Assembly (NCBI RefSeq): GCF_038593265.1
Contig: NZ_CP151979.1
Location: 2,308,001-2,372,000 of the forward strand
Length of the DNA: 64,000 bases
Direction: 5' to 3'
DNA from: Ureibacillus sp. FSL W7-1570
Lineage (GTDB): Bacteria; Bacillota; Bacilli; Bacillales_A; Planococcaceae
Within the stretch, counting starts at the first letter, position 1, and each line of letters opens with the position of its first letter. The translations under genes were made by a program, and so were the position numbers. The notes beneath the pieces were generated by a model. It worked only from the letters and a program-made list of their open reading frames with translations. It did no database searches and was not told the origin of the DNA. Positions 1-64,000 of the stretch are shown one piece after another.

Positions 1-124
1 CTATTTCATCAATATACGCCAAGATCTTTCCTCCGAAAATGGAACCATATTGATTCGCATCAGGAGGTAATACGAGTCGGTTCTGAACCGTACGTGACTG
101 GCTCATTGGATATGCATTGCTCAT
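1..124 (-). CDS. Acyl-CoA thioesterase (hotdog fold), N-terminal part only
   Basis: Partial gene that starts at 124 and runs off the left edge of the window. The visible 41 residues begin MSNAYPMSQSRTVQ and contain IFGGKILAYIDEI, the typical N-terminal segment of YkhA/BACH-type acyl-CoA hydrolases, in which the FGG-hAYIDE stretch forms the start of the hotdog helix. These enzymes hydrolyse acyl-CoA to free acid and CoA in the cytoplasm. A GGAGGA ribosome binding site lies just upstream of the ATG. Only the N-terminus is seen, so completeness and substrate range cannot be judged. Confidence 0.8.
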   Translation of the reverse strand, partial: MSNAYPMSQSRTVQNRLVLPPDANQYGSIFGGKILAYIDEI

Positions 125-221
125 TTGTATGTCCTCCAATTCATTGTATACTATTCCAATACATTGCGATTATTATGCAAACATAATATTAATTTCATAC
201 AGATGAGCATTGCAACTTTTT

Positions 222-1649
222 TTACAGGTCTGTTTTAATCGTTATAAATTTCAAATCCGTCATTTCTTCAATGGCATATTTAATACCTTCCCGCCCATAT
301 CCGCTATTTTTCACACCGCCATATGGCATATTATCTATGCGGAATGTCGGGATATCATTAATGACAACCGCCCCCGCTTCCAATTCATCCGCCGCTTTTA
401 AAGCATCTGTAAGAACGTTAGTATATATTCCCGCATTTAAACCTAAATCGGAGGCATTGACATATTGAATCGCTTCATCCAATGTTTTGTAAGGGACGAT
501 GGAAACAATCGGCGCAAAGGTTTCCAAGCACATGATTTTCATATCCGGTTTCACGTTCACCATCACGGTTGGAGTCATCGTGCGTTCAGTGAATTCCGCA
601 CCTGTCGCCACTTCCGCCCCTTGCGCTTTCGCTTCTTCTATCCAAGCTTTGATGCGCTCGACTTCTTTCGGATGAATCATGGCGCTTAAATCCGTCGTCG
701 GGTCAAACGGATCTCCCAGTTTCAATTTTTTCGTTTCTTTCACAAAAGCCTCTGTAAATTGATCGTAAATGGATTCATGAACATAAATTCGTTGCAGCGA
801 AATGCATACTTGTCCGGAAAAGCCGAATGCGCCGCTCACCGTGCGAGGGACGATTTTTTCGATCGGCGTGCTCGGTTCGATGATAACCGCCGCATTGGAA
901 CCCAATTCTAATGTCACTTTTCTTAAGCCCACTTTTTCTTTGATTTTCATTCCAACCGCGCCACTGCCAGTGAACGTCACTTTTTTCACAAAAGGATGGG
1001 TCACTAGCACATCGCTCAATTCTCCGCCTGAGCCGGTCACGATTTGCAATGCGCCATCAGGAAGACCGGCTTCTTTAAAAATTTCCGCCATCGCCAATGC
1101 GCTTAACGGTGTTTGAGTGGCCGGTTTTAAAACAACCGTATTTCCGACTGCAAAGGCTGGCCCCAATTTATGGGCAACGAGATTGAACGGAAAGTTAAAT
1201 GGCGTAATGGCCGAAACAACTCCTAGAGGGATACGTTTTGTAAAGCCGAGGCGATTTTTTCCACCCGGAGCTGCATCCATCGGCACGGTTTCGCCAAAAA
1301 CATTTTTTGCCGCCTCTGCCGAAAACTGATAAGTGGCAATCGTACGGTCCAATTCAGCAAGTCCGGCGGTAATCGGCTTTCCAGCTTCATTGGCAAGAAT
1401 TTCTGCAAATTCTTGTTTTCTTTTCTTCATGATGTCCACAACTTTATATAAGATTTCCGCTCTTTCATACGCAGATGTTTTTTTAAACGTTTGGAAAGCC
1501 TCATGAGCTCCCTGGATGGCCCGTTCCACATCTTGTACAGAAGCCTTTGCCACTTTGGCAATCACTTCGCCAGTATAAGGAGCCGTTAAGTCATAGGTTT
1601 CTTTCGCTTCCTCCCATTGACCGTTAATCCATAATTTTGTTTCTTTCAT
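222..1649 (-). CDS. NAD(P)-dependent aldehyde dehydrogenase
   Basis: A 475-residue aldehyde dehydrogenase superfamily protein, full length for the family. It shows TPFNFPFNLVAHKLGPA (cofactor/substrate region), LELGSN with the general-base Glu, and the nucleophile motif FSGQVC around residue 280. The GQVCISLQR form and overall length place it with the lactaldehyde/phosphonoacetaldehyde/non-phosphorylating GAPDH-like branch rather than with betaine-aldehyde enzymes, but the exact substrate cannot be read from sequence. It stands alone on the minus strand between the thioesterase and a DUF4003 gene, with a GGAGG site about 8 bases before the ATG. Probable role: cytoplasmic oxidation of a small aldehyde to the acid. 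Confidence 0.92.
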   Translation of the reverse strand: MKETKLWINGQWEEAKETYDLTAPYTGEVIAKVAKASVQDVERAIQGAHEAFQTFKKTSAYERAEILYKVVDIMKKRKQEFAEILANEAGKPITAGLAELDRTIATYQFSAEAAKNVFGETVPMDAAPGGKNRLGFTKRIPLGVVSAITPFNFPFNLVAHKLGPAFAVGNTVVLKPATQTPLSALAMAEIFKEAGLPDGALQIVTGSGGELSDVLVTHPFVKKVTFTGSGAVGMKIKEKVGLRKVTLELGSNAAVIIEPSTPIEKIVPRTVSGAFGFSGQVCISLQRIYVHESIYDQFTEAFVKETKKLKLGDPFDPTTDLSAMIHPKEVERIKAWIEEAKAQGAEVATGAEFTERTMTPTVMVNVKPDMKIMCLETFAPIVSIVPYKTLDEAIQYVNASDLGLNAGIYTNVLTDALKAADELEAGAVVINDIPTFRIDNMPYGGVKNSGYGREGIKYAIEEMTDLKFITIKTDL

Positions 1650-1709
1650 CTCCTACACCTCCATTATGATTTATTTCCATTTTATCACTCCCAACAATTT
1701 TTGAGTGAA

Positions 1710-2672
1710 TCAACGGAAGAAATCCAACAAATCAATTCCAGGCAAAAAAATAATATCCACAACATCCAGCGTAATTTCCATAACATCAATTAAATCTTCA
1801 ATAAAAAGCTCTTTCATATCGACCATATTTTGCACCTCAACCAGCTCTCTCATGATTTTTTGGATGGCGACAATTAGTGCCAATTCCTTTGCCATGCGGA
1901 ATATTTTTAATTCCAATAAAGCTTTCTGCCATTCCGCTATTTCATCTATTTTTTCATTATCTGTTGCATTTAACGCTAAAATCCCCAAATACGGATAGTG
2001 TATCGGTTTTACTTTGATGCCTCTATGATTCAATGAATGCCGCAGCTCTGCCACATACTGGAGAAGCGTTTCGTTATAATCGGCGCTGTACATTGTTAAA
2101 ATTTGCGCAAGGGATTGAAGGGAATTGCCCAACAGAAACCCTTGTTTTCTTAAAGCTTTGTAATATTGCACCATTGTTTCTACTTGTAATTGAGGGGGTT
2201 CATTTACTTTTGATAATAAAACTGCATAAGGTACATCTTCTTTGGACGTTAAAATGAATTGTTTCCTGTGCATTTCATCATATAACGTTTTTGCCCGTTT
2301 TGCGTGAAGATGAATATCTTCATCCAGCATCATCGCACCCGCCAACCGGAAAGGGGAGTTATGAAACCCGGCTTCTTTTAACGCCCCATCCCTTTGCAAT
2401 AAATTTTCAAAGCATGCTTCCAAATCTTGCCCCAAAAACCGGGCGGCTATGTAATAGGGAATCGGCGAATTTTTTTGGATGGACAAAGCCTTTTTTGAGT
2501 ATTCCGCCATTTGGTCGACGATTTTTTGCAGCGCCACTCCGCTGAATTCCCTTTTTTCAAGGGTATACTTGCTGGCAAGGGAAATAACCGCGCTTACTTT
2601 AAATTGATTTCCAAAATAATTGACGACCCGGTTGTAATTGTTTTGAAGTTCTTCGGTAATTTGTGTATCCAT
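1710..2672 (-). CDS. DUF4003-type hypothetical protein
   Basis: A 320-residue, largely helical protein without signal peptide or clear membrane helices. The stretch KEDVPYAVLLSKV and the family-like length resemble DUF4003 proteins of Bacillus and relatives, whose function is unknown; I make this match from memory and it needs a profile search. The C-terminus is hydrophobic and acidic (DLIDVMEITLDVVDIIFLPG), which could form an amphipathic or membrane-associated helix. It sits alone between two aldehyde dehydrogenase units on the same strand, and nothing in the context gives it a role. Confidence 0.6.
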   Translation of the reverse strand: MDTQITEELQNNYNRVVNYFGNQFKVSAVISLASKYTLEKREFSGVALQKIVDQMAEYSKKALSIQKNSPIPYYIAARFLGQDLEACFENLLQRDGALKEAGFHNSPFRLAGAMMLDEDIHLHAKRAKTLYDEMHRKQFILTSKEDVPYAVLLSKVNEPPQLQVETMVQYYKALRKQGFLLGNSLQSLAQILTMYSADYNETLLQYVAELRHSLNHRGIKVKPIHYPYLGILALNATDNEKIDEIAEWQKALLELKIFRMAKELALIVAIQKIMRELVEVQNMVDMKELFIEDLIDVMEITLDVVDIIFLPGIDLLDFFR

Positions 2673-2724
2673 TTCTAATCACTCCTAGTTGTTATACGTT
2701 TTCCAGGAGGACAAGTTTCAAAAT

Positions 2725-2760
2725 GAATAAAGGGGAACTCCATAAGAAGTTCCCCTTTTA
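2725..2760 (-). terminator. Rho-independent terminator
   Basis: Perfect 11-bp stem (AAAGGGGAACT at 2729-2739 with its complement at 2748-2758), 8-base loop, T-rich on the minus strand after the stem. It directly follows the DUF779 gene and ends the DUF779/aldehyde dehydrogenase unit. Confidence 0.85.
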
Positions 2761-2761
2761 T

Positions 2762-3133
2762 TTATGAACTTACCTTTTTTAATTCCGCGAGTTCATCGGA
2801 AGTGAATGCCCTTGATCTGGTCAAGAAGCGTTTTCCTTCCACACCTTCCAAACTGAACATGCCACCGCGGCCTTCCACAACATCAATGATCAGTTGCGTA
2901 TGCTTCCAATATTCAAATTGGGTTTTATGCATATAAAATTTGGCTCCACCAATTTCCCCTAATAATATATCATTGTCTCCGATGATTAAATCCCCTTCAG
3001 GATAACACATAGGAGAAGAGCCATCGCAACATCCGCCTGATTGATGGAAAATAATTGGACCATGTTTTTTCTTTAACTGTTCAATGAGGGCAAGGGCTGC
3101 ATCCGTCGCAACAACGCGTTCCACCAAAGCCAT
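2762..3133 (-). CDS. DUF779 family protein, aldehyde-dehydrogenase partner
   Basis: A 123-residue protein with FHQSGGCCDGSSPMCYP near residues 29-45, the cysteine-rich signature of DUF779. Genes of this family are commonly found next to AldB/ExaC-type acetaldehyde dehydrogenases; the biochemical role is not established, though the clustered Cys residues suggest a metal or redox site. It starts 17 bases downstream of the aldehyde dehydrogenase stop on the same strand, so the two are probably co-transcribed and share the terminator at 2725-2760. No signal peptide, so cytoplasmic. Confidence 0.85.
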   Translation of the reverse strand: MALVERVVATDAALALIEQLKKKHGPIIFHQSGGCCDGSSPMCYPEGDLIIGDNDILLGEIGGAKFYMHKTQFEYWKHTQLIIDVVEGRGGMFSLEGVEGKRFLTRSRAFTSDELAELKKVSS

Positions 3134-3150
3134 CCCTCCCTGGATAGGAA

Positions 3151-4686
3151 TTAGAAGAAGCCAAGTTTATTTGGATCGTAGCTCACCAGCAAGTTTTTCG
3201 TTTGTTGATAGTGTGAAAGCATCATTTTGTGCGTTTCGCGGCCGATTCCGCTCATTTTGTATCCGCCGAACGCTGCATGAGCAGGATATTGATGGTAACA
3301 GTTTGTCCATACACGTCCCGCTTGAATGCCGCGTCCCATGCGATAAGCGGTATTAATGTCGCGAGTCCATACGCCTGCGCCTAAACCGTACATTGTATCG
3401 TTTGCGATTTCCAACGCTTCTTCCGGCGTTTTAAATGTTGTGACTGCCACAACCGGTCCGAAAATTTCTTCTTGGAAAATGCGCATTTTGTTATGGCCTT
3501 TGAAAACAGTCGGCTTAATGTAGTAGCCATCCGCCAGTTCGCCATCCAATTTGTTGCGCTCACCACCAATAAGCAGTTCCGCACCTTCCTGCTTGCCAAT
3601 ATCAATGTAAGATAAAATCTTCTCCATCTGTTCCGTTGAAGCCTGAGCCCCAATCATTGTCGACGGATCAAGCGGGTTTCCTTGCTTAATGGCTTTCACC
3701 CGTTCAAGGGCCCGTTCCATAAATTTATCGTAAATGGATTCCTGGATTAACGCTCTTGAAGGGCATGTACATACTTCCCCTTGGTTTAGGGCAAACAATA
3801 CAAAGCCTTCAATCGCTTTATCCAAAAATTCATCATCCGCATCAAAAACATCTTCAAAGAAGATATTTGGCGATTTTCCACCCAGCTCCAATGTTACTGG
3901 AATAATATTTTGTGATGCATATTGCATAATGAGTCTGCCTGTCGTTGTTTCACCGGTAAATGCCACTTTTCCAATGCGCGGATTGGATGCCAATGGTTTT
4001 CCGGCTTCCAAACCGAAACCGTTTACAATATTGACAACACCCGGTGGCAATAAATCTTCAATAAGCTCCATCAACACCAAAATGGAAGTTGGAGTTTGCT
4101 CAGCCGGTTTTAAAACCACGCAGTTTCCTGCCGCAAGGGCTGGTGCCAGTTTCCATGCTGCCATTAAAATTGGGAAGTTCCATGGAATAATTTGTCCAAC
4201 TACACCAATTGGTTCATGAAAATGGTATGCTATCGTATTGTCATCAATTTGGCTGATGCCGCCTTCTTGAGCCCGAATGACTCCTGCAAAATAGCGGAAA
4301 TGATCGATAGCCAGAGGTATATCCGCATTTAATGTTTCACGGACCGGCTTACCATTTTCCCAGCTTTCAGCAACTGCTAGCAATTCTAAATTTTCTTCCA
4401 TGCGATCGGCGATTTTGTTCAAAATTTTTGCTCTTTCCGCAACGGAAGTTCTTCCCCAAGCATCCTTTGCATTATGGGCTGCATCAATGGCAAGTTCAAT
4501 ATCTTCCGCTGTGGAACGAGCCACTTTCGTGTAAGGTTTCCCAGTGACCGGCGAAATGTTGTCAAAATACTCACCATTCACTGGCGGTGTCCATTTTCCT
4601 CCGATATAGTTGTCGTATCGCTCCTTAAAGTTTACAATTGCTCCTTCCGTGTTTGGAAATGCATATGCGGCAGTTAAAACTGACAT
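3151..4686 (-). CDS. Acetaldehyde-type aldehyde dehydrogenase (AldB/ExaC/AcoD-like)
   Basis: A 511-residue NAD-dependent aldehyde dehydrogenase. It has [28 protein letters not shown] (cofactor loop), [15 protein letters not shown] with the base Glu, and [11 protein letters not shown] carrying the nucleophilic Cys next to a second Cys. EVCTCPSR and the C-terminal [13 protein letters not shown] are typical of the AldB/ExaC acetaldehyde branch, and the downstream DUF779 gene is the usual companion. Likely job: oxidation of acetaldehyde or other short aldehydes to acids. The long AT-rich leader with an inverted repeat at 4768-4801 suggests dedicated regulation. Confidence 0.92.
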
Positions 4687-4767
4687 TTCTACTACTCCCC
4701 CTTAAAAATTTTTATACCTTTTCCTTGCAGACCCATCATTGTCTACTAAAAGGTATTTAATAATTAT

Positions 4768-4801
4768 TTATTCAGAAACTTTCTGGTTTATTTCTGAATA
4801 A
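4768..4801. promoter_or_regulatory. Inverted repeat in the aldehyde dehydrogenase leader
   Basis: Perfect 11-bp inverted repeat TTATTCAGAAA (4768-4778) and TTTCTGAATAA (4791-4801) separated by 12 bases, about 80 bases upstream of the aldehyde dehydrogenase start. It sits in the 394-base gene-free, AT-rich space 4687-5080 between divergent genes. It has no U-run after it, so an operator is more likely than a terminator. The binding protein is unknown; no sigma-54 type GG/GC promoter was found here. Confidence 0.5.
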
Positions 4802-5080
4802 TATAAAATTTTTTTGACTTTATTATTCTCTTGCATACCCCCTATGGACTTATTCAATCAGTTTCTTATCTCTACCCAACTCTTCACATCAATAAACTAC
4901 CTGTTATTCGAAAATTTCGATTTTTTCTTTTTTTATTCACGTTTTTTTCTGTTTTGTTCGCATCCCGTTTTACATCCTATTTTCATGGATTAATAGAAAT
5001 ATATAGTCTTTTCTAGTCAAATGGTTGTACAATATATTTAATAGGTTCCGGTTTTCAGAGATAAAAAAGGTGGGATCAAT

Positions 5081-5800
5081 ATGTTATCCATTCAAAGCAC
5101 TGAACGATTGACGGGGGGCCGAATCAGCGGCGACTATTGGGATTTAGATGAGCTGATCAATTCCATCTATGAAGTCATTGGGGATGAAAATAAATATTAC
5201 GATTACCAAGGGGCCAGACAACGCATTTTAAAAGTTTGCCTTCATTTGAGAAAAGCGACGCAAGGCGAATGCAATATCGAATTTGTTGCAAATGGAATAC
5301 ATAAAGGAATCGAAAAGAAAAAAGACATTCTTGCCCCACAAAAAAATGTCTATTTTTCCGTTGAAATTTTATGGCCGGAATTAATTTTTACCACGCTTGC
5401 TTTAAATGACTTCATCGATTTGTATAATGAATTCATCGACGGCAATCCATGGAATCCACATATAACAACGATCCGGAAATTCCAGTCTGTTGTTACGGAT
5501 TGTTTAAGGGAGCATTTGCCGGAAGAACATTTCAATGTATTTATTCATCTCATGTTCAATAAGTCACCAAAGTACTACCGTTATGCCACCCAATATGTAG
5601 ATGTTTTAAACTTGGAGTATTTGAAACTTTCGTTTGAAGAAAGAAAGGAGAATTTAGGCGCCTTTGCCATCCGGCTGATGGTGGAGGATGATGAATACAT
5701 TGCATTAAAAGATGAAATATTGGCCACTGCAAATCTTACAAAACACGAAATCCATGAATTGCCTATTCAAATGAAATATCCTGACCATATTGAATGGTAA
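5081..5800 (+). CDS. Conserved hypothetical protein (possibly DUF6904-like)
   Basis: A 239-residue soluble protein beginning MLSIQSTERLTGGRISGDYW, with an AAAAAGGTGGGATC ribosome binding site. The N-terminal segment GRISGDYWDLDELINSIYEV and the rest look like a Bacillaceae hypothetical family that I associate with DUF6904, but I cannot verify that here. No catalytic motif, signal peptide or membrane segment is visible. It is monocistronic, divergent from the aldehyde dehydrogenase and closed by a bidirectional terminator shared with livF. Confidence 0.7.
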   Translation: MLSIQSTERLTGGRISGDYWDLDELINSIYEVIGDENKYYDYQGARQRILKVCLHLRKATQGECNIEFVANGIHKGIEKKKDILAPQKNVYFSVEILWPELIFTTLALNDFIDLYNEFIDGNPWNPHITTIRKFQSVVTDCLREHLPEEHFNVFIHLMFNKSPKYYRYATQYVDVLNLEYLKLSFEERKENLGAFAIRLMVEDDEYIALKDEILATANLTKHEIHELPIQMKYPDHIEW

Positions 5801-5837
5801 AAATCATGCTCCGCTGAATCAGATCACCATAAAAAGT

Positions 5838-5886
5838 GAAAAAGGCTTACCGAAAAGATCCGTTCTCTTTTCGGATAAGCCTTTTT
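5838..5886. terminator. Bidirectional terminator between convergent genes
   Basis: Long stem running from GAAAAAGGCTTA through CCGAAAAGA, loop TCCGTTC, and back to TAAGCCTTTTT, A-rich on one side and T-rich on the other. It lies between the convergent hypothetical gene (ends 5800) and livF (ends 5889). Confidence 0.9.
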
Positions 5887-5888
5887 CA

Positions 5889-6596
5889 TTATATGCCACC
5901 CAAATATGCAGCTTTTACTTGCTCACTTTCTTGAAGTTCTTTCGCTTCTCCTGACAATACGATTCTTCCCGTCTCAATAACATAAGCCCGGTCTGCAATT
6001 GATAGTGCCATGTGGGCGTTCTGTTCGACAAGCAAAATCGTTGTTCCTTCTTTATTAATGGATTGAATGATTTCAAAGATTTGCTGAACGATTAATGGAG
6101 CCAACCCCATCGATGGTTCATCCAAAAGCAACAGCTTTGGTTTAGACATGATGGCTCTTCCAATCGCCAACATCTGTTGTTCCCCACCGGATAAAGTACC
6201 GGCCAATTGTTTTCTACGCTCTTTTAAGATTGGGAACATTTCAAATACATGGTTCAAATCTTTTTTGATCCCTTCCCGATCTTTCCGAAGATATGCGCCC
6301 AAATCCAAATTCTCTTCAACGGACATATTGGCGAATACTCTGCGGCCTTCCGGTACATGGATAATACCGTTTTTCACAATCACCTGTGCCGGTTTGCCCC
6401 CGATTTGTTGCTTGTTATATGTGATTGTGCCATGTTTTGGTTTCAACAAACCGGACAATGTTTTTAATAAGGTTGTTTTTCCTGCGCCGTTCGCACCGAT
6501 TAACGTAACAATCTCACCTTCATTTACTTCCAAGGAGACATCTTTTAATGCATGGATATTCCCATAATATACATCAATATTATTTACTTGTAACAT
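5889..6596 (-). CDS. livF: Branched-chain amino acid ABC transporter ATPase LivF
   Basis: A 235-residue ABC ATPase: Walker A GANGAGKTT near residue 34, signature LSGGEQQMLAIGRA, Walker B LLLLDEPSMGL, switch His in the following LLVEQNAHMAL. The short form with GLAPLIVQQIFEII and the C-terminal VKAAYLGG is diagnostic of LivF. It pairs with LivG to power leucine/isoleucine/valine import through LivHM. Its start codon overlaps the LivG stop (TAATG), the last step of a tightly coupled livJHMGF operon. Confidence 0.96.
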   Translation of the reverse strand: MLQVNNIDVYYGNIHALKDVSLEVNEGEIVTLIGANGAGKTTLLKTLSGLLKPKHGTITYNKQQIGGKPAQVIVKNGIIHVPEGRRVFANMSVEENLDLGAYLRKDREGIKKDLNHVFEMFPILKERRKQLAGTLSGGEQQMLAIGRAIMSKPKLLLLDEPSMGLAPLIVQQIFEIIQSINKEGTTILLVEQNAHMALSIADRAYVIETGRIVLSGEAKELQESEQVKAAYLGGI

Positions 6597-7372
6597 TAGT
6601 TCTTAACCTCCTCGCCAAGGTAAGCTTCGATAACTTTAGGATTGTTACGTATTTCTTCCGGTGTTCCTTCCGCTATCAATTGGCCATGGTCCAGCACGTA
6701 AATCCGTTCACAAATCCCCATGACCAAACTCATGTCGTGTTCGATCAATAATATTGTCAAATCAAATTCTTTTCGGATTAATGCAATCAAATCCATTAAA
6801 TCTTGTGTTTCTTGCGGGTTCATACCTGCTGCGGGCTCGTCCAACAAAAGCAGCTTTGGCCCCGCAGCAAGCGCCCGGGCGATTTCAAGGCGACGTTGCA
6901 TCCCATAAGGCAAGTTTTTGGCCAACTCATCTTTATAAACATCGAGTCCGAAAATTTTTAAGAACTCAATGGACTCTTTCTCCATTTCCGCTTCGCTTTT
7001 AAAATGGCTTGGCAATCGGAGGATGGAAGAAAGGATGGAATGGTTTGCAAGGTGATGGTTTGCAATTTTTACGTTATCCAATACAGTCAAATCTTTGAAC
7101 AAGCGGATATTTTGGAAAGTCCGGCTGATCCCTTTATGGGTTACTTGATACGGTTTTAACCCTTTAATGCTTTTGCCGTCAAAGGTAATTTCACCTTCAG
7201 TTGGCGTATATACGCCGGTCAACATGTTGAATGTTGTTGTTTTTCCGGCTCCATTCGGACCAATAAGGCCGATAAGTTCACCTTTATTGATATACATGTT
7301 TACATTTTGAACCGCTTTTAATCCGCCAAACTGTATGCCGATGTTCTCTAACTTTACAAGAGGATTGCTCAT
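6596..7372 (-). CDS. livG: Branched-chain amino acid ABC transporter ATPase LivG
   Basis: A 258-residue ABC ATPase with Walker A GPNGAGKTT, Q-loop region ISRTFQNIRLF, signature-region YGMQRRLEIARALA (the degenerate LSGGQ of LivG) and Walker B LLLLDEPAAGMNP. The C-terminal VIEAYLGEE is typical for LivG. Cytoplasmic partner of LivF. It overlaps the livM stop by 4 bases (ATGA), with the GGAGG site lying inside the end of livM, which implies translational coupling. Confidence 0.96.
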   Translation of the reverse strand: MSNPLVKLENIGIQFGGLKAVQNVNMYINKGELIGLIGPNGAGKTTTFNMLTGVYTPTEGEITFDGKSIKGLKPYQVTHKGISRTFQNIRLFKDLTVLDNVKIANHHLANHSILSSILRLPSHFKSEAEMEKESIEFLKIFGLDVYKDELAKNLPYGMQRRLEIARALAAGPKLLLLDEPAAGMNPQETQDLMDLIALIRKEFDLTILLIEHDMSLVMGICERIYVLDHGQLIAEGTPEEIRNNPKVIEAYLGEEVKN

Positions 7373-8319
7373 GCTTCAGAACCTCCTCTTTTTTTCATTT
7401 TGAATACATCTTTCAGCTCTTTCGTTCCCATGAGTCCTGCTGGTCGGTACAACATCACAAGAATCAACACGACGGAGTAAATAATCATACGTGTTTCCGG
7501 GAATGCCTGCAAATATTGTGAAACAGCTGTTAAGAAGATCGCTGCAATGACAGAACCTGAAAGACTTCCTAAACCTCCCAACACAACGTAAATCAAAATT
7601 TCAAAGGATTTTAGGAAGTTAAATGCTGTCGGTTGAATGATATAGAAGTTATGTGCATAAAGCGCGCCTGCAACTCCCGCAAAAAGTGAACCGATAACAA
7701 AAGCAACCACTTTATAATAAGTTGTATTAATCCCCATTGCATCGGCGGCGATTTCATCTTCACGGATCGCCAAACAGCTGCGTCCATGCCGTGACTTTGT
7801 AAAGTTGGAAATAACCATGATGGTAATCACAACACCAACAAAGGCATAAGTCCAAGTAGTTGCGTGATTTACAACCATCCCAGCTGCCCCGCCTATATAA
7901 TCCACATTTAAGAAAACAATTCGGATAATCTCTGCAAAACCTAATGTACAGATGGCCAAGTAGTCACCCTTCAAACGCAATGAAGGCACACCAACAAGTA
8001 CGCCGGCAACAGCCGCCACAACACCTGCCAAGATGATCCCAACAATAAACGGCAAGCCCAATTTCATCGTACAAATGGCGCTAATATACGCACCTACCGC
8101 CATAAATCCGGCATGTCCAATGGAAAATTGCCCTGTAATCCCAATAACAATATGCAAACTTACTGCCAGCATAACGTTGATGCAAATGGTAATTAACATG
8201 TTTTGATAATACAAATCTAGCATTCCATTAGTAAGCATTACTTGTACAATTGCATAGATTACCAGCGCAAATGCTAAATAAATCCAAAAGGCTTTTGATT
8301 TTTTCATTACCCCAGTCAC
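7369..8319 (-). CDS. livM: Branched-chain amino acid ABC transporter permease LivM
   Basis: A 316-residue integral membrane protein with about ten hydrophobic helices and the LivM signatures GITGQFSIGHAGFMAVGAY and GLGSLSGSVIAA. Forms the membrane channel with LivH. The GTG at 8319 lies immediately after the LivH stop; an in-frame ATG at 8307 has an AGGTGA about 8 bases upstream and may be the true start, giving 312 residues. Co-transcribed with livH and livG. Confidence 0.95.
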   Translation of the reverse strand: MTGVMKKSKAFWIYLAFALVIYAIVQVMLTNGMLDLYYQNMLITICINVMLAVSLHIVIGITGQFSIGHAGFMAVGAYISAICTMKLGLPFIVGIILAGVVAAVAGVLVGVPSLRLKGDYLAICTLGFAEIIRIVFLNVDYIGGAAGMVVNHATTWTYAFVGVVITIMVISNFTKSRHGRSCLAIREDEIAADAMGINTTYYKVVAFVIGSLFAGVAGALYAHNFYIIQPTAFNFLKSFEILIYVVLGGLGSLSGSVIAAIFLTAVSQYLQAFPETRMIIYSVVLILVMLYRPAGLMGTKELKDVFKMKKRGGSEA

Positions 8320-9198
8320 CTACACTTTCTCACGGATGTTTTTACCAAATAATCCTGCTGGTTTTAAAATCAAAATCAATATCAAAATAACGAAAGCTGC
8401 TGCATCGCGCCATAGCGAGAAACCAATAGCGCTTACAATCGTTTCGACGATTCCCAAAATGAATCCTCCGACCATCGCGCCTGGAATGCTTCCAATTCCG
8501 CCTAATACCGCTGCGATGAAAGCTTTCAACCCTGGAAGAACACCCATTAACGGATCGATTCTTGTGTAATAGGAACCAAAGATGACTCCCGCTGCCCCTG
8601 CCAAGGCAGAACCAATCGCAAACGTTGCAGAGATGGTATTATCAACGTTAATCCCCATCAATCTGGCAGCATCCGCATCGTGAGAAACTGCACGCATCGC
8701 TTTTCCGATTTTCGTTTTGTGTACGATGAATTGCAAAAGAATCATAAGAATAATGGTTACGATCAAAATGAAAATTACTTTAGAATCTAACTTCGCACCC
8801 AAAATTTCAATAGTTTTGTCCGGCAGCACTTCTTTCGGATACGCTTCTGGTGTCGCACCTCTAAAGAAAATCATGGTATATTCGATTAAAAATGACACCC
8901 CGATGGCTGTGGTTAACGCTGCGATACGGGTCGCATTTCTTAAACGCTTATAAGCCACCCGTTCGATGATAACCCCGATGATCGCACAGGCAATCATTGC
9001 CGTAATTAGTGCGGGAATAAACCCCATTTCCCATCGGGTGATGGCGAAAAAGCCGATAAATGCCCCGAGCATGAAAACGTCTCCATGAGCAAAGTTGATT
9101 AATTTAATAATCCCATAAACCATCGTATATCCCAACGCAATCAAGGCGTATATACTTCCCAAGGAAATACCGTTAATGAGCTGCTGCAACCAATCCAT
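8320..9198 (-). CDS. livH: Branched-chain amino acid ABC transporter permease LivH
   Basis: A 292-residue permease beginning MDWLQQLINGISLGSIYALI, with multiple hydrophobic helices and the family motifs INFAHGDVFMLGAF, RAVSHDADAARLMGI (coupling loop that contacts the ATPases) and AVLGGIGSIPGAMVGG. It pairs with LivM in the inner-membrane translocator. It begins 128 bases after the binding-protein gene; a weak hairpin at 9284-9318 sits in that gap and may reduce transcription into the permease/ATPase genes relative to the binding protein. Confidence 0.95.
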   Translation of the reverse strand: MDWLQQLINGISLGSIYALIALGYTMVYGIIKLINFAHGDVFMLGAFIGFFAITRWEMGFIPALITAMIACAIIGVIIERVAYKRLRNATRIAALTTAIGVSFLIEYTMIFFRGATPEAYPKEVLPDKTIEILGAKLDSKVIFILIVTIILMILLQFIVHKTKIGKAMRAVSHDADAARLMGINVDNTISATFAIGSALAGAAGVIFGSYYTRIDPLMGVLPGLKAFIAAVLGGIGSIPGAMVGGFILGIVETIVSAIGFSLWRDAAAFVILILILILKPAGLFGKNIREKV

Positions 9199-9283
9199 AA
9201 AGTCACACTCCTTTTTGTAGCCTATGTAATTCTGTCAACTGCAGGCACCATAATGGTCAACTAATATTTGGAATTTTACACTA

Positions 9284-9318
9284 CGAAAGGGAAAAGGGAG
9301 GCGGTGTGCCCCCCTTTC
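9284..9318 (-). terminator. Attenuating hairpin between livJ and livH
   Basis: GC-rich stem with one mismatch (AAAGGGAGGC against GCCCCCCTTT, loop GGTGT) followed on the minus strand by a modest T-rich run. Placed right after the binding-protein gene, the usual site for partial termination that makes more binding protein than transporter. Confidence 0.6.
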
Positions 9319-9326
9319 TTAAAACA

Positions 9327-10550
9327 TTAAGGTTCGATCTTAGTTTTAAATACTTGTTTTCCATCTTTATACTCAAGGATCGTTGCGGATTTAACTGCGT
9401 TATGCTTTTCATCCACTGAGATTGTACCAGACACAAGCGAAATGTCTTTCGTTGCAGCAAGTGCATCTTTAATTTTCTCGCCATCTACAGAACCAGCGCG
9501 CTCAATCGCATCTTTGATGAAGTAAACTGTATCGTATCCAAGGGCGTGGAATGCATTTGGCGCTTCACCGTACTTATCATTGAACGCTTTAACAAAGTCT
9601 TGGATTTTTGGATCTGGGTCTTCAGATGAATAGTGGTTGATGATGAATGAGTTGTTTAAGTTGTCGGCACCGGCCAATTCAACCAATTTTGGAGAATCCC
9701 ATCCGTCAGCACCCATCAATGGAACGTCAATTCCCAATTCACGCGCTTGTTTTACAATCAAACCAACTTCTTCATAATATCCAGGAATGAAGATGAACTC
9801 TGGATTTTTGGATTTAAGCGTTGTCAATGTTGATTTGAAGTCTGTGTCTTTTGCCACATATGCCGCTTCAGCAACCACTTTGCCGCCATTAGCTTCGATT
9901 TGCTCTTTGAATGCAGCCGCCAAACCTTTGGCATAGTCTGAAGAGTTATCCGCAAAAATCGCTACATTTTTCACTCCAAGTTCTTCTGTTGCAAAGTTTG
10001 CAGCAATAACTCCTTGGAATGGGTCGATGAAGCAAGTACGGAATACGTATTCGTTGATAGATCCGTCTTCATTTTCAGTAACGTTTGGCGCAGTACCTGA
10101 AGCAGTCACTAAAGGAATTTTATTATCGTTCGCAATTTGCACAGTGGCAAGAACGTTACCGCTCGTTGCAGGTCCGATCATTACATCTACTTTTTCTTGT
10201 GTCGCTAGTCGAATCGCAGCGGATGTTGCTTCTGCGTTCTCTGATTTGTTATCCACAGGAACAAACTCAATCTTTTTGCCGTCAATTCCGCCATTGGCAT
10301 TGATTTCTTCAATCGCAAGTTCTGCACCTTGTTTGATGGATGAACCGTAGGAAGCAACTCCTCCAGTCAACTCCAAGTTCGCACCAATTTTGATAACGCC
10401 GCCGTCTCCTCCGTTATCTGAACCGCTGTCTTTTGATGCATCGTCACCTCCGTCAGAACCCCCACTACAACCAGCTAGAGCTCCTAATACCAGCGAAGAT
10501 GCCAGAAAGAGAGAGGCGTATTTTTTAAGTTTTTTTGTTTCCTCCATCAT
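9327..10550 (-). CDS. livJ: Branched-chain amino acid ABC transporter substrate-binding lipoprotein
   Basis: A 407-residue extracellular binding protein of the LivJ/Leu-Ile-Val periplasmic binding fold. The N-terminus has KKLKKYASLFLASSLVLG followed by the lipobox LAGC, then a Gly/Ser/Asp-rich linker, so the mature protein is lipid-anchored at the outer face of the membrane. The mature domain opens VIKIGANLELTGGVASYG and shows EEINANGGIDGKKIEF and GPATSGNVLA, hallmarks of the family. Start chosen at the first of two adjacent ATGs, 7 bases after GGGGGAG. First gene of livJHMGF, preceded by two CodY-like boxes. Confidence 0.95.
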   Translation of the reverse strand: MMEETKKLKKYASLFLASSLVLGALAGCSGGSDGGDDASKDSGSDNGGDGGVIKIGANLELTGGVASYGSSIKQGAELAIEEINANGGIDGKKIEFVPVDNKSENAEATSAAIRLATQEKVDVMIGPATSGNVLATVQIANDNKIPLVTASGTAPNVTENEDGSINEYVFRTCFIDPFQGVIAANFATEELGVKNVAIFADNSSDYAKGLAAAFKEQIEANGGKVVAEAAYVAKDTDFKSTLTTLKSKNPEFIFIPGYYEEVGLIVKQARELGIDVPLMGADGWDSPKLVELAGADNLNNSFIINHYSSEDPDPKIQDFVKAFNDKYGEAPNAFHALGYDTVYFIKDAIERAGSVDGEKIKDALAATKDISLVSGTISVDEKHNAVKSATILEYKDGKQVFKTKIEP

Positions 10551-10602
10551 TATTAACTCCCCCCGTTACTAAATTTTTGTAGATAATATTTATAGATATT
10601 AG

Positions 10603-10617
10603 ATTTTTCAAAAAATA
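10603..10617. promoter_or_regulatory. CodY-like box, proximal
   Basis: ATTTTTCAAAAAATA matches the CodY consensus AATTTTCWGAAAATT at 12 of 15 positions. It lies about 55 bases upstream of the livJ start. CodY represses branched-chain amino acid uptake genes in other Bacillota when isoleucine and GTP are high, so the site fits the operon. Confidence 0.5.
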
Positions 10618-10647
10618 ATGACACCTATCCCAGAAAACTAATATCAT

Positions 10648-10662
10648 AATTTTCTGAAATAA
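10648..10662. promoter_or_regulatory. CodY-like box, distal
   Basis: AATTTTCTGAAATAA matches the first 12 positions of the CodY consensus AATTTTCWGAAAATT exactly. It is 45 bases from the proximal box, both upstream of livJ. The rest of the gene-free space 10551-11017 (about 465 bases) is very AT-rich and shows no further clear element except inverted copies of a TAGATATTAGA-like sequence near 10594 and 10672. Confidence 0.6.
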
Positions 10663-11017
10663 GATTCCATCTCTAATATCTAATTAAAATGTTTAGCTTT
10701 AAGCATTTTAAAACATTCTCTTTATTTAGTCTAGTGCGATTTTTTGGTAAATTTAAATATTTCGTATTATATGGAATTTTTAATTAATAAAATATTGATA
10801 TTATATCTCGTTTATTATTTTTTTTATCAAATTTTTATATTTTTCTATCAATAATTTTCGATTATAAAAATTTACAATTTTTTGTTTCAATAGTATGTAA
10901 CAACTACTATTTTTAAGAACATATTCATGGGATAAAAATACTATTCCAGATTCGAACCCTGAAAGTTCCATTTTTTCTCTTCCTGCATACACTATTCAGA
11001 GAAACGGAGGTATGCAT

Positions 11018-12274
11018 ATGTACATGTATAATAATGGCTATCCTTATTACTACGTTTATGTACCGGTCAATTATTACCACCCTTATCAGTACCCTCTGTA
11101 TGCACAACAAATCCCCCAACAATCCTCAAGACCAGGCGTGCAACAACTGATCCAACGCATCCGCACGGAACATAGCAACTTATATACCCAGCTGGAACAA
11201 GCAGGGGTAAATCCTCAAATGGTTGATACCCTCATCTTTTTAACCATCTCCTATTTGCAAAGCCAACAAAACTTGAACCGCACTCCAACCCAAATTTACA
11301 ATCAGTTCCAGCGTGATAATCCTTGGTTCCTGCCATTTATCCGCTCGATGAATTTCCCAGAAAATACAGTGAACCGCATTTTAATAAGAGTCATTGAATT
11401 AGCTCTGTCCTATATCCGAGGGGAAAGTCCCACTCCAGAACCTGGACCAAGGCCGGAAGCAGGATGGTCCGATTGGGAAAGCCTTGGCGGCACATTATTA
11501 AGCGCGCCGAGTGTAAGTTCATGGGCTCCCAACCGGTTGGATGTCTTTGCAAGAGGGAGCGACAATACGCTGTACCATATCTGGTGGGATGGCAACCGCT
11601 GGAGCAACTGGGAAAGCCTTGGCGGTGTATTGACTTCTGCTCCCGGATCTGTTTCCTGGGGGCCAAACCGGATTGACGTCTTTGTAAGAGGGACAGATGA
11701 TGCATTGTACCACAAATGGTGGGACGGCAGCCGCTGGAGCAGTTGGGAAAGCCTCGGCGGCACTTTGACGAGCGGTCCTAGCGCCTCTTCACAACGGGCA
11801 AATCAATTGGATGTCTTCGTAAGAGGAACCGGAAATCGCTTATATAAAAGAACTTGGAATGGATCCAATTGGGAACCTTGGGAAGACCTTGGAGGAAATC
11901 TGGCTTCCGAACCTGCCGCAATTTCTTGGGGACCGAACCGGATTGACGTCTTTGCGAGAGGGGCAAATAACGATTTAATTCATAAATGGTGGGACGGCAA
12001 CCGCTGGAGTGATTGGGAAAGTCTCGGCGGCACTTTGACAAGTGCGCCGACAGTTTCATCCAAACGGGCAAACCACCTGGATGTCTTTGTAAGAGGCGTG
12101 GGCAATCGATTATATAAGAGAACTTGGAACGGCACTCGTTGGGAACCTTGGGTAAACCTTGGCACTACACAAATCACGAGTGCACCAGCCGCTGTTTCTT
12201 GGGGGCCGAACCGGACAGATGTCTTTGCCCGGGGACAAAACAACGATTTAATCCACCGTTATCAACAAAGTTAA
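11018..12274 (+). CDS. Tyr-rich protein with PLL/DUF346-type beta-propeller repeats
   Basis: About 418 residues from the ATG at 11018, which sits 7 bases after GGAGG; an upstream ATG at 11012 is only one base from the site and the one at 11024 is also possible. Residues 1-35 are extremely Tyr/Pro rich ([15 protein letters not shown]), residues 40-135 look helical, and the rest consists of six repeats of about 47 residues built on W-x-x-WESLGG, PNRxDVFxRG and LYHxWWDG. These are the PLL/DUF346 lectin-like propeller repeats (fucose-binding lectin and tectonin relatives). There is no signal peptide; the Tyr-rich head resembles spore-coat or adhesive proteins. Ligand and location are inference. 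Confidence 0.8.
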
Positions 12275-12283
12275 CCATAAACG

Positions 12284-12319
12284 ATCCTATCGGGTAAAAC
12301 GTTACCTGATAGGATTTTC
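12284..12319 (+). terminator. Rho-independent terminator
   Basis: 14-bp stem ATCCTATCGGGTAA / TTACCTGATAGGAT with one wobble, loop AACG, then TTTCTTA. Ends the propeller gene. Confidence 0.88.
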
Positions 12320-12460
12320 TTATGCTTTAACGTTTACTGTGTTGAAGCGGTAATGTTTCCGCTTTTGTCCAATATGGAATATTCTTATGACTCTCCCGAA
12401 AGAACAGGATATAATAAAAGTTGCCATCCAAAACGACGAACTGTCTATGGGAGTGAAGAT

Positions 12461-13222
12461 ATGACGACAAAACTTTATATCAATAACGATCATTTCATTG
12501 CCGGCATAACATTAAAAAATGAAGTGGAATTGGAACAACATAACATGGCTCTTCATGTTTGCGAAAAGGAAGAAGAAATCATCCAAAACCGCAAAAAACT
12601 TGCCGCTTACATCGGGTGCGATATCCGGCAATTTGTTTGTGCCAATCAGACCCATAGCGACAACGTTTACAAAGTGACCGCACAAGACCGCGGACGGGGC
12701 GCCCTGTCCAAAGATACCGCCATCCCAAATACAGACGCCCTTTATACTACAGAACCCGGCATTGTCCTTTGCACCTTTACCGCCGATTGCGTACCGGTCA
12801 TTTTCTATAGCGAAAAAAGCGGGATCATCGGAGTCATCCATTCCGGATGGCAAGGAACTGTGAAGGAAATCACAAGAAAAGTTTTTGAATATATCCGGAA
12901 CAACGAGCAATGCGATTTGCAAGACTTCCATGTGCTTATCGGCACCGCCATCAGCCAAGAAAAGTTTGAAGTCGATGAAGATGTATACGAAAAATTTAAA
13001 AACTTGGGATATGCGGATGAATTCGTTTATTTTAATGCGGAAACCGGGAAATACCATATCGACAACCAGCTAACGGTAAAAAGACAATGTGAACTGAGCG
13101 GTATACCTTCAGAACAAATCTTCATTGATGCCACATGCACCTTTAAAAATCCACAGGGCTTTTCCTACCGGGAAGATAAAAAAGCCGGTCGCCATTTGAC
13201 TTTCATCATGAAAAAAGCATAA
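12461..13222 (+). CDS. pgeF: PgeF/YfiH-type multicopper-oxidase-like protein (peptidoglycan editing factor family)
   Basis: 253 residues from the ATG at 12461, which has GGGAGTGA upstream; the open frame extends 108 bases further but without family similarity. The family metal-site residues are in place: His65 in NQTHSDNV, Cys110 in FTADCVPVIF and His127 in VIHSGWQGT. Members were called laccase-like or polyphenol oxidases; E. coli YfiH/PgeF removes wrongly incorporated residues from muropeptide precursors, and related proteins act as purine nucleoside phosphorylase-like enzymes. It is not in the usual ylmDEFGH cell-division cluster, so it may be a second copy. Followed by the terminator inside the 13228-13519 repeat. 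Confidence 0.88.
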   Translation: MTTKLYINNDHFIAGITLKNEVELEQHNMALHVCEKEEEIIQNRKKLAAYIGCDIRQFVCANQTHSDNVYKVTAQDRGRGALSKDTAIPNTDALYTTEPGIVLCTFTADCVPVIFYSEKSGIIGVIHSGWQGTVKEITRKVFEYIRNNEQCDLQDFHVLIGTAISQEKFEVDEDVYEKFKNLGYADEFVYFNAETGKYHIDNQLTVKRQCELSGIPSEQIFIDATCTFKNPQGFSYREDKKAGRHLTFIMKKA

Positions 13223-13227
13223 ACAAA

Positions 13228-13519
13228 GAGGCTGGGACAAAAGATAAAAAACACCATTTTCTCCCGGGAGAAAATGGTGTTTTTTTGATAATTGAAGAAA
13301 ATTGATTTCCGTTCCGGGGACGCTTTCCGCGGGCCCGGCTCGAGCCTCCTCGGAGCTCAATCCTTCGCTCCTGCGGGGTCTCGAGAGGGCTCGTCGCAGG
13401 AAAGCTTTTGCTTTGCGACTAAGCGTGCGCGACAGGAGCACTCGCCCCGTCACTCCAATCAATTTTTTACAAAAATTCTTTTTGCAGCTCGTTCACTTTA
13501 TTAGTTATGTCCCAGCCTC
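13228..13519. repeat. 292-bp non-coding repeat with IS1182-like ends
   Basis: Bounded by inverted GAGGCTGGGACA (13228-13239) and TGTCCCAGCCTC (13508-13519), the same ends carried by both IS1182-family copies in this window. Just inside the left end is a perfect 17-bp-arm hairpin (13249-13282) running into T7, which doubles as the pgeF terminator. The interior 13300-13470 is markedly GC-rich and contains GGGACGCTTTCCGCGGGC, TCCTGCGGGGTCTCGAG and CACTCCAATCAATTTT, pieces of a structured intergenic repeat common in Bacillaceae. No coding capacity; the short open frames across it are chance. It may be a MITE-like unit. Confidence 0.7.
13249..13285 (+). terminator. Terminator hairpin of pgeF inside the repeat
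   Basis: Palindrome with AAACACCATTTTCTCCC as the left arm and its exact complement as the right arm, followed by a run of T. Starts 27 bases after the pgeF stop. Confidence 0.85.
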
Positions 13520-13591
13520 TTTTTTATGGCCACATCGGCTGATTGGCGCTGCCTATTTCACTTTATTTGCCCCTTGAATGATAAATCCGGT

Positions 13592-13726
13592 TTACGAAGA
13601 GAAAACTCGTCCGATTTCTTTCGGGTCATCGGTTTTAAAAGCATTTGTTCCGTCCCCTACAGGTGCAAGGAGGCTGCCGTAATCAAAGCCTTCAACTGCG
13701 GGAGACTTTCTTTTTTCAATATGCAT
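13592..13726 (-). other. Possible degraded coding segment
   Basis: The 265-base space 13520-13784 has no convincing gene. On the minus strand a 44-codon frame (13726 to 13592) reads with sensible composition, including FDYGSLLAPVGDGTN, and an overlapping frame reads IYVPAGNF, but neither has a ribosome binding site. This may be the remnant of a decayed gene or chance. I do not recognise it. Confidence 0.2.
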
Positions 13727-13784
13727 ATGAAATTGCCGGCTGGAACATATATTGCAGTATGAAAAGAAGAAAGGAGGTTTTTAT

Positions 13785-15194
13785 CTGAGAATTCACGTTG
13801 TTCAGCAAGGAGACACCCTTTGGAAATTGGCTAATTTATACTATACGAGCATGAATGCCATTGTCCAGCTTAATCAACTTCCAAATCCCCAATCATTGCT
13901 CATTGGCCAAGCAATTCTGATCCCGGATACAACAACTCCCCACATCATTCAATTCGGAGAAACATTGTGGTCGATTGCAAGTGCTTACGGCGTATCTATC
14001 CAGCCCATTCAACAAGCAAACCCTGCCATCAATCCTTACAATTTAATCCCCGGAACAACGATTTACATCCCTCCACGGTTACACATGGTTCAACCAGGAG
14101 AAGCCCTGTGGCAAATTGCAGCTTATTACGGAACAACAACAGAAGCCATTGTAAAACAAAACGGTCTGCGAAGCCCGGATAACATCTACCCTGGAATGAT
14201 GCTCATCATCCCAAGACCAAAACCATCCATCGAAGTCAATGCTTATTCCTATCAGCAGGATGCAAACGGGGCGGATTCCGTCAATGCGGTGGGCAACTTG
14301 CTTACGTATTTCACCCCGTTTTCCTACATGATCAAAGAAGATGGAACGTTGGAACCTTTTGCTGATGAATTGATGCTCAGCGCGGCAAAATCCAAACAAG
14401 CGGTGCCGATGTTGGCGATCTCGAATTTTTCATCAACCAGCACAGGTTCAAACTTGGCCCACGCCATTTTATCGAATCAGGAATTGAAGGAAAAATTAAT
14501 CGACAGTTGCATAAAGGTCATGGATGAAAAAGGCTACCGCGGGTTAAACATCGATTTTGAATATGTGCTGCCGGAAGATCGGGAAAATTATAATGAATTT
14601 TTGCAACTGGCCGTTAACCGGCTTCATGAGAAGGGATATTTCGTTTCAACCGCTCTTGCGCCGAAGACGGGTTCGGAACAGGAAGGTCTGCTTTATACCG
14701 CCCACGACTATGAAGCCCACGGGCGCATTGTCGACTTTGTCATTTTGATGACTTATGAGTGGGGTTGGAGGGGAGGTCCGCCGCAAGCCATTTCGCCGAT
14801 CAACCAAATAAGACGTGTGGTGGAGTATGCGGTAACCATCATTCCTCCCGAGAAAATCTTTTTGGGGTTCCAAATTTATGCAAGGGATTGGAAAGTGCCG
14901 CATGTGGAAGGTGCAATTGCTGAAACCTTCAGCCCTCAGGAAGCCATTCGACGGGCAACCCAATATAAAGCAGAAATCTTATATGACGAAACCGCCCAAT
15001 CCCCCTTTTTCCGATATGTGGATCAAAACGGGCAAGCCCATGAAGTATGGTTTGAAGATGCAAGAAGCGCCGCCGCCAAATTCAAACTGGCCATCGAATA
15101 TAAATTGCGCGGTATCAGTTATTGGGCTTTAGGATATCCTTTTCCGCAAAATTGGGCATTATTAAATGATTATTTCAACATTATTAAACTTTAA
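13785..15194 (+). CDS. LysM-GH18 glycosidase, spore cortex/coat type (YaaH/SleL-like)
   Basis: Three LysM domains (about residues 1-45, 50-95 and 98-145; GDTLWKLA, GETLWSIA and GEALWQIA) followed by a GH18 catalytic domain with GLNIDFEYV, in which the Glu is the expected acid catalyst. YaaH/YdhD/SleL proteins bind cortex peptidoglycan through LysM and cleave it as N-acetylglucosaminidases or act in the coat. The best start is the CTG at 13785: AAGGAGG ends 7 bases before it and translation would open RIHVVQQGDTLW exactly at the LysM boundary. A TTG at 13752 in frame has no ribosome binding site. Length from CTG is 469 residues. No signal peptide, as usual for this family. Confidence 0.88.
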   Translation: MRIHVVQQGDTLWKLANLYYTSMNAIVQLNQLPNPQSLLIGQAILIPDTTTPHIIQFGETLWSIASAYGVSIQPIQQANPAINPYNLIPGTTIYIPPRLHMVQPGEALWQIAAYYGTTTEAIVKQNGLRSPDNIYPGMMLIIPRPKPSIEVNAYSYQQDANGADSVNAVGNLLTYFTPFSYMIKEDGTLEPFADELMLSAAKSKQAVPMLAISNFSSTSTGSNLAHAILSNQELKEKLIDSCIKVMDEKGYRGLNIDFEYVLPEDRENYNEFLQLAVNRLHEKGYFVSTALAPKTGSEQEGLLYTAHDYEAHGRIVDFVILMTYEWGWRGGPPQAISPINQIRRVVEYAVTIIPPEKIFLGFQIYARDWKVPHVEGAIAETFSPQEAIRRATQYKAEILYDETAQSPFFRYVDQNGQAHEVWFEDARSAAAKFKLAIEYKLRGISYWALGYPFPQNWALLNDYFNIIKL

Positions 15195-15212
15195 AAATAA
15201 TATTCTACTATA

Positions 15213-15253
15213 AGCGGTGCAAACATACATTATTGTTTGTGCCGCTATTTTTT
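15213..15253 (+). terminator. Rho-independent terminator
   Basis: Stem AGCGGTGCAAACA / TGTTTGTGCCGCT (two non-Watson-Crick positions) followed by ATTTTTT. Ends the LysM-GH18 gene. The following 15254-15552 is about 300 bases of AT-rich sequence holding only the presumed promoter of the next operon. Confidence 0.8.
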
Positions 15254-15552
15254 GCCATTATCCGCTCCTTTTATGTTTCAATTCTCAATATTTATGCAGA
15301 CTAAAGATACAAAAGTTACAAAATTTCTAAAGTTTTTAGCTAAAAAAAGGAAATTTTAATGAATTTTGTTTCTATTTTTTGCGTAAAAAATTTAATATCC
15401 ATATAATTTAAATTAATGAAATAATTAAAAAATTAAATGATGAACTATTTATTTCTAACATCTTATTACATCATGTTTTTGCTTCATGATTTTACACTTC
15501 CAAAAGCAGTAGAAATATTGTCGTGATTCTTCGGTTTATGGAGGGATGAAAC

Positions 15553-16641
15553 ATGAAGAAAAAAGCAATCATCTATTGTGAAGGCCAATTTGGCTCTATG
15601 GATGGGAAAACCGCGAATGGTCTGGTTCGCGAGCCGGGATACTACGACATCATTGCCGTCATAGACAGTACAAAGAGCGGTTTGGATGCCGGCGAGTATC
15701 TCGATGGAGTCAAAAATGGCATCCCTTTATGCAAAAACCTCGAAGAAGCTTTATCAATTTCCAAAGAAAAACCAACTCATTTCATCCTCGGAATCGCCCC
15801 TGGTGACGCTTTTTTAAAAGATGAAGAAAGGTCTGTCATTTTCGAAGCCATGAAGGCCGGTTTAAATATTATCAACCCATTGCAAGAATTTCTGACTGAA
15901 GATGAAGAAATGATGAATGCCGCCAAAAAATACAACGTCACAATTCGCGACATTCGAAAGCCGAAACCAAAAAAAGAGTGGCATTTATTTACTGGCGGCA
16001 TCTTAAATATCCATACGCCCATTATTGCCGTTTTAGGGACAGACAGCGCTTGCGGAAAACGGACTACCGCGAAAATACTTGAAAAAGGATTCAGGAACCG
16101 CGGGTTTAAACCTGTCTTTATCGCAACCGGACAAACCGGTTTAATTCAAGGTGCAGAATATGGTTTTGCAATGGACGCTTTCCCGCTTCAGTATCTAATC
16201 GGAGAACTGGAAGGGGAGATATTGCGGGCGCACAAAAACGAAAATCCAGACATCATCATTGTGGAAGGGCAAGGGGCACTCAGTCATCCCGCCTATGCCA
16301 GCTCATGCGGTATTTTAAAAGGGGCACGGCCACAAGCGATCATTTTGCAGCATCCACCAAAACGGAAAGTATTAGGCGATTTTCCGTTTATGCCGATGCC
16401 GGATCTCCAAGAAGAAATTAACCTGATTGAACATTACGGAAACACGAAAGTCATTGCCATCACGTTGAACCACGAAAATATGACAGATGAAGAAATCGAC
16501 CAAACCATTGTGGAATATGAAAAGAAATTGCATTTGCCTGTCAGCGATGTGTTGAAAAAGGGCGACGAAAAAATTATTAATGCAATCATCGATTTCTTCC
16601 CATCTTTAAAAGCCAAAGAAAAGGTTGTGAGTTCAAAATGA
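15553..16641 (+). CDS. DUF1611 family P-loop protein (DgcN-like)
   Basis: A 362-residue cytoplasmic protein. The N-terminal part (1-140) is a Rossmann-like domain, the C-terminal part a P-loop domain with LGTDSACGKRTT near residues 171-182 and IIVEGQGALSHPAY around 236-249. This architecture is DUF1611; its characterised relative DgcN works in D-glutamate catabolism as an N-acetyltransferase. Here the gene overlaps the downstream PLP racemase by 4 bases (ATGA), so the two form one translational unit and probably act on the same amino acid. A TATGGAGGGATGAAAC ribosome binding site supports the start. Confidence 0.85.
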   Translation: MKKKAIIYCEGQFGSMDGKTANGLVREPGYYDIIAVIDSTKSGLDAGEYLDGVKNGIPLCKNLEEALSISKEKPTHFILGIAPGDAFLKDEERSVIFEAMKAGLNIINPLQEFLTEDEEMMNAAKKYNVTIRDIRKPKPKKEWHLFTGGILNIHTPIIAVLGTDSACGKRTTAKILEKGFRNRGFKPVFIATGQTGLIQGAEYGFAMDAFPLQYLIGELEGEILRAHKNENPDIIIVEGQGALSHPAYASSCGILKGARPQAIILQHPPKRKVLGDFPFMPMPDLQEEINLIEHYGNTKVIAITLNHENMTDEEIDQTIVEYEKKLHLPVSDVLKKGDEKIINAIIDFFPSLKAKEKVVSSK

Positions 16642-17780
16642 AATTGAAACCGGTACCTCGAATTGAAATCAATCTGGATAAAATTCAACACAACGCTGCG
16701 GTCTTAAAACATTTATGTGAAGCAAAAGGGGTGGAAGTAACGGGGGTTGTAAAAGGGGTTTGCGCGGATTTGCAAATCGTTAATGCGTTGATTCAGGCAG
16801 GCATCACGAGACTTGCCGTATCAAAAACGTTTCATTTGGAAAAATTGAAAAAGGCAAAAATCAACGCTACCCTCATATTGCTTCGAACCCCTGGAATATC
16901 GGAAGTTCCGGCTGTCGTCAAATATGCGGATATCAGCATGAACTCAGAAATGGATGTTATTCGCGCATTGTCCAATGAAGCGGTGAAACAGGGGAAAACC
17001 CATAAAATCATAGTGATGGTGGAAATGGGGGACCTTCGTGAAGGTGTAATGCCGAAAGATCTTCCGGCATTTATAAGTGAGGTAATGCAGCTTCCGGCAA
17101 TAGAAATTGCCGGTATCGGCACGAACTTCGCTTGTTTCGGAGGCGTTCTGCCTACAGAAGAAAAAATGAGGGAATTCTCTTCCATTGTGGAAAAAATAAA
17201 ACGTCAATTCGCTTTGCAACTTCCGATTGTTTCCGGAGGCAACTCCGCCAATTTAAAATGGCTTCTTGAAACGGATGATATCGGATCAGTCAATGATATA
17301 CGCCTCGGCGAATCGATTCTGTTAGGAAGAGAAACCACTGAAGGCGGGATTATACCCAATCTTTATCCCGATACTTTCAAATTTGTTGCAGAAGTCATTG
17401 AAGCCAAACAAAAACCTTCTTCCCCTTATGGCTATCGGGGAAAAAACGGCTTTGGCGAATCCATCGAGTTCCAAGAGCATGGATGGATCAACCATATTCT
17501 CGTGAATGCAGGCAGACAGGATGTGTTTGTCCCTGGTTTATCGCCGACGAAGCCGATAAAAATCCTTGGGGCAACCAGCGACCACATTGTAATAGACGGG
17601 AAAAAACACCAATTTGAGGTTGGAGATGAAATCACTTTCACTCCAAACTATGCAGCGGTACTTTCTTTAATGACATCTCCATACATCCATAAGACATATA
17701 TTGAATTCACAGGAAGCAAACATGAAAAACCAAACAATGTATACAGCATCTATAAACAAAAATTTCTTCCAAAACATTAG
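16638..17780 (+). CDS. Alanine/ornithine racemase family PLP enzyme
   Basis: A 380-residue fold-III PLP protein: N-terminal TIM barrel with Lys39 in VTGVVKGVCAD as the expected PLP lysine, SGGNSANLKWL as the phosphate-binding region and RLGESILLGRE, followed by a C-terminal beta domain. The family includes ornithine/alanine racemases distinct from the cell-wall enzyme Alr. Operon partner of the DUF1611 gene, suggesting racemisation of a substrate that the other protein modifies. Substrate not predictable from sequence alone. Ends at a strong terminator. Confidence 0.88.
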   Translation: MKLKPVPRIEINLDKIQHNAAVLKHLCEAKGVEVTGVVKGVCADLQIVNALIQAGITRLAVSKTFHLEKLKKAKINATLILLRTPGISEVPAVVKYADISMNSEMDVIRALSNEAVKQGKTHKIIVMVEMGDLREGVMPKDLPAFISEVMQLPAIEIAGIGTNFACFGGVLPTEEKMREFSSIVEKIKRQFALQLPIVSGGNSANLKWLLETDDIGSVNDIRLGESILLGRETTEGGIIPNLYPDTFKFVAEVIEAKQKPSSPYGYRGKNGFGESIEFQEHGWINHILVNAGRQDVFVPGLSPTKPIKILGATSDHIVIDGKKHQFEVGDEITFTPNYAAVLSLMTSPYIHKTYIEFTGSKHEKPNNVYSIYKQKFLPKH

Positions 17781-17795
17781 TTCATCATCATGGTC

Positions 17796-17831
17796 GGGGA
17801 TGCTTGTCCAATTCAAGCATCCCCATTTTTA
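17796..17831 (+). terminator. Rho-independent terminator
   Basis: Perfect 11-bp stem GGGGATGCTTG / CAAGCATCCCC with a 7-base loop and ATTTTTA. Ends the DUF1611-racemase operon. Confidence 0.92.
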
Positions 17832-17957
17832 TGCCTGAAAGGAGCTTCATTCGTTTTAAATTATTCCTCTTTCTCCTTCAATTAATACACTCTTTGGTGT
17901 GATAAAAAAATCGCTTCTTCCCATATTAAAATTACCTGAACAAAAAGGAGGTCTACT

Positions 17958-18122
17958 ATGGGAAGAGATAACAAACAAGGCAAAACAAAGAACGCCGAGG
18001 CTTTACCGCAAACACCAAAACAAGAAAAAATTCCGGCCAGACTTGCAAGGGAAGAGTTTTCCCGTGAATTGTCAGAACTTGAAAAGTTGGTATTGAAAAG
18101 AAGGGGAAAAATTAAAAAATAA
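17958..18122 (+). CDS. Small basic protein, YfhD-like
   Basis: A 54-residue protein opening MGRDNKQGKTKNAEALPQTP, with a strong AAAAAGGAGG site 7 bases upstream and its own terminator downstream, so it is very likely a real gene. The LPQTPK motif and the EEFSRELSELE stretch resemble YfhD-type small proteins of Bacillus, some of which are spore-associated, but the match is short. Strongly basic C-terminus (LVLKRRGKIKK). Function unknown. Confidence 0.7.
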   Translation: MGRDNKQGKTKNAEALPQTPKQEKIPARLAREEFSRELSELEKLVLKRRGKIKK

Positions 18123-18131
18123 CGGCAATCA

Positions 18132-18190
18132 TGGTGGAATTCACAACGGAAGCGGCAAGCTTTTCGTCCTGTGAATTCCATCATTTTTAT
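18132..18190. terminator. Rho-independent terminator
   Basis: Stem TGGTGGAATTCACA / TGTGAATTCCATCA with one wobble, 24-base loop, then TTTTTATTTT. Ends the small basic protein gene; the nucleotidyltransferase gene converges from the other side at 18257. Confidence 0.8.
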
Positions 18191-18256
18191 TTTGAAAAAA
18201 ACTTAAAGATCTTTTTCGAAATGTCCTTATCAAAATGTATGGTCCGAATGGCTTTT

Positions 18257-19060
18257 TTAAAATTCGCCCCATGCCTCTTTTAATGTCATTCGGAATAATT
18301 CATCCAGTTGGGCTGTCGGATCCTTTTTCTCTCCATGCCATGTTCCGGCTGCTTCAATCAAGAAATTCAATTCTTTCTCTATATAATCATTCAGACAGGG
18401 AATCGGATGGACTGCATCCTGCTCACCGCAAATTTTCACTTCCGCCAAATGCTCCAGTTCCTTTTTCAACTGTTTAGGCAGATGCGCATGTTCAATCAAC
18501 GGTTGAAAATTCAGCGGTGGAATTTCATGAAATTGTACAATCCATTTGCCGGCCAACAAGGACCGAAAAGCATTCAAGTAATTTTTTATCTTCACATCCT
18601 TTCCATGGAGTGAAGACCAATTGTTTTTCGTTATTTTTATGTAATGGAAAAGCATCGATTGAGGGTTAAACACCTCTTTCTCCAATAAGCGCAGCCCGGA
18701 AATAAAACCCGTTTGCTGCAAGTAAACTTCACCGCTTCTCATCCATTCCAATATGGCGGGATTGCTTTTTCGAAACAGCCTTAATGCTTTCGTTATTTCC
18801 CAACCGCTAATATCGAGATGATCCTCTATTGGCAGCTCAATTACATCCCATTTTTTCCCCATTCCTTGAGGATCGATGGTAAGATACCAATCCACCGGAT
18901 GCACATAAATAAAACGCACATCATAATCACTGGTTTTTGACGCCAACCCCCAAGCTCTGCTGCCGGATTCAACGGCATATAACACTATTACCTGGTATTT
19001 CCGCTCAATCTCCCTTAATCGGGCGACAATGTTTTCAAACAATTTATGCACCTCCTCCAA
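18257..19060 (-). CDS. RlaP-type nucleotidyltransferase (YcgL-like)
   Basis: A 267-residue protein with the pol-beta nucleotidyltransferase signature GSRAWGLASKTSDYDVRFIY (Gly-Ser then Asp-x-Asp at about residues 33-52), continuous with the RlaP/YcgL family. RlaP stands for RNA-ligase-associated nucleotidyltransferase, but Bacillus relatives occur alone as here. Key Gly-Ser and the two Asp residues are intact, so nucleotidyl transfer is plausible; the substrate is unknown. Begins only 8 bases after the terminator that ends the DUF1540 gene and has GGAGG upstream. Confidence 0.85.
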   Translation of the reverse strand: MEEVHKLFENIVARLREIERKYQVIVLYAVESGSRAWGLASKTSDYDVRFIYVHPVDWYLTIDPQGMGKKWDVIELPIEDHLDISGWEITKALRLFRKSNPAILEWMRSGEVYLQQTGFISGLRLLEKEVFNPQSMLFHYIKITKNNWSSLHGKDVKIKNYLNAFRSLLAGKWIVQFHEIPPLNFQPLIEHAHLPKQLKKELEHLAEVKICGEQDAVHPIPCLNDYIEKELNFLIEAAGTWHGEKKDPTAQLDELFRMTLKEAWGEF

Positions 19061-19067
19061 AGAAAAA

Positions 19068-19096
19068 GAGGGGACTAAACAACCTTAGTCCCCCAA
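19068..19096 (-). terminator. Terminator after the DUF1540 gene
   Basis: Stem GGGGACTAA (19070-19078) with TTAGTCCCC (19085-19093), followed on the minus strand by CTCTTTTTCTTT. Confidence 0.8.
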
Positions 19097-19108
19097 AATC
19101 GCCAGCCT

Positions 19109-19324
19109 TTATTTGCGTTCATTTTTTGGTCTGAAGGTTTTACAGCAAGTTTCTTCTGATGATTTGGCCTTTTCAGCAGCCTCGCGGAAATCGATTTCCG
19201 AACCAAACTCCGATGACTTATCTTTTGAATCCGTGTCAATCAGAATTTTTTCGGCACCACAAACATTCCCTTTTTTGTGGAAATAACAATTGGAGACTGT
19301 ACAGTTTACGACTACATTTGGCAT
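19109..19324 (-). CDS. DUF1540 cysteine-rich small protein
   Basis: 71 residues from the ATG at 19324, chosen because GAGGAGG lies just upstream and the sequence MPNVVVNCTVSNCYFHKKG is the conserved DUF1540 opening; the longer frame has no similarity. It has four widely spaced Cys plus a late Cys pair (ETCCKTF), suggesting a metal-binding or disulfide-bonded small protein. Family function unknown; often found in spore-formers. Its C-terminal part (SSEFGSEIDFREAAEKA) resembles that of the Cys-less protein encoded just upstream. Confidence 0.85.
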   Translation of the reverse strand: MPNVVVNCTVSNCYFHKKGNVCGAEKILIDTDSKDKSSEFGSEIDFREAAEKAKSSEETCCKTFRPKNERK

Positions 19325-19478
19325 GGCAATCCTCCTCATCAAGTTAAAATGAGAAACAGCTGTACCATTTCTCAAGAGTATTTTGTGCATTCTGAAAAGG
19401 TTTATTTTGATAAAAAACCAGCATAAAAGTGAATTATTAACACAACCCATTATTCAATGGGAGATTTGCCATAGCCGA

Positions 19479-19652
19479 TTAATGCCATAGGGTTCTTTCA
19501 CTGACCGGCTCTTGTATGCGTTTTTTGCCCTCGTGGGAACTTGATTCAATGGTCATGTCAGAGGCAAATTCGGTGGACTCTTTGTTTTCGGATGGATGAA
19601 CCTGAAGCTTCTGTTTGCTTTGCAACCCGCCTGTTTGTTGTTCGTTGGACAT
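19479..19652 (-). CDS. Small hydrophilic protein, possible Cys-less relative of the DUF1540 protein
   Basis: 57 residues from the ATG at 19652, preceded by TGAGGAGGATTGAA, nearly the same leader as the DUF1540 gene. The protein MSNEQQTGGLQSKQKLQVHP is charged, has no Cys and ends with ESTEFASDMTIESSSHEGKK, which parallels the tail of the DUF1540 protein. Gene-like because of the strong ribosome binding site; function unknown. It could be a diverged duplicate. Confidence 0.6.
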   Translation of the reverse strand: MSNEQQTGGLQSKQKLQVHPSENKESTEFASDMTIESSSHEGKKRIQEPVSERTLWH

Positions 19653-19736
19653 TTCAATCCTCCTCAATGGCCAAATTGGAACAAAACCAAAGTTTGTTCA
19701 TTTTTAAAATGCTTCAAATTCATCTTTTTATGTAAC

Positions 19737-20423
19737 CTATAAAATGACGGGAATTTGCTTGCCGATGGACATTTGATGTTCATCCACATGTGTTTCATAT
19801 GCCAAAATTCGTACACCCTGTTTGGATGCTTGCACCAGTGCATCGGTGAAAGAAGGATCCGTTTCGCTATTTGGTGTGAAATAACGGCAGCCCTCCAATT
19901 GGATAATAAACAAGATAATCCCTTTATAACCTTCCGAGACCGCTTTTGCCAGCTCCCAAACATGCTTAGTCCCCCTTGCTGTGGGAGCATCCGGGAACAT
20001 GGCAACACCATCTTTTTCCAACGTGACGCCTTTCACTTCAACAAAACCTTTTTCTTGTTCTGTTTCAAAGTATAAATCAAATCGGGAATCCCCATATTTG
20101 ACTTCCTTTTTTAATTGCCGGAGATTACGGATTTCGGCAATTTCCCCTCCCGATATCGCTTCATACGCAACGGTGTTCGGCGCCTGTGAATCAATATTGA
20201 CCCAAAGGTTGCCTTTTTTTGCCGCAATGAGGGAAAATTTCGTTTTCCGGTTGGGCTGGTCGCTCTCTTCCAAAAGCACCTCGGCATTCGGAAGCAGCAA
20301 TTCTTTTAGCCGGCCCGTGTTTTTCACATGCACTTTTTCAATTTGTTCATCCAGATAGACTTCCGCAACAAAACGGTTTAAACGTCGATGAAAGATCGCC
20401 TTCTTGATTTTTTTGTAGTTCAC
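19737..20423 (-). CDS. sfsA: SfsA-type DNA/RNA nuclease
   Basis: A 228-residue protein with SfsA features: N-terminal OB-like region (VHVKNTGRLKELLLPNAEV), then a PD-(D/E)xK nuclease core in which SRFDLYFE and FVEVKGVTLEKDG carry the acidic and Lys residues, and FPDAPTARGTKH. Once named sugar fermentation stimulation protein, SfsA is now regarded as a nucleic-acid-binding nuclease. Single gene on the minus strand. Confidence 0.92.
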   Translation of the reverse strand: MNYKKIKKAIFHRRLNRFVAEVYLDEQIEKVHVKNTGRLKELLLPNAEVLLEESDQPNRKTKFSLIAAKKGNLWVNIDSQAPNTVAYEAISGGEIAEIRNLRQLKKEVKYGDSRFDLYFETEQEKGFVEVKGVTLEKDGVAMFPDAPTARGTKHVWELAKAVSEGYKGIILFIIQLEGCRYFTPNSETDPSFTDALVQASKQGVRILAYETHVDEHQMSIGKQIPVIL

Positions 20424-20464
20424 CCAAATTCACATCCGTCTCATATATATTGTCCGAACATAAT

Positions 20465-20505
20465 GTAAAAAAATATACCAGATTTCCTTGACGGAGATCT
20501 GGTAT
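20465..20505 (-). terminator. Rho-independent terminator of mqo
   Basis: ATACCAGAT (20474-20482) pairs with ATCTGGTAT (20497-20505); on the minus strand the stem is followed by ATATTTTTTTAC. Lies 27 bases after the mqo stop. Confidence 0.88.
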
Positions 20506-20531
20506 GTCTTAAACATGTATTGAATCTTTTC

Positions 20532-22052
20532 TTATGATTGGACCGCTTGTAATTCTTTTTCGATATTTTCTTTTCCTAAACCTAAAATTTCATCTGTAGA
20601 ATCTTGAACTTTTCTGAATAATTCAGGATTGTCCAATAATTTTTGGCCATAGGATGGAATCATTTCTTTAATTTTGCCTTCCCATTTTTTCATGTCATCC
20701 GGGAAGCAGCGGTTAATTACGTCAAGCATTACTTTTACTGCTGTAGAAGCACCTGGAGAAGCCCCTAACAATGCAGCAACGGAACCGTCGGATGAAGTGA
20801 TGACTTCCGTACCGAATTGCAATGTACCTTTTCCGCCAGTTTCAGTATCTTTAATAACTTGCACGCGTTGACCCGCGATAACGATTTCCCAATCTTCGCT
20901 TTTCGCGTTTGGAACGAATTCGCGCAATTCTTCAATGCGTTGTTCTTTAGTCAACAATAATTGGCCGATCAAATATTTTGTCAACGGAATGTTTTTCGCA
21001 CCGCAAGCAAGCAATGTAACGATGTTGTTGCCTTTAATGGATGCGAATAAATCCATGTATGAACCCGTTTTCAAGAATTTAGGCGAGAATCCTGCAAATG
21101 GTCCGAACAATAATGATTTTTGGCCATCGATATAACGTGTATCCAAGTGAGGAACGGACATTGGCGGTGCACCCACTTTTGCTTTACCGTACACTTTTGC
21201 ATGGTGCTTTTTAATGATTTCAGGATTTTTACATACCAAGAACAATCCGCTTACAGGGAAACCACCGATATGTTTGCTTTCAGGAATACCTGTATCTTGA
21301 AGTAAATGTAAGCTTCCGCCTCCTGCACCGATGAATACGAAATCGGCAGACACGTAATTCATTTTGATGCTGTCCAAATCGTGCACTTTTAACTCCCAAC
21401 GGCCGTCTTTTGAACGTTTGATTCCTTCAACCATGTGGTTGTAATGCACTTGTACGCCTTGGTTTTGCAAATGTTTAACCAACGTACGTGTCAATGCACC
21501 AAAGTTCACGTCTGTACCTGAATCGATTTTCGTAGCCGCGATTGGTTCTGTGATAACACGGTCTTCCATCATCAATGGAATCCATTCTTTTAATTTTTCC
21601 GGATCATCCGTAAATTCCATTCCTTCAAATAAATGCAGTTTTGAAAGCGCTTCAAAGCGTTTTCTTAAGAAGTTGACATTATTTTCGCCTGTAACAAAGC
21701 TCAAATGTGGCAAAGGCATAATGAATTCATGAGGGTTTTGAATCAAATTATTTTTGACAAGGTAAGCCCAAAATTGTTTAGAAATTTGGAATTGCTCATT
21801 AACATTGATCGCTTTTGAAATGTCGATGGAGCCATCTGGTTTTTCTACTGTGTAGTTCAACTCACACAATGCAGCATGTCCCGTACCGGCATTGTTCCAT
21901 TCATTGGAACTTTCTTCGCCCGGTTTGTCCAATTTTTCATAAATGGTGATATTCCAGTCCGGAGCTAGCTCTTTTAGTAACGTTCCCAAAGTTGCACTCA
22001 TGATTCCGGCACCGATTAAAACGACATTTTTTTTGCTTTGACTGCTACTCAT
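20532..22052 (-). CDS. mqo: Malate:quinone oxidoreductase
   Basis: A 506-residue FAD enzyme, the usual length for Mqo. It opens with the dinucleotide-binding motif [17 protein letters not shown] and has [20 protein letters not shown], a strong family signature, plus [14 protein letters not shown] near the C-terminus. Mqo oxidises malate to oxaloacetate at the membrane and passes electrons to the quinone pool, an alternative to NAD-dependent malate dehydrogenase. Monocistronic, with a ribosome binding site TAAGGATGG before the ATG and its own terminator. The 432-base space upstream (22053-22484) is AT-rich; a minus-strand TATACTATAAT at 22144-22154 may be its -10 region, otherwise I see nothing in it. 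Confidence 0.95.
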
Positions 22053-22484
22053 TTTATAACCATCCTTATCTCCCCTATTTTTTCAAAAAGTATGTGGACT
22101 ATTTCACATAGCCAGCAACTTTTTGAACATACATTTTAACCTTATTATAGTATAACACTTTTAATTTGAGATTTAAATATTATATATATGCTTTGCAAAG
22201 CGAAAATCTGAACATGTTGACAAATTTTTTCATCAACAAATGCTCCTGCTATGAAATATCTTTCTTTTATTAATGATATTATTGACGGAAATGGATAAAG
22301 TATATGTAAAAAAATTAACGAAATATTTGGAAATTTATTATTTTCATTATATCGAAATAACGTTTTATCCATTTATTTACTTTGTATCACATAGAAAACA
22401 ACATCAAAAATAAAGGATATGGATATTTTAAGAAGCACATTTTCAAACTTGATTTCCACAACCGAATATGAGAGCAAGTTGGTT

Positions 22485-23108
22485 TCATTTTATATTTTTA
22501 AGTATTTCAATAAAATGTTTTAAAATTCTGGCAGTTAACCCCCAAATTGTATACTGTTCATAATCAAAAAACCATTCTTCCATTTCCCTCGTTCTCCATT
22601 TGTATTCCTTTCCATTCACAATTTTTTCAAAAGGAAAGTCGGGTGGCGGAACAATTTTTAGTTGGACTAAATGAGAATAAGGCTTGTAATTGAGAAACCA
22701 CTTGATTGGAATTGTAAAAACTTCTTCCACTTCCTCCCTATTATAAGAAGGTTGAAGAACGTCATAATCGATGGTCGCGACATACGGATAAATGACAAAA
22801 GAAGGAGAAGTCACCAGCGGACTCAATTCCCCTATTACCTCGATTTTTGACGGATCAATTCCCAACTCTTCCCGGGTCTCCCTTAACGCCGCCTGCAAAG
22901 GGGATTCCTCCGCATCTACTCGACCGCCTGGAAAACTGATGTCCCCAGGCTGCTTCCTTAAATGAAATGAACGTACTTCAAAAAGAATATGCCAGTCTCT
23001 ATCAATTTGTACGAGGGGAATCAATACTGCCGAACGAAAGGCCTGTTCTTCACCGATAAACCGGAATCGTTGTTCCTCCAACTTACTCTTTAACTGTTCC
23101 AGAAACAT
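22485..23108 (-). CDS. Nudix CoA pyrophosphatase
   Basis: A 207-residue Nudix hydrolase. The Nudix box GRVDAEESPLQAALRETREE continues into LGI, with all catalytic Glu residues present, and it is preceded by RKQPGDISFPGG, the UPF0035/CoA-specific motif. NudL/PCD1-type enzymes split CoA into phosphopantetheine and adenosine 3',5'-bisphosphate. Single gene with AGAGGGAGATTTC before the ATG. Conserved late motif SHLVQLKIVPPPDFPF agrees with the CoA branch. Confidence 0.9.
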   Translation of the reverse strand: MFLEQLKSKLEEQRFRFIGEEQAFRSAVLIPLVQIDRDWHILFEVRSFHLRKQPGDISFPGGRVDAEESPLQAALRETREELGIDPSKIEVIGELSPLVTSPSFVIYPYVATIDYDVLQPSYNREEVEEVFTIPIKWFLNYKPYSHLVQLKIVPPPDFPFEKIVNGKEYKWRTREMEEWFFDYEQYTIWGLTARILKHFIEILKNIK

Positions 23109-23324
23109 GAAATCTCCCTCTCTTCATCTATATAAAACCTGCTTTCTTCCTAATCATAAACGATGATTGAAGATGGTGCTTGTTTCTTGTATTACCTAAT
23201 TATTTCCTCTAAAATAGATATTGGAATCTTTATTCTTTTATAGTAATGTAATATATTTGGCATTTTTACGTATACATTTTTGTCAAAAATTTAGACTATC
23301 CATGAAATATTTAATGAATTCTGT

Positions 23325-23353
23325 TTGACAAAAAAGAATATGTATATAATAAT
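23325..23353 (+). promoter_or_regulatory. Promoter of ahpCF
   Basis: TTGACA at 23325-23330 followed by TATAATAAT at 23345-23353; a 17-base spacer gives AATAAT as -10, while the perfect TATAAT would need a shorter spacer. Lies about 60 bases before the ahpC start and directly before the PerR-like box. Confidence 0.65.
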
Positions 23354-23363
23354 TTATTTCAGG

Positions 23364-23378
23364 TAATAATTATTACAA
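23364..23378. promoter_or_regulatory. PerR box upstream of ahpC
   Basis: TAATAATTATTACAA matches the PerR consensus TTATAATNATTATAA at 13 of 15 positions and overlaps the predicted transcription start. In Bacillus, PerR with Fe or Mn represses ahpCF until peroxide oxidises it, so this is the expected arrangement. Confidence 0.75.
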
Positions 23379-23411
23379 AAAGAATAAAATTAAAATTTGG
23401 AGGTAAAGAGT

Positions 23412-23975
23412 ATGTCATTAATCGGTAAACAAGTTCAACCATTCACTGCCCAAGCTTACAGAAACGGCGAATTCGTAACTGTAACAGAACAAGATTTCAA
23501 AGGTAAATGGTCTGTTGTATGCTTCTATCCAGCTGACTTCACATTCGTTTGTCCAACAGAATTGGAAGATCTTCAAGAACAATATCCAAAATTAAAAGAA
23601 CTTGGCGTTGAAGTATATTCTGTATCAACAGACACTCACTTCACTCACAAAGCATGGCATGATACTTCAGAAGCGATCAGCAAAATCACTTACACAATGA
23701 TTGGTGACCCAGCACACGTTCTTTCAACACAATTTGAAGTATTAAGAGAAGGCGAAGGTGTTGCTGACCGCGGTACATTCATCATCGATCCGGACGGCGT
23801 AATCCAAGCAGTGGAAATCAACGCTGACGGTATCGGCCGTGACGCTAGCACATTAATCGACAAAATCAAAGCTGCACAATACGTACGCAACAATCCAGGC
23901 GAAGTTTGCCCTGCAAAATGGAAAGAAACAGGAAAAACACTTAAACCAAGCCTTGACCTAGTTGGTAAAATCTAA
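23412..23975 (+). CDS. ahpC: Alkyl hydroperoxide reductase subunit C (peroxiredoxin)
   Basis: 187 residues from the ATG at 23412 (TTGGAGGTAAAGAGT upstream). Typical 2-Cys peroxiredoxin: peroxidatic Cys in [13 protein letters not shown] and resolving Cys in GEVCPAKW near the C-terminus. It reduces hydrogen peroxide, organic peroxides and peroxynitrite in the cytoplasm and is itself reduced by AhpF. Followed after 14 bases by ahpF, one transcription unit under the PerR-like box. Confidence 0.97.
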
Positions 23976-23989
23976 GGAGACGATTCAAC

Positions 23990-25522
23990 ATGGCATTAGA
24001 TGCGGAAATTAAAGCCCAACTAAATCAGTACTTGCAGCTGCTCGAAAACGATATCGTTTTAAAAGTGAGCGCAGGTACTGACGAGGTTTCCCAAGAGATG
24101 CTGGCTTTGATTGATGAGCTGGCATCCATGACTCCAAAAATCAAAGTGGAAAAAGCGGAATTAAAAAGAACACCCAGCTTCAGCGTAAACCGTGTCGGTG
24201 AAGACACTGGCATCACTTTTGCAGGTGTTCCATTGGGTCATGAATTCACTTCATTAGTATTGGCATTATTGCAAGTAAGCGGCCGTCCTCCAAAAGTGGA
24301 TCAAAAAGTCATTGACCAAATCAAATCCATCAAAGACGAATACAACTTCGAAACGTATGTCAGCTTAACTTGCCACAATTGTCCTGACGTTGTGCAAGCT
24401 CTCAACATCATGAGCGTGTTAAATCCTAATATCACGCATACAATGATTGATGGCGCTGCATACAAAGAAGAAGTGGAAAGCAAAGACATTCTCGCTGTGC
24501 CAACCGTTTACTTAAACGGTGAACCGTTTGCCAGCGGCCGTATGACAATTGAAGAAATCCTTGATAAACTCGGCCAAGGCTCCGATGCTGAGGAATTGTC
24601 CAATAAAGAACCGTTTGATGTTTTAGTCATCGGTGGAGGTCCTGCGGGTGCCAGCGCGGCAATTTACGCTGCCCGCAAAGGAATCCGCACAGGTATCGTG
24701 GCTGAGCGTTTTGGAGGACAAATTTTAGATACATTAACAATTGAAAACTTCATCAGTGTAAAAGAAACGGAAGGGCCAAAACTTGCGAAAGCCCTTGAAG
24801 AGCATGTTAAAGAATATCCAGTTGATATCATGAATTTGCAACGTGCCAAACACCTTGAAAAGAAAGGCGACCTTATTGAAGTGGAACTTGAAAACGGTGC
24901 CGTTCTAAAAAGTAAAACAGTGATTATTGCCACAGGTGCACGTTGGCGCAACATCAATGTTCCTGGAGAACAGGAATTCAAAAACAAAGGTGTTGCATAT
25001 TGCCCTCACTGCGACGGACCATTATTCGCAGGAAAAGACGTTGCGGTAATCGGCGGTGGCAACTCCGGTGTGGAAGCGGCCATTGACCTCGCAGGTATCA
25101 CTAACCATGTGACAGTACTTGAATTCAATGACCACCTAAGAGCTGACGAAATCTTGCAAAGTCGCCTTCGCAGCTTACCAAATGTGACAGTCATCACAAA
25201 TGCTGCCACAAAAGAAATCACCGGCACAGATAAAGTAAACGGCCTTACATATGTAGACCGTGCAACAGGTGAAGAAAAACATATTGAATTAGCCGGAGTA
25301 TTCGTTCAGATCGGTCTTGTTCCAAATACGGATTGGCTGGAAGGTACACTTGAACGCAATAAAATCGGTGAAATCATCGTAGATAAAAAAGGCGCCACAA
25401 CAATCCCAGGCGTATTTGCAGCCGGTGACTGTACAGATGGCCCATATAACCAGATCATCATTTCCATGGGTTCTGGAGCAATTGCTGCATTAAGTGCCTT
25501 TGACTATCTCATCCGCAATTAA
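23990..25522 (+). CDS. ahpF: Alkyl hydroperoxide reductase subunit F
   Basis: A 510-residue flavoprotein disulfide reductase: N-terminal tandem thioredoxin-like domain (1-200) with [10 protein letters not shown] as the CxxC centre, FAD-binding [20 protein letters not shown] at about 212, redox centre [11 protein letters not shown]-binding [19 protein letters not shown], and the C-terminal [15 protein letters not shown]. Passes electrons from NADH to AhpC. AAGGAGACGATTCAAC precedes the ATG. Confidence 0.97.
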
Positions 25523-25539
25523 TTCGGCTCTATCTTCAA

Positions 25540-25569
25540 ACAGTCCTGAATTTTCAGGGCTGTTTTTTT
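25540..25569 (+). terminator. Rho-independent terminator of ahpCF
   Basis: CAGTCCTGAA pairs with TTCAGGGCTG around a short loop, followed by T7. Confidence 0.9.
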
Positions 25570-25681
25570 CATTTAAATGCGATTAAAAATTTCACTTTCA
25601 TTTCTATGAAAATTTTTATATTTTCCTCCTGAAAAAAATGATACACTTTGGAAGTATTTATTAATAAGGAGGCACAAAGCC

Positions 25682-26101
25682 GTGAATCATGCACAAAACT
25701 TTGAACGCTATATTACACAATCGAATATTGGCTACGATTTGATTCCTTTTGAAGACGGTGCCAAAGGTTTCCGATTCTATCAACAATTAGAAAATGGACC
25801 GCAGCTATTATTGGGAGTTCTATTTAATGCGAATGATTCAATTGTTGACATAACAGTTTTTAATATAGCAAAAATAACAAACCCTTTAAAGGTGGAAATG
25901 TACTTAAATCTTCTAAATGAATTGAACAATCAATACCGTTATACGAAATTTGCGAAAGTCGATAACGAAATACAGGCAAATTACTCTTTGCCCCTTATAG
26001 AAAATCAGGATATGAGTGATATCATTGTGGAATTGATGCTTTTGGTTTTGAGAAGTGTTGAAGATTCCTTCCCTAAAATCATGAAACTTCAATGGGCATA
26101 A
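25682..26101 (+). CDS. YbjN-like small protein
   Basis: 139 residues from a GTG at 25682 with AAGGAGG nine bases upstream. The protein reads as alpha/beta with FRFYQQLENGPQLLLGVLFN, KVEMYLNLLNELNNQYRYTKF and a C-terminal helix pair, the pattern of YbjN/type III chaperone-like proteins. No catalytic residues, signal peptide or membrane segments. Function unknown; family assignment is tentative. Confidence 0.65.
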   Translation: MNHAQNFERYITQSNIGYDLIPFEDGAKGFRFYQQLENGPQLLLGVLFNANDSIVDITVFNIAKITNPLKVEMYLNLLNELNNQYRYTKFAKVDNEIQANYSLPLIENQDMSDIIVELMLLVLRSVEDSFPKIMKLQWA

Positions 26102-26110
26102 GAAAATGCG

Positions 26111-26146
26111 AAAAATATCAGCCATAAAAATGGGTGATATTTTTTC
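26111..26146 (+). terminator. Rho-independent terminator
   Basis: AAAAATATCA (26111-26120) pairs with TGATATTTTT (26135-26144), with T-rich continuation. Ends the YbjN-like gene. Confidence 0.8.
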
Positions 26147-26292
26147 ATATCCTAACGAATCTCTCCTCTTTTCTCTTATCAGTTACTTATTGTAACAATG
26201 TGTTTTTATCATATAACGTTTCTTATTATCACTTGTTTTGTTATTCTCATCATTTGTTTGATAAAATACATAGTAGAGAGGTGTTGTCATAA

Positions 26293-26619
26293 ATGAATCA
26301 ACCAACAATTTGCCCGAAATTTGAAAAAGCGGTTTCCATCATCAGCCAAAGATGGACTGCGTTAGTGATATATCAATTGCTTTCAGGACCAAAACGTTTT
26401 AGTGAAATTCAATCATCTATCGGCATAAGCGGAAAAGTATTATCAGACCGCTTAAAAGAGTTGGAGCAAATGGAGATTATCAACCGTAAAGTAATCCCCG
26501 CCACACCCGTCATCATCGAGTATTCATTGACGGAAAAAGGGCGTTCGATGGAACCGATTTTGACATCGATTGAAAAATGGTCACAGCAATGGATTTCCGT
26601 TGACTCAACCGAATCTTAA
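26293..26619 (+). CDS. HxlR-family transcriptional regulator
   Basis: 108 residues of winged-helix type, with the HxlR hallmarks CPKFEKAVSIISQRWTALVI, FSEIQSSIGISGKVLSDRL (recognition helix) and YSLTEKGRSMEPIL. The single N-terminal Cys in the position used by redox- or aldehyde-sensing HxlR/YodB proteins is present (residue 7), so thiol sensing is possible. No obvious target gene next to it: the next element is an IS1182-family insertion, which also supplies a hairpin downstream. Confidence 0.92.
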   Translation: MNQPTICPKFEKAVSIISQRWTALVIYQLLSGPKRFSEIQSSIGISGKVLSDRLKELEQMEIINRKVIPATPVIIEYSLTEKGRSMEPILTSIEKWSQQWISVDSTES

Positions 26620-26627
26620 ATGAAAAA

Positions 26628-28449
26628 GAGGTTGGGACAAAACCCCCTCTAAAATGGAAACAGCCCATGAAATTTTGGAATGAAATTTCATGGGCTGTTT
26701 TTCATTTTTTCAATAAAAAATAAGGACCTCTTCTGTTAAAATTAAGTTAGCACACAAAACCTAACAGAAAGAAGGGTCCTTATGTTCAAATATTATAACA
26801 TGAATCAATTAGTTTTGCCTCTAGATTTAGAAATAAAATTACAAGAAAATGATATTGCCTTCCACATTCACCATTTAGTTGAAAGTATTCCAGATGAAGC
26901 CTTCCAGCCGTTTCTTCGAAATACAGGTTGTCCTGCTTATCATCCACGCATGATGCTAAAAATTATTTTGTGTGCCTATTCGCAGTCTGTCTTTTCAGGT
27001 CGAAAAATTGAAGCGCTATTAAAGGACAGTATACGAATGATGTGGTTGGCACAAGGATATGAACCAAGTTATCGGACGATCAATCGTTTTCGTGTGCATC
27101 CGGAAGTAAAAGAATTAATTCGTCAATGTTTTGTCCAATTCCGTTGCCAACTGGTGGAAGAAAAGTTAATCGATCAAGAAGCCATTTTTATCGATGGTAC
27201 GAAGATTGAAGCGAATGCCAATAAATTTACTTTCGTATGGAAGAAATCCATTGAAAAATACAACCAAAACTTAATTGAAAAGTCCAATCAGTTATACAAC
27301 GAACTATTAGAAAAAGAAATCATCCCTGAAATGGAGCGGGAAAGTGATGGGGAATTGTCCGTAGAAGAACTCGCTCAAATGGTGCAACAAGTCGATGAAG
27401 TCATTAAGGAATATGACCAAAAAATCGAATCATCGCCCGATGCCACAGAACGAAAAGCATTAAGAAGCGAACGAAAATATCCAAAACAAGCGTACAAACA
27501 ATTAATAGACTTCATTCTACGCAAACAAAAGTATCAAAAAGCCTTGGACATCTTGGGGGAACGAAATAGTTATTCCAAAACCGACCCGGATGCGACGTTC
27601 ATGCGAATGAAAGACGACTATATGAAAAACGGTCAATTGAAAGCTGGATACAACGTACAAATCGCAACAGAAGGTCAATACGCACTAGCTTATAGCATCT
27701 TTCCAAATCCTACTGATACACGTACATTAATTCCGTTCTTGAATGAGATAGAAAAGGATTATTTTCCGTTGCCAAAGTACATTGTCGCAGATGCTGGTTA
27801 TGGTAGTGAACCAAACTATGAAGACATCCTTTCGAATCGAAAATGTGAGGCACTCATTCCATATACCATGTATGAGAAGGAACAAAAGAAGAAATATAAA
27901 CAAAATCCATTTCATCCAGACAATTGGACGTATGACGAAGAAAGTGATACCTACACGTGTCCGAATCAGCAACGTGTAACATTCAGATATCATTCTGTAC
28001 GTACAGATAAGACCGGTTTCAAACGAGAATTCAAAATTTACGAATGTGAAAACTGTTCAGGATGCCCATTCCGTTCATCATGTACAAAAGCAAAGGAAGG
28101 CAACCATCGAAAAGTCATGGTGAATGAAAAATGGGAACAACAAAAAGAATATGTAAGAACGAAGCTTTCAGAAGAAAAAGCAGGTTCTATTTTCCGTCAA
28201 CGTAAAATTGACGTAGAACCAGTTTTTGGATTCTTGAAGGCTAATTTGCGTTTCACTCGATTTTCCGTCCGAGGAAAATCGAAGGTAGAAAATGAAATGG
28301 GGATTGCCTTAATGGCCGTGAATTTACGGAAATACACGGCCAACAAAAATCAACTGACCAAAAATAATGGAGAGAAATGGAAAAAGGAGAATTTGAGTTG
28401 GCTCAAATTCTCCTTTTTCCTATCTTGAAGCTAGTTTTGTCCCAGCCTC
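26628..28449 (+). mobile_element. IS1182-family insertion sequence, copy 1
   Basis: A 1.8-kb element bounded by GAGGTTGGGACAAAAC (left) and GTTTTGTCCCAGCCTC (right), the inner 16 bases forming near-perfect terminal inverted repeats. The flanking AAAAA and TTTTT extend the symmetry and leave no visible direct target duplication. Inside the left end a hairpin with 18-base arms (26658-26700) and T-run can terminate incoming transcription from hxlR; inside the right end another hairpin overlaps the end of the transposase gene. Copy 2 at 47568-49389 is nearly identical. Confidence 0.85.
26782..28428 (+). CDS. IS1182-family transposase (DDE)
   Basis: A 548-residue transposase. The N-terminal region (IPDEAFQPFLRNTGCPAYHP then MMLKIILCAYSQSVFSGRKI) and the DDE core elements AIFIDGTKIEANANKF, YIVADAGYGSE and the C-terminal VEPVFGFLKANLRFTRF are those of IS1182. 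A zinc-ribbon-like Cys cluster (CENCSGCPFRSSC) is intact. The reading frame is complete, so it is probably functional. It differs from the transposase of copy 2 at roughly twenty positions and stops two codons earlier. The last codons are encoded by the arms of a terminator-like hairpin (28379-28419). Confidence 0.93.
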   Translation: MFKYYNMNQLVLPLDLEIKLQENDIAFHIHHLVESIPDEAFQPFLRNTGCPAYHPRMMLKIILCAYSQSVFSGRKIEALLKDSIRMMWLAQGYEPSYRTINRFRVHPEVKELIRQCFVQFRCQLVEEKLIDQEAIFIDGTKIEANANKFTFVWKKSIEKYNQNLIEKSNQLYNELLEKEIIPEMERESDGELSVEELAQMVQQVDEVIKEYDQKIESSPDATERKALRSERKYPKQAYKQLIDFILRKQKYQKALDILGERNSYSKTDPDATFMRMKDDYMKNGQLKAGYNVQIATEGQYALAYSIFPNPTDTRTLIPFLNEIEKDYFPLPKYIVADAGYGSEPNYEDILSNRKCEALIPYTMYEKEQKKKYKQNPFHPDNWTYDEESDTYTCPNQQRVTFRYHSVRTDKTGFKREFKIYECENCSGCPFRSSCTKAKEGNHRKVMVNEKWEQQKEYVRTKLSEEKAGSIFRQRKIDVEPVFGFLKANLRFTRFSVRGKSKVENEMGIALMAVNLRKYTANKNQLTKNNGEKWKKENLSWLKFSFFLS

Positions 28450-28471
28450 TTTTTATTCGGGAAGACTCCTA

Positions 28472-28972
28472 TTAGACGGATGAACTGGCCGCCGCTGCGG
28501 TACTTTGCTCTTCTTTCACACAGTCTATGGCAATGACAAGCGCAATAATGATCTGTTCCATTTCTTCATTCAAAATTTCCACTTTGTAGCTGTCTCCCCA
28601 AGTAAACCACTCTTTGCTTACTTGGCCGATTTTTTCACCATGTTGGAACACTTGGAAGGTCATATCCCACCAATTGCCGCGCACTTCAATTCCGGCAGCA
28701 TCAATGGTATAGCGGGAACGGAAGAAAGTGAATTCCTTTTTGATGGTGATTACCTGTCTTCCTTCCATTTCAACAATAAACTTCGGCAAAAAGGCGAATA
28801 CTTTCTTCGTAATAACCGCCACTTCATGCCCCTCCATGTCATAGATTGTAAAGGTCTTAGGTATTTTCAAAAAGCTGCCTTCCACATAATACACTTCATT
28901 CCCCTGCTCATCTTTCACCTTAAATCGATCGGTAAGACTTAGAAACTTTTGTTTAATATAAAGCTGTTTCAT
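28472..28972 (-). CDS. LURP-one-related (tubby-like) protein, YxjI type
   Basis: 166 residues from the ATG at 28972; AAAGGAGAGACCC precedes it, and an ATG at 28990 lies upstream of that site and is less likely. MKQLYIKQKFLSLTDRFKVK followed by alternating beta strands is the LURP-one/tubby C-terminal fold (YxjI in B. subtilis), thought to bind phospholipid or act as a structural barrel. It directly follows the LysR gene (gap of 14 bases) and is probably co-transcribed with it. Ala/Ser-rich tail. Confidence 0.85.
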   Translation of the reverse strand: MKQLYIKQKFLSLTDRFKVKDEQGNEVYYVEGSFLKIPKTFTIYDMEGHEVAVITKKVFAFLPKFIVEMEGRQVITIKKEFTFFRSRYTIDAAGIEVRGNWWDMTFQVFQHGEKIGQVSKEWFTWGDSYKVEILNEEMEQIIIALVIAIDCVKEEQSTAAAASSSV

Positions 28973-28986
28973 CAGGGTCTCTCCTT

Positions 28987-29856
28987 TCATCGCGTTGCCG
29001 ATAATTGCCGGATGATGAAATCGATAAAATAACGGCTGGCGATCGGCAATGTTTTCTTATTTTTATAGGCGATGCCCAAAGTTCGGGTAATTGGCGGTTC
29101 CACTTTCTTTTTGACAAAGCGATATCGGACTTTATTCATCACCATCTCGGAAAGAATCGAAACACCAAGGCCGTTTTCCACCATCGACATGATGGTATAA
29201 TCATCAATCACCCGGAATTGGATATTCGGCCTCAATCCTTTTTTCTTAAAAGCTTCCAATGGTTCATTCAATTCCCCTTCTTCCAGCAGAATAAAAGGCT
29301 CTTCCGCCAAGTCCTCCAATGAAACGGTTGGTTGGGATACAAGGGGATGATCTTCCGGTAAAATGGCAAGCATATGGTCCTGCTTCAAAGCGACCGTTTC
29401 CAAATCCTCTGCCGCATCAGGATTTACAAATCCGAAATCCACACTGCCTTCTTTAATATATTTGACGATGCTTGTATATTCTCCTTGTTGCAATTGAAAT
29501 TGTACCGATGGATACAGCTTCTTAAAATCTTGCATCAGACTGGGCAGCCAATTACTTGAAACGCTTGTGAAGGTTCCTATGCGAATATTCCCAGTGGCCA
29601 GTCCTTGCATTTCCCTCGCTTTTTCCATTAATTCCGCATGGGAATTTGCCACCCTCGTAATAAAAGGCAAAAATTCCTCTCCATCCGGCGTTAACATAAT
29701 CCCTTTCCGGGAGCGATAAATTAACGTCGTTCCCAGCTCTTCTTCGAGGGCTTGAATCATCTGGCTGATGGCGGACTGGGTATAACCCAGTTCTGCTGCC
29801 GCTTTGGTAAAGCTGCCTTTTTCTATCACTTTTAAAAAGGCATAATATTGTTTCAT
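28987..29856 (-). CDS. LysR-family transcriptional regulator
   Basis: A 289-residue LysR protein: N-terminal winged helix with GSFTKAAAELGYTQSAISQM and LTPDGEEFLPF, C-terminal periplasmic-binding-like effector domain starting ATGNIRIGTFTSVSS. It is divergent from azlCD with 125 bases between them, the usual layout for a LysR activator of the neighbouring transporter. Effector unknown; branched-chain amino acids or analogues would fit. The intergenic AATTATAAACATTAATTTTA is an AT-rich candidate binding site. Confidence 0.94.
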   Translation of the reverse strand: MKQYYAFLKVIEKGSFTKAAAELGYTQSAISQMIQALEEELGTTLIYRSRKGIMLTPDGEEFLPFITRVANSHAELMEKAREMQGLATGNIRIGTFTSVSSNWLPSLMQDFKKLYPSVQFQLQQGEYTSIVKYIKEGSVDFGFVNPDAAEDLETVALKQDHMLAILPEDHPLVSQPTVSLEDLAEEPFILLEEGELNEPLEAFKKKGLRPNIQFRVIDDYTIMSMVENGLGVSILSEMVMNKVRYRFVKKKVEPPITRTLGIAYKNKKTLPIASRYFIDFIIRQLSATR

Positions 29857-29981
29857 TTCACGTTGACACCTTCCATCAATATTCCTTATGTAATAATTAT
29901 AAACATTAATTTTACTGATGTTTATCCCTTTGTTAGAATCTTCTAAAAAGCAATTGATAATCTAATGGAGGACATAATAAG

Positions 29982-30692
29982 ATGAAAACGAATATAGCGG
30001 CATGGAAAAGGGGGATCAAAACAGGCATCCCCATTGCATTTGGTTATTTCGCGGTCTCCTTTTCCTTCGGGATTCTTTGTAAACAGGCAGGATTGAATCC
30101 CTTTGAAGCGGTCTTGATGTCTGCAACGAATTTAACTTCCGCCGGGCAATTCGCCGGGCTTACCATGATTGCCGCGATGGCGACGGTTATTGAAATTGCG
30201 GTTGCACAGCTGATCATCAACTCCAGATATTTGTTAATGTCCTTTTCTCTGTCACAAAAGATTCCAACAGATACACCTATCTATCACCGATTATTGATGT
30301 CCTATGGAATTACCGATGAAATATTCGGTGTTTCCATTGCGCAACCGGGAAAATTAAATCCTTATTTTATGTATGGCGTGATGACGGTGGCCGTTCCTGG
30401 TTGGGCATTGGGAACGCTTTCCGGAGTGATTTCGGGGAATATTTTCCCGGAAAGAATTACGAGCGCTCTGAGCATTGCCCTTTACGGCATGCTCCTTGGG
30501 GTGATCGTCCCACCGGCAAAAAAGAATAAAATCATTGCCGGAGTTATCGTTGTTTCGATGCTGTGCAGCGCCATTTTTGCCGTTATTCCCGCTTTAAAAA
30601 GCGTCTCATCCGCTGTAAAAATCATCGGAATCACCCTGGTGATTGCAGGCGCAGCCGCATTTCTCTTCCCAATAAAGGAGGAGGAGGCATGA
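29982..30692 (+). CDS. azlC: AzlC-type branched-chain amino acid exporter subunit
   Basis: A 236-residue membrane protein with about seven helices and the AzlC signature GIKTGIPIAFGYFAVSFSFG, SATNLTSAGQFAGLTM and SLSQKIPTDTP. With the small AzlD subunit it exports branched-chain amino acids and analogues such as 4-azaleucine. GGAGG precedes the ATG. Its stop overlaps the azlD start (ATGA). Likely controlled by the divergent LysR protein. Confidence 0.94.
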   Translation: MKTNIAAWKRGIKTGIPIAFGYFAVSFSFGILCKQAGLNPFEAVLMSATNLTSAGQFAGLTMIAAMATVIEIAVAQLIINSRYLLMSFSLSQKIPTDTPIYHRLLMSYGITDEIFGVSIAQPGKLNPYFMYGVMTVAVPGWALGTLSGVISGNIFPERITSALSIALYGMLLGVIVPPAKKNKIIAGVIVVSMLCSAIFAVIPALKSVSSAVKIIGITLVIAGAAAFLFPIKEEEA

Positions 30693-30994
30693 ATCATACT
30701 GTTTTTTATATTCTCGTGATGGCTGTTGTTACCTATTTGATACGGGTATTGCCTCTAACCCTTGTAAGAAAAGAAATCAAAAATATTTATATCCGGTCTT
30801 TTTTGCACTATGTGCCATATGTAACATTGGCTGTGATGGTTTTTCCCGGAATTTTGGAGTCCACCGCCTCACCTTGGTCAGCACTTGTAGGATTTTTGGT
30901 TGCCATCATTTCCGCTTATTTGGGAGGGAACATTGTCAGCGTGGCGTTGCTCACTTGTACAGCTGTATTGATCGTGGAATTGTTTTTATATTAA
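30689..30994 (+). CDS. azlD: AzlD-type branched-chain amino acid exporter subunit
   Basis: 101 residues from the ATG at 30689, preceded by AAAGGAGGAGGAGGC within azlC. Four hydrophobic helices and the conserved TYLIRVLPLTLVRKEI segment mark AzlD. Small partner of AzlC in the LIV-E exporter. An in-frame upstream extension is only antisense of nothing useful and lacks a start signal. Confidence 0.92.
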   Translation: MNHTVFYILVMAVVTYLIRVLPLTLVRKEIKNIYIRSFLHYVPYVTLAVMVFPGILESTASPWSALVGFLVAIISAYLGGNIVSVALLTCTAVLIVELFLY

Positions 30995-31000
30995 TTCTCA

Positions 31001-31031
31001 GGGAGAACAATCGCTTCTCCCTTTATTTTTT
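31001..31031 (+). terminator. Rho-independent terminator of azlCD
   Basis: GGGAGAA (31001-31007) pairs with TTCTCCC (31015-31021), followed by TTTATTTTTT. The remaining 31032-31254 holds no recognisable gene; a run GGGGAGAG-CAT-GTG near 31219 opens a nine-codon frame that overlaps the next start and could be a leader peptide. Confidence 0.8.
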
Positions 31032-31254
31032 CCCCATCATTAGAAGGCTCGTTGGTCCATTTTATTTCACTGAAACTTTTATTTGGAAAACCCTGAATGC
31101 ACTTTCAATAAATTCACTGATTCCATTCATAATTTTTGGCGATTCACATTATGATGAAATAAGAAAAACATAAAGGAGGAACTCATCGGCACCGGGAAGG
31201 GGAATGTTGTCTTCGTAGGGGAGAGCATGTGAAAAAACATAAAGGGGTGTATAC

Positions 31255-31626
31255 ATGAGGGGAGCCATTTGGATTCGACTGGCCATTCTTTATTTGATCT
31301 TCGGGCTTTGTGTAGGTTTATTCATGTCGATCACTCTTAATCTTCAATGGGGTTCTGCCCATGCCCACGTAAACCTGGTAGGGTTCGTAACAACAACATT
31401 GTTCGGAGTTATTTATAGCGTTTATCCAAAAGCAGCGGTCAATTCAATCGGAAAGGCTCATTTTTGGCTCCATAATCTAGGAATCCCCATCTTCCTACTC
31501 AGCGCCTTTTTAGTCCAGGTTCCCGGCTTGCTCGACACAGCACATATTTTCACATATATAGGCGGCGGAGCTTTCTTGTTAGGCACCATTCTTTTTGCAT
31601 ACAATGCCTTTAAACATATAAAATGA
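31255..31626 (+). CDS. Small heme-copper-oxidase subunit I-like membrane protein
   Basis: 123 residues, four hydrophobic helices, no signal peptide. The segment WGSAHAHVNLVGFVTTTLFG matches the second-helix region of cytochrome oxidase subunit I, with the His pair that in full-length subunits coordinates low-spin heme. Such four-helix proteins are frequently labelled cytochrome c oxidase, but they lack the copper-binding helices; a heme-binding or assembly role is inference. Preceded by AAAGGGGTG; single gene with its own terminator. Confidence 0.75.
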   Translation: MRGAIWIRLAILYLIFGLCVGLFMSITLNLQWGSAHAHVNLVGFVTTTLFGVIYSVYPKAAVNSIGKAHFWLHNLGIPIFLLSAFLVQVPGLLDTAHIFTYIGGGAFLLGTILFAYNAFKHIK

Positions 31627-31650
31627 TTCGGGTTTGAAAGGAAAGCTAAA

Positions 31651-31690
31651 AAGGTATGCAAACAATAGAGCGTTTGTATACCTTCTTTTT
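31651..31690. terminator. Rho-independent terminator
   Basis: AAGGTATGCAAAC pairs with GTTTGTATACCTT (one wobble), followed by CTTTTT. Lies between two converging units. Confidence 0.82.
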
Positions 31691-31693
31691 ACA

Positions 31694-32856
31694 TTAGGCA
31701 GTCTCTTTCATGAATCGAGCAAATGGAGCATTCGTCAGCCGTCTCCAAATCATTTCAAAAGGTCCGCGATTGTACTTTCTCAGCCAGAAATGGGCAAAAA
31801 TCATCATCAATAAAGTAATGAATATAAACACAACAATCGTTCCAACCGAATTCAACTTCCCTCCAAGGGAGAATCCCCAGCTATAGAACAATACAGAAGC
31901 CGTGATATTTTGCAAAATGTAGCAGCTGAGGGCTGTCCTTCCCACCTCTGAAAGTCTTTGCAGAAGAAAATGATTGGCTTTCCGCTCCAATATCCAATGA
32001 ATCGCCATGAGATATCCTACCGCCATCAGCGGCGCAAATAAGTAACGAACCAGCGTCACCATTGAATAGAATGGTAAAAATACTAACGCATTAAGCGGAA
32101 TGCCCACAACTAAACCCCAGAAAAAAATTTTTTTCTCAGTTCTTCACTTCTTTTGGTTTGACGGAAAATTCCCGCACGCACAAGATACACACCGAACAAA
32201 AATAGCAGGATATTCATTGGGATGACGGCAATGGCTTCCAATCTCATCTGAAATATCCCATCGAATCGAAATAATACTTGATCCAAATACGAACCTGTAG
32301 AGTAGACGGCGGCAATCTCATTTAATGCAAGGGAGAATTCTTCTTGTGACCCGGGAAATCTCATTCCTGCCTCTAATATGAAAGAGATCAGTAATACACC
32401 TGCAATATGAAGAATTCCCAGTATCAAAGCCAAAATTTTGATTAACTTTATTTTGCGTCGGACAAGTAGGGCTACGATGATTCCCGTTACAGCATAGCTC
32501 ATCAGAATATCATACTCAAAAACAAATAAAAAATGGAGGAAACCATCCGCTAATAGCAACAACATGCTCCAAATGTATAACCATAGCCATATGTGTTCTT
32601 GATTCCGTTTGACGAAAGACTGACGTTTCAGCTCCAGTCCCATGCCAAATAAAATGGTCAACAGCCCCAAAAACTTGCCATTGGTTAAAAATCATACGAG
32701 TGATTCTAATATGGTATCGAGTGAATAGTCATTCATTCCAAAACCGAGCATAAAATCATAGTTTCCCAGTTTACTAAAAATCCAAATATTTGTACCCAAG
32801 GTTCCAATAATGGCCAATCCTCTGGCTATATCTAATACTTGGATTCTTTTTTCCAC
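31694..32856 (-). pseudogene. Broken DUF418 membrane protein gene
   Basis: Reading from a GTG at 32856 the minus strand encodes VEKRIQVLDIARGLAIIGTL and then helices typical of DUF418 proteins. Codon 55 is an in-frame TGA (32692-32694), and near 32128 a run of seven A followed by seven T shifts the frame; with one more base the frame continues smoothly through KKIFFWGLVVGIPLN into the C-terminal part, which ends GPFEMIWRRLTNAPFARFMK, a DUF418 hallmark. Two independent lesions point to a pseudogene rather than one sequencing error. Intact relatives are polytopic membrane proteins of unknown, possibly transport, function. Confidence 0.8.
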
Positions 32857-33065
32857 AAAAAGCCCCCCTCAACCTATGGTGAACCGTTTTTTATTTGGAA
32901 TTCATTCCATCATTTTTTTACAGTAAATACCTGCCAATCTTAAAAAACAATCCATTTATTAGTAGTACGATTTAACCTTCTTTCAGTTTCATTTATTCTC
33001 GAAAAAACATACATTTTTCTGTTTTAAAAGGAAATTCCATTTGGTTGTTGAATAACATAAATAAT

Positions 33066-33103
33066 CCGTTCCACAAGGATTTGTACGTGGAACGGCGATT
33101 TTT
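33066..33103. terminator. Terminator between the Mn catalase gene and the broken gene
   Basis: CCGTTCCAC (33066-33074) pairs with GTGGAACGG (33087-33095), followed by CGATTTTTT on the plus strand and T-rich sequence on the minus strand. It lies just beyond the Mn catalase stop. Confidence 0.8.
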
Positions 33104-33123
33104 TACTTTCATGCAATTGTTTT

Positions 33124-34014
33124 TTACAAGTTACTCTGGAGTCTTTTTAAGATGCGGAGATAATCATCCCGATCAATTCCAGGAGCAAATTCTTCCGGAA
33201 GTTCTGGAAGATCCGGAACTGGCGCACCTTCCGGAGTTCCGTGAATTACTCTTAACTCTTCTCCCGTTTCGGGGTTTTTCCCTTTCCAAATTTGATTAAT
33301 ATCCCGGTAATCTTCTTCTCCCCATGTGTATAAAACATTAAATAATCCTTGTTCCATAAATGGTTTGGCGTAATCAAATTTGCTGTTGTCCAAGCTTGGA
33401 ACTGGGAGCATTTTTGATACATCGACTCCTGTTGCCATTTCAATGGCTTTGGCATAAGCGATAATGTGCGTGCCGCCTCGAACAAGCAAGTATCCAATCA
33501 TTGTGAGTGCCGTCGGATGGGTCGTCATCTCATAAACCCGCATTTTATGGGTTCTTGCACCGATTTCCAACATATAATTGAAAAGAAGATCTGCTACGAG
33601 GTTGCCTGTATTTGTAACAAATTCACCAGTCCATGGTCTTCCCATTGAATCTCCTGGATAAGCGGTTTGAGCAGTTGACGTAAAGTGGAGGGAATAACGG
33701 GCATCTTTTCCGTTTTGCAGTGGGGCTGTGTCAGGTCCTGTTGGAACAGTATTTCCTGTGGAGAGAAGGTTGATGGCCGTCGATACTAATTCTACATGGC
33801 CAAATTCCTCTGCCGTAATACTTGCTACTAAATCATAAAAAGGTTTGAACTTTTTCTTGCCTCGGAAATTAAAGGATTGAAACATATAATTGTTTAACGT
33901 AGACATTTCACCATATTTTCCGCCAAGCAATTCTTGAACAGCGGCTGCTGCATTCATATCACCATGCTTCGGAATCGGCAATTCAATAAGAATTTTATTT
34001 TCTCGTTTAAACAT
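33124..34014 (-). CDS. Manganese catalase (non-heme, CotJC-like)
   Basis: 296 residues from the ATG at 34014 (AACATAATTGAGTAAG; GGAGG about 11 bases upstream). MFKRENKILIELPIPKHGD is the conserved start of the family. Dimanganese ligands visible: Glu36 in KYGEMSTL, Glu70 and His73 in AEEFGHVEL, and Glu and His in the helix with LEIGARTHKMR. Decomposes hydrogen peroxide; in spore-formers these proteins often sit in the coat (CotJC, YjqC, YdbD). Monocistronic. Confidence 0.93.
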   Translation of the reverse strand: MFKRENKILIELPIPKHGDMNAAAAVQELLGGKYGEMSTLNNYMFQSFNFRGKKKFKPFYDLVASITAEEFGHVELVSTAINLLSTGNTVPTGPDTAPLQNGKDARYSLHFTSTAQTAYPGDSMGRPWTGEFVTNTGNLVADLLFNYMLEIGARTHKMRVYEMTTHPTALTMIGYLLVRGGTHIIAYAKAIEMATGVDVSKMLPVPSLDNSKFDYAKPFMEQGLFNVLYTWGEEDYRDINQIWKGKNPETGEELRVIHGTPEGAPVPDLPELPEEFAPGIDRDDYLRILKRLQSNL

Positions 34015-34077
34015 AATTGAGTAAGCCTCCATCCATAAATTTTAACCAATTGTATCTTATGTTGGATGGAGATTGGA

Positions 34078-34290
34078 TTATGACTCTTTTATTGGTTGAA
34101 TCCAAATAATTTGCTCTGTTCTTACATAAAACGGTGATCCGCCCATTTCAACAACAATATGGTCTGGCATCACTGTTTTTAATGTGCCGCGTAAACTGCC
34201 TCGAATTGTTTGAACAGCGATAGATTGATTTTGTAGGCTTTTTAATGATTCATATACATACGGATCGCTGAGCTTCCAATTTCCATTCAT
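34078..34290 (-). CDS. DUF2642 small protein (YuzF-like)
   Basis: 70 residues from the ATG at 34290 (AAAAGGGGTG upstream). DPYVYESLKSLQNQSIAVQT and then GSLRGTLKTVMPDHIVVEMG match the DUF2642/YuzF family, small barrel-like proteins related to spore coat and Hfq-like folds. Longer in-frame starts lack support. Function unknown. Confidence 0.85.
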   Translation of the reverse strand: MNGNWKLSDPYVYESLKSLQNQSIAVQTIRGSLRGTLKTVMPDHIVVEMGGSPFYVRTEQIIWIQPIKES

Positions 34291-34375
34291 ACTGCAACAC
34301 CCCTTTTCACAAGTCCATTGCAATATATGCAATGTTCGCGAAAAATGTGCCATTGTATATTTTTTTGGAAGTTGC

Positions 34376-34421
34376 ATAAAAAAGTGCAGCACTCTGCCAT
34401 CTTTCCTGCAAAGTACTGCAC
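34376..34421 (-). terminator. Terminator after the DUF378 gene
   Basis: GTGCAG-CACT and AGTA-CTGCAC form a stem (34384-34421); on the minus strand it is followed by TTTTTTATG. Confidence 0.75.
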
Positions 34422-34431
34422 CGCGAAAAAT

Positions 34432-34755
34432 TCATTGTTCATTCTCGTTTGATTTCTTTAATGAAGAGAGATCTTCTTCTTCACCAAATTCTGTTCTGTA
34501 GTTCATCTGACTTTGATTTGGCTGGCTGACAGAACTCGTTGTATCTTCCCGATCTAATTCATCCCAAGGCTCAAACAAGAGCGTTAAGCAAAATAAACCG
34601 CTCAACCCTACCAAGCCATAAATAATACGTGAGATAACGGAATCTTGCCCTCCAAACAAAGTAGCAACTAAATCAAAATTAAAAAATCCAATGAGTCCCC
34701 AATTGATGGCACCGATAATGGCTAGTACAAGAGCAATTCTTTGCAAAACTTTCAT
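34432..34755 (-). CDS. DUF378 membrane protein (YuzA-like)
   Basis: 107 residues from the ATG at 34755, which lies 7 bases after AAGGAGG; an ATG six bases upstream is too close to that site. Two hydrophobic helices with the DUF378 motifs IGAINWGLIGFFNFDLV and IIYGLVGLSGLF, then a charged, disordered tail of about 45 residues. Function unknown; likely a small membrane protein. Confidence 0.85.
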   Translation of the reverse strand: MKVLQRIALVLAIIGAINWGLIGFFNFDLVATLFGGQDSVISRIIYGLVGLSGLFCLTLLFEPWDELDREDTTSSVSQPNQSQMNYRTEFGEEEDLSSLKKSNENEQ

Positions 34756-34861
34756 TATCATACCTCCTTATATTTTTATCTTTTCATTTAAAGGAGGATT
34801 TCATACAAGGGATATGGGGATTCTTTTAAGTTTTGCAAGGCCAAATTCTTCCATTAACATT

Positions 34862-34895
34862 TCAAGCCAGCAAGAAGATATCCTTGCTGGCTTAA
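34862..34895 (-). terminator. Possible terminator of pyc
   Basis: AAGCCAGCAAG (34864-34874) and CTTGCTGGCTT (34883-34893) form a perfect 11-bp stem, but the T-run on the minus strand is weak. Confidence 0.65.
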
Positions 34896-34905
34896 ATCAC
34901 CTTTG

Positions 34906-37900
34906 TTATTCGATTTCAATTAATAGGTCGCCAGTGGAAATGGAGTCGCCCTCTTTGACGTAAATTTCTTTTACCACACCGTCTTTTGGCGCCTGCACAG
35001 TTGTTTCCATCTTCATGGCTTCCGTAATTAATAAATGGTCGCCCCGCTTGATCGGACTGCCTTTAGATACTACCACTTTCAAAATTGTACCCGGCATCGT
35101 TGCACCGATTTGATTTGGATTGGATGGGTCCGCTTTGACGGCTTTATTACCCGTTGCCTCCACCGTCATATCTTGTACGACAATTTCCCGAGGTTGGCCG
35201 TTAATTTCAAAGTAAATTACCCGTGTACCATCATGTTGAGGCTCGCCAATGGACACTAATTTAATAATCAATGTTTTTCCTTTTTCAATTTCCACTTCAA
35301 TTTCTTCGCCCAGGCGCAAACCATATAAGAATGTTGGAGTATCTAATACAGAAATGTCACCATATTGGGCACGCACTTTAGCGTATTCTTCAAATACTTT
35401 TGGATATAGTGCATAGGAGATTAAATCTTTCTCAGTCGGTTTGAATCCAACTTTTTCTTCCAGCTCAACAGCAAGTTTACTAAAATCAACCGGCTCAAGC
35501 AGTTCACCAGGGCGCACCGTAATTGGCTTGCGGTCTTTTAGTATAAGCTTTTGCAGTTTTTTCGGGAATCCGCCATAAGGCTGTCCTAGATAACCTTGGA
35601 AAAATTCAATGACGGAATCAGGGAAGTCAAGCGTTTTCCCGCGCTCAAAAATATTTTCTTCATCTAAATCATTTTGCACCATAAAAAGCGCCATATCGCC
35701 AACAACTTTTGATGATGGCGTTACTTTTACAATATCGCCAAACATTAAATTGACGCGGGAATACATTTTCTTTACTTGCTCCCAGCGGTCCCCAAGCCCT
35801 ACTGCTTTCGCTTGTTGCTGCAAGTTGCTGTATTGTCCGCCAGGCATTTCGTGTACATACACTTCTGAATGAGGGGCATTCATGCCGCTTTCGAAATCCA
35901 CATAATATTTTCGCACATCCGCCCAATAGTAAGATAGTTTTTCAAGGGATTCTATATCCGCTCTAACTTGCCGTTTTTCGCCGCTTAAAGCATAGTAGAG
36001 CGAATTGGCGCTTGGCTGAGATGTTAAGCCAGCCATGGAACCTAATGCCGTATCAATAATGTCCACTCCTGCTTCAATGGCTTTTGCATAAACGAAAATC
36101 CCATTTCCACTTGTATCATGAGTATGGAGATGAATTGGCAAATCTGTTGTTTCCTTCAATTCGGAAATTAAACGATAAGCTGCATTTGGTTTAAGCAGCC
36201 CTGCCATATCTTTAATGGCTAAAATATGCGCGCCGGCCTGTTCTAATTGTTTTGCCATTTCCTTGTAATATTGCACCGTATATTTTGCTCTTCCATCATC
36301 TAAAATATCGCCCGTATAGCAGATTGCCGCTTCTGCCACTTTTCCGTTGAGGCGAACTTCGTCAATGGCCACTTCCATCGCTTTTACCCAGTTCAATGAA
36401 TCGAAAATGCGGAATACATCAATACCGGACTGAGCTGATAATTTTATAAACTCGCGGATGACGTTATCCGGATAGTTGGAATACCCTACCGCATTGCTTC
36501 CTCTAAATAACATTTGGAACAAGATATTTGGAATTTTTTTGCGCAATGTTTCCAATCGATCCCAAGGGTCTTCTTTTAAAAAGCGATACGCTACATCGAA
36601 AGTTGCTCCTCCCCACATTTCAAGGGAGAAGAAATCGTTCATCAATTGGCTTGTAGCATCGGCAATTTCAAACATATCTTTCGAACGAACGCGTGTGGCA
36701 AGGAGCGATTGATGGGCATCCCGGAATGTTGTATCGGTAAGCAGTACATCATCTTGGGCTTTAATCCATTGGATAAGTCCAGCCACGCCTTGTTCATCTA
36801 AAATTTGTTTTGTACCAGTTACCTTTTTTTCAGGTACAGTCGGAATATGAGGCTGAACAAAGATTGGTTTTGGCCGCTTTTCGATTCCAGGGAAGCCATT
36901 TAATGTCACATTGCCGATATAGTTTAACAGCTTTGTCGCACGGTCTTTCCGTTCTTTAAATTCAAATAATTCCGGTGTTGTATCAATAAAGCTTGTATCG
37001 AATTGGCCGCTTAAAAATTTCTCATGGTTTACGACATTTTCTAAAAACGGAATATTGGTTTTCACACCTCGAATACGGAACTCCCGCAAATTGCGATCCA
37101 TTTTTTGCGCTGCTTCTTCAAAGGTTCTTCCCCAAGTCGATAGTTTCACAAGCAACGAATCATAGTGAGGAGTAACAACTGCGCCTTGGAAACCGTTCCC
37201 TGCATCTAAACGGACACCAAAACCGCCGGATGAGCGATACACCATAATTTTTCCTGTATCCGGCATAAAATGGTTTTTTGGATCTTCCGTTGTAATCCGT
37301 GATTGAATGGCATAGCCAAATAAAGGAATCTTTTCTTGCTCAGGAATCCGAATTGCTTTACTGTGTAGTCCATGACCTTCCGCAATTTTAATTTGCGCCT
37401 GAACAATATCAACTCCTGTAATCATTTCGGTAATGGTATGTTCCACTTGAATGCGCGGGTTTACCTCAATAAAGTAAAAATTATCGCCCGTTACTAAAAA
37501 CTCCACTGTCCCTGCATTCACATACTGCACATTTTTCATCAATTTTACAGCTGCTTCGCAAATGCGGCGGCGCAACTCTTCTGAAATTGAGATAGATGGC
37601 GCAATCTCTACCACTTTTTGATGGCGGCGTTGAATTGAGCAATCCCGTTCATATAAATGCACGATATTGCCGGCTTCATCCCCTAAAATTTGAACCTCTA
37701 TATGTTTTGGTTTAACAATGGCTTTTTCCACGTAAACCTCATCCGAACCAAAAGCCGCTTTTGCTTCGGATTTGGCCCGTTCAAAAGCCTCTTTTAAATC
37801 GCTTGCCTTTTCCACAAGGCGCATTCCTCTGCCTCCACCGCCAAGTGCAGCTTTAATCATAATGGGGTAGCCGTATGTATCTGCAAACTGTTCAACTTCT

Positions 37901-38334
37901 TCCAAACTTTTTACTGGCCTATCTGTACCTGGAATGACAGGAATTCCAGCAGCGATGGCTTGTTCGCGAGCCTTTACTTTATCCCCAAATATGCTTAAAT
38001 GTTTTGATTTTGGTCCAATGAAGATGATTCCTTCTTCTTCGCAACGGCGAGCAAACTCTACATTCTCTGATAAAAAGCCATATCCCGGGTGAATAGCATC
38101 CACATTTGCTTCTTTTGCTATTTTTAAAATTCCTTCAATATCTAAATAAGCATCAATCGGTTTTTTTCCATTTCCTACTAAGTAGGATTCATCCGCTTTA
38201 AAACGATGAATGGCGCCGCTATCCTCATGGGAATAAATTGCAACGGTTTTTATTTTCAATTCAGTACATGCGCGGAAAATGCGGATGGCAATTTCGCCGC
38301 GGTTTGCTACTAAGACTTTTTCAATTTTTTTCAT
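34906..38334 (-). CDS. pyc: Pyruvate carboxylase
   Basis: 1142 residues from the ATG at 38334, which follows GGGGGGAAAACTT; a start five codons upstream contains that site and is unlikely. All domains are present: biotin carboxylase (1-450, VLVANRGEIAIRIFRAC, ATP loop KAALGGGGRGM, EVNPRIQVEHT), carboxyltransferase (530-800, TDTTFRDAHQSLLATRVR), PC tetramerisation region, and biotin carboxyl carrier with EAMKMET at the C-terminus. Converts pyruvate to oxaloacetate with ATP and bicarbonate. It follows lutP by 73 bases on the same strand, so imported lactate can be led through pyruvate to oxaloacetate. Confidence 0.97.
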   Translation of the reverse strand: MKKIEKVLVANRGEIAIRIFRACTELKIKTVAIYSHEDSGAIHRFKADESYLVGNGKKPIDAYLDIEGILKIAKEANVDAIHPGYGFLSENVEFARRCEEEGIIFIGPKSKHLSIFGDKVKAREQAIAAGIPVIPGTDRPVKSLEEVEQFADTYGYPIMIKAALGGGGRGMRLVEKASDLKEAFERAKSEAKAAFGSDEVYVEKAIVKPKHIEVQILGDEAGNIVHLYERDCSIQRRHQKVVEIAPSISISEELRRRICEAAVKLMKNVQYVNAGTVEFLVTGDNFYFIEVNPRIQVEHTITEMITGVDIVQAQIKIAEGHGLHSKAIRIPEQEKIPLFGYAIQSRITTEDPKNHFMPDTGKIMVYRSSGGFGVRLDAGNGFQGAVVTPHYDSLLVKLSTWGRTFEEAAQKMDRNLREFRIRGVKTNIPFLENVVNHEKFLSGQFDTSFIDTTPELFEFKERKDRATKLLNYIGNVTLNGFPGIEKRPKPIFVQPHIPTVPEKKVTGTKQILDEQGVAGLIQWIKAQDDVLLTDTTFRDAHQSLLATRVRSKDMFEIADATSQLMNDFFSLEMWGGATFDVAYRFLKEDPWDRLETLRKKIPNILFQMLFRGSNAVGYSNYPDNVIREFIKLSAQSGIDVFRIFDSLNWVKAMEVAIDEVRLNGKVAEAAICYTGDILDDGRAKYTVQYYKEMAKQLEQAGAHILAIKDMAGLLKPNAAYRLISELKETTDLPIHLHTHDTSGNGIFVYAKAIEAGVDIIDTALGSMAGLTSQPSANSLYYALSGEKRQVRADIESLEKLSYYWADVRKYYVDFESGMNAPHSEVYVHEMPGGQYSNLQQQAKAVGLGDRWEQVKKMYSRVNLMFGDIVKVTPSSKVVGDMALFMVQNDLDEENIFERGKTLDFPDSVIEFFQGYLGQPYGGFPKKLQKLILKDRKPITVRPGELLEPVDFSKLAVELEEKVGFKPTEKDLISYALYPKVFEEYAKVRAQYGDISVLDTPTFLYGLRLGEEIEVEIEKGKTLIIKLVSIGEPQHDGTRVIYFEINGQPREIVVQDMTVEATGNKAVKADPSNPNQIGATMPGTILKVVVSKGSPIKRGDHLLITEAMKMETTVQAPKDGVVKEIYVKEGDSISTGDLLIEIE

Positions 38335-38407
38335 AAGTTTTCCCCCCATTACTCAAAATTGTTAGCAGCATCATCTATAACAGACAATACTGCTAAGATT
38401 TCAGAAC

Positions 38408-40075
38408 TTATGGAATTATCCATGTAAGTACCGTGCTTTGCAAAAATGTAATGATACATATGCAGAGAAGTAAAATGAGACTATATTTTAAGGCAAATTT
38501 TAACAACTCTGATTCTCTTCCGATTAATCCCACCGCTGCAGCAGCTACAGCTAATGTTTGCGGCGAAATCATTTTTCCAGTCACGCCTCCCGATGTGTTG
38601 GCAGCCAACGCAAGAACCGGATCCATGCCGATGGATTCAGACGTAACTTGCTGCAACTTGGCAAACAATACGTTGGAAGATGTATCCGAACCTGTAACAA
38701 ACACACCAATCCAGCCAAGCACCGGTGAGAAGAACGGGAATAAAGCTCCTGTTTTTGCCAATACTAAACCTAAAGTCGTCATCATGCCGGCTGTGTTTGC
38801 CACATAAGCATAACCAACAACGCAGCAAATAGTTAAAAGCGGGAATTTAATTTCGTTGATGGTTTCACCAAAAGTTTTTACCCATTTACCCCAAGAAACT
38901 TTCAATAGAAACTTAGATACTATAGCAGCAAATAAAATGGCTGTTCCCGCAGCACCTAATAATTCGAATTTATACACTGCCGCAATTTCTTTGCCTGTTG
39001 AACCATCAATCACTTGATTATGTAAAAACGGTACTTCCGGATAGAACGTGAGCGCACCACCAATGTTATTCACAAAGGTTAAAAATGCGTTCCCGCCTTC
39101 ATATGTACCTAATAACGCCTTTTTGAAGGATGGAATTCCCCAGGCAGAAATAAATAGCGTTAATACAATAAACGGAGACCAAGCCCTTAAAATTTGTCCA
39201 CTAGTATAATGATTTTTTGTATCCTCCATTTGGCCATCCGTTTCAAAACGATAAATATGTTTTGGCTGCCAAAAGCGCAAGAAAATCGCTAAAGCTACTA
39301 AGGATACTAAGGATGAAATAATATCCGGCAATTCGGCGCCCAAATAATTGGAACTTAAAAATTGCGCCACTGCAAACGAAATACCGGATACTAAAATTGC
39401 AGGCAGCACTTCAAAAGCCCGTTTAAAACCGACCATAATCACCACTAAAACAAATGGAATAAATACGGCAATAATAGGCAATTGACGGCCTACCATTTTT
39501 GAAATTTCTAAAGCAGGAATCCCTGTAATCCCTTCCATTACGGTAATCGGTACCCCAATAGCCCCGAAAGCTACAGGAGCTGTGTTTGCAATTAAACAAA
39601 GGCCCGCCGCTTGCAACGGTTTAAAACCCAACCCTACTAGCAACGCCGCTGTAATGGCAACCGGAGCGCCAAATCCTGCTGCCCCTTCCAAAAATGCCCC
39701 AAAAGAAAAGGCTATCAATAGAGCCTGAATACGACGATCTTCAGTAATAGATAACACCGATGAACGAATAACATCAAAGTGTCCGGTTTTTACCGTCAAG
39801 TTATATAAAAATACGGACGTAATGATAATCCAGCCAATTGGAATGATTCCATATACAGCCCCTTGCGAAGCAGATGCTACTGCTGTCAAAACTGGCACCT
39901 TAAATGCTAAAACTGCAATGACGATAGCTATAATTAAAGTGGTTAGCCCCGCCATATACCCTTTCATTTTTTTAATAGCAAGCGCCCAGAAAAAATATAA
40001 AATAGGAATTGTTGCAACCAGGGCTGTCCACCCTAAACTGTTTCCAACTGCTGTAAAATTTTGAGTAAATGTCAT
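38408..40075 (-). CDS. lutP: L-lactate permease
   Basis: A 555-residue LctP-family transporter with about 13 membrane helices. Family motifs seen: SFGAFLEGAAGFGAPVAITA and, near the C-terminus, ANTSGGVTGKMISPQTLAVA. Imports lactate (and glycolate) with protons. Divergent from lutR, with a perfect GTCATC-T-GATGAC palindrome 38 bases upstream of its start that recurs before lutA. A further short inverted repeat TTAGCAG/CTGCTAA between lutP and pyc could be a weak attenuator. Confidence 0.95.
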   Translation of the reverse strand: MTFTQNFTAVGNSLGWTALVATIPILYFFWALAIKKMKGYMAGLTTLIIAIVIAVLAFKVPVLTAVASASQGAVYGIIPIGWIIITSVFLYNLTVKTGHFDVIRSSVLSITEDRRIQALLIAFSFGAFLEGAAGFGAPVAITAALLVGLGFKPLQAAGLCLIANTAPVAFGAIGVPITVMEGITGIPALEISKMVGRQLPIIAVFIPFVLVVIMVGFKRAFEVLPAILVSGISFAVAQFLSSNYLGAELPDIISSLVSLVALAIFLRFWQPKHIYRFETDGQMEDTKNHYTSGQILRAWSPFIVLTLFISAWGIPSFKKALLGTYEGGNAFLTFVNNIGGALTFYPEVPFLHNQVIDGSTGKEIAAVYKFELLGAAGTAILFAAIVSKFLLKVSWGKWVKTFGETINEIKFPLLTICCVVGYAYVANTAGMMTTLGLVLAKTGALFPFFSPVLGWIGVFVTGSDTSSNVLFAKLQQVTSESIGMDPVLALAANTSGGVTGKMISPQTLAVAAAAVGLIGRESELLKFALKYSLILLLCICIITFLQSTVLTWIIP

Positions 40076-40112
40076 GCTCTTTCCCCCAATGTTTCAAAAT
40101 ATCCCCTATCAA

Positions 40113-40125
40113 GTCATCTGATGAC
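40113..40125. promoter_or_regulatory. LutR operator upstream of lutP
   Basis: Palindrome GTCATCTGATGAC, embedded in AAGTCATCTGATGACCT, which occurs identically upstream of lutA at 41097-41113. Position between lutP and lutR and FadR-type symmetry point to LutR as the binder. Confidence 0.75.
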
Positions 40126-40282
40126 CTTATGACTTAGATTATAAATTGAATTTTTTTAAAATTCAATGTTGTTTTACTTGAGTTACACTTTTATCTTCTC
40201 TGAACGAGAAGATTTTTCATTGTACTTTCGGTATAATGTATAATTAATTTACCGATTTTGCTTGAAAAACGAGGTGGACTAT

Positions 40283-41002
40283 TTGAAACTTGCAAAAGTA
40301 AAAACGAAAAAAATTTACGAAGAAGTTTGTGAAATTCTTTATGAAAAGATCCGTACAGGCGAACTAAAACCAGGTGACCGTTTAGATTCTGTTGAATATT
40401 TAGCAGAGCAATTACAAGTCAGTAGATCCGCTGTTCGTGAAGCATTATCAGCCTTAAAAGCAATGGGGCTGATTGAAATAAAACAAGGCTCTGGCACATT
40501 TGTGAAAAACTTCCCTAAACAAAAACTGGAATTTCCTCTTTCTACGGCCATTATTACATACAGAGAATACGTCCCTCATTTGCTTGAATTAAGAAAAATT
40601 CTTGAAGTTGGGACGGCAAGAAGCGCAGCGAAAAACAGAACAAAAGAAGATCTTGTCATTTTAGAAGGAATCCTTGAGGAAATGAAAAACGTAGAAGGGG
40701 ATGAAGAGCTTGGTGAAAAAGCGGATTTCGAATTCCATAAGGCCATTGCAAATGCTTCCCACAACCCTCTGCTACCTAATTTACTAAACCAAGTATCTGG
40801 GCTTACGATTGAATTAATGCGAGAAACAAGGCGCATTTGGTTATTTTCTAAACAAACCACGATTGAACAATTATATGATGAACATATGCAAATTTATTTA
40901 GCTATCAAACAACAAAATCCCGAACTAGCAGAACTCGCCATGTATTCCCATTTAAATAACGTAGAAGAAATTTTAATGAAATATTTCGATATGGCTGAAT
41001 AA
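40283..41002 (+). CDS. lutR: FadR-subfamily GntR regulator LutR
   Basis: 239 residues from the TTG at 40283, which follows GAGGTGG by 5 bases; another TTG at 40262 has no such site. N-terminal winged helix IRTGELKPGDRLDSVEYLAE and QVSRSAVREALSALKAMGL, C-terminal FCD domain with ELRKILEVGTARSAA and the metal-ligand His in DFEFHKAIANASHNPLL. In B. subtilis LutR represses lutABC and lutP until lactate is present. Flanked on both sides by the same palindromic operator. Has its own terminator. Confidence 0.93.
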   Translation: MKLAKVKTKKIYEEVCEILYEKIRTGELKPGDRLDSVEYLAEQLQVSRSAVREALSALKAMGLIEIKQGSGTFVKNFPKQKLEFPLSTAIITYREYVPHLLELRKILEVGTARSAAKNRTKEDLVILEGILEEMKNVEGDEELGEKADFEFHKAIANASHNPLLPNLLNQVSGLTIELMRETRRIWLFSKQTTIEQLYDEHMQIYLAIKQQNPELAELAMYSHLNNVEEILMKYFDMAE

Positions 41003-41004
41003 GG

Positions 41005-41041
41005 AAAAGTGTAGAAGTTTAACCAGCTTCTGCACTTTTTT
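41005..41041 (+). terminator. Rho-independent terminator of lutR
   Basis: AAAAGTGTAGAAG pairs with CTTCTGCACTTTT (one wobble) and runs into TTATATTTT. Confidence 0.85.
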
Positions 41042-41098
41042 ATATTTTGTATTTTCAAAAAATTATAGTAGAATTTAAAAAAATGTGTTACTATTTAA

Positions 41099-41111
41099 GT
41101 CATCTGATGAC
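41099..41111. promoter_or_regulatory. LutR operator upstream of lutA
   Basis: Second copy of GTCATCTGATGAC. It lies directly after a possible -10 (TACTAT, 41089-41094), 36 bases before the lutA start, so a bound repressor would block the transcription start. Confidence 0.75.
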
Positions 41112-41146
41112 CTGTTGATTTATGTAGGATTATAGGGGGATTCATA

Positions 41147-41863
41147 ATGAAAGTCTCATTATTTGCGACATGCCTTGTCGATATGTTTCAAGGGAATGTA
41201 GGAAAAGCGACTGTTGAACTTCTTGAACGGCTTGGTTGTGAAATCGATTTTCCTTCATCACAAGTTTGCTGCGGACAGCCGGCTTATAACAGCGGATATG
41301 TAGAAGAATCAAAAGGTTCCATGAAAAACATGATTAAAGCATTTGAACATGCAGAATATGTTGTTACGCCATCAGGTTCTTGCGCATATATGTTCAAAGA
41401 ATATCCGCATATTTTTAAAGGGGATCCGGAATGGGAACAAAGAGCGCAACGTTTAGCAGATAAAACCTATGAATTAACCGACTTTATTGTAAATGTTTTA
41501 AAAATTGAAAATGTCGGAGCCCGGTTAAAAGGCAAAGCTACTTATCATACATCATGCCATATGACGAGACTTTTAGGAGTAAAAGATGCACCCATCCGAT
41601 TACTTCAAAATGTTGAAGGAATGGAATATGTTGAACTTCCAGGAAACGAGCGCTGCTGTGGATTTGGCGGTACATTCTCCGTGAAAATGGGGAATATTTC
41701 CGGAGAAATGGTGGATGAAAAAGTTCGCAATATCGAAGAAACAGGAGCGGATATTTTAGTTGGTGCAGATGCCGGATGCCTTATTAATATTGGAGGAAGA
41801 ATCAGCCGCACCGGAAAGCCGATTCGCGTTATGCATATTGCAGAAGTGTTAAATAGTCGCTAA
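41147..41863 (+). CDS. lutA: Lactate utilization protein LutA
   Basis: 238 residues with two cysteine-rich CCG domains: the first with [10 protein letters not shown] and GSCAYMF, the second with SCHMTR and CCGFGGTFS. Such domains bind [4Fe-4S] or related clusters and pass electrons. LutA, LutB and LutC together oxidise L-lactate to pyruvate in Bacillus. GGGGGATTCATA precedes the ATG. First gene of lutABC. Confidence 0.96.
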
Positions 41864-41876
41864 GGGGGGATTCATG

Positions 41877-43301
41877 ATGGCTATGAAAACAAGTGATGAA
41901 CATTTTAAAGAACGCGTAGAGACGAACTTAAACGATGCCTTTATGCGAGGCGCTATCTCCGCTGCCCAAGCCCGATTTCAAACCCGCCGTCAAGCTCGCG
42001 TGGAGGAATTAGGAAATTGGGAAGAATGGAGAGCTCATGGAGAAGAAATTCGAAAACACGTTTTAGAAAATTTAGATGCATATCTTTATGAGTTGAGCGA
42101 AAATGTGGCCAAACGAGGCGGCCATGTATTTTTCGCGAAAACAAAAGAAGACGCATCGAACTATATAAAAAACATCGCCATTCAAAAAGAAGCGAAAAAA
42201 ATTGTTAAATCTAAATCGATGGTGACAGAAGAAATCAATCTAAACGCAGCGTTGGAAGAAGCCGGCTGCAAAGTGGTGGAAACCGATCTGGCCGAGTTCA
42301 TTTTACAATTGAATGATCACGAGCCGCCTTCCCACATCATTGTGCCATCATTGCATAAAAACCGCCATCAAATACGGGAAATCTTTGCAAAAGTTGGCTA
42401 CGACAAATCAGAACAACCTGAAGAAATGGCGCTGTTTGCCCGCAAAAAGCTGCGCGAGGAATATTTAACAGCAGACATCGGCATTACAGGATGCAACTTT
42501 GCCATTGCCGAAAGCGGCACAGTGACTTTAGTGACAAATGAAGGAAATGCAGACCTTGTCTCAGCTCTGCCAAAAACTCAAATCGTGGTAATGGGGATGG
42601 AAAGAATTGTACCAACCTTTGAGGAAATGGAAGTTCTCGTCAGCCTATTAACTCGCAGCTCGGTCGGCCAACGATTAACAAGCTATATCACATTGCTGAC
42701 AGGCCCAAAAGGAGAAAACGAAACAGACGGTCCGGAAGAATTCCACTTAGTCATAGTAGATAATGGACGCTCGAAAATTTTAGGCACGGAATTCCAGCCT
42801 ATACTACAATGCATCCGCTGTGCAGCATGTGTCAATGTTTGCCCAGTGTATCGCCATGTAGGCGGCCACACTTACGGGTCCATTTATTCAGGACCGATTG
42901 GCGCCGTTTTATCGCCGCTGCTTGGAGGATATGACGACTTCAAAGAATTGCCGTATGCATCAAGCCTTTGCGGTGCATGTACAGAAGTATGCCCTGTAAA
43001 AATCCCTTTGCATCAATTATTACATTTGCATCGCCAAAAAATAGTGGAACAGGAAGGCAAGGCACCAATTTCCGAACGTCTGATCATGAAAGCCTTTGGA
43101 CTGGGCGCATCCACTTCACCGCTCTTTAATATGGCAACCAAAGTCGCTTCACCCGTCATGTCTCCTTTTGTAAAAGATGACAAAATCACACACGGGCCAG
43201 GGCCATTAAAAGCTTGGACGGAAGTGCGGGATTTTCCTGCACCGAATAAAGAAAGCTTCCGCCATTGGATGAAGCAGCGTCAGAAAGGAGAGAAATCATG
43301 A
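41877..43301 (+). CDS. lutB: Lactate utilization iron-sulfur protein LutB
   Basis: 474 residues from the ATG at 41877, 6 bases after GGGGGGA (an ATG at 41874 is too near). N-terminal LUD domain followed by two 4Fe-4S motifs, [19 protein letters not shown] and [13 protein letters not shown]. Electron-transfer component of the lactate oxidising complex. It lies 13 bases after lutA and overlaps lutC by 4 bases. Confidence 0.96.
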
Positions 43302-44005
43302 CGATTCAAAATCGCGATGAATTCCTAAATCAAATTGCCAAAAGCCTCGGCCGCCCTGTTCGAACAAAAGTGGAACGTCCCGTTTGGAAATATTGCCCCC
43401 AACATGAAGTGTTAAAAAATGCATCCCAAGATGAACTGGTGGAAGTGTTGAAACAGCAATGCGAAAACATCCATACAACGTTCGTCCAAACAACAACCGC
43501 GGATTTGCCGAATGTACTTCATCAAGTGGTGAACGATTATGGAGGTGAATCGGTCATCACATGGAAAGACGACCGCTTTGAAAAATTCGGGGTGAAGAAA
43601 TGGATGGAAAATTTGCCGGAAAACGGCATCCACTTTTACGAGTGGAATCCGGACACCCCTGAGGAAAACATTCGCCAGGCCGAAAAGGCGAATATCGGTA
43701 TAACGATCAGCGAAACGACATTGGCCGAATCCGCCACCGCTATGCTTACCAGTCATCCAAACCGGGGACGCACAATGAACTTTTTGCCGCAAAAAGTGAT
43801 CGTGCTTATTCCGAAAAGTTCCATTGTCCCTAGAATGACGCAAGCTGCCCAAAAAATCCGCAAGCAAATCGAAAAGGGTCAACAAGTGCCATCCTGCATT
43901 TTATTTATGTCAGGACCAAGCAATTCAGCAGATATAGAATCCGTATTGATTGTCGGCGTGCATGGTCCGGTGAAAGCGACTTATATTATGATTGAAGATC
44001 AATAA
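43298..44005 (+). CDS. lutC: Lactate utilization protein LutC
   Basis: 235 residues from the ATG at 43298, with AAAGGAGAG upstream inside lutB. LUD-domain protein: [33 protein letters not shown] and the C-terminal [17 protein letters not shown] are family signatures. Partner of LutAB; last gene of the operon. Confidence 0.95.
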
Positions 44006-44021
44006 TCATTGCTCCCATCAT

Positions 44022-44066
44022 AAAAAGCCACGAAATGTTGATAGAACAACCTTTTGCGGCTTTTTA
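44022..44066 (+). terminator. Terminator of lutABC
   Basis: AAAAAGCC at 44022-44029 pairs with GGCTTTTT ending at 44066; the inner arms (GAAATGTT, AACAACC) pair imperfectly. U-run follows. Confidence 0.7.
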
Positions 44067-44165
44067 TTCACCTTGCGGCCATTCAATTATTGGCATTTCA
44101 AATACCACAATTCTATAATTGATTACAAGGATTGTTTCTGTTTAACGGAAGGAAGGAGGGGCTTT

Positions 44166-44783
44166 ATGAAAATTATCGTCTTTGGAGCAACGGGTGGTGT
44201 TGGCCGTCATGTCGTTAAACAAGCCTTGGAAAAAGGCTTTGAGGTGACCGCTTTTGTACGCAATCCATCTAAACTTGAAGTTGAACATGACAAATTGCAC
44301 ATTATTCAAGGTGACGCCTTCAATAAGGAAGAAGTATCTGCAGCGATTGATGGCCATGATGCAGTCATATCCTGTTTAGGCTCAAGCCAAGGGATGAAAA
44401 AATCCAATGAACTGGAAGAGATGACAAAAAATATTGTGGATGGTATGAAGGAACATCAAGTAAAACGTATTATTTACACTGCTTCTGCTGGAATTGATGG
44501 GGAAATTCCGGGAATCAGCGGAAAAATGGTGATGAAAATGTTAAAAAACGCACTTACAGACCATCGCCATGCAGTGGATTATATTCAAGCTAATGGACTC
44601 CATTATACGATCGTACGGCCAATGGGTTTAACGAATGATCCATTTACCGGAAATTACAGGGAAGCCAAAGAAGGGGTTCCAAATAACGCAAGATCGATTC
44701 CCCGCGCAGATGTGGCCCATTTCATCGTGAAAGCCTTAACGGATCCACAGTATGAAAACACATCGATTGCTGTTGCGACATAA
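44166..44783 (+). CDS. NAD(P)-binding Rossmann protein (NmrA/SDR-like, YwnB type)
   Basis: 205 residues from the ATG at 44166, with GAAGGAGGGG upstream; the open frame extends 58 codons further without similarity. Starts MKIIVFGATGGVGRHVVKQA, a classical GxxGxxG dinucleotide fold, and has DAVISCLGSSQ, IIYTASAGIDGE and YTIVRPMGLT. These atypical SDRs reduce quinones, flavins or act as redox sensors; substrate unknown. Single gene. Confidence 0.9.
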   Translation: MKIIVFGATGGVGRHVVKQALEKGFEVTAFVRNPSKLEVEHDKLHIIQGDAFNKEEVSAAIDGHDAVISCLGSSQGMKKSNELEEMTKNIVDGMKEHQVKRIIYTASAGIDGEIPGISGKMVMKMLKNALTDHRHAVDYIQANGLHYTIVRPMGLTNDPFTGNYREAKEGVPNNARSIPRADVAHFIVKALTDPQYENTSIAVAT

Positions 44784-44802
44784 ATAGTGATTCAAAAAAT
44801 AA

Positions 44803-44895
44803 GGACAAATAGATGCTGCAGATGATGTTACCAATTTAATGCCTGGTGGACGACCATTTGACTATATGAAAAAATTACGAGAAAATATATTCTGA
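44803..44895 (+). pseudogene. Possible C-terminal gene remnant
   Basis: A short frame without start signal that reads DAADDVTNLMPGGRPFDYMK and ends KLRENIF, then TGA. Composition is protein-like and it ends just before padR, as if the 3' end of a deleted gene. I do not recognise the family. Confidence 0.3.
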
Positions 44896-44921
44896 ATTAT
44901 GAAGGAAAGGCGGATTATTCA

Positions 44922-45437
44922 TTGGAACATCGCTCACTCATTTTACTCGGATTACTCATGGGCCAAAGTCAACACGGATATCAAATCAATGAATTTATCG
45001 AAAGAAATTTAAGCGCAGTCACAGACATGAAAAAACCTACCGCCTATGCCACGCTGGATAAACTGCATCAACAAGGATATATTGATATTCAACTGGAACA
45101 GGAAGGAAATAGACCCACCCGGAAAGTGTATTCGATTAATGATAAAGGGCGGGAATATTTTTTTCAATTGCTTTTGGACAATCTTTCTTCCGCCGAGACC
45201 GTCCACTATAAGGGCGACATCGGATTGATGTTTATGGATTTTCTTCCAATGGAAAAAGTGATCCCGGCCTTAAAAGAACGGTTAAAGAAAAACAAAACTC
45301 TATTAGAAATGCTTGAACAGACGCCTCCCCATGAAACAGGAAGCGGTGTTAACCTGGCAGTTCAACATAAAATCACGATGCTGGAAGCAGAAATTGCTTT
45401 TCTTGAAAAAACCATTCAAAAACTTCTTCACCCCTAA
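44922..45437 (+). CDS. PadR-family transcriptional regulator
   Basis: 171 residues from a TTG at 44922. PadR winged helix: ILLGLLMGQSQHGYQINEFI, KKPTAYATLDKLHQQGYI and RKVYSINDKGREYFF, followed by a C-terminal helical dimerisation region (PF10400-like). Such proteins commonly repress a neighbouring multidrug or lipid ABC exporter. Here an ABC permease/ATPase pair follows, with two identical-type palindromes around its promoter. Confidence 0.92.
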   Translation: MEHRSLILLGLLMGQSQHGYQINEFIERNLSAVTDMKKPTAYATLDKLHQQGYIDIQLEQEGNRPTRKVYSINDKGREYFFQLLLDNLSSAETVHYKGDIGLMFMDFLPMEKVIPALKERLKKNKTLLEMLEQTPPHETGSGVNLAVQHKITMLEAEIAFLEKTIQKLLHP

Positions 45438-45455
45438 TAAATTTCTGAAACTATC

Positions 45456-45484
45456 AAGGAACCATCACGGATGGTTCCTTTTTC
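45456..45484 (+). terminator. Rho-independent terminator of padR
   Basis: AAGGAACCAT pairs perfectly with ATGGTTCCTT around CACGG, followed by TTTCTA. Confidence 0.9.
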
Positions 45485-45497
45485 TATAACCTCCATT

Positions 45498-45513
45498 TAG
45501 TCATGATTGACTA
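45498..45513. promoter_or_regulatory. Palindromic operator 1 of the ABC exporter
   Basis: TAGTCATGATTGACTA, perfect 6-bp arms, covering the -35 hexamer of the exporter promoter. Starts 43 bases before operator 2. Confidence 0.7.
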
Positions 45514-45535
45514 ATCGCAAAATAACCCATATACT
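45507..45535 (+). promoter_or_regulatory. Promoter of the ABC exporter genes
   Basis: TTGACT (45507-45512), exactly 17 bases, TATACT (45530-45535): a near-consensus vegetative promoter whose start would fall at about 45542, inside operator 2. Confidence 0.75.
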
Positions 45536-45540
45536 CTTAA

Positions 45541-45556
45541 TAGTCACGTATGACTA
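45541..45556. promoter_or_regulatory. Palindromic operator 2 of the ABC exporter
   Basis: TAGTCACGTATGACTA, the same half-sites as operator 1, on the predicted transcription start. The pair is 43 bases apart, about four helical turns, so both dimers would bind the same face. Confidence 0.7.
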
Positions 45557-45586
45557 TTAAATATTTCAATAAGGAGTTGACAAGCA

Positions 45587-46705
45587 TTGTTTCTCGCAAT
45601 TAAAGAGTTGAAGCACAGCAAATTGCGGTTTTTATTAATTGGAGTAATCACCGTTCTCATAGCTTGGCTCGTTCTGATTCTTTGTGGATTAGGGAACGGC
45701 CTTACTACATTGAGTGCAGCAACTATAAAAAATATGGATGCTGACTATGTCGTTTTCGAAGAAGAATCGAGAGCCTCCATGAGCCGCTCAGTCATAAGCG
45801 AATCATTGGTCGATGAAATTAAACAACAAGCAAATGTTGAAGATGCAGCGCCAGTGGGTGCAACGTCCACAACAGTCATCAATGAATCTTCCACTGATGG
45901 GAAAAAAGTGGACGTTTCCATCTTGGGCATCATCCCTGGCAGTTTTCTGGAACCTCAAGTCGTGGAAGGAGATTCCCTTAAAGAGGGAAAACCTTTAGAA
46001 GTCATCGCAAATGATTCTCTAAAGAAAGAAGGCTATAAAATCGGGGACACACTGGAAATCGAAGGCTCATTAGAAAAAATGAAAATCGTTGGGTTTGTGA
46101 CAAACGAAACCTACAACCACTTACCTTCCATTTTCACTACTCTTGATAAATGGCAAGCAATTCAGTTTGCAGCACCGGGTTCAGATAAAGGAATTGAGAA
46201 ACCGGTTAATGCAATTATGCTGCAAGGGGAAAATATCGATGCAGAACAATTAAGCAAACAATTTGATAATATCGAAATCGTCACAAAAGCAAAAGCAATC
46301 CAAGGTATGCCTGGATTCAAAGAAGAAAATGGCACGATTATGATGATGCTCGGTTTCCTTTTAGTCATTTCAGCATTCGTATTAGGTGTTTTCTTCTATG
46401 TACTCACACTACAAAAATCGAATCAATTTGGAATATTAAAAGCGATCGGTGCAAGCAACCGTTTCCTTGCAAAAACCATTGTATCCCAAGTATTTTTATT
46501 GTCATTGATAAGTGTGGTTATTGGTATCCTATTAACTTACTTGACAGCATTGATTCTTCCGGAGGACATGCCGTTCTCACTTGATATTAAATTAGTTGTT
46601 CTCTATTCGATTTTACTTGTTATCATTTCAACATTGGGCTCTTTGGCTTCCGTCCGCAGAGTCACAAAAATTGATCCGCTGCTAGCGATTGGGAGGGTAG
46701 AATAA
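45587..46705 (+). CDS. ABC transporter permease (FtsX/MacB type)
   Basis: 372 residues from a TTG at 45587 (AAGGAG upstream). One N-terminal helix, a large extracytoplasmic domain (about 45-245), then three C-terminal helices with the FtsX-family core GFLLVISAFVLGVFFYVLTL and LASVRRVTKIDPLLAIGR. Works with the ATPase encoded next, its stop overlapping that start (TAATG). Likely exports a toxic or lipophilic compound under PadR control. Confidence 0.9.
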   Translation: MFLAIKELKHSKLRFLLIGVITVLIAWLVLILCGLGNGLTTLSAATIKNMDADYVVFEEESRASMSRSVISESLVDEIKQQANVEDAAPVGATSTTVINESSTDGKKVDVSILGIIPGSFLEPQVVEGDSLKEGKPLEVIANDSLKKEGYKIGDTLEIEGSLEKMKIVGFVTNETYNHLPSIFTTLDKWQAIQFAAPGSDKGIEKPVNAIMLQGENIDAEQLSKQFDNIEIVTKAKAIQGMPGFKEENGTIMMMLGFLLVISAFVLGVFFYVLTLQKSNQFGILKAIGASNRFLAKTIVSQVFLLSLISVVIGILLTYLTALILPEDMPFSLDIKLVVLYSILLVIISTLGSLASVRRVTKIDPLLAIGRVE

Positions 46706-47394
46706 TGGCAATTTTAGAATTTAACAATGTCTCTAAAATTTATCAGCAAGGGGAAAATGAAGTGCATGCCCTTCAGGATGTGTCGCTCACAGTGGAACAA
46801 GGGGAGTTTATTGCTGTCATTGGTCCATCCGGTTCGGGAAAAAGTACCTTCTTATCAATTGCAGGGGCGCTCTTGCACCCTACAAAAGGCGACGTCATTC
46901 TGAACGGAAAAAATCTGAATTCGATAAAACCGAAAGACTTGATAAATTTGCGCCTTCATGAAATCGGCTTTATTTTTCAAACGAGCAATCTCATTCCTTA
47001 CTTAAATGTGCTCGATCAATTGCTTGTAGTGAAAAGATTGGACGGAAAAGAGACGAAAGAGGACAAGCAATTTGCCGTCCAATTATTGCAAGAACTTGGT
47101 TTGGGGGAAAAATTGAAAAAATTCCCTGAACAGCTATCAGGGGGAGAACGTCAACGTACGGCCATTGCCCGCGCTTTTATGAACGATCCATCCATCATTC
47201 TCGCAGATGAACCGACTGCAAGCCTTGATTCAAAAAGAGCCTTTGAAGTGGTTCAACTGATTGCAAAAGAAACGAAAACAAGAAATAAAGCAGCCATCAT
47301 GGTAACCCATGACGAACGGATGCTGGAGTTCTGTGATAAAGTATATCGGATGGAAGATGGCAGATTAAAATTGGATGAATCGTTTAATTCATAA
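46705..47394 (+). CDS. ABC transporter ATPase (MacB/LolD type)
   Basis: 229 residues. Walker A GPSGSGKSTFLSIAGALLHP, Q-loop IGFIFQTSNLIPYL, signature LSGGERQRTAIARAF, Walker B IILADEPTASLDS, H-loop VTHDERML. Typical LolD/MacB-type ATPase that powers the FtsX-like permease. Last gene of the PadR-controlled unit; no strong terminator seen after it. Confidence 0.94.
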   Translation: MAILEFNNVSKIYQQGENEVHALQDVSLTVEQGEFIAVIGPSGSGKSTFLSIAGALLHPTKGDVILNGKNLNSIKPKDLINLRLHEIGFIFQTSNLIPYLNVLDQLLVVKRLDGKETKEDKQFAVQLLQELGLGEKLKKFPEQLSGGERQRTAIARAFMNDPSIILADEPTASLDSKRAFEVVQLIAKETKTRNKAAIMVTHDERMLEFCDKVYRMEDGRLKLDESFNS

Positions 47395-47455
47395 ATAAAG
47401 CTTCCATCAATCTTCCGAAATGAAATTATCGATTAAGAGGCTACCTCCATTATAA

Positions 47456-47563
47456 AAATGGCATCATCCTCCTGACGATGTTCCAGTAACTTTAATTAAG
47501 CGTGCTGACCAGGCACTGTATATGGCAAAGAAAAACGGCAGAAATATAGTACAAGTCCTATGA
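47456..47563 (+). pseudogene. 3' remnant of a GGDEF (diguanylate cyclase) gene
   Basis: The frame reads TLIKRADQALYMAKKNGRN and ends IVQVL then TGA. ADQALYxAKKxGRN is the conserved last helix of GGDEF domains. No catalytic GGDEF core or start codon precedes it, so only the 3' end of the gene survives. It ends 5 bases before IS1182 copy 2. Confidence 0.7.
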
Positions 47564-47567
47564 AAAG

Positions 47568-49389
47568 GGGGCTGGGACAAAACTAGCTTCTAGATAGGAA
47601 AAAGGAGAATTTGAGTTGGCTCAAATTCTCCTTTTTCCATTTATCCCCATTATTTTTGGTTAGTTGATCTTTGTTGGCCGTGTATTTTCGTAAATTCACG
47701 GCCATTAAGGCAATGCCCATTTCATTTTCCACTTTCGATTTTCCTCGAACGGAAAATCGAGTGAAACGCAAATTAGCCTTCAAGAATCCAAAAACTGGTT
47801 CTACGTCTATTTTACGTTGACGGAAAATAGAACCAGCTTTTTCTTCTGAAAGCTTCGCTCTTACATATTCTTTTTGTTGTTCCCATTTTTCATTCACCAT
47901 GACCTTTCGGTGATTGCCTTCCTTTGCTTTTGTGCATGATGAACGAAATGGACATCCTGAACAGTTTTCACATTCATAGATTTTCAATTCTCGTTTGAAA
48001 CCAGTCTTATCTGTACGTACAGAACGATAACGGAAGGTTACTCGCTGCTGATTTGGACAAATGTAGGTATCACTTTCTTCGTCGTACATCCAATTGTCTG
48101 GATGAAATGGATTTTGTTTATATTTCTTCTTTTGTTCTTTCTCATACATGGTATATGGAATGAGTGCCTCACATTTTCGATTCGAAAGGATGTCTTCATA
48201 GTTTTGTTCACTACCATAACCAGCATCTGCGACAATATACTTTGGCAACGGAAAATAATCCTTTTCTATCTTATTCAAGAACGGAATTAATGTACGTGTA
48301 TCAGTAGGATTTGGAAAGATGCTATAAGCTAGTGCGTATTGACCTTCTGTTGCGATTTGTACGTTGTATCCAGCCTTCAATTGACCGTTTTTCATATAGT
48401 CGTCTTTCATTCGCATGAACGTCGCATCTAAGTCTGTTTTGGAATAACTATTCCGTTCACCCAAGATTTCGAAGTCTTTTTGATACTTTTGTTTACGTAA
48501 AATCAAGTCAATCAACTGTTTGTACACTCGCTTCGGATATTTCCGTTCGCTTCTTAATGCTTTTCGTTCTGTGGCATCGGGCGATGCTTCTATCTTTTGG
48601 TCATATTCCGTAATCACTTCATCGACTTGTTGCACCATTTGAGCGAGTTCTTCAACGGACAGTTCTCCCTCATTTTCCCGCTCCATTTCAGGGATGATTT
48701 CCTTCTCTAACAGTTCGTTGTAGAGCTGATTGGATTTTTCAATTAAGCTTTGGTTGTATTTTTCAATGGATTTCTTCCATACGAAAGTAAATTTATTGGC
48801 ATTCGCTTCAATCTTCGTACCATCGATAAAAATGGCTTCTTGATCGATTAACTTTTCTTCCACCAGTTGGCAACGGAATTGGACAAAACATTGACGAATT
48901 AATTCTTTTACTTCCGGATGCACACGAAAACGATTGATCGTCCGATAACTTGGTTCATATCCTTGTGCCAACCACATCATTCGTATACTGTCCTTTAATA
49001 GCGCTTCAATTTTTCGACCTGAAAAGACAGACTGCGAATAGGCACACAAAATAATTTTTAGCATCATGCGTGGATGATAAGCAGGACAACCTGTATTTCG
49101 AAGAAACGGCTGGAAGGCTTCATCTGGAATACTTTCAACTAAATGGTGAATGTGGAAGGCAATATCATTTTCTTGTAATTTTATTTCTAAATCTAGAGGC
49201 AAAACTAATTGATTCATGTTATAATATTTGAACATAAGGACCCTTCTTTCTGTTAGGTTTTGTGTGCTAACTTAATTTTAACAGAAGAGGTCCTTATTTT
49301 TTATTGAAAAAATGAAAAACAGCCCATGAAATTTCATTCCAAAATTTCATGGGCTGTTTCCATTTTAGAGGGGGTTTTGTCCCAGCCTC
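47568..49389 (-). mobile_element. IS1182-family insertion sequence, copy 2
   Basis: Same structure as copy 1, in the opposite orientation: right boundary GTTTTGTCCCAGCCTC (49374-49389), left boundary GGGGCTGGGACAAAAC, which differs from copy 1 at one outer base. Flanks GAAAAG and CTTTTC extend the symmetry; no direct target duplication is visible. Inserted between a GGDEF remnant and a chemoreceptor gene. Confidence 0.85.
47583..49235 (-). CDS. IS1182-family transposase (DDE)
   Basis: 550 residues, complete, about 96 percent identical by eye to the copy-1 transposase. DDE landmarks AIFIDGTKIEANANKF, YIVADAGYGSE and VEPVFGFLKANLRFTRF are intact, as is the CENCSGCPFRSSC cluster. A single base change near the 3' end turns the copy-1 stop into a readthrough that adds RS. 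Probably active. Confidence 0.93.
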   Translation of the reverse strand: MFKYYNMNQLVLPLDLEIKLQENDIAFHIHHLVESIPDEAFQPFLRNTGCPAYHPRMMLKIILCAYSQSVFSGRKIEALLKDSIRMMWLAQGYEPSYRTINRFRVHPEVKELIRQCFVQFRCQLVEEKLIDQEAIFIDGTKIEANANKFTFVWKKSIEKYNQSLIEKSNQLYNELLEKEIIPEMERENEGELSVEELAQMVQQVDEVITEYDQKIEASPDATERKALRSERKYPKRVYKQLIDLILRKQKYQKDFEILGERNSYSKTDLDATFMRMKDDYMKNGQLKAGYNVQIATEGQYALAYSIFPNPTDTRTLIPFLNKIEKDYFPLPKYIVADAGYGSEQNYEDILSNRKCEALIPYTMYEKEQKKKYKQNPFHPDNWMYDEESDTYICPNQQRVTFRYRSVRTDKTGFKRELKIYECENCSGCPFRSSCTKAKEGNHRKVMVNEKWEQQKEYVRAKLSEEKAGSIFRQRKIDVEPVFGFLKANLRFTRFSVRGKSKVENEMGIALMAVNLRKYTANKDQLTKNNGDKWKKENLSQLKFSFFLSRS

Positions 49390-49468
49390 CTTTTCCATTA
49401 GGAAAGTATGTATCAATATCTTTTAAACAGTATGTCGTTGCAATTCTATTATTCCGGATGTTGCTTCT

Positions 49469-50290
49469 TTAAATTTTAACCGCAAGGGCATGCAGCTCCC
49501 TTGATAATTTATCGATTTCAGACAACGAATTTGTCACTTGCTCAATGGCTTCCTGCTGATTCTTCCCTATGCTTGAAAGCTGTTCAATCGAACGGGCCAT
49601 TTGTTCTGTTACTGATGAAATTTCAGACATGGTTTTTCGAATTTGTTCTGCAAAGGAAATCGTTTCTTTGGAGAATTTCCGGATTTCATTGGCGACCACT
49701 TCAAACCCGCGGCCATGTTCTCCAGCTCTTGCAGCTTCAATAGCCGCATTCAAACCAAGCAAATTTGTTTGATCAGCGACTTTTTTTATAATGGACAACA
49801 CAGCTGTCGATTGTTCCACACTTTCTTCAGCCAGCTTGGAATAATCAAAAAGCTGCGTGGAAACTGTCGTAATTTGTCCAACACCCTGAACGATTGAATT
49901 GATGTCGGCAGTCGCACTTGAAAGAACATCCGTCAGTTGCAAGGCAATGTCGCGCAACTCGGTATCTTTTCGAATTTGAATGGCGATTCCACCAATCACT
50001 TTTTTTGTAACATCATCTTCCACTGGTTGGGCGACACCTGTAAATTCAAATCCGTAGAATTCTTTAGGTACATCCGACTGCAGACGTTTATTTAATTTTA
50101 AAGCTGTCATCAGGGGTTCTTCGGGATTTAGAGGCTGTTGGGGTTGAATATGAAGATTCAAATTCTCTGCCGGAAAATAAGCTAAAAACTTTTCCGTATC
50201 ACATACGGCTATGGAAAAATCCATCGGGAAAGCCTTTTTCATTGTTGGAATAGTTTCGATGATTTTTTCCAATTTTTCATGAGTTGCCAT
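49469..50290 (-). CDS. Cytoplasmic methyl-accepting chemotaxis protein (YfmS-like)
   Basis: 273 residues from the ATG at 50290 (GAAAGGAG ten bases upstream); a longer frame exists without a better start. No membrane helix. Residues 1-120 form a small sensor domain ([20 protein letters not shown]), the rest a signalling coiled coil with the hairpin tip [20 protein letters not shown] and [16 protein letters not shown]. Such soluble chemoreceptors sense internal signals and bind CheW/CheA. The downstream end lies 80 bases from IS1182 copy 2. Confidence 0.92.
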
Positions 50291-50431
50291 TTCTTTTTGA
50301 CTCCTTTCACCATCCCTTATTTTGTTATAAATTTCCGGAAAATTCAATTGTTTAAATTTCCCATTCAGTGGAGAAGGACAAATTCTATAAAAGATCCTTG
50401 CCATGCAAAATCATAAGATGAAGGTAAATGA

Positions 50432-50545
50432 AAAAGAGTCATTGCCTATTGCGGCGGCGGCATTGCGGCTACATGGCTCGCTTTTGCGTTAAACAAGCTC
50501 AGCCAAGAAAAGGTGGCAGTGTATGATGGCTCCCTGAACGAATGA
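50432..50545 (+). pseudogene. 3' remnant of a rhodanese/sulfurtransferase gene
   Basis: Reads RVIAYCGGGIAATWLAFALN and then KVAVYDGSLNE, the catalytic loop and last strand of thiosulfate/3-mercaptopyruvate sulfurtransferases. The expected Trp after SLNE is TGA, so even this remnant is closed early. No upstream part exists here: the sequence before it belongs to the chemoreceptor leader. Clear evidence of a deletion at this spot. Confidence 0.75.
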
Positions 50546-50576
50546 TCTGGATTTCCTGATATCAATTGATTTTATT

Positions 50577-50603
50577 TATGATAACGATTATCATTATCAT
50601 AAA
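50577..50603. promoter_or_regulatory. Fur box upstream of the IDEAL-domain gene
   Basis: TGATAACGATTATCA (50579-50593) matches the Bacillus Fur consensus TGATAATNATTATCA at 14 of 14 defined positions except one, and a second overlapping site extends to 50603, giving TTATGATAA and TTATCATAA as outer arms. Lies about 70 bases before the next gene. Confidence 0.75.
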
Positions 50604-50670
50604 TGAGTGTGGAAAATTAATATTTATTATTATTAAATGAAAGGTTTCAAGAGGTTTGGAGGAATCAACG

Positions 50671-51078
50671 TTGGGTAATTTAATTGTAGCAGACGAACAG
50701 GGGATCCAAATTCAATGTTATGCTCATGGATATAAAAAGGAAAATCTGGTTTGCCATTCAATCGTTCTAAAGCATGGGGATCTTTTGACAATCACGAACC
50801 GCAAAAAATATATCGTGGATGTTGGCTGGTTTGTATTAGTCAAAATAAACCATCATAAAGAAGAATTTATGTTCGTGCAGGATCTGGAAGAATCGGTGGG
50901 GAACGGAAAAATGATGGATGAAATCGATTGCATGTTGAACCTTTTGAGCACCTCCTATTATTTGGATCAAGCGTTGGCCCACAAAAATAAAGAGGAGTTT
51001 TTAAAATATTCTTCAATTCGTAATAGAATATCCATTTTATTTGAAAGATTATGTGAGAAAGTATATATAGAGGCGTAA
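50671..51078 (+). CDS. IDEAL-domain protein, probably Fur-regulated
   Basis: 135 residues from a TTG at 50671, eight bases after TTTGGAGG; a TTG at 50656 overlaps that site. The C-terminal half (SYYLDQALAHKNKEEFLKYS, with preceding MMDEIDCMLNLL) matches the IDEAL domain, a short helical module found in Bacillota proteins of diverse roles, including adaptors for proteolysis. The N-terminal part is beta-rich. A strong Fur box stands upstream, so iron starvation probably induces it. Function unknown. Confidence 0.75.
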   Translation: MGNLIVADEQGIQIQCYAHGYKKENLVCHSIVLKHGDLLTITNRKKYIVDVGWFVLVKINHHKEEFMFVQDLEESVGNGKMMDEIDCMLNLLSTSYYLDQALAHKNKEEFLKYSSIRNRISILFERLCEKVYIEA

Positions 51079-51187
51079 AAAATTACCTTTTCATATTTAC
51101 ATTATTTCAACGATTTTTTCTCATGATAAAAGGGGAATCATTCCTGATTTAGCTGCAACAAAACCCATTGGAAAGGAAGTCTTGTAT

Positions 51188-51715
51188 ATGGAAAAATTAG
51201 AAAAAAGCGCAAGCACAAAAATGTCGCCTACATTGGTGGAAGCATTGAACGACCAAATGAATTATGAGTTTTATTCTTCCCATGTCTACCTTGCGATGGC
51301 TTCTTATTGCGAAAGCCAAGATTATAATGGGTTTGCCAAGTTTTTCTTGGAACATGCAGAAGAAGAACGAGCGCACGGAATGAAGATTTACAAATATCTT
51401 CATGATCGCGGCGAACAAGCGATTATTACAGGTTTCGGCAATCCAAACAACGAATATGAATCCGTACTGGATGCCTGCGAAAAAGCTTTGGAACATGAAA
51501 AAGTGGTAACAAGCAGATTTTATACTCTTTCAGACATTGCAGACAGCGAAAAAGAATATACAACAACAACTTTCTTAAAATGGTTCCTTCAAGAACAAGT
51601 GGAAGAAGAGTCTTTATTTGAAACGGTTGTACAAAAATTGAGACGCATCAAAGACGATGAAACCGCACTTTTCATTTACGATATGCATATCAGCCACGGG
51701 GAAAATGCGGAGTAA
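51188..51715 (+). CDS. Ferritin (bacterial non-heme)
   Basis: 175 residues from the ATG at 51188 (GGAAAGGAAG about 9 bases before; a TTG at 51182 is too close). Four-helix bundle with the ferroxidase residues: Glu in DQMNYEFYSSHVYL, EExxH in AEEERAHGMKIYK, Glu in the segment starting CEKALEHE, and QEQVEEESLFE. Oxidises and stores iron as a 24-subunit shell. Its position after the Fur-box gene makes an iron-handling locus. Ends at a strong terminator. Confidence 0.95.
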   Translation: MEKLEKSASTKMSPTLVEALNDQMNYEFYSSHVYLAMASYCESQDYNGFAKFFLEHAEEERAHGMKIYKYLHDRGEQAIITGFGNPNNEYESVLDACEKALEHEKVVTSRFYTLSDIADSEKEYTTTTFLKWFLQEQVEEESLFETVVQKLRRIKDDETALFIYDMHISHGENAE

Positions 51716-51725
51716 TCCTTTAAAT

Positions 51726-51770
51726 AAGGTAGCTACTTACTGAATGTAAGTGGCTGCCTTTTTATTTTTG
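51726..51770 (+). terminator. Rho-independent terminator of the ferritin gene
   Basis: GGTAGCTACTTAC pairs with GTAAGTGGCTGCC (one wobble), followed by TTTTTATTTTT. Confidence 0.9.
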
Positions 51771-51808
51771 AAAGAGCTCTCCTATAGCCTATTACATCGA
51801 CCATAATT

Positions 51809-51956
51809 TCAGTTGTTCTCCGTCAATTTATTTCGCATTTGAGCAGCTGCGGAAAGTGCCACTTTGTCTTGTAATATTTCTCCTGGTTTATTTCCATTTC
51901 CAAGAATATATCCGGCAAATTCAATTCCCATAAAATCAAAAATGTATTGGAATTGC
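51809..51956 (-). pseudogene. 3' remnant of an NAD(P)H-dependent FMN reductase gene
   Basis: On the minus strand the sequence continues from the IS21 boundary as LQQFQYIFDFMGIEFAGYIL, then GNGNKPGEILQDK and ends NKLTENN then TGA. This is the C-terminal part of a flavodoxin-fold NADPH-FMN reductase. The 5' part is cut off by IS21 element 1, and it is not found on the other side of the element, so it was lost. Confidence 0.7.
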
Positions 51957-52094
51957 TGTAAACGCTAAACTAGAATTAACAGTTTTCCACAAATAGAACT
52001 CAACAGAATTCCCCAAATAAGATTAAACAGTTTCCCCACCATCAATCACTTTCAAATATACTGTTACTAGTCTATTGAAAGTGAGGAATTAGGA

Positions 52095-53639
52095 GTGAAC
52101 AGATTTATGCTTTACATCGAGATTCATCGTTTATACAAAGAGGGATTCTCCAAGAGTGCTATTGCAAGAAAACTAAATATTTCAAGAAATAGAGTGATAG
52201 ATTATTTGAATATGAGTACTGATGAGTTTGAAGAATTTTTAAGTACATTACGTACAAGAGAAAAGAAACTAGACCCTTATCATGATCAAATTCTAGGGTG
52301 GTTGAAGGAACATCCTGATTTAACTGCTGCACAAGTTTATGATTGGTTGGAAGAAAAGTTAGGTTTCAGGGAAGTCGCTGAGAACACTGTACGAAATTAT
52401 TTAAACGAAATGAGGGATTACTATCGGATTCCAAAGGTAAAGGTTCAGAGGACATATAGTGTAGTTCCAGAATTACCAATGGGAAAACAGGCTCAAGTGG
52501 ATTTTGGACAAACTACCGTCAAAAACAGACAAGGTGAGAATAAAAAGTTGTATTTTATCGCATTTGTTTTATCACATTCAAGATATAAATATGTAGAATG
52601 GCTCGATCGACCTTTTCGTACTTCCGATATGATTCGAATGCATGAAAATGCATTTGAATACTTTGGAGGAATGCCAGAAGAAATGGTCTATGACCAAGAT
52701 GCGTTATTAGCAGTTAGTGAAAATGCAGGTGATTTAATTCTTACAGCTGAATTTACTAAATATCATCATACCCGTAAATTTAATGTTTATTTATGTAGAA
52801 AGAGTGATCCGGAATCAAAAGGTAAAATTGAACAGGTTGTGAAATTTGTAAAAAATAATTTTAGCAAAAATCGAGTATTCGATCATCTTTCAGATTGGAA
52901 TCAATCGTGCCACGCTTGGTTGAAAAGAACAGGAAACTATAAAGTTCATCATAATACGAAAAAGAGACCTTCTGAAGTGCACGCCCTGGAAAAGCAACAC
53001 TTAAAGAAAGTCTCTGGTACTTACATTTTCGCAAATGTTTCAACTCCAAGTATAACAAGAAATATCCATAAGGACAATGTTATTCGTTATGAAGGAAATC
53101 GATATAGCGTTCCTAAAGGAACATATAGAGCAGATGCCCCAAATCTTGCTTATTTACAAGAAGAGGATGGTTGGTTAATTATTCGACTGAAAGAAACTGG
53201 GATGGAGTTAGCAAAGCACCGAATATCCGAAGGAAAAGGATTGATTATTACAGATCCCTCCCATCGGGAACATAGCACAAGTAAACGAGATCTTTTAATT
53301 CATCAAATTCAAGAAACATTCATAGATAAAGAGAATATTCAATGGTTAATACACAAATTGAAAGAACGATATCCACGTCATTTAGTGGATCAACTCAAAG
53401 TACTACAACAAGCCATCAGAATTTACCCAAATCATTGTGAGGAAGCTTTATCTGAAATGAAGAAACTTGGAATGACCAGTGCAAATGATTTTCGGGATAT
53501 TGCACATGCATTATCTGTACAATATCAAAAAAGTTCACCTAAAATCGTTGAATTGAATGAGAAGTATAAAGATTTATCAGCACCAGAACGATCCGAAGAC
53601 ATTTATTTAAAAGTCTTATCTGGAGGTGAAAATGAATGA
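52095..53639 (+). CDS. istA: IS21-family transposase IstA
   Basis: 514 residues from a GTG at 52095 (GAGG eight bases upstream). N-terminal helix-turn-helix (EGFSKSAIARKLNISRNRVI) and DDE core with QVDFGQTTV, YDQDALLAVSENAGDL and the C-terminal SKGKIEQVVKFVKNNF. Complete. It is related to, but clearly distinct from, the IstA of element 2. Confidence 0.94.
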   Translation: MNRFMLYIEIHRLYKEGFSKSAIARKLNISRNRVIDYLNMSTDEFEEFLSTLRTREKKLDPYHDQILGWLKEHPDLTAAQVYDWLEEKLGFREVAENTVRNYLNEMRDYYRIPKVKVQRTYSVVPELPMGKQAQVDFGQTTVKNRQGENKKLYFIAFVLSHSRYKYVEWLDRPFRTSDMIRMHENAFEYFGGMPEEMVYDQDALLAVSENAGDLILTAEFTKYHHTRKFNVYLCRKSDPESKGKIEQVVKFVKNNFSKNRVFDHLSDWNQSCHAWLKRTGNYKVHHNTKKRPSEVHALEKQHLKKVSGTYIFANVSTPSITRNIHKDNVIRYEGNRYSVPKGTYRADAPNLAYLQEEDGWLIIRLKETGMELAKHRISEGKGLIITDPSHREHSTSKRDLLIHQIQETFIDKENIQWLIHKLKERYPRHLVDQLKVLQQAIRIYPNHCEEALSEMKKLGMTSANDFRDIAHALSVQYQKSSPKIVELNEKYKDLSAPERSEDIYLKVLSGGENE

Positions 53640-54391
53640 ATCATCATCCCTATGAAATTTTACAAGATAAATGTCGTACCTTGCGCCTCGCTGAGACGGC
53701 TAAAGAATTACCGAATTTACTCCGTGAAGCTGAAGCAAAGAATTGGACATATCATGAACTGGTTTATGAAATCTTAAGCTATGAGATGCGATGTAGAGAG
53801 CAGAAAAATAATGAGAGATTAATGAAATGGGCAGAGTTCCCAGAAATATTGACGTTTGATACCTATGATTTGAAGGAACAAACAGCTCTTGGTGAAAAAC
53901 AACTAAATGTATTAAAAGAACTGAATTGGATTGAAGAATTTTTTACTTTAATTTTGATGGGACCAACAGGAGCAGGAAAAACACATTTATCCGTTGCATT
54001 AGGAATACACGCTGTGGAGAGAGGATACAAAGTATCCTTTGTCTCCATGAATCAGCTTATGTATATTTTAAAAACAAAAGAATATATCAATAAATCTAAA
54101 ATACGCTACAAACGTATTATAGCTTCGGATTTAATTATTATTGATGATGTCATGTACATGACTTACGAGACTCAGGAAGCCAATCTATTTTTCCAGTTTA
54201 TCTATGATTTATATGATAAAGCAGCATTCATTCTAACCTCTAATAAAGGGCCAAATGAATGGGGAAAATTTCTTGGTGATCCTACTTTAACAACAGCTAT
54301 ACTTGACCGTTTATTACATAGGAGTGAAATTATCACTTTCGATAACGAAACGGATAGCATTCGTATGAAATACAGAAAGGTATTATTTTAA
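53636..54391 (+). CDS. istB: IS21-family helper ATPase IstB
   Basis: 251 residues, AAA+ helper protein: N-terminal helical domain, Walker A MGPTGAGKTHLSVALG, Walker B DLIIIDDVMYM, sensor ILTSNKGPNEW. Starts inside the istA stop (ATGA). Promotes target capture by IstA. Confidence 0.94.
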   Translation: MNHHPYEILQDKCRTLRLAETAKELPNLLREAEAKNWTYHELVYEILSYEMRCREQKNNERLMKWAEFPEILTFDTYDLKEQTALGEKQLNVLKELNWIEEFFTLILMGPTGAGKTHLSVALGIHAVERGYKVSFVSMNQLMYILKTKEYINKSKIRYKRIIASDLIIIDDVMYMTYETQEANLFFQFIYDLYDKAAFILTSNKGPNEWGKFLGDPTLTTAILDRLLHRSEIITFDNETDSIRMKYRKVLF

Positions 54392-54458
54392 TTTAGCAAA
54401 CTGTTGAATCTTAATTGTAGAAAACTGTTTAAAATTATTTGTGGAAAATTGTTTAATT

Positions 54459-56225
54459 CTACTTGACGGTTACAACATCAGTATTAACTCTTCCATTTAA
54501 TAATATTAAAGCACTTGCTACTACCTTGTCGGGAAAAGGGAATCCTAAATTCTTTTTATTTAAATAATCAGTTACATATTTCCATATATGACTATAGTAG
54601 TTTGTAATATCACCACTCACATATTTTTCATTTAAAATCCTTTTAAAATCTTCAATTGTATCACAATATTTAGCTTCTTCTATTGCAAATGCTACTGATA
54701 AATTATTCCCTTGTGTTTTTTCATAAATAAATTCCGATAAAACATTAATATTTATATCTAGTTTTATCCCCTTTTGAGTCAACAACACTTTAATATCTTC
54801 TTTTAAGAGAGGGGGCATATGAAAATGCGCTACATATTCTGTTTCTGTTTTTAACCAGATTGGATATTGTTCATATAATTGAGCTGGTTGACCTACAATT
54901 ACAAATACTACACCTTCTGGAATTTCATCAGGACTGAATAAGCTATGTAAAAAAGTTATCTCATTATTTGCTCTCGCTGCATGGTCAATACCATCTATAC
55001 ATATGATTACTTTTTCACCTGTTTTTTTATTTAATAGCTCCGCTAAACGAATTACTTCCTTTCTCATCTGTTCAACAGAACATAATGCGTTAGTAACAGG
55101 AATATTATATTTATTCAACTCTCCTTTAAAATACCTTCTTAACTGAATCAATAAATCATTCCATAAAGATTTAGGCTTACATAACCCCGAATCAGCATTG
55201 TAAAATCTTTGTTCAGGAGAAATAGGTTTAAAAGTATGATATCTAGCTTTAAAAAGTTTATTATTTAATTGCAAATAACTAATTAGGCTAGTTTTTCCAC
55301 TACCCGGATCACCGGATATCCATACTACTTTCTGATCGTTCTCTTTTATATATCTAATTAAATTATTAGCAAATTCTTGACGGCTTTTAAAAAAAGGCAT
55401 TGGATAAGGTAATTCATGCTCCCCATGCTCTTTATCATAATTTAGTGATAAAGCATCAAATACGTCTTCAATTGTTACTTTTACTTTATCTTTCCTTCTA
55501 GTAGTTGTCCAAATCCTCAGATTAGAACAAAGCTTATCAAATAAACCTCTTGCTACCATTAGATTACATTTAAATGTATCTTGTAATGATCTAAGCATGG
55601 AATTTTCTAATTCCTCTAATGAACCTTCATTACTTCTAATTACAACTGATTTTAAAAAATCTAATACTAAGGAGTCGTCACCTATTGATGCTTTAAATTC
55701 ATTCCACTGAACCTTTAAATCTCTATCATCAATTAATCTATCAATTTCTGCTATAGATTTTGATTGTTCTACATATGATTTTATTTTTCGTATGAATTCC
55801 TCTAACGATATAGCTCTATACCTTTCACCATCAAAGGTTCGTGTTGTTCTATTTACCCCTAATTTTCTATTAGTATATAAGACTGGCGTAATAGTCTTAC
55901 CCTCTTTTTCTCGAGCATCTTTCCAACCAATAGCTAAAGCTCTTATTAAACTCATCTTAGTACTTCCACTTTCCCTAATGGTTGTTTCTATTAATTTTGA
56001 AAACGTAAGATTTCCCTTCCCTGCATCTCCAACTTCATGCTTAACTTGAAAACATACTTCTTCCTGATTGCCAATTCCAACAACTACATCGTCTATCGTA
56101 TTATGAACTTCTGATTGAAAAATTACATATGAAATATTGCTATCTGGGTTAATCATTTCTATAATTCTTTCTAAACCTACATACCATTCATACCAGTATG
56201 GATCTCCAATTCCCGGCGTCGACAT
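54459..56225 (-). CDS. Nuclease-STAND NTPase, Avs-like antiviral protein, C-terminus lost to IS21
   Basis: 588 residues from ATG 56225 (GGAGGG upstream). N-terminal PD-(D/E)xK nuclease-like domain: SEVHNTIDDVVVG and VCFQVKHE (about 38-64), as in Cap4/Mrr-type effectors. Then a STAND/NACHT-like ATPase with Walker A SGDPGSGKTSL (304-314), Walker B VIICIDGIDHAAR (406-418) and VVFVIVGQP. Avs proteins continue with a long C-terminal sensor, usually to well over 1000 residues. Here the frame ends DVVTVK then TAG, and these last codons lie in the right end of IS21 element 1, so the natural 3' end is gone. Probably non-functional. Confidence 0.75.
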   Translation of the reverse strand: MSTPGIGDPYWYEWYVGLERIIEMINPDSNISYVIFQSEVHNTIDDVVVGIGNQEEVCFQVKHEVGDAGKGNLTFSKLIETTIRESGSTKMSLIRALAIGWKDAREKEGKTITPVLYTNRKLGVNRTTRTFDGERYRAISLEEFIRKIKSYVEQSKSIAEIDRLIDDRDLKVQWNEFKASIGDDSLVLDFLKSVVIRSNEGSLEELENSMLRSLQDTFKCNLMVARGLFDKLCSNLRIWTTTRRKDKVKVTIEDVFDALSLNYDKEHGEHELPYPMPFFKSRQEFANNLIRYIKENDQKVVWISGDPGSGKTSLISYLQLNNKLFKARYHTFKPISPEQRFYNADSGLCKPKSLWNDLLIQLRRYFKGELNKYNIPVTNALCSVEQMRKEVIRLAELLNKKTGEKVIICIDGIDHAARANNEITFLHSLFSPDEIPEGVVFVIVGQPAQLYEQYPIWLKTETEYVAHFHMPPLLKEDIKVLLTQKGIKLDININVLSEFIYEKTQGNNLSVAFAIEEAKYCDTIEDFKRILNEKYVSGDITNYYSHIWKYVTDYLNKKNLGFPFPDKVVASALILLNGRVNTDVVTVK

Positions 56226-56265
56226 TTTATCCCTCCGAAGGTATCTTATTTAATCATTTTTAAAC

Positions 56266-56322
56266 AAATTACACCATAATATACAAGCTGTATATACTAG
56301 ATTTTATGTTATGGTGTAATTT
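56266..56322. promoter_or_regulatory. Inverted repeat in the avs-like gene leader
   Basis: Perfect 14-bp arms AAATTACACCATAA (56266-56279) and TTATGGTGTAATTT (56309-56322), with an inner palindrome TATACAAGCTGTATA. It is 41 bases upstream of the gene start and has no terminator-type T-run, suggesting an operator, possibly for autoregulation. Confidence 0.5.
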
Positions 56323-56499
56323 ACCATTGTATTTTATTTTACCTGTTAAAAGTTTAAATACCCGTATTTAATTCACCGTCATACTATTGTAAACGATAAA
56401 ATAAAATCAACAGATTCCGCTCATTTGGATTGAACACTTTTTCACTATCAAATACACTTCTAATAAACTAGTTTATTAAGTTTATTGGAGGTTGTACTA

Positions 56500-58044
56500 G
56501 TGGAGGAGAAGCTTGTGTTATATATTGAAATCCATCAATTACGTACTAAAAGATTGCGAATTTCACAAATCGCAAGGAAATTGAAAATCTCACGTAATAC
56601 AGTTTATAAGTATTTAAATATGACATTTGAAGAAGCGGTGGAGGAGTTTGGCACGATTGAGCGAAAGAAAAAGTTAGATCCCTATCGGGATTGGATTGTG
56701 ACATGGTTACAAGAAAATCCAAGCATGAGTGGAGCACAAATTTTGGACTGGCTTCAAGAAAAGTTTCCTGACTTACAAGTTGGAGAAAGTACAGTTCGTC
56801 GGTATGTCAAAGAGATGAGAGAAATTTATCAAATTGAAAAAACGGATGAACCCCGAGAACATGAAGCTGTTGATGAATTACCACCAGGAAAACAAATGCA
56901 AGTAGACTGGGGACAAACCATTCAGAAAACAATAGATAATAAGGACATCAAACTTTATTTTATTGCCTTTGTATTATCTCACTCTCGACAAAAGTATATG
57001 GAATGGCAAGACCGCCCCTTTACAACCAAAGACACCATTCGTTGTCACGAAAATGCCTTTAGATATTTTGGGGGAATGACTGAAGAAATTGTTTATGATC
57101 AAGACAATCTTATTGCGGTAAGCGAAAATGCTGGAGATCTTATCTTAACAAAGAAATTTCAGGCATATGTGAACGAACGTAAATTTCAGATTTACCTATG
57201 TCGAAAAGCAGATCCCCAATCGAAAGGAAAAATTGAGAACGTTGTGAAATATATCAAGTATAATTTCGCAGCACATCGTATCTTCTCAACAATCGGAGAT
57301 TGGAATGAAAAAGCCTGGAATTGGCTAGAACGTACTGGGAACTATAAAGTGCATCAAACAATAAAAAAGAGACCTTACGAAGTGTATCAACTGGAAAAGA
57401 AACACTTACGAAAGATCTCCTCACCGCTTTCTTTAACAGAAAGCAACCCTATTGAAATTATAACAAGGAATGTGAATAAGGACAACACGATTCGTTACAA
57501 ATCGAATCGCTATTCAGTACCTATCGGCACATATACGAAATGCCCTACAGTGAATCTGCAAATCAATAATGAAAAATTAATCATCATAGAACCTACAACT
57601 GGTGAAATACTTGCCAAGCACACGATAAGTTTAGAAAAAGGAAAGCTAATTAAAAATACGAATCATGCACGAGATCATACAGAATCGCTTGATATGCTTA
57701 AACAAAGAGTGCTTCATTTATTTCCTACTGGAGAAGCATCGAGACAATATATTGATGAAATCTGCCAGAGATATAAGCGCTATCGCCGTGATCAATTACT
57801 CATTTTACAAAGGGTTGCCGAAAATGATCCTCATTGGATTCCAATGGCGTTAGAGAAATGTATCCGTGAAAAACTGTATAGTGCAAATGCTTTTCAAGAT
57901 GTCGTAAATTACTTAAAGCTACAAGAATCTAATCCCATTCTTGAAATACAGGTCAATTCTACTAAACTTGTTTCTTCGATAGCTGTAGAAACAAGGGATT
58001 TCAATACATACATTCAAAGAATGGGAGGAAAAACAAATGAATAA
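56500..58044 (+). CDS. istA: IS21-family transposase IstA
   Basis: 514 residues from a GTG at 56500, 8 bases after TTGGAGG. Same architecture as the copy in element 1: helix-turn-helix LRISQIARKLKISRNTVYKY, DDE core QVDWGQTIQ, YDQDNLIAVSENAGDL and SKGKIENVVKYIKYNF. Complete. Sequence divergence from the first IstA shows two different IS21 species. Confidence 0.94.
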   Translation: MEEKLVLYIEIHQLRTKRLRISQIARKLKISRNTVYKYLNMTFEEAVEEFGTIERKKKLDPYRDWIVTWLQENPSMSGAQILDWLQEKFPDLQVGESTVRRYVKEMREIYQIEKTDEPREHEAVDELPPGKQMQVDWGQTIQKTIDNKDIKLYFIAFVLSHSRQKYMEWQDRPFTTKDTIRCHENAFRYFGGMTEEIVYDQDNLIAVSENAGDLILTKKFQAYVNERKFQIYLCRKADPQSKGKIENVVKYIKYNFAAHRIFSTIGDWNEKAWNWLERTGNYKVHQTIKKRPYEVYQLEKKHLRKISSPLSLTESNPIEIITRNVNKDNTIRYKSNRYSVPIGTYTKCPTVNLQINNEKLIIIEPTTGEILAKHTISLEKGKLIKNTNHARDHTESLDMLKQRVLHLFPTGEASRQYIDEICQRYKRYRRDQLLILQRVAENDPHWIPMALEKCIREKLYSANAFQDVVNYLKLQESNPILEIQVNSTKLVSSIAVETRDFNTYIQRMGGKTNE

Positions 58045-58786
58045 AAGTGTTCCAGAAATTCAACAAGCCTTTAAACAATTGAGATTATCCGAAACAGCGG
58101 AGGAGCTCCCAGAGCTCCTTCGGAAAGCAGAGCAATCATCTTGGACATATTTAGAGTTCTTAGAACAGATAACTACGTATGAACTAAAAAGACGTGAGGA
58201 GAAAAGTATTGAAAGACGAATGAATTGGGCTCGTTTCCCGTTCTATAAACCTTTAAGTATGTTTAATATAGATGAGCAAACAGCCATTACAGAGCGGCAA
58301 TTAAGGCAATTACGTGAATTTCAATGGTTAGAACAAGCATACAACTTAATATTACTTGGACCACCTGGAGCGGGAAAAACTTTATTATCCGTTGGCCTTG
58401 GAATTGAAGCGATTCAAAAAGGCTTTCAAGTGTATTTTGTGACCATGGGGGAATTAATTCAGCTATTAAAAACAGAAGAATATGTCAATAAGTCAAAAAC
58501 TAAGTTAAAGAGACTGCGTGCATCAGATCTTGTGATAATTGATGATGTCATGTATATGGCAATGGATCAACGAGAAGGCACATTGTTCTTCCAGCTTATT
58601 CATCAATTATATGAACGAAGTTCGTTAATTTTAACATCCAATCGAAGCCCAGAACAATGGATAGAACTCGTAGATAATCCAGGGATGATGACTGCAATAC
58701 TTGACCGTCTGTTACATCGAGTTGAAGTGATTCATATGAACAACGAAAGTTACCGATTAAAACATCAAGAAACAATTTTTTCTTAG
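58037..58786 (+). CDS. istB: IS21-family helper ATPase IstB
   Basis: 249 residues. Walker A LGPPGAGKTLLSVGLG, Walker B DLVIIDDVMYM, sensor ILTSNRSPEQW. Overlaps the end of istA. Complete. Between the right end of the element and the Mrr-like gene (58848-59033) I see no gene. Confidence 0.94.
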   Translation: MNKSVPEIQQAFKQLRLSETAEELPELLRKAEQSSWTYLEFLEQITTYELKRREEKSIERRMNWARFPFYKPLSMFNIDEQTAITERQLRQLREFQWLEQAYNLILLGPPGAGKTLLSVGLGIEAIQKGFQVYFVTMGELIQLLKTEEYVNKSKTKLKRLRASDLVIIDDVMYMAMDQREGTLFFQLIHQLYERSSLILTSNRSPEQWIELVDNPGMMTAILDRLLHRVEVIHMNNESYRLKHQETIFS

Positions 58787-59033
58787 CAAAAAGTGTTCAT
58801 CCGAAATGAGCAAAAATTGTTCATTTGGGGTTGACGTTTACAACTATAACCTACCAAATCATGCCATATTGGACCGAACCTTACCTTTTTAACCTATATC
58901 ACCTAACTGGATGACTAGTAAAACTTCTAATAAATTCACTAATTTGCATAAAATCCTCTTTTCTAACTATTTTTAGAAAATCCTATTACAGATCAACTGA
59001 AATCTAGTTAATAGAAGATATATTTTTCAAGAC

Positions 59034-60059
59034 CTATTCTACTTCATTATCCAACATCCATACTCTTTTGATAGGAATCTCTTTTTTAATTTCATCACTT
59101 AATTTTTCATAGTTCTCGAAAATTTGTTGAATAATGGTTTTTGAATCCCAAAGGCGAACTTTGAAAAATTGCTTTGGTATTTCTTTGGTGACAGATGATT
59201 TAAAACCGCTCCATGAAACTAGCAAGCCAAAATCTGCACTATAATTGCTCATTGTACCTATCAACTGATCTAATGTCGGTCTATCAAGAGGAGTATCAGA
59301 AGTCTTGACTTGGACACAAATTTTTGGATTTCCAAAACCTAACGTATCTGAAGCTGCTAATATATCCACACCGTGATCTGCACCTTCTGGACTTCTGTAA
59401 GTAGTAAAGCCTTTTGCTTTCAAAATTTCTTCAATTAAAATTTCCATCTTATGTCCTTTAAAACGCTGTATAATTCTTTCAGAAATTTGATCGTATATAT
59501 ATTCTTCTAAATCTATTGAAACTGTTTCTTCATTTTCCTCTACTAGTTCCTTTACATTTTTATTTTTTGGTACATGCCAATTATTTTTACGCATTTCTCT
59601 AATACGCTCTTCAGCATTATTTCTGTGTATTTTACAGACCGTCATAAAGGCTCCTAATGAATACAATATATCCTGATCAAATCGATCCCTTGGTATATCT
59701 TTAGCAATCCAATTTACATTCCGGTAATGATAATACGGACTGCCAAGTGACTCATCATATACATAGTCACCGATAACTTCCCCTATATGTATGGTGCGAT
59801 TAAATTTTGAAGGCAAGACTACTAAATCTCCTTGCTCCATTGCATGTGCAATTGGCCAAATTTGAGAAGCCCAGTTGATCGCTGTTTTTTCTTTATCTAA
59901 ATCATAGTGTTCGATTAGTCGTTTATATAAATCCTCTTTGGAAGTAATCTCTTTTAGATTAATATTTAAATCATCCCAAGTAAGATATACCCTTCCATCT
60001 TCTAAAAATTTGTTTTCGAACTCCCCTTGTTTTCCTGCACGAAATAACCAAACAGTCAT
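59034..60059 (-). CDS. Mrr-like restriction endonuclease
   Basis: 341 residues, AAAGGAG upstream. N-terminal domain (1-150) with DLVVLPSKFNRTIHIGEVIG, a barrel resembling modified-base reader domains; a linker; and a C-terminal PD-(D/E)xK domain (190-310) with GADHGVDILA and ICVQVKTSD, the catalytic Asp, Gln-Val-Lys of Mrr. Mrr proteins cut DNA with modified bases. It follows hsdR by 104 bases on the same strand beyond a terminator, consistent with a defence island. Confidence 0.85.
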   Translation of the reverse strand: MTVWLFRAGKQGEFENKFLEDGRVYLTWDDLNINLKEITSKEDLYKRLIEHYDLDKEKTAINWASQIWPIAHAMEQGDLVVLPSKFNRTIHIGEVIGDYVYDESLGSPYYHYRNVNWIAKDIPRDRFDQDILYSLGAFMTVCKIHRNNAEERIREMRKNNWHVPKNKNVKELVEENEETVSIDLEEYIYDQISERIIQRFKGHKMEILIEEILKAKGFTTYRSPEGADHGVDILAASDTLGFGNPKICVQVKTSDTPLDRPTLDQLIGTMSNYSADFGLLVSWSGFKSSVTKEIPKQFFKVRLWDSKTIIQQIFENYEKLSDEIKKEIPIKRVWMLDNEVE

Positions 60060-60115
60060 TATGTAACTCCTTTCTTTGACGTAGCATAATAATTTTCTTG
60101 ATAATAAAAGAAAAC

Positions 60116-60153
60116 GTCAGTCACCTCTAAAAAAATTTCTAGAAATGACTGAC
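60116..60153 (-). terminator. Terminator of hsdR
   Basis: GTCAGTCA (60116-60123) pairs with TGACTGAC (60146-60153); on the minus strand it is followed by GTTTTCTTTT. Confidence 0.7.
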
Positions 60154-60163
60154 ACTGATGCAC

Positions 60164-63100
60164 TTAAACTTCATATTCACCTTTAGATTCCGCAGCCTGC
60201 AGCGTATTCCAATCCCTTACTTCTGTATGCTCCGCCATCAACTCTGCTTGACGCATAACTGTGTCCAATGCCTTTTTCGCTTGTTCTGGTGGGTAATCGT
60301 ATTTCTTCAATAGTCGCTTAATAATTCTCCTCATTCCTGCACGGGCGCTTTTTCGGACATGCCAGTCAATGGTCATGTTCCGTCTAATTGCTTGAGTCAG
60401 TTCATTGGCGATTTTACGTAAGACCTCATCTTCCATTAACTCTTTAACTATAGACTCAGATGTTAAAGCATCGTAAAAGGCAATTTCATCTTCATTTAAA
60501 CCGAGATCTTTTTCTTCTTCTCGTTCTTTTTTCATGTCCTTTGCCATTTGAATTAGTTCTTCGATTACTTCGGCGTTTGTAATGGCTTGGTTTTTATATT
60601 TGTTCAGCGACTGTTTCAGTTTTTCCGAGTATTTTTGGGATTTGACAAGGTTGCGTCTTTCCATTGTTTTGATGTTGCCTTCCAGCAATTTTTTAAGCAT
60701 TTCAAAGGCTAAATTTTTATATTCATATGAACGTACTTCTTCGAGAAATTCTTCCGATAATATAGATACATCAGGATGCTTCAATCCCATCACTTCAAAT
60801 ACATCCACTACTTCTTCTGAAATAATGGAACGTTCGAGTAATTGATTAACGCGTGCTTCGATTTCTTTTTTCGTCTTCCGCTTCGGCTGTTTTTCTTGAA
60901 GTTTATTAAGGCTTGCCTTAACTGCTTTAAAATAACTAACTTCAAGGGCTGCTGCTTTTCCTTCATCTGTCGCTGCACATAGTGAATGCGCCTTCGCTAG
61001 CTCGGTTGCCGTCTTTTTGAATTCTTTTTGTTCTTTTTCACTCTTTCCAAAAATGACATTCATTCCGCCAGTGATGGCACGAATACGTCCTGCTTGAGAT
61101 GAACCCATATAAGCAGAGTAATCAAACCCATGCATCATATCTTGCAGGATTTCAAGTTTCTCTTTCATCACAGCAATTGCAGCCGATGTATCGATACCCG
61201 TTGTTTTCTTATCACTTTCGGTATATTGATTTAAAGCTTTCTTTAAGCTTTCTAAAATCCCAATATAATCTACAACTACTCCACCTGATTTATCTTTAAA
61301 TACACGGTTTACCCGTGCGATTGCCTGCATGAGGTTATGACCCTTCATCGGTTTATCGATGTACATCGTATGCATGGAAGGTACGTCAAATCCAGTCAGC
61401 CACATATCACGTACAATGACGATTTTTAGTTCATCATTATTATCTTTCATTCTTTTTGCCAATAAATCCCGCCTTTTTTTTCCACCAATATGCGGCTGTA
61501 AGAAATCATCATCCCCAGCACTCCCTGTCATGACGACTTTAATTTTACCTTTATCGTCATCATCGGAATGCCAATCTGGACGTAATTTGACAATTTCGTT
61601 ATAAAGTGCGACACAAATACGGCGACTCATACAAACAATCATTGCTTTTCCGTCAATTGCTTTTGCCTTTTCTTCGTAATGATGAACAATATCTTTGGCT
61701 AATTGTTTGATCCGGTTAGGTGAACCGACGATGGCTTCAAGCCTCGACCATTTTGATTTATACTTTTCACGTACTGATTCTTCCTGATCTTCAGTAATCT
61801 CTTCAAATTCCTCATCGATCTTCGCTAATTCTTCTTCATTGGCTTCCAAGCGGATAATACGGTTTTCATAATAAATTTTTACCGTTGCTTCATCTTCCAC
61901 AGCTCTTGTCATATCATAAATATCAATATAATTACCAAAAACGGCAGGCGTTGACTTATCTTCCAGCTCAATCGGTGTTCCTGTAAAACCGATAAAGGAA
62001 GCATTCGGAAGTGCATCGCGAAGATATTTTGCATATCCATATTTCACTTCGCCTGTTTTGGTGTCAGTCTTTGCAGAAAAACCATATTGACTGCGATGGG
62101 CTTCATCGGCAATGACGATCACATTTTTACGATCGGTTAAAACCGGCATTTCGCCATCTTCCGGTTTGAACTTTTGAATCGTTGTAAAAATAATACCGCC
62201 TGATTCCCGGTCATTTAGAAGATCATATAATCCGTTTATCTCTTTGGATTTTTCGTTGGCTTGTTGTTTTTTCTGTTCTTCATTCAATTTGCGGACATCT
62301 GCTTGTTTCGGTGTTTGTCTTAAAATATCCTTTGATTTTGAAAACGTCGAAAATAACTGGTCATCTAGATCGTTGCGGTCAGTAATTACTACAATAGTTG
62401 GATTATTTAGCTGCTTGACAAGCTGTGCTGTATAAAAAACCATCGAAAAACTTTTACCCGAACCTTGTGTATGCCATATAACACCGATTTTACGGTCGCC
62501 ATTCTCACTGGTCGCTATTTTTGTCTTTTCCACCGCTTTTTTTACCGCAAAATATTGGTGATAGGCAGCGAGAATTTTGGCAATCGTTTTTCTTTCGCCG
62601 ATTTTCTTCCCATTTTCATCTCGTTCTTCTTCTTTGGATTCCTGAAAGAGAATAAAGTTTTCAATAATATCAATAAGCCGGTCTTTTGCCAGCATCCCTC
62701 TTAACAACACTTCATATTGCGGCACTTCAAGTGGTTCAATGTTTTCCCCATCCACCGTCCGCCAATTCATAAAACGTTCTTGACTTGCAGTAATCGTTCC
62801 CGCTTTCGCATTAATTCCATCAGATAAAATACAAAACGCATTATAATAAAATAAAGATGGAATATCACGTTTATACGTTTGAATCTGTGCATAGGCATTA
62901 TCGATACTCACATTTTCATCAGATGCTGATTTTAATTCGATAACGACGAATGGGATGCCATTTATAAAAATAACTAAATCCGGGCGGCGTTCTTCTTTTT
63001 CAACGACCGTAAACTGATTTACTACCAAAAAATCATTATTAGCTGGTTCTTCAAAATCAATCAAGAATGCCTTCATCGAACGGCTATGACCATCTTGATG

Positions 63101-63412
63101 AAACGACACATCAATGCCTTCAGTGATTAATTTGTGAAAATGACGGTTGTTTTCTTCTAAGCTTGGACTATTAAAAGCTATAATTTGCCGAAATGCTTCT
63201 TCTATTGCTTCGTGTGGCAAATGGCGATTATGTTTAAACAAAGCATCTTTTACACGGTCTTCTAAAATAACAGTACGATAATCTTTGCGTTCCGGTCTTT
63301 CCCCATCGCAACTAATATCCGGTCCAAAGACATAGTCATAGCCAAGCTCTTGAAGAATCTCAATCGCCGCTTCCTCCAGTTTATCTTCCGTAAAATTTTC
63401 TAAAAAACTCAT
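60164..63412 (-). CDS. hsdR: Type I restriction enzyme R subunit
   Basis: 1082 residues from the ATG at 63412 (GGGGAGAGGAGA upstream); an earlier ATG at 63445 lacks similarity. N-terminal nuclease domain with [20 protein letters not shown] (PD-ExK), then SF2 translocase motifs: Walker [14 protein letters not shown], motif [16 protein letters not shown] and [12 protein letters not shown], motif [12 protein letters not shown], motif [11 protein letters not shown]. It cuts DNA after translocation once HsdS/HsdM bind an unmodified site. All motifs intact. Confidence 0.96.
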
Positions 63413-63452
63413 TCTCCTCTCCCCTTTCGAAACGGGATATGACATTTATTCT

Positions 63453-64000
63453 TTAATTTTGTTCTGATAACACTTCATCATCCAACGGGACACGGATTTC
63501 TCCGGACAATAATCTTGGTAAAAGGGTGTCACGAATAGCTTTTAACCTTTTATTTTCCTTCTCCAAATACTTGTTCTTTCTGATTAAAGGCCTAATTAAC
63601 TCAGTAAATTTTTCTATTAAACAATTACTAGGTATCGCTAACTTATAGGCTTTCAAATCCCTCATTCGTACTCCTTTTTGTACACTTCCACTTGCTAGTT
63701 GCTGTGCATACCCTTGTAATTGTTCACTTAAAAGTAGCAGGTATAGTATCTCAGAAGAAATTAATTTTGATGGCCTTAATGTAAAAATCGATTCACTTAT
63801 ATTCCAATTTTCGGGTGTTTCATCTATTAAATATACCCTTCCAATAGTACCAATTCCTGAAAATAATAAATCACCTTTTTTCAAATCTGATCTTTTATTA
63901 ATTTTTTTAATTGCATCATTATCAATCTTGTCACACTTGTCGTCTAAATAAATTTGATTATTCCCCATATTTTTTATTGTGACATAATAATTTTCACCTT
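63453..64000 (-). CDS. hsdS: Type I restriction enzyme S subunit, C-terminal part
   Basis: The frame is open to the window edge, so the gene begins outside; the ATG at 63968 is internal, because the upstream codons read GENYYVTIKN in continuity. The visible about 180 residues are the end of a target recognition domain (DLLFSGIGTIGRVYLIDETP) and the conserved coiled coil LIRKNKYLEKENKRLKAIRD ending in TLLPRLLSGEI, typical HsdS. Specificity cannot be read. Gap of 40 bases to hsdR, so hsd genes share a transcript; hsdM presumably lies upstream outside the window. Confidence 0.92.
   Translation of the reverse strand, partial: GENYYVTIKNMGNNQIYLDDKCDKIDNDAIKKINKRSDLKKGDLLFSGIGTIGRVYLIDETPENWNISESIFTLRPSKLISSEILYLLLLSEQLQGYAQQLASGSVQKGVRMRDLKAYKLAIPSNCLIEKFTELIRPLIRKNKYLEKENKRLKAIRDTLLPRLLSGEIRVPLDDEVLSEQN

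Follow-up and report, generated by a model that had tools for sequence, protein, structure and literature searches.

The stretch of DNA analysed here, hereafter the window, comprises 64,000 nucleotides of the Ureibacillus sp. FSL W7-1570 genome (contig NZ_CP151979.1, positions 2,308,001 to 2,372,000). Near its end, an open reading frame for an Avs-like protein lies between two mobile elements which are assigned to the IS21 family by the sequence-only reading and by their two-gene layout and their ends (Table 1). The start codon ATG of the frame is closely preceded by a GGAGG ribosome-binding site. An inverted repeat at 56266-56322, between the Avs-like gene and element 2, has arms of 24 nt (56266-56289 and 56299-56322) that are 88% complementary and separated by a 9-nt spacer; it is possibly an operator. 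A weaker 12-nt repeat occurs upstream of the related gene in Oceanobacillus limi (L002 7928-7979), and no comparable inverted repeat was found upstream of the one in Bacillus sp. V5-8f.

Table 1. Features of the Ureibacillus locus and complete relatives of the Avs-like protein (positions refer to the window unless a locus is given).
Feature	Position	Strand	Details
Ferritin gene	51182-51715		named by eye
Oxidoreductase C-terminal remnant, at the other end of element 1	51809..51956	-	48 residues and stop
IS21-family element 1	51957..54474	+	2518 bp, TGTAAACG...GGTTACA, no target-site duplication
Avs-like open reading frame	54459-56225	-	588 aa, uninterrupted
Final codons and TAG, from the right terminal repeat of element 1	54459..54474	-	
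Native remainder of the Avs-like gene	54475..56225	-	nuclease domain, STAND ATPase, start of likely winged helix
Remaining upstream region of the Avs-like gene	56226..56387	-	GGAGG ribosome-binding site and inverted repeat
IS21-family element 2, upstream of the Avs-like gene	56388..58842	+	perfect 5-bp target duplication ACTAT
Mrr-type restriction endonuclease	59034..60059	-	Pfam Mrr_cat; PADLOC candidate defence family PDC-S02, 512 bits
Type I restriction subunit HsdR	60164..63445	-	1147 bits
HsdS	ends at 63453, start beyond the window end		open frame of 426 codons
rlmH	G000:C1:2375676-2376179 (own genome)		named by eye
Complete relative, Oceanobacillus limi	L002 8001-13898		1965 aa
Complete relative, Bacillus sp. 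V5-8f	L003		1966 aa
Complete relative, Clostridium MAG	L004		1965 aa
Complete relative, Herbinix MAG	L005		1953 aa
Complete relative, Leptospira interrogans plasmid			1963 aa
Complete relatives, three further genomes			1606, 1989 and 1984 aa

Beyond element 2, HsdS is adjoined by HsdM, which completes a type I restriction-modification system. Together, the broken receptor gene, the PDC-S02 gene and this system form a defence island, situated between the ferritin gene and rlmH, which are about 16 kb apart (G000:C1:2359715-2375676, in the window from 51715 onward). In the congener G252 (L033), the same two genes are separated by 52 bp and the interval is empty. In staphylococci, rlmH is the attachment gene of SCC elements; a search of the window for an SCC-type attachment repeat derived from the 3' end of rlmH gave no match with up to 3 mismatches. 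A frame beside rlmH (L043:3202-3804) resembles by eye the C-terminal part of a large serine recombinase, an identity that is not claimed here, as the frame has no Pfam match.

The sequence-only reading had described the protein as a PD-(D/E)xK-like N-terminus followed by a STAND ATPase, in an Avs-like layout, and this is borne out by PADLOC, Pfam and the conserved motifs. Profile comparison of the 588 residues with PADLOC models gave LmuA from the N-terminus (E 4.3e-12, residues 12-357) and Avs1b on the ATPase (E 1.2e-16, residues 278-550), and the Pfam families NPHP3_N and AAA_22 matched above their cut-offs. Residues D45, D46, Q60 and K62, which are likely to represent the nuclease signature, are invariant in all eight aligned relatives and kept in the window protein. 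The same holds for G305, P307, G308, G310 and K311 of Walker A and D411 of Walker B, located in the motifs SGDPGSGKT and ICIDGID of the window protein. For the related protein of the Clostridium MAG, PADLOC reported SAVED_PDDEXK (E 2.9e-5). The Avs1b match recurs for two relatives (L019, E 1e-12; L020, E 6.8e-12), each time with the ATPase alone, and is absent at E 0.1 for the intact proteins of O. limi, the Clostridium MAG and the Herbinix MAG. In the intact O. limi protein a match to the winged-helix family PF25521, below its cut-off, spans residues 569-639, so that the window gene stops inside a likely winged helix. Of the features that define Avs proteins in the broad sense, the N-terminal effector domain and the central STAND ATPase are thus present in the window protein; the large C-terminal sensor was found neither in the window gene nor elsewhere in the genome, and is present in the eight complete relatives.

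The structure model of the window protein reached a pLDDT of 77.6, with values below 50 over residues 565-588. Foldseek returned 359 PDB matches with E up to 0.001, and CED-4, the NRC4 resistosome, the Apaf-1 apoptosome and Cap4 (6wan, rank 31) are found among the top 50, with low TM-scores; general AAA+ ATPases occupy the first ranks, ahead of the STAND proteins. In a tree of the ATPase region, the window protein groups with those of O. limi and Bacillus sp. V5-8f (support 0.996), and this group is split from Avs1b and other nuclease-STAND proteins (0.998).

The 3' end of the gene is formed by the mobile element. Native DNA accounts for 583 codons and two bases, while the stop codon TAG (54459-54461), the four codons before it and one further base are DNA of element 1, whose limits follow from its inverted terminal repeats and from comparison with further copies in the same genome. 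The native frame is open right up to the first base of the element, with no DNA in between. Compared to the closest complete relatives about 1380 residues are gone, which shortens the gene by approximately 70%. The intact O. limi protein matched the window's own one-contig genome with residues 1-593 only, and the family profile built on the C-terminal 1200 residues found no match there; the lost 3' part is therefore gone and not relocated. Hence the earlier claims that the TAG lies in the terminal repeat of element 1, that the 3' end was replaced by the end of an IS21 element and that no continuation exists beyond it all held, the far flank being occupied by the oxidoreductase tail and both searches of the genome being empty beyond the native part.

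Genes on both sides of element 1 are cut. A congener has a 190-aa homologue of the oxidoreductase, from which the gene was named by eye; residues 133-178 of this homologue align here at 50% identity. Element 1 contains two open frames (52095-53639 and 53636-54391) and is found at seven other places in the genome, as one near-complete copy, one split copy and otherwise fragments. These copies are 99.8-100% identical to it, and the split one is interrupted by about 1.5 kb with a 22-bp overlap; element 1 has spread and been broken recently. On plasmids, element 1 had no match. No target duplication was detected at element 1, even with the ends shifted by up to 4 bases, in contrast to the 5-bp duplication at element 2, which is 1.9 kb away. 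Since both flanking genes are cut and the duplication is missing, a deletion is more probable here than a simple insertion. The near-complete and the split copy elsewhere also show no target duplication by eye, so that its absence at element 1 deserves limited weight. A deletion with its edges at the IS21 element would have removed the region encoding the sensor and a portion of the winged helix, together with the N-terminal coding portion of the oxidoreductase gene, either by recombination between two copies of element 1 or by an element-driven adjacent deletion.

Intact relatives were sought with six exact peptide patterns in 84,980 species genomes, a scan which finds close relatives only. 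It delivered 18 candidate stretches and six relatives, four of them complete at 1953-1966 aa. The two closest ones, from O. limi and Bacillus sp. V5-8f, are 87% and 86% identical to the window protein over its 583 native residues. Close homologues that also end near residue 580 had been named as evidence against a truncation, and none was seen: the eight complete relatives measure 1606-1989 aa and not one of them ends near residue 588. Left out of this count are L007 and L023, which run off their contig ends, and L006, regarded as incomplete because its 269-aa frame stops 20 bases before the contig end.

In the taxonomic family of the window genome, three of 261 genomes match, its own included; the two others hold distant proteins, with 24 and 32% identity in the ATPase region, one of which belongs to a true Avs1 system. 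A sample of the phylum gave six matches in 398 genomes, again including its own, with three members of the group and two distant proteins. With the sensor profile, two of 398 genomes in a class sample matched, and in both a nuclease of the same kind precedes the sensor; one of three genomes of another class matched too. Among 72,556 plasmid records 17 match, 11 from Leptospira and six distant, whereas none of 50,697 phage records does; viral contigs contributed one relative (L023). The known hosts are Bacillota (Oceanobacillus, Bacillus), Leptospira plasmids and four MAGs labelled Clostridium, Herbinix, Tenericutes and Melainabacteria. The family is sparse, yet found across these hosts. Genes which by eye resemble Gabija, Septu and CBASS components stand beside three relatives. 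Downstream of the Clostridium relative (L004:12629-15911), frames were noticed that by eye are similar to CBASS nucleotidyltransferase, E1/E2 and JAB genes; no separate CBASS effector is among the frames listed there.

The lost part can only be studied in the intact relatives. For the C-terminal approximately 1200 residues of three of them, PADLOC, Pfam and NCBIfam reported nothing significant that has a name, and the same was true for three more relatives (PADLOC and NCBIfam) and the Leptospira protein (PADLOC). Searches of PDB sequences with three profiles and one single protein gave no Avs chain at E up to 1. At the sequence level the sensor is less conserved than the core: in comparisons of the O. 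limi protein with the two distant complete ones of the Clostridium and Herbinix MAGs, identity per 100-residue block is 14-42% over residues 801-1965 versus 34-66% over residues 1-600. A model of residues 766-1965 of the O. limi protein is weak (pLDDT 55, pTM 0.38). Out of 608 PDB matches of this model in Foldseek (E up to 10), the top two are chains of the Avs3-terminase complex 8dgc (E 1e-5 and 2.7e-5), with low TM-scores of 0.23 and 0.16, followed by a karyopherin (3.8e-4). This gives a hint, from a predicted fold, that the sensor is Avs3-like and perhaps terminase-reading; a generic match between long solenoids is a possible source of the hit. Because Avs3-terminase chains come first, a distant Avs3-like sensor is favoured over a wholly new one. 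The sequence-only reading had raised the possibility of a new Avs class defined by the lost sensor. This idea agrees with the absence of significant named matches by sequence and is weakened by the low-confidence fold comparison, which ranks Avs3-terminase first. That the intact relatives represent a separate class, namely a Cap4-like nuclease-STAND receptor with a sensor of about 1200 aa lacking detectable sequence kin, is a tentative proposal that we consider rather doubtful. If it were true, the sensor may respond to a phage protein that has so far not been recognised as a trigger of Avs.

The Avs models which were tried do not cover the family: Avs1b alone matches, weakly, and with the ATPase only. 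Like the family, Avs3 combines a nuclease with a STAND ATPase. With 2028 aa in the structure bound to the terminase of phage PhiV-1 (PDB 8dgc), it is close in length to the intact family at 1965 aa, and the top two Foldseek matches of the weak sensor model point in the same direction. However, an eight-sequence profile of the family found no Avs3 chain among the PDB sequences at E up to 10, and the window copy is devoid of a sensor. The likeness to Avs1b consists of the STAND ATPase and the total length of the intact forms. In profile-profile comparisons, the family core aligns with a group of one Avs1b and two nuclease-STAND proteins (probability 99.8, ending at residue 722) and with another nuclease-STAND pair (99.7, ending at residue 729), whereas the family sensor does not align with the Avs1b group. 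Furthermore, Avs1b has its own N-terminal protease and the partners Avs1a, a nuclease, and Avs1c, while the window protein carries the nuclease at its N-terminus. No partners of the Avs1a or Avs1c type were seen among the neighbouring frames in the window. Membership in Avs1 was rejected, as a nuclease replaces the protease and these neighbours are missing. For contrast, a true Avs1b in the genome G185 (L022) of the same taxonomic family scores 1131 bits with PADLOC and 1100.9 with NCBIfam (cut-off 1500); there, Avs1c is above its cut-off and an upstream frame resembles by eye an Avs1a of the MBL type.

With Cap4 and LmuA the family shares the N-terminal nuclease domain, as seen in the LmuA, SAVED_PDDEXK and 6wan matches. 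Cap4 is gated by a SAVED domain that binds cyclic nucleotides; in the intact family, the STAND ATPase stands in its place. Avs2 and Avs5 follow the common Avs plan of effector, STAND and sensor. Both were rejected as assignments, the NCBIfam model being above its cut-off in none of six genomes for Avs2 and in none of ten for Avs5. For Avs5, this plan is likewise described in PMC12931631. Among the literature matches listed for Avs-type systems, no title and no opening of an abstract names the family, and a search for literature on inactivated defence islands yielded no match.

Taken together, the open reading frame is very probably the 5' third of a once approximately 1965-aa Avs-type receptor gene whose sensor was deleted at the IS21 element, which would make it a recent pseudogene. 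The gene might also have been fragmentary before the element arrived as a bystander. Such a history would fit the occurrence of several incomplete copies of element 1 in the genome, as well as the differing gene content between ferritin gene and rlmH in this genome and a congener; against it, the native frame is intact to the first base of the element with no DNA between, and we regard this course of events as unlikely. A functional 588-aa product, such as a nuclease acting without its sensor or an inhibitor of other defence proteins, would agree with the open frame, the ribosome-binding site and the absence of decay. In the 583 aligned codons, dN/dS is 0.119 versus O. limi and 0.151 versus Bacillus sp. 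V5-8f, values that by themselves cannot separate a recent loss from a lasting role of the truncated protein. Codon changes found only in the window gene number 42 synonymous and 15 non-synonymous, compared to 58 and 30 in O. limi and 39 and 34 in Bacillus sp. V5-8f. Since the remaining codons reveal no decay and no sign of relaxed constraint, the truncation would be recent relative to the divergence from these two relatives, and the loss of the 3' part indeed looks recent. Such a recent loss explains the absence of decay equally well. Moreover, the cut falls inside the likely winged helix, model confidence drops over the last residues and every complete relative has at least 1606 aa, which leaves little room for a functional short product.

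Doubt of a different kind concerns the family as a whole, which could consist of STAND regulators without a role in phage defence. The Pfam matches are to general ATPase families, and STAND proteins such as MalT, which provide a precedent, regulate transcription according to PMC10427625. On the other hand, the nuclease motif is conserved in the relatives, PADLOC matches defence nucleases and Avs1b, restriction genes adjoin the window gene, and the Gabija-, Septu- and CBASS-like genes beside three relatives belong to the same picture. A purely regulatory role is hardly credible on this evidence.

In the best explanation, the intact architecture combines a Cap4/LmuA-like PD-(D/E)xK nuclease with a STAND ATPase that includes a winged helix, followed by a large sensor of mainly helical structure. 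Avs proteins form oligomers. In the intact relatives, the sensor would bind a conserved phage protein, by analogy with Avs3 the large subunit of the terminase, and the STAND ATPase would subsequently oligomerise driven by ATP. The clustered nuclease domains could then become activated and cleave DNA, and the infected cell would die. In PMC12931631, Avs1-4 are stated to use nucleases and to recognise terminase, portal or another phage protein, and a link between Avs1 and terminase is given in PMC12799240. The window copy, having no sensor, would have no trigger and would thus be a remnant; judged from its sequence, it most likely cannot sense phage and is a pseudogene.

The window copy is best read as a recently disrupted Avs receptor from a branch that has no name and is perhaps Avs3-like. 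In this strain, an immune receptor would have been lost recently at a mobile element, which is an ordinary event, and related bacteria keep the gene whole. The family behind this copy matters more than the copy itself, being an under-described branch of Avs that deserves a name. The fold hint predicts that its members sense phage terminase; if this is wrong, another phage trigger would be in play.
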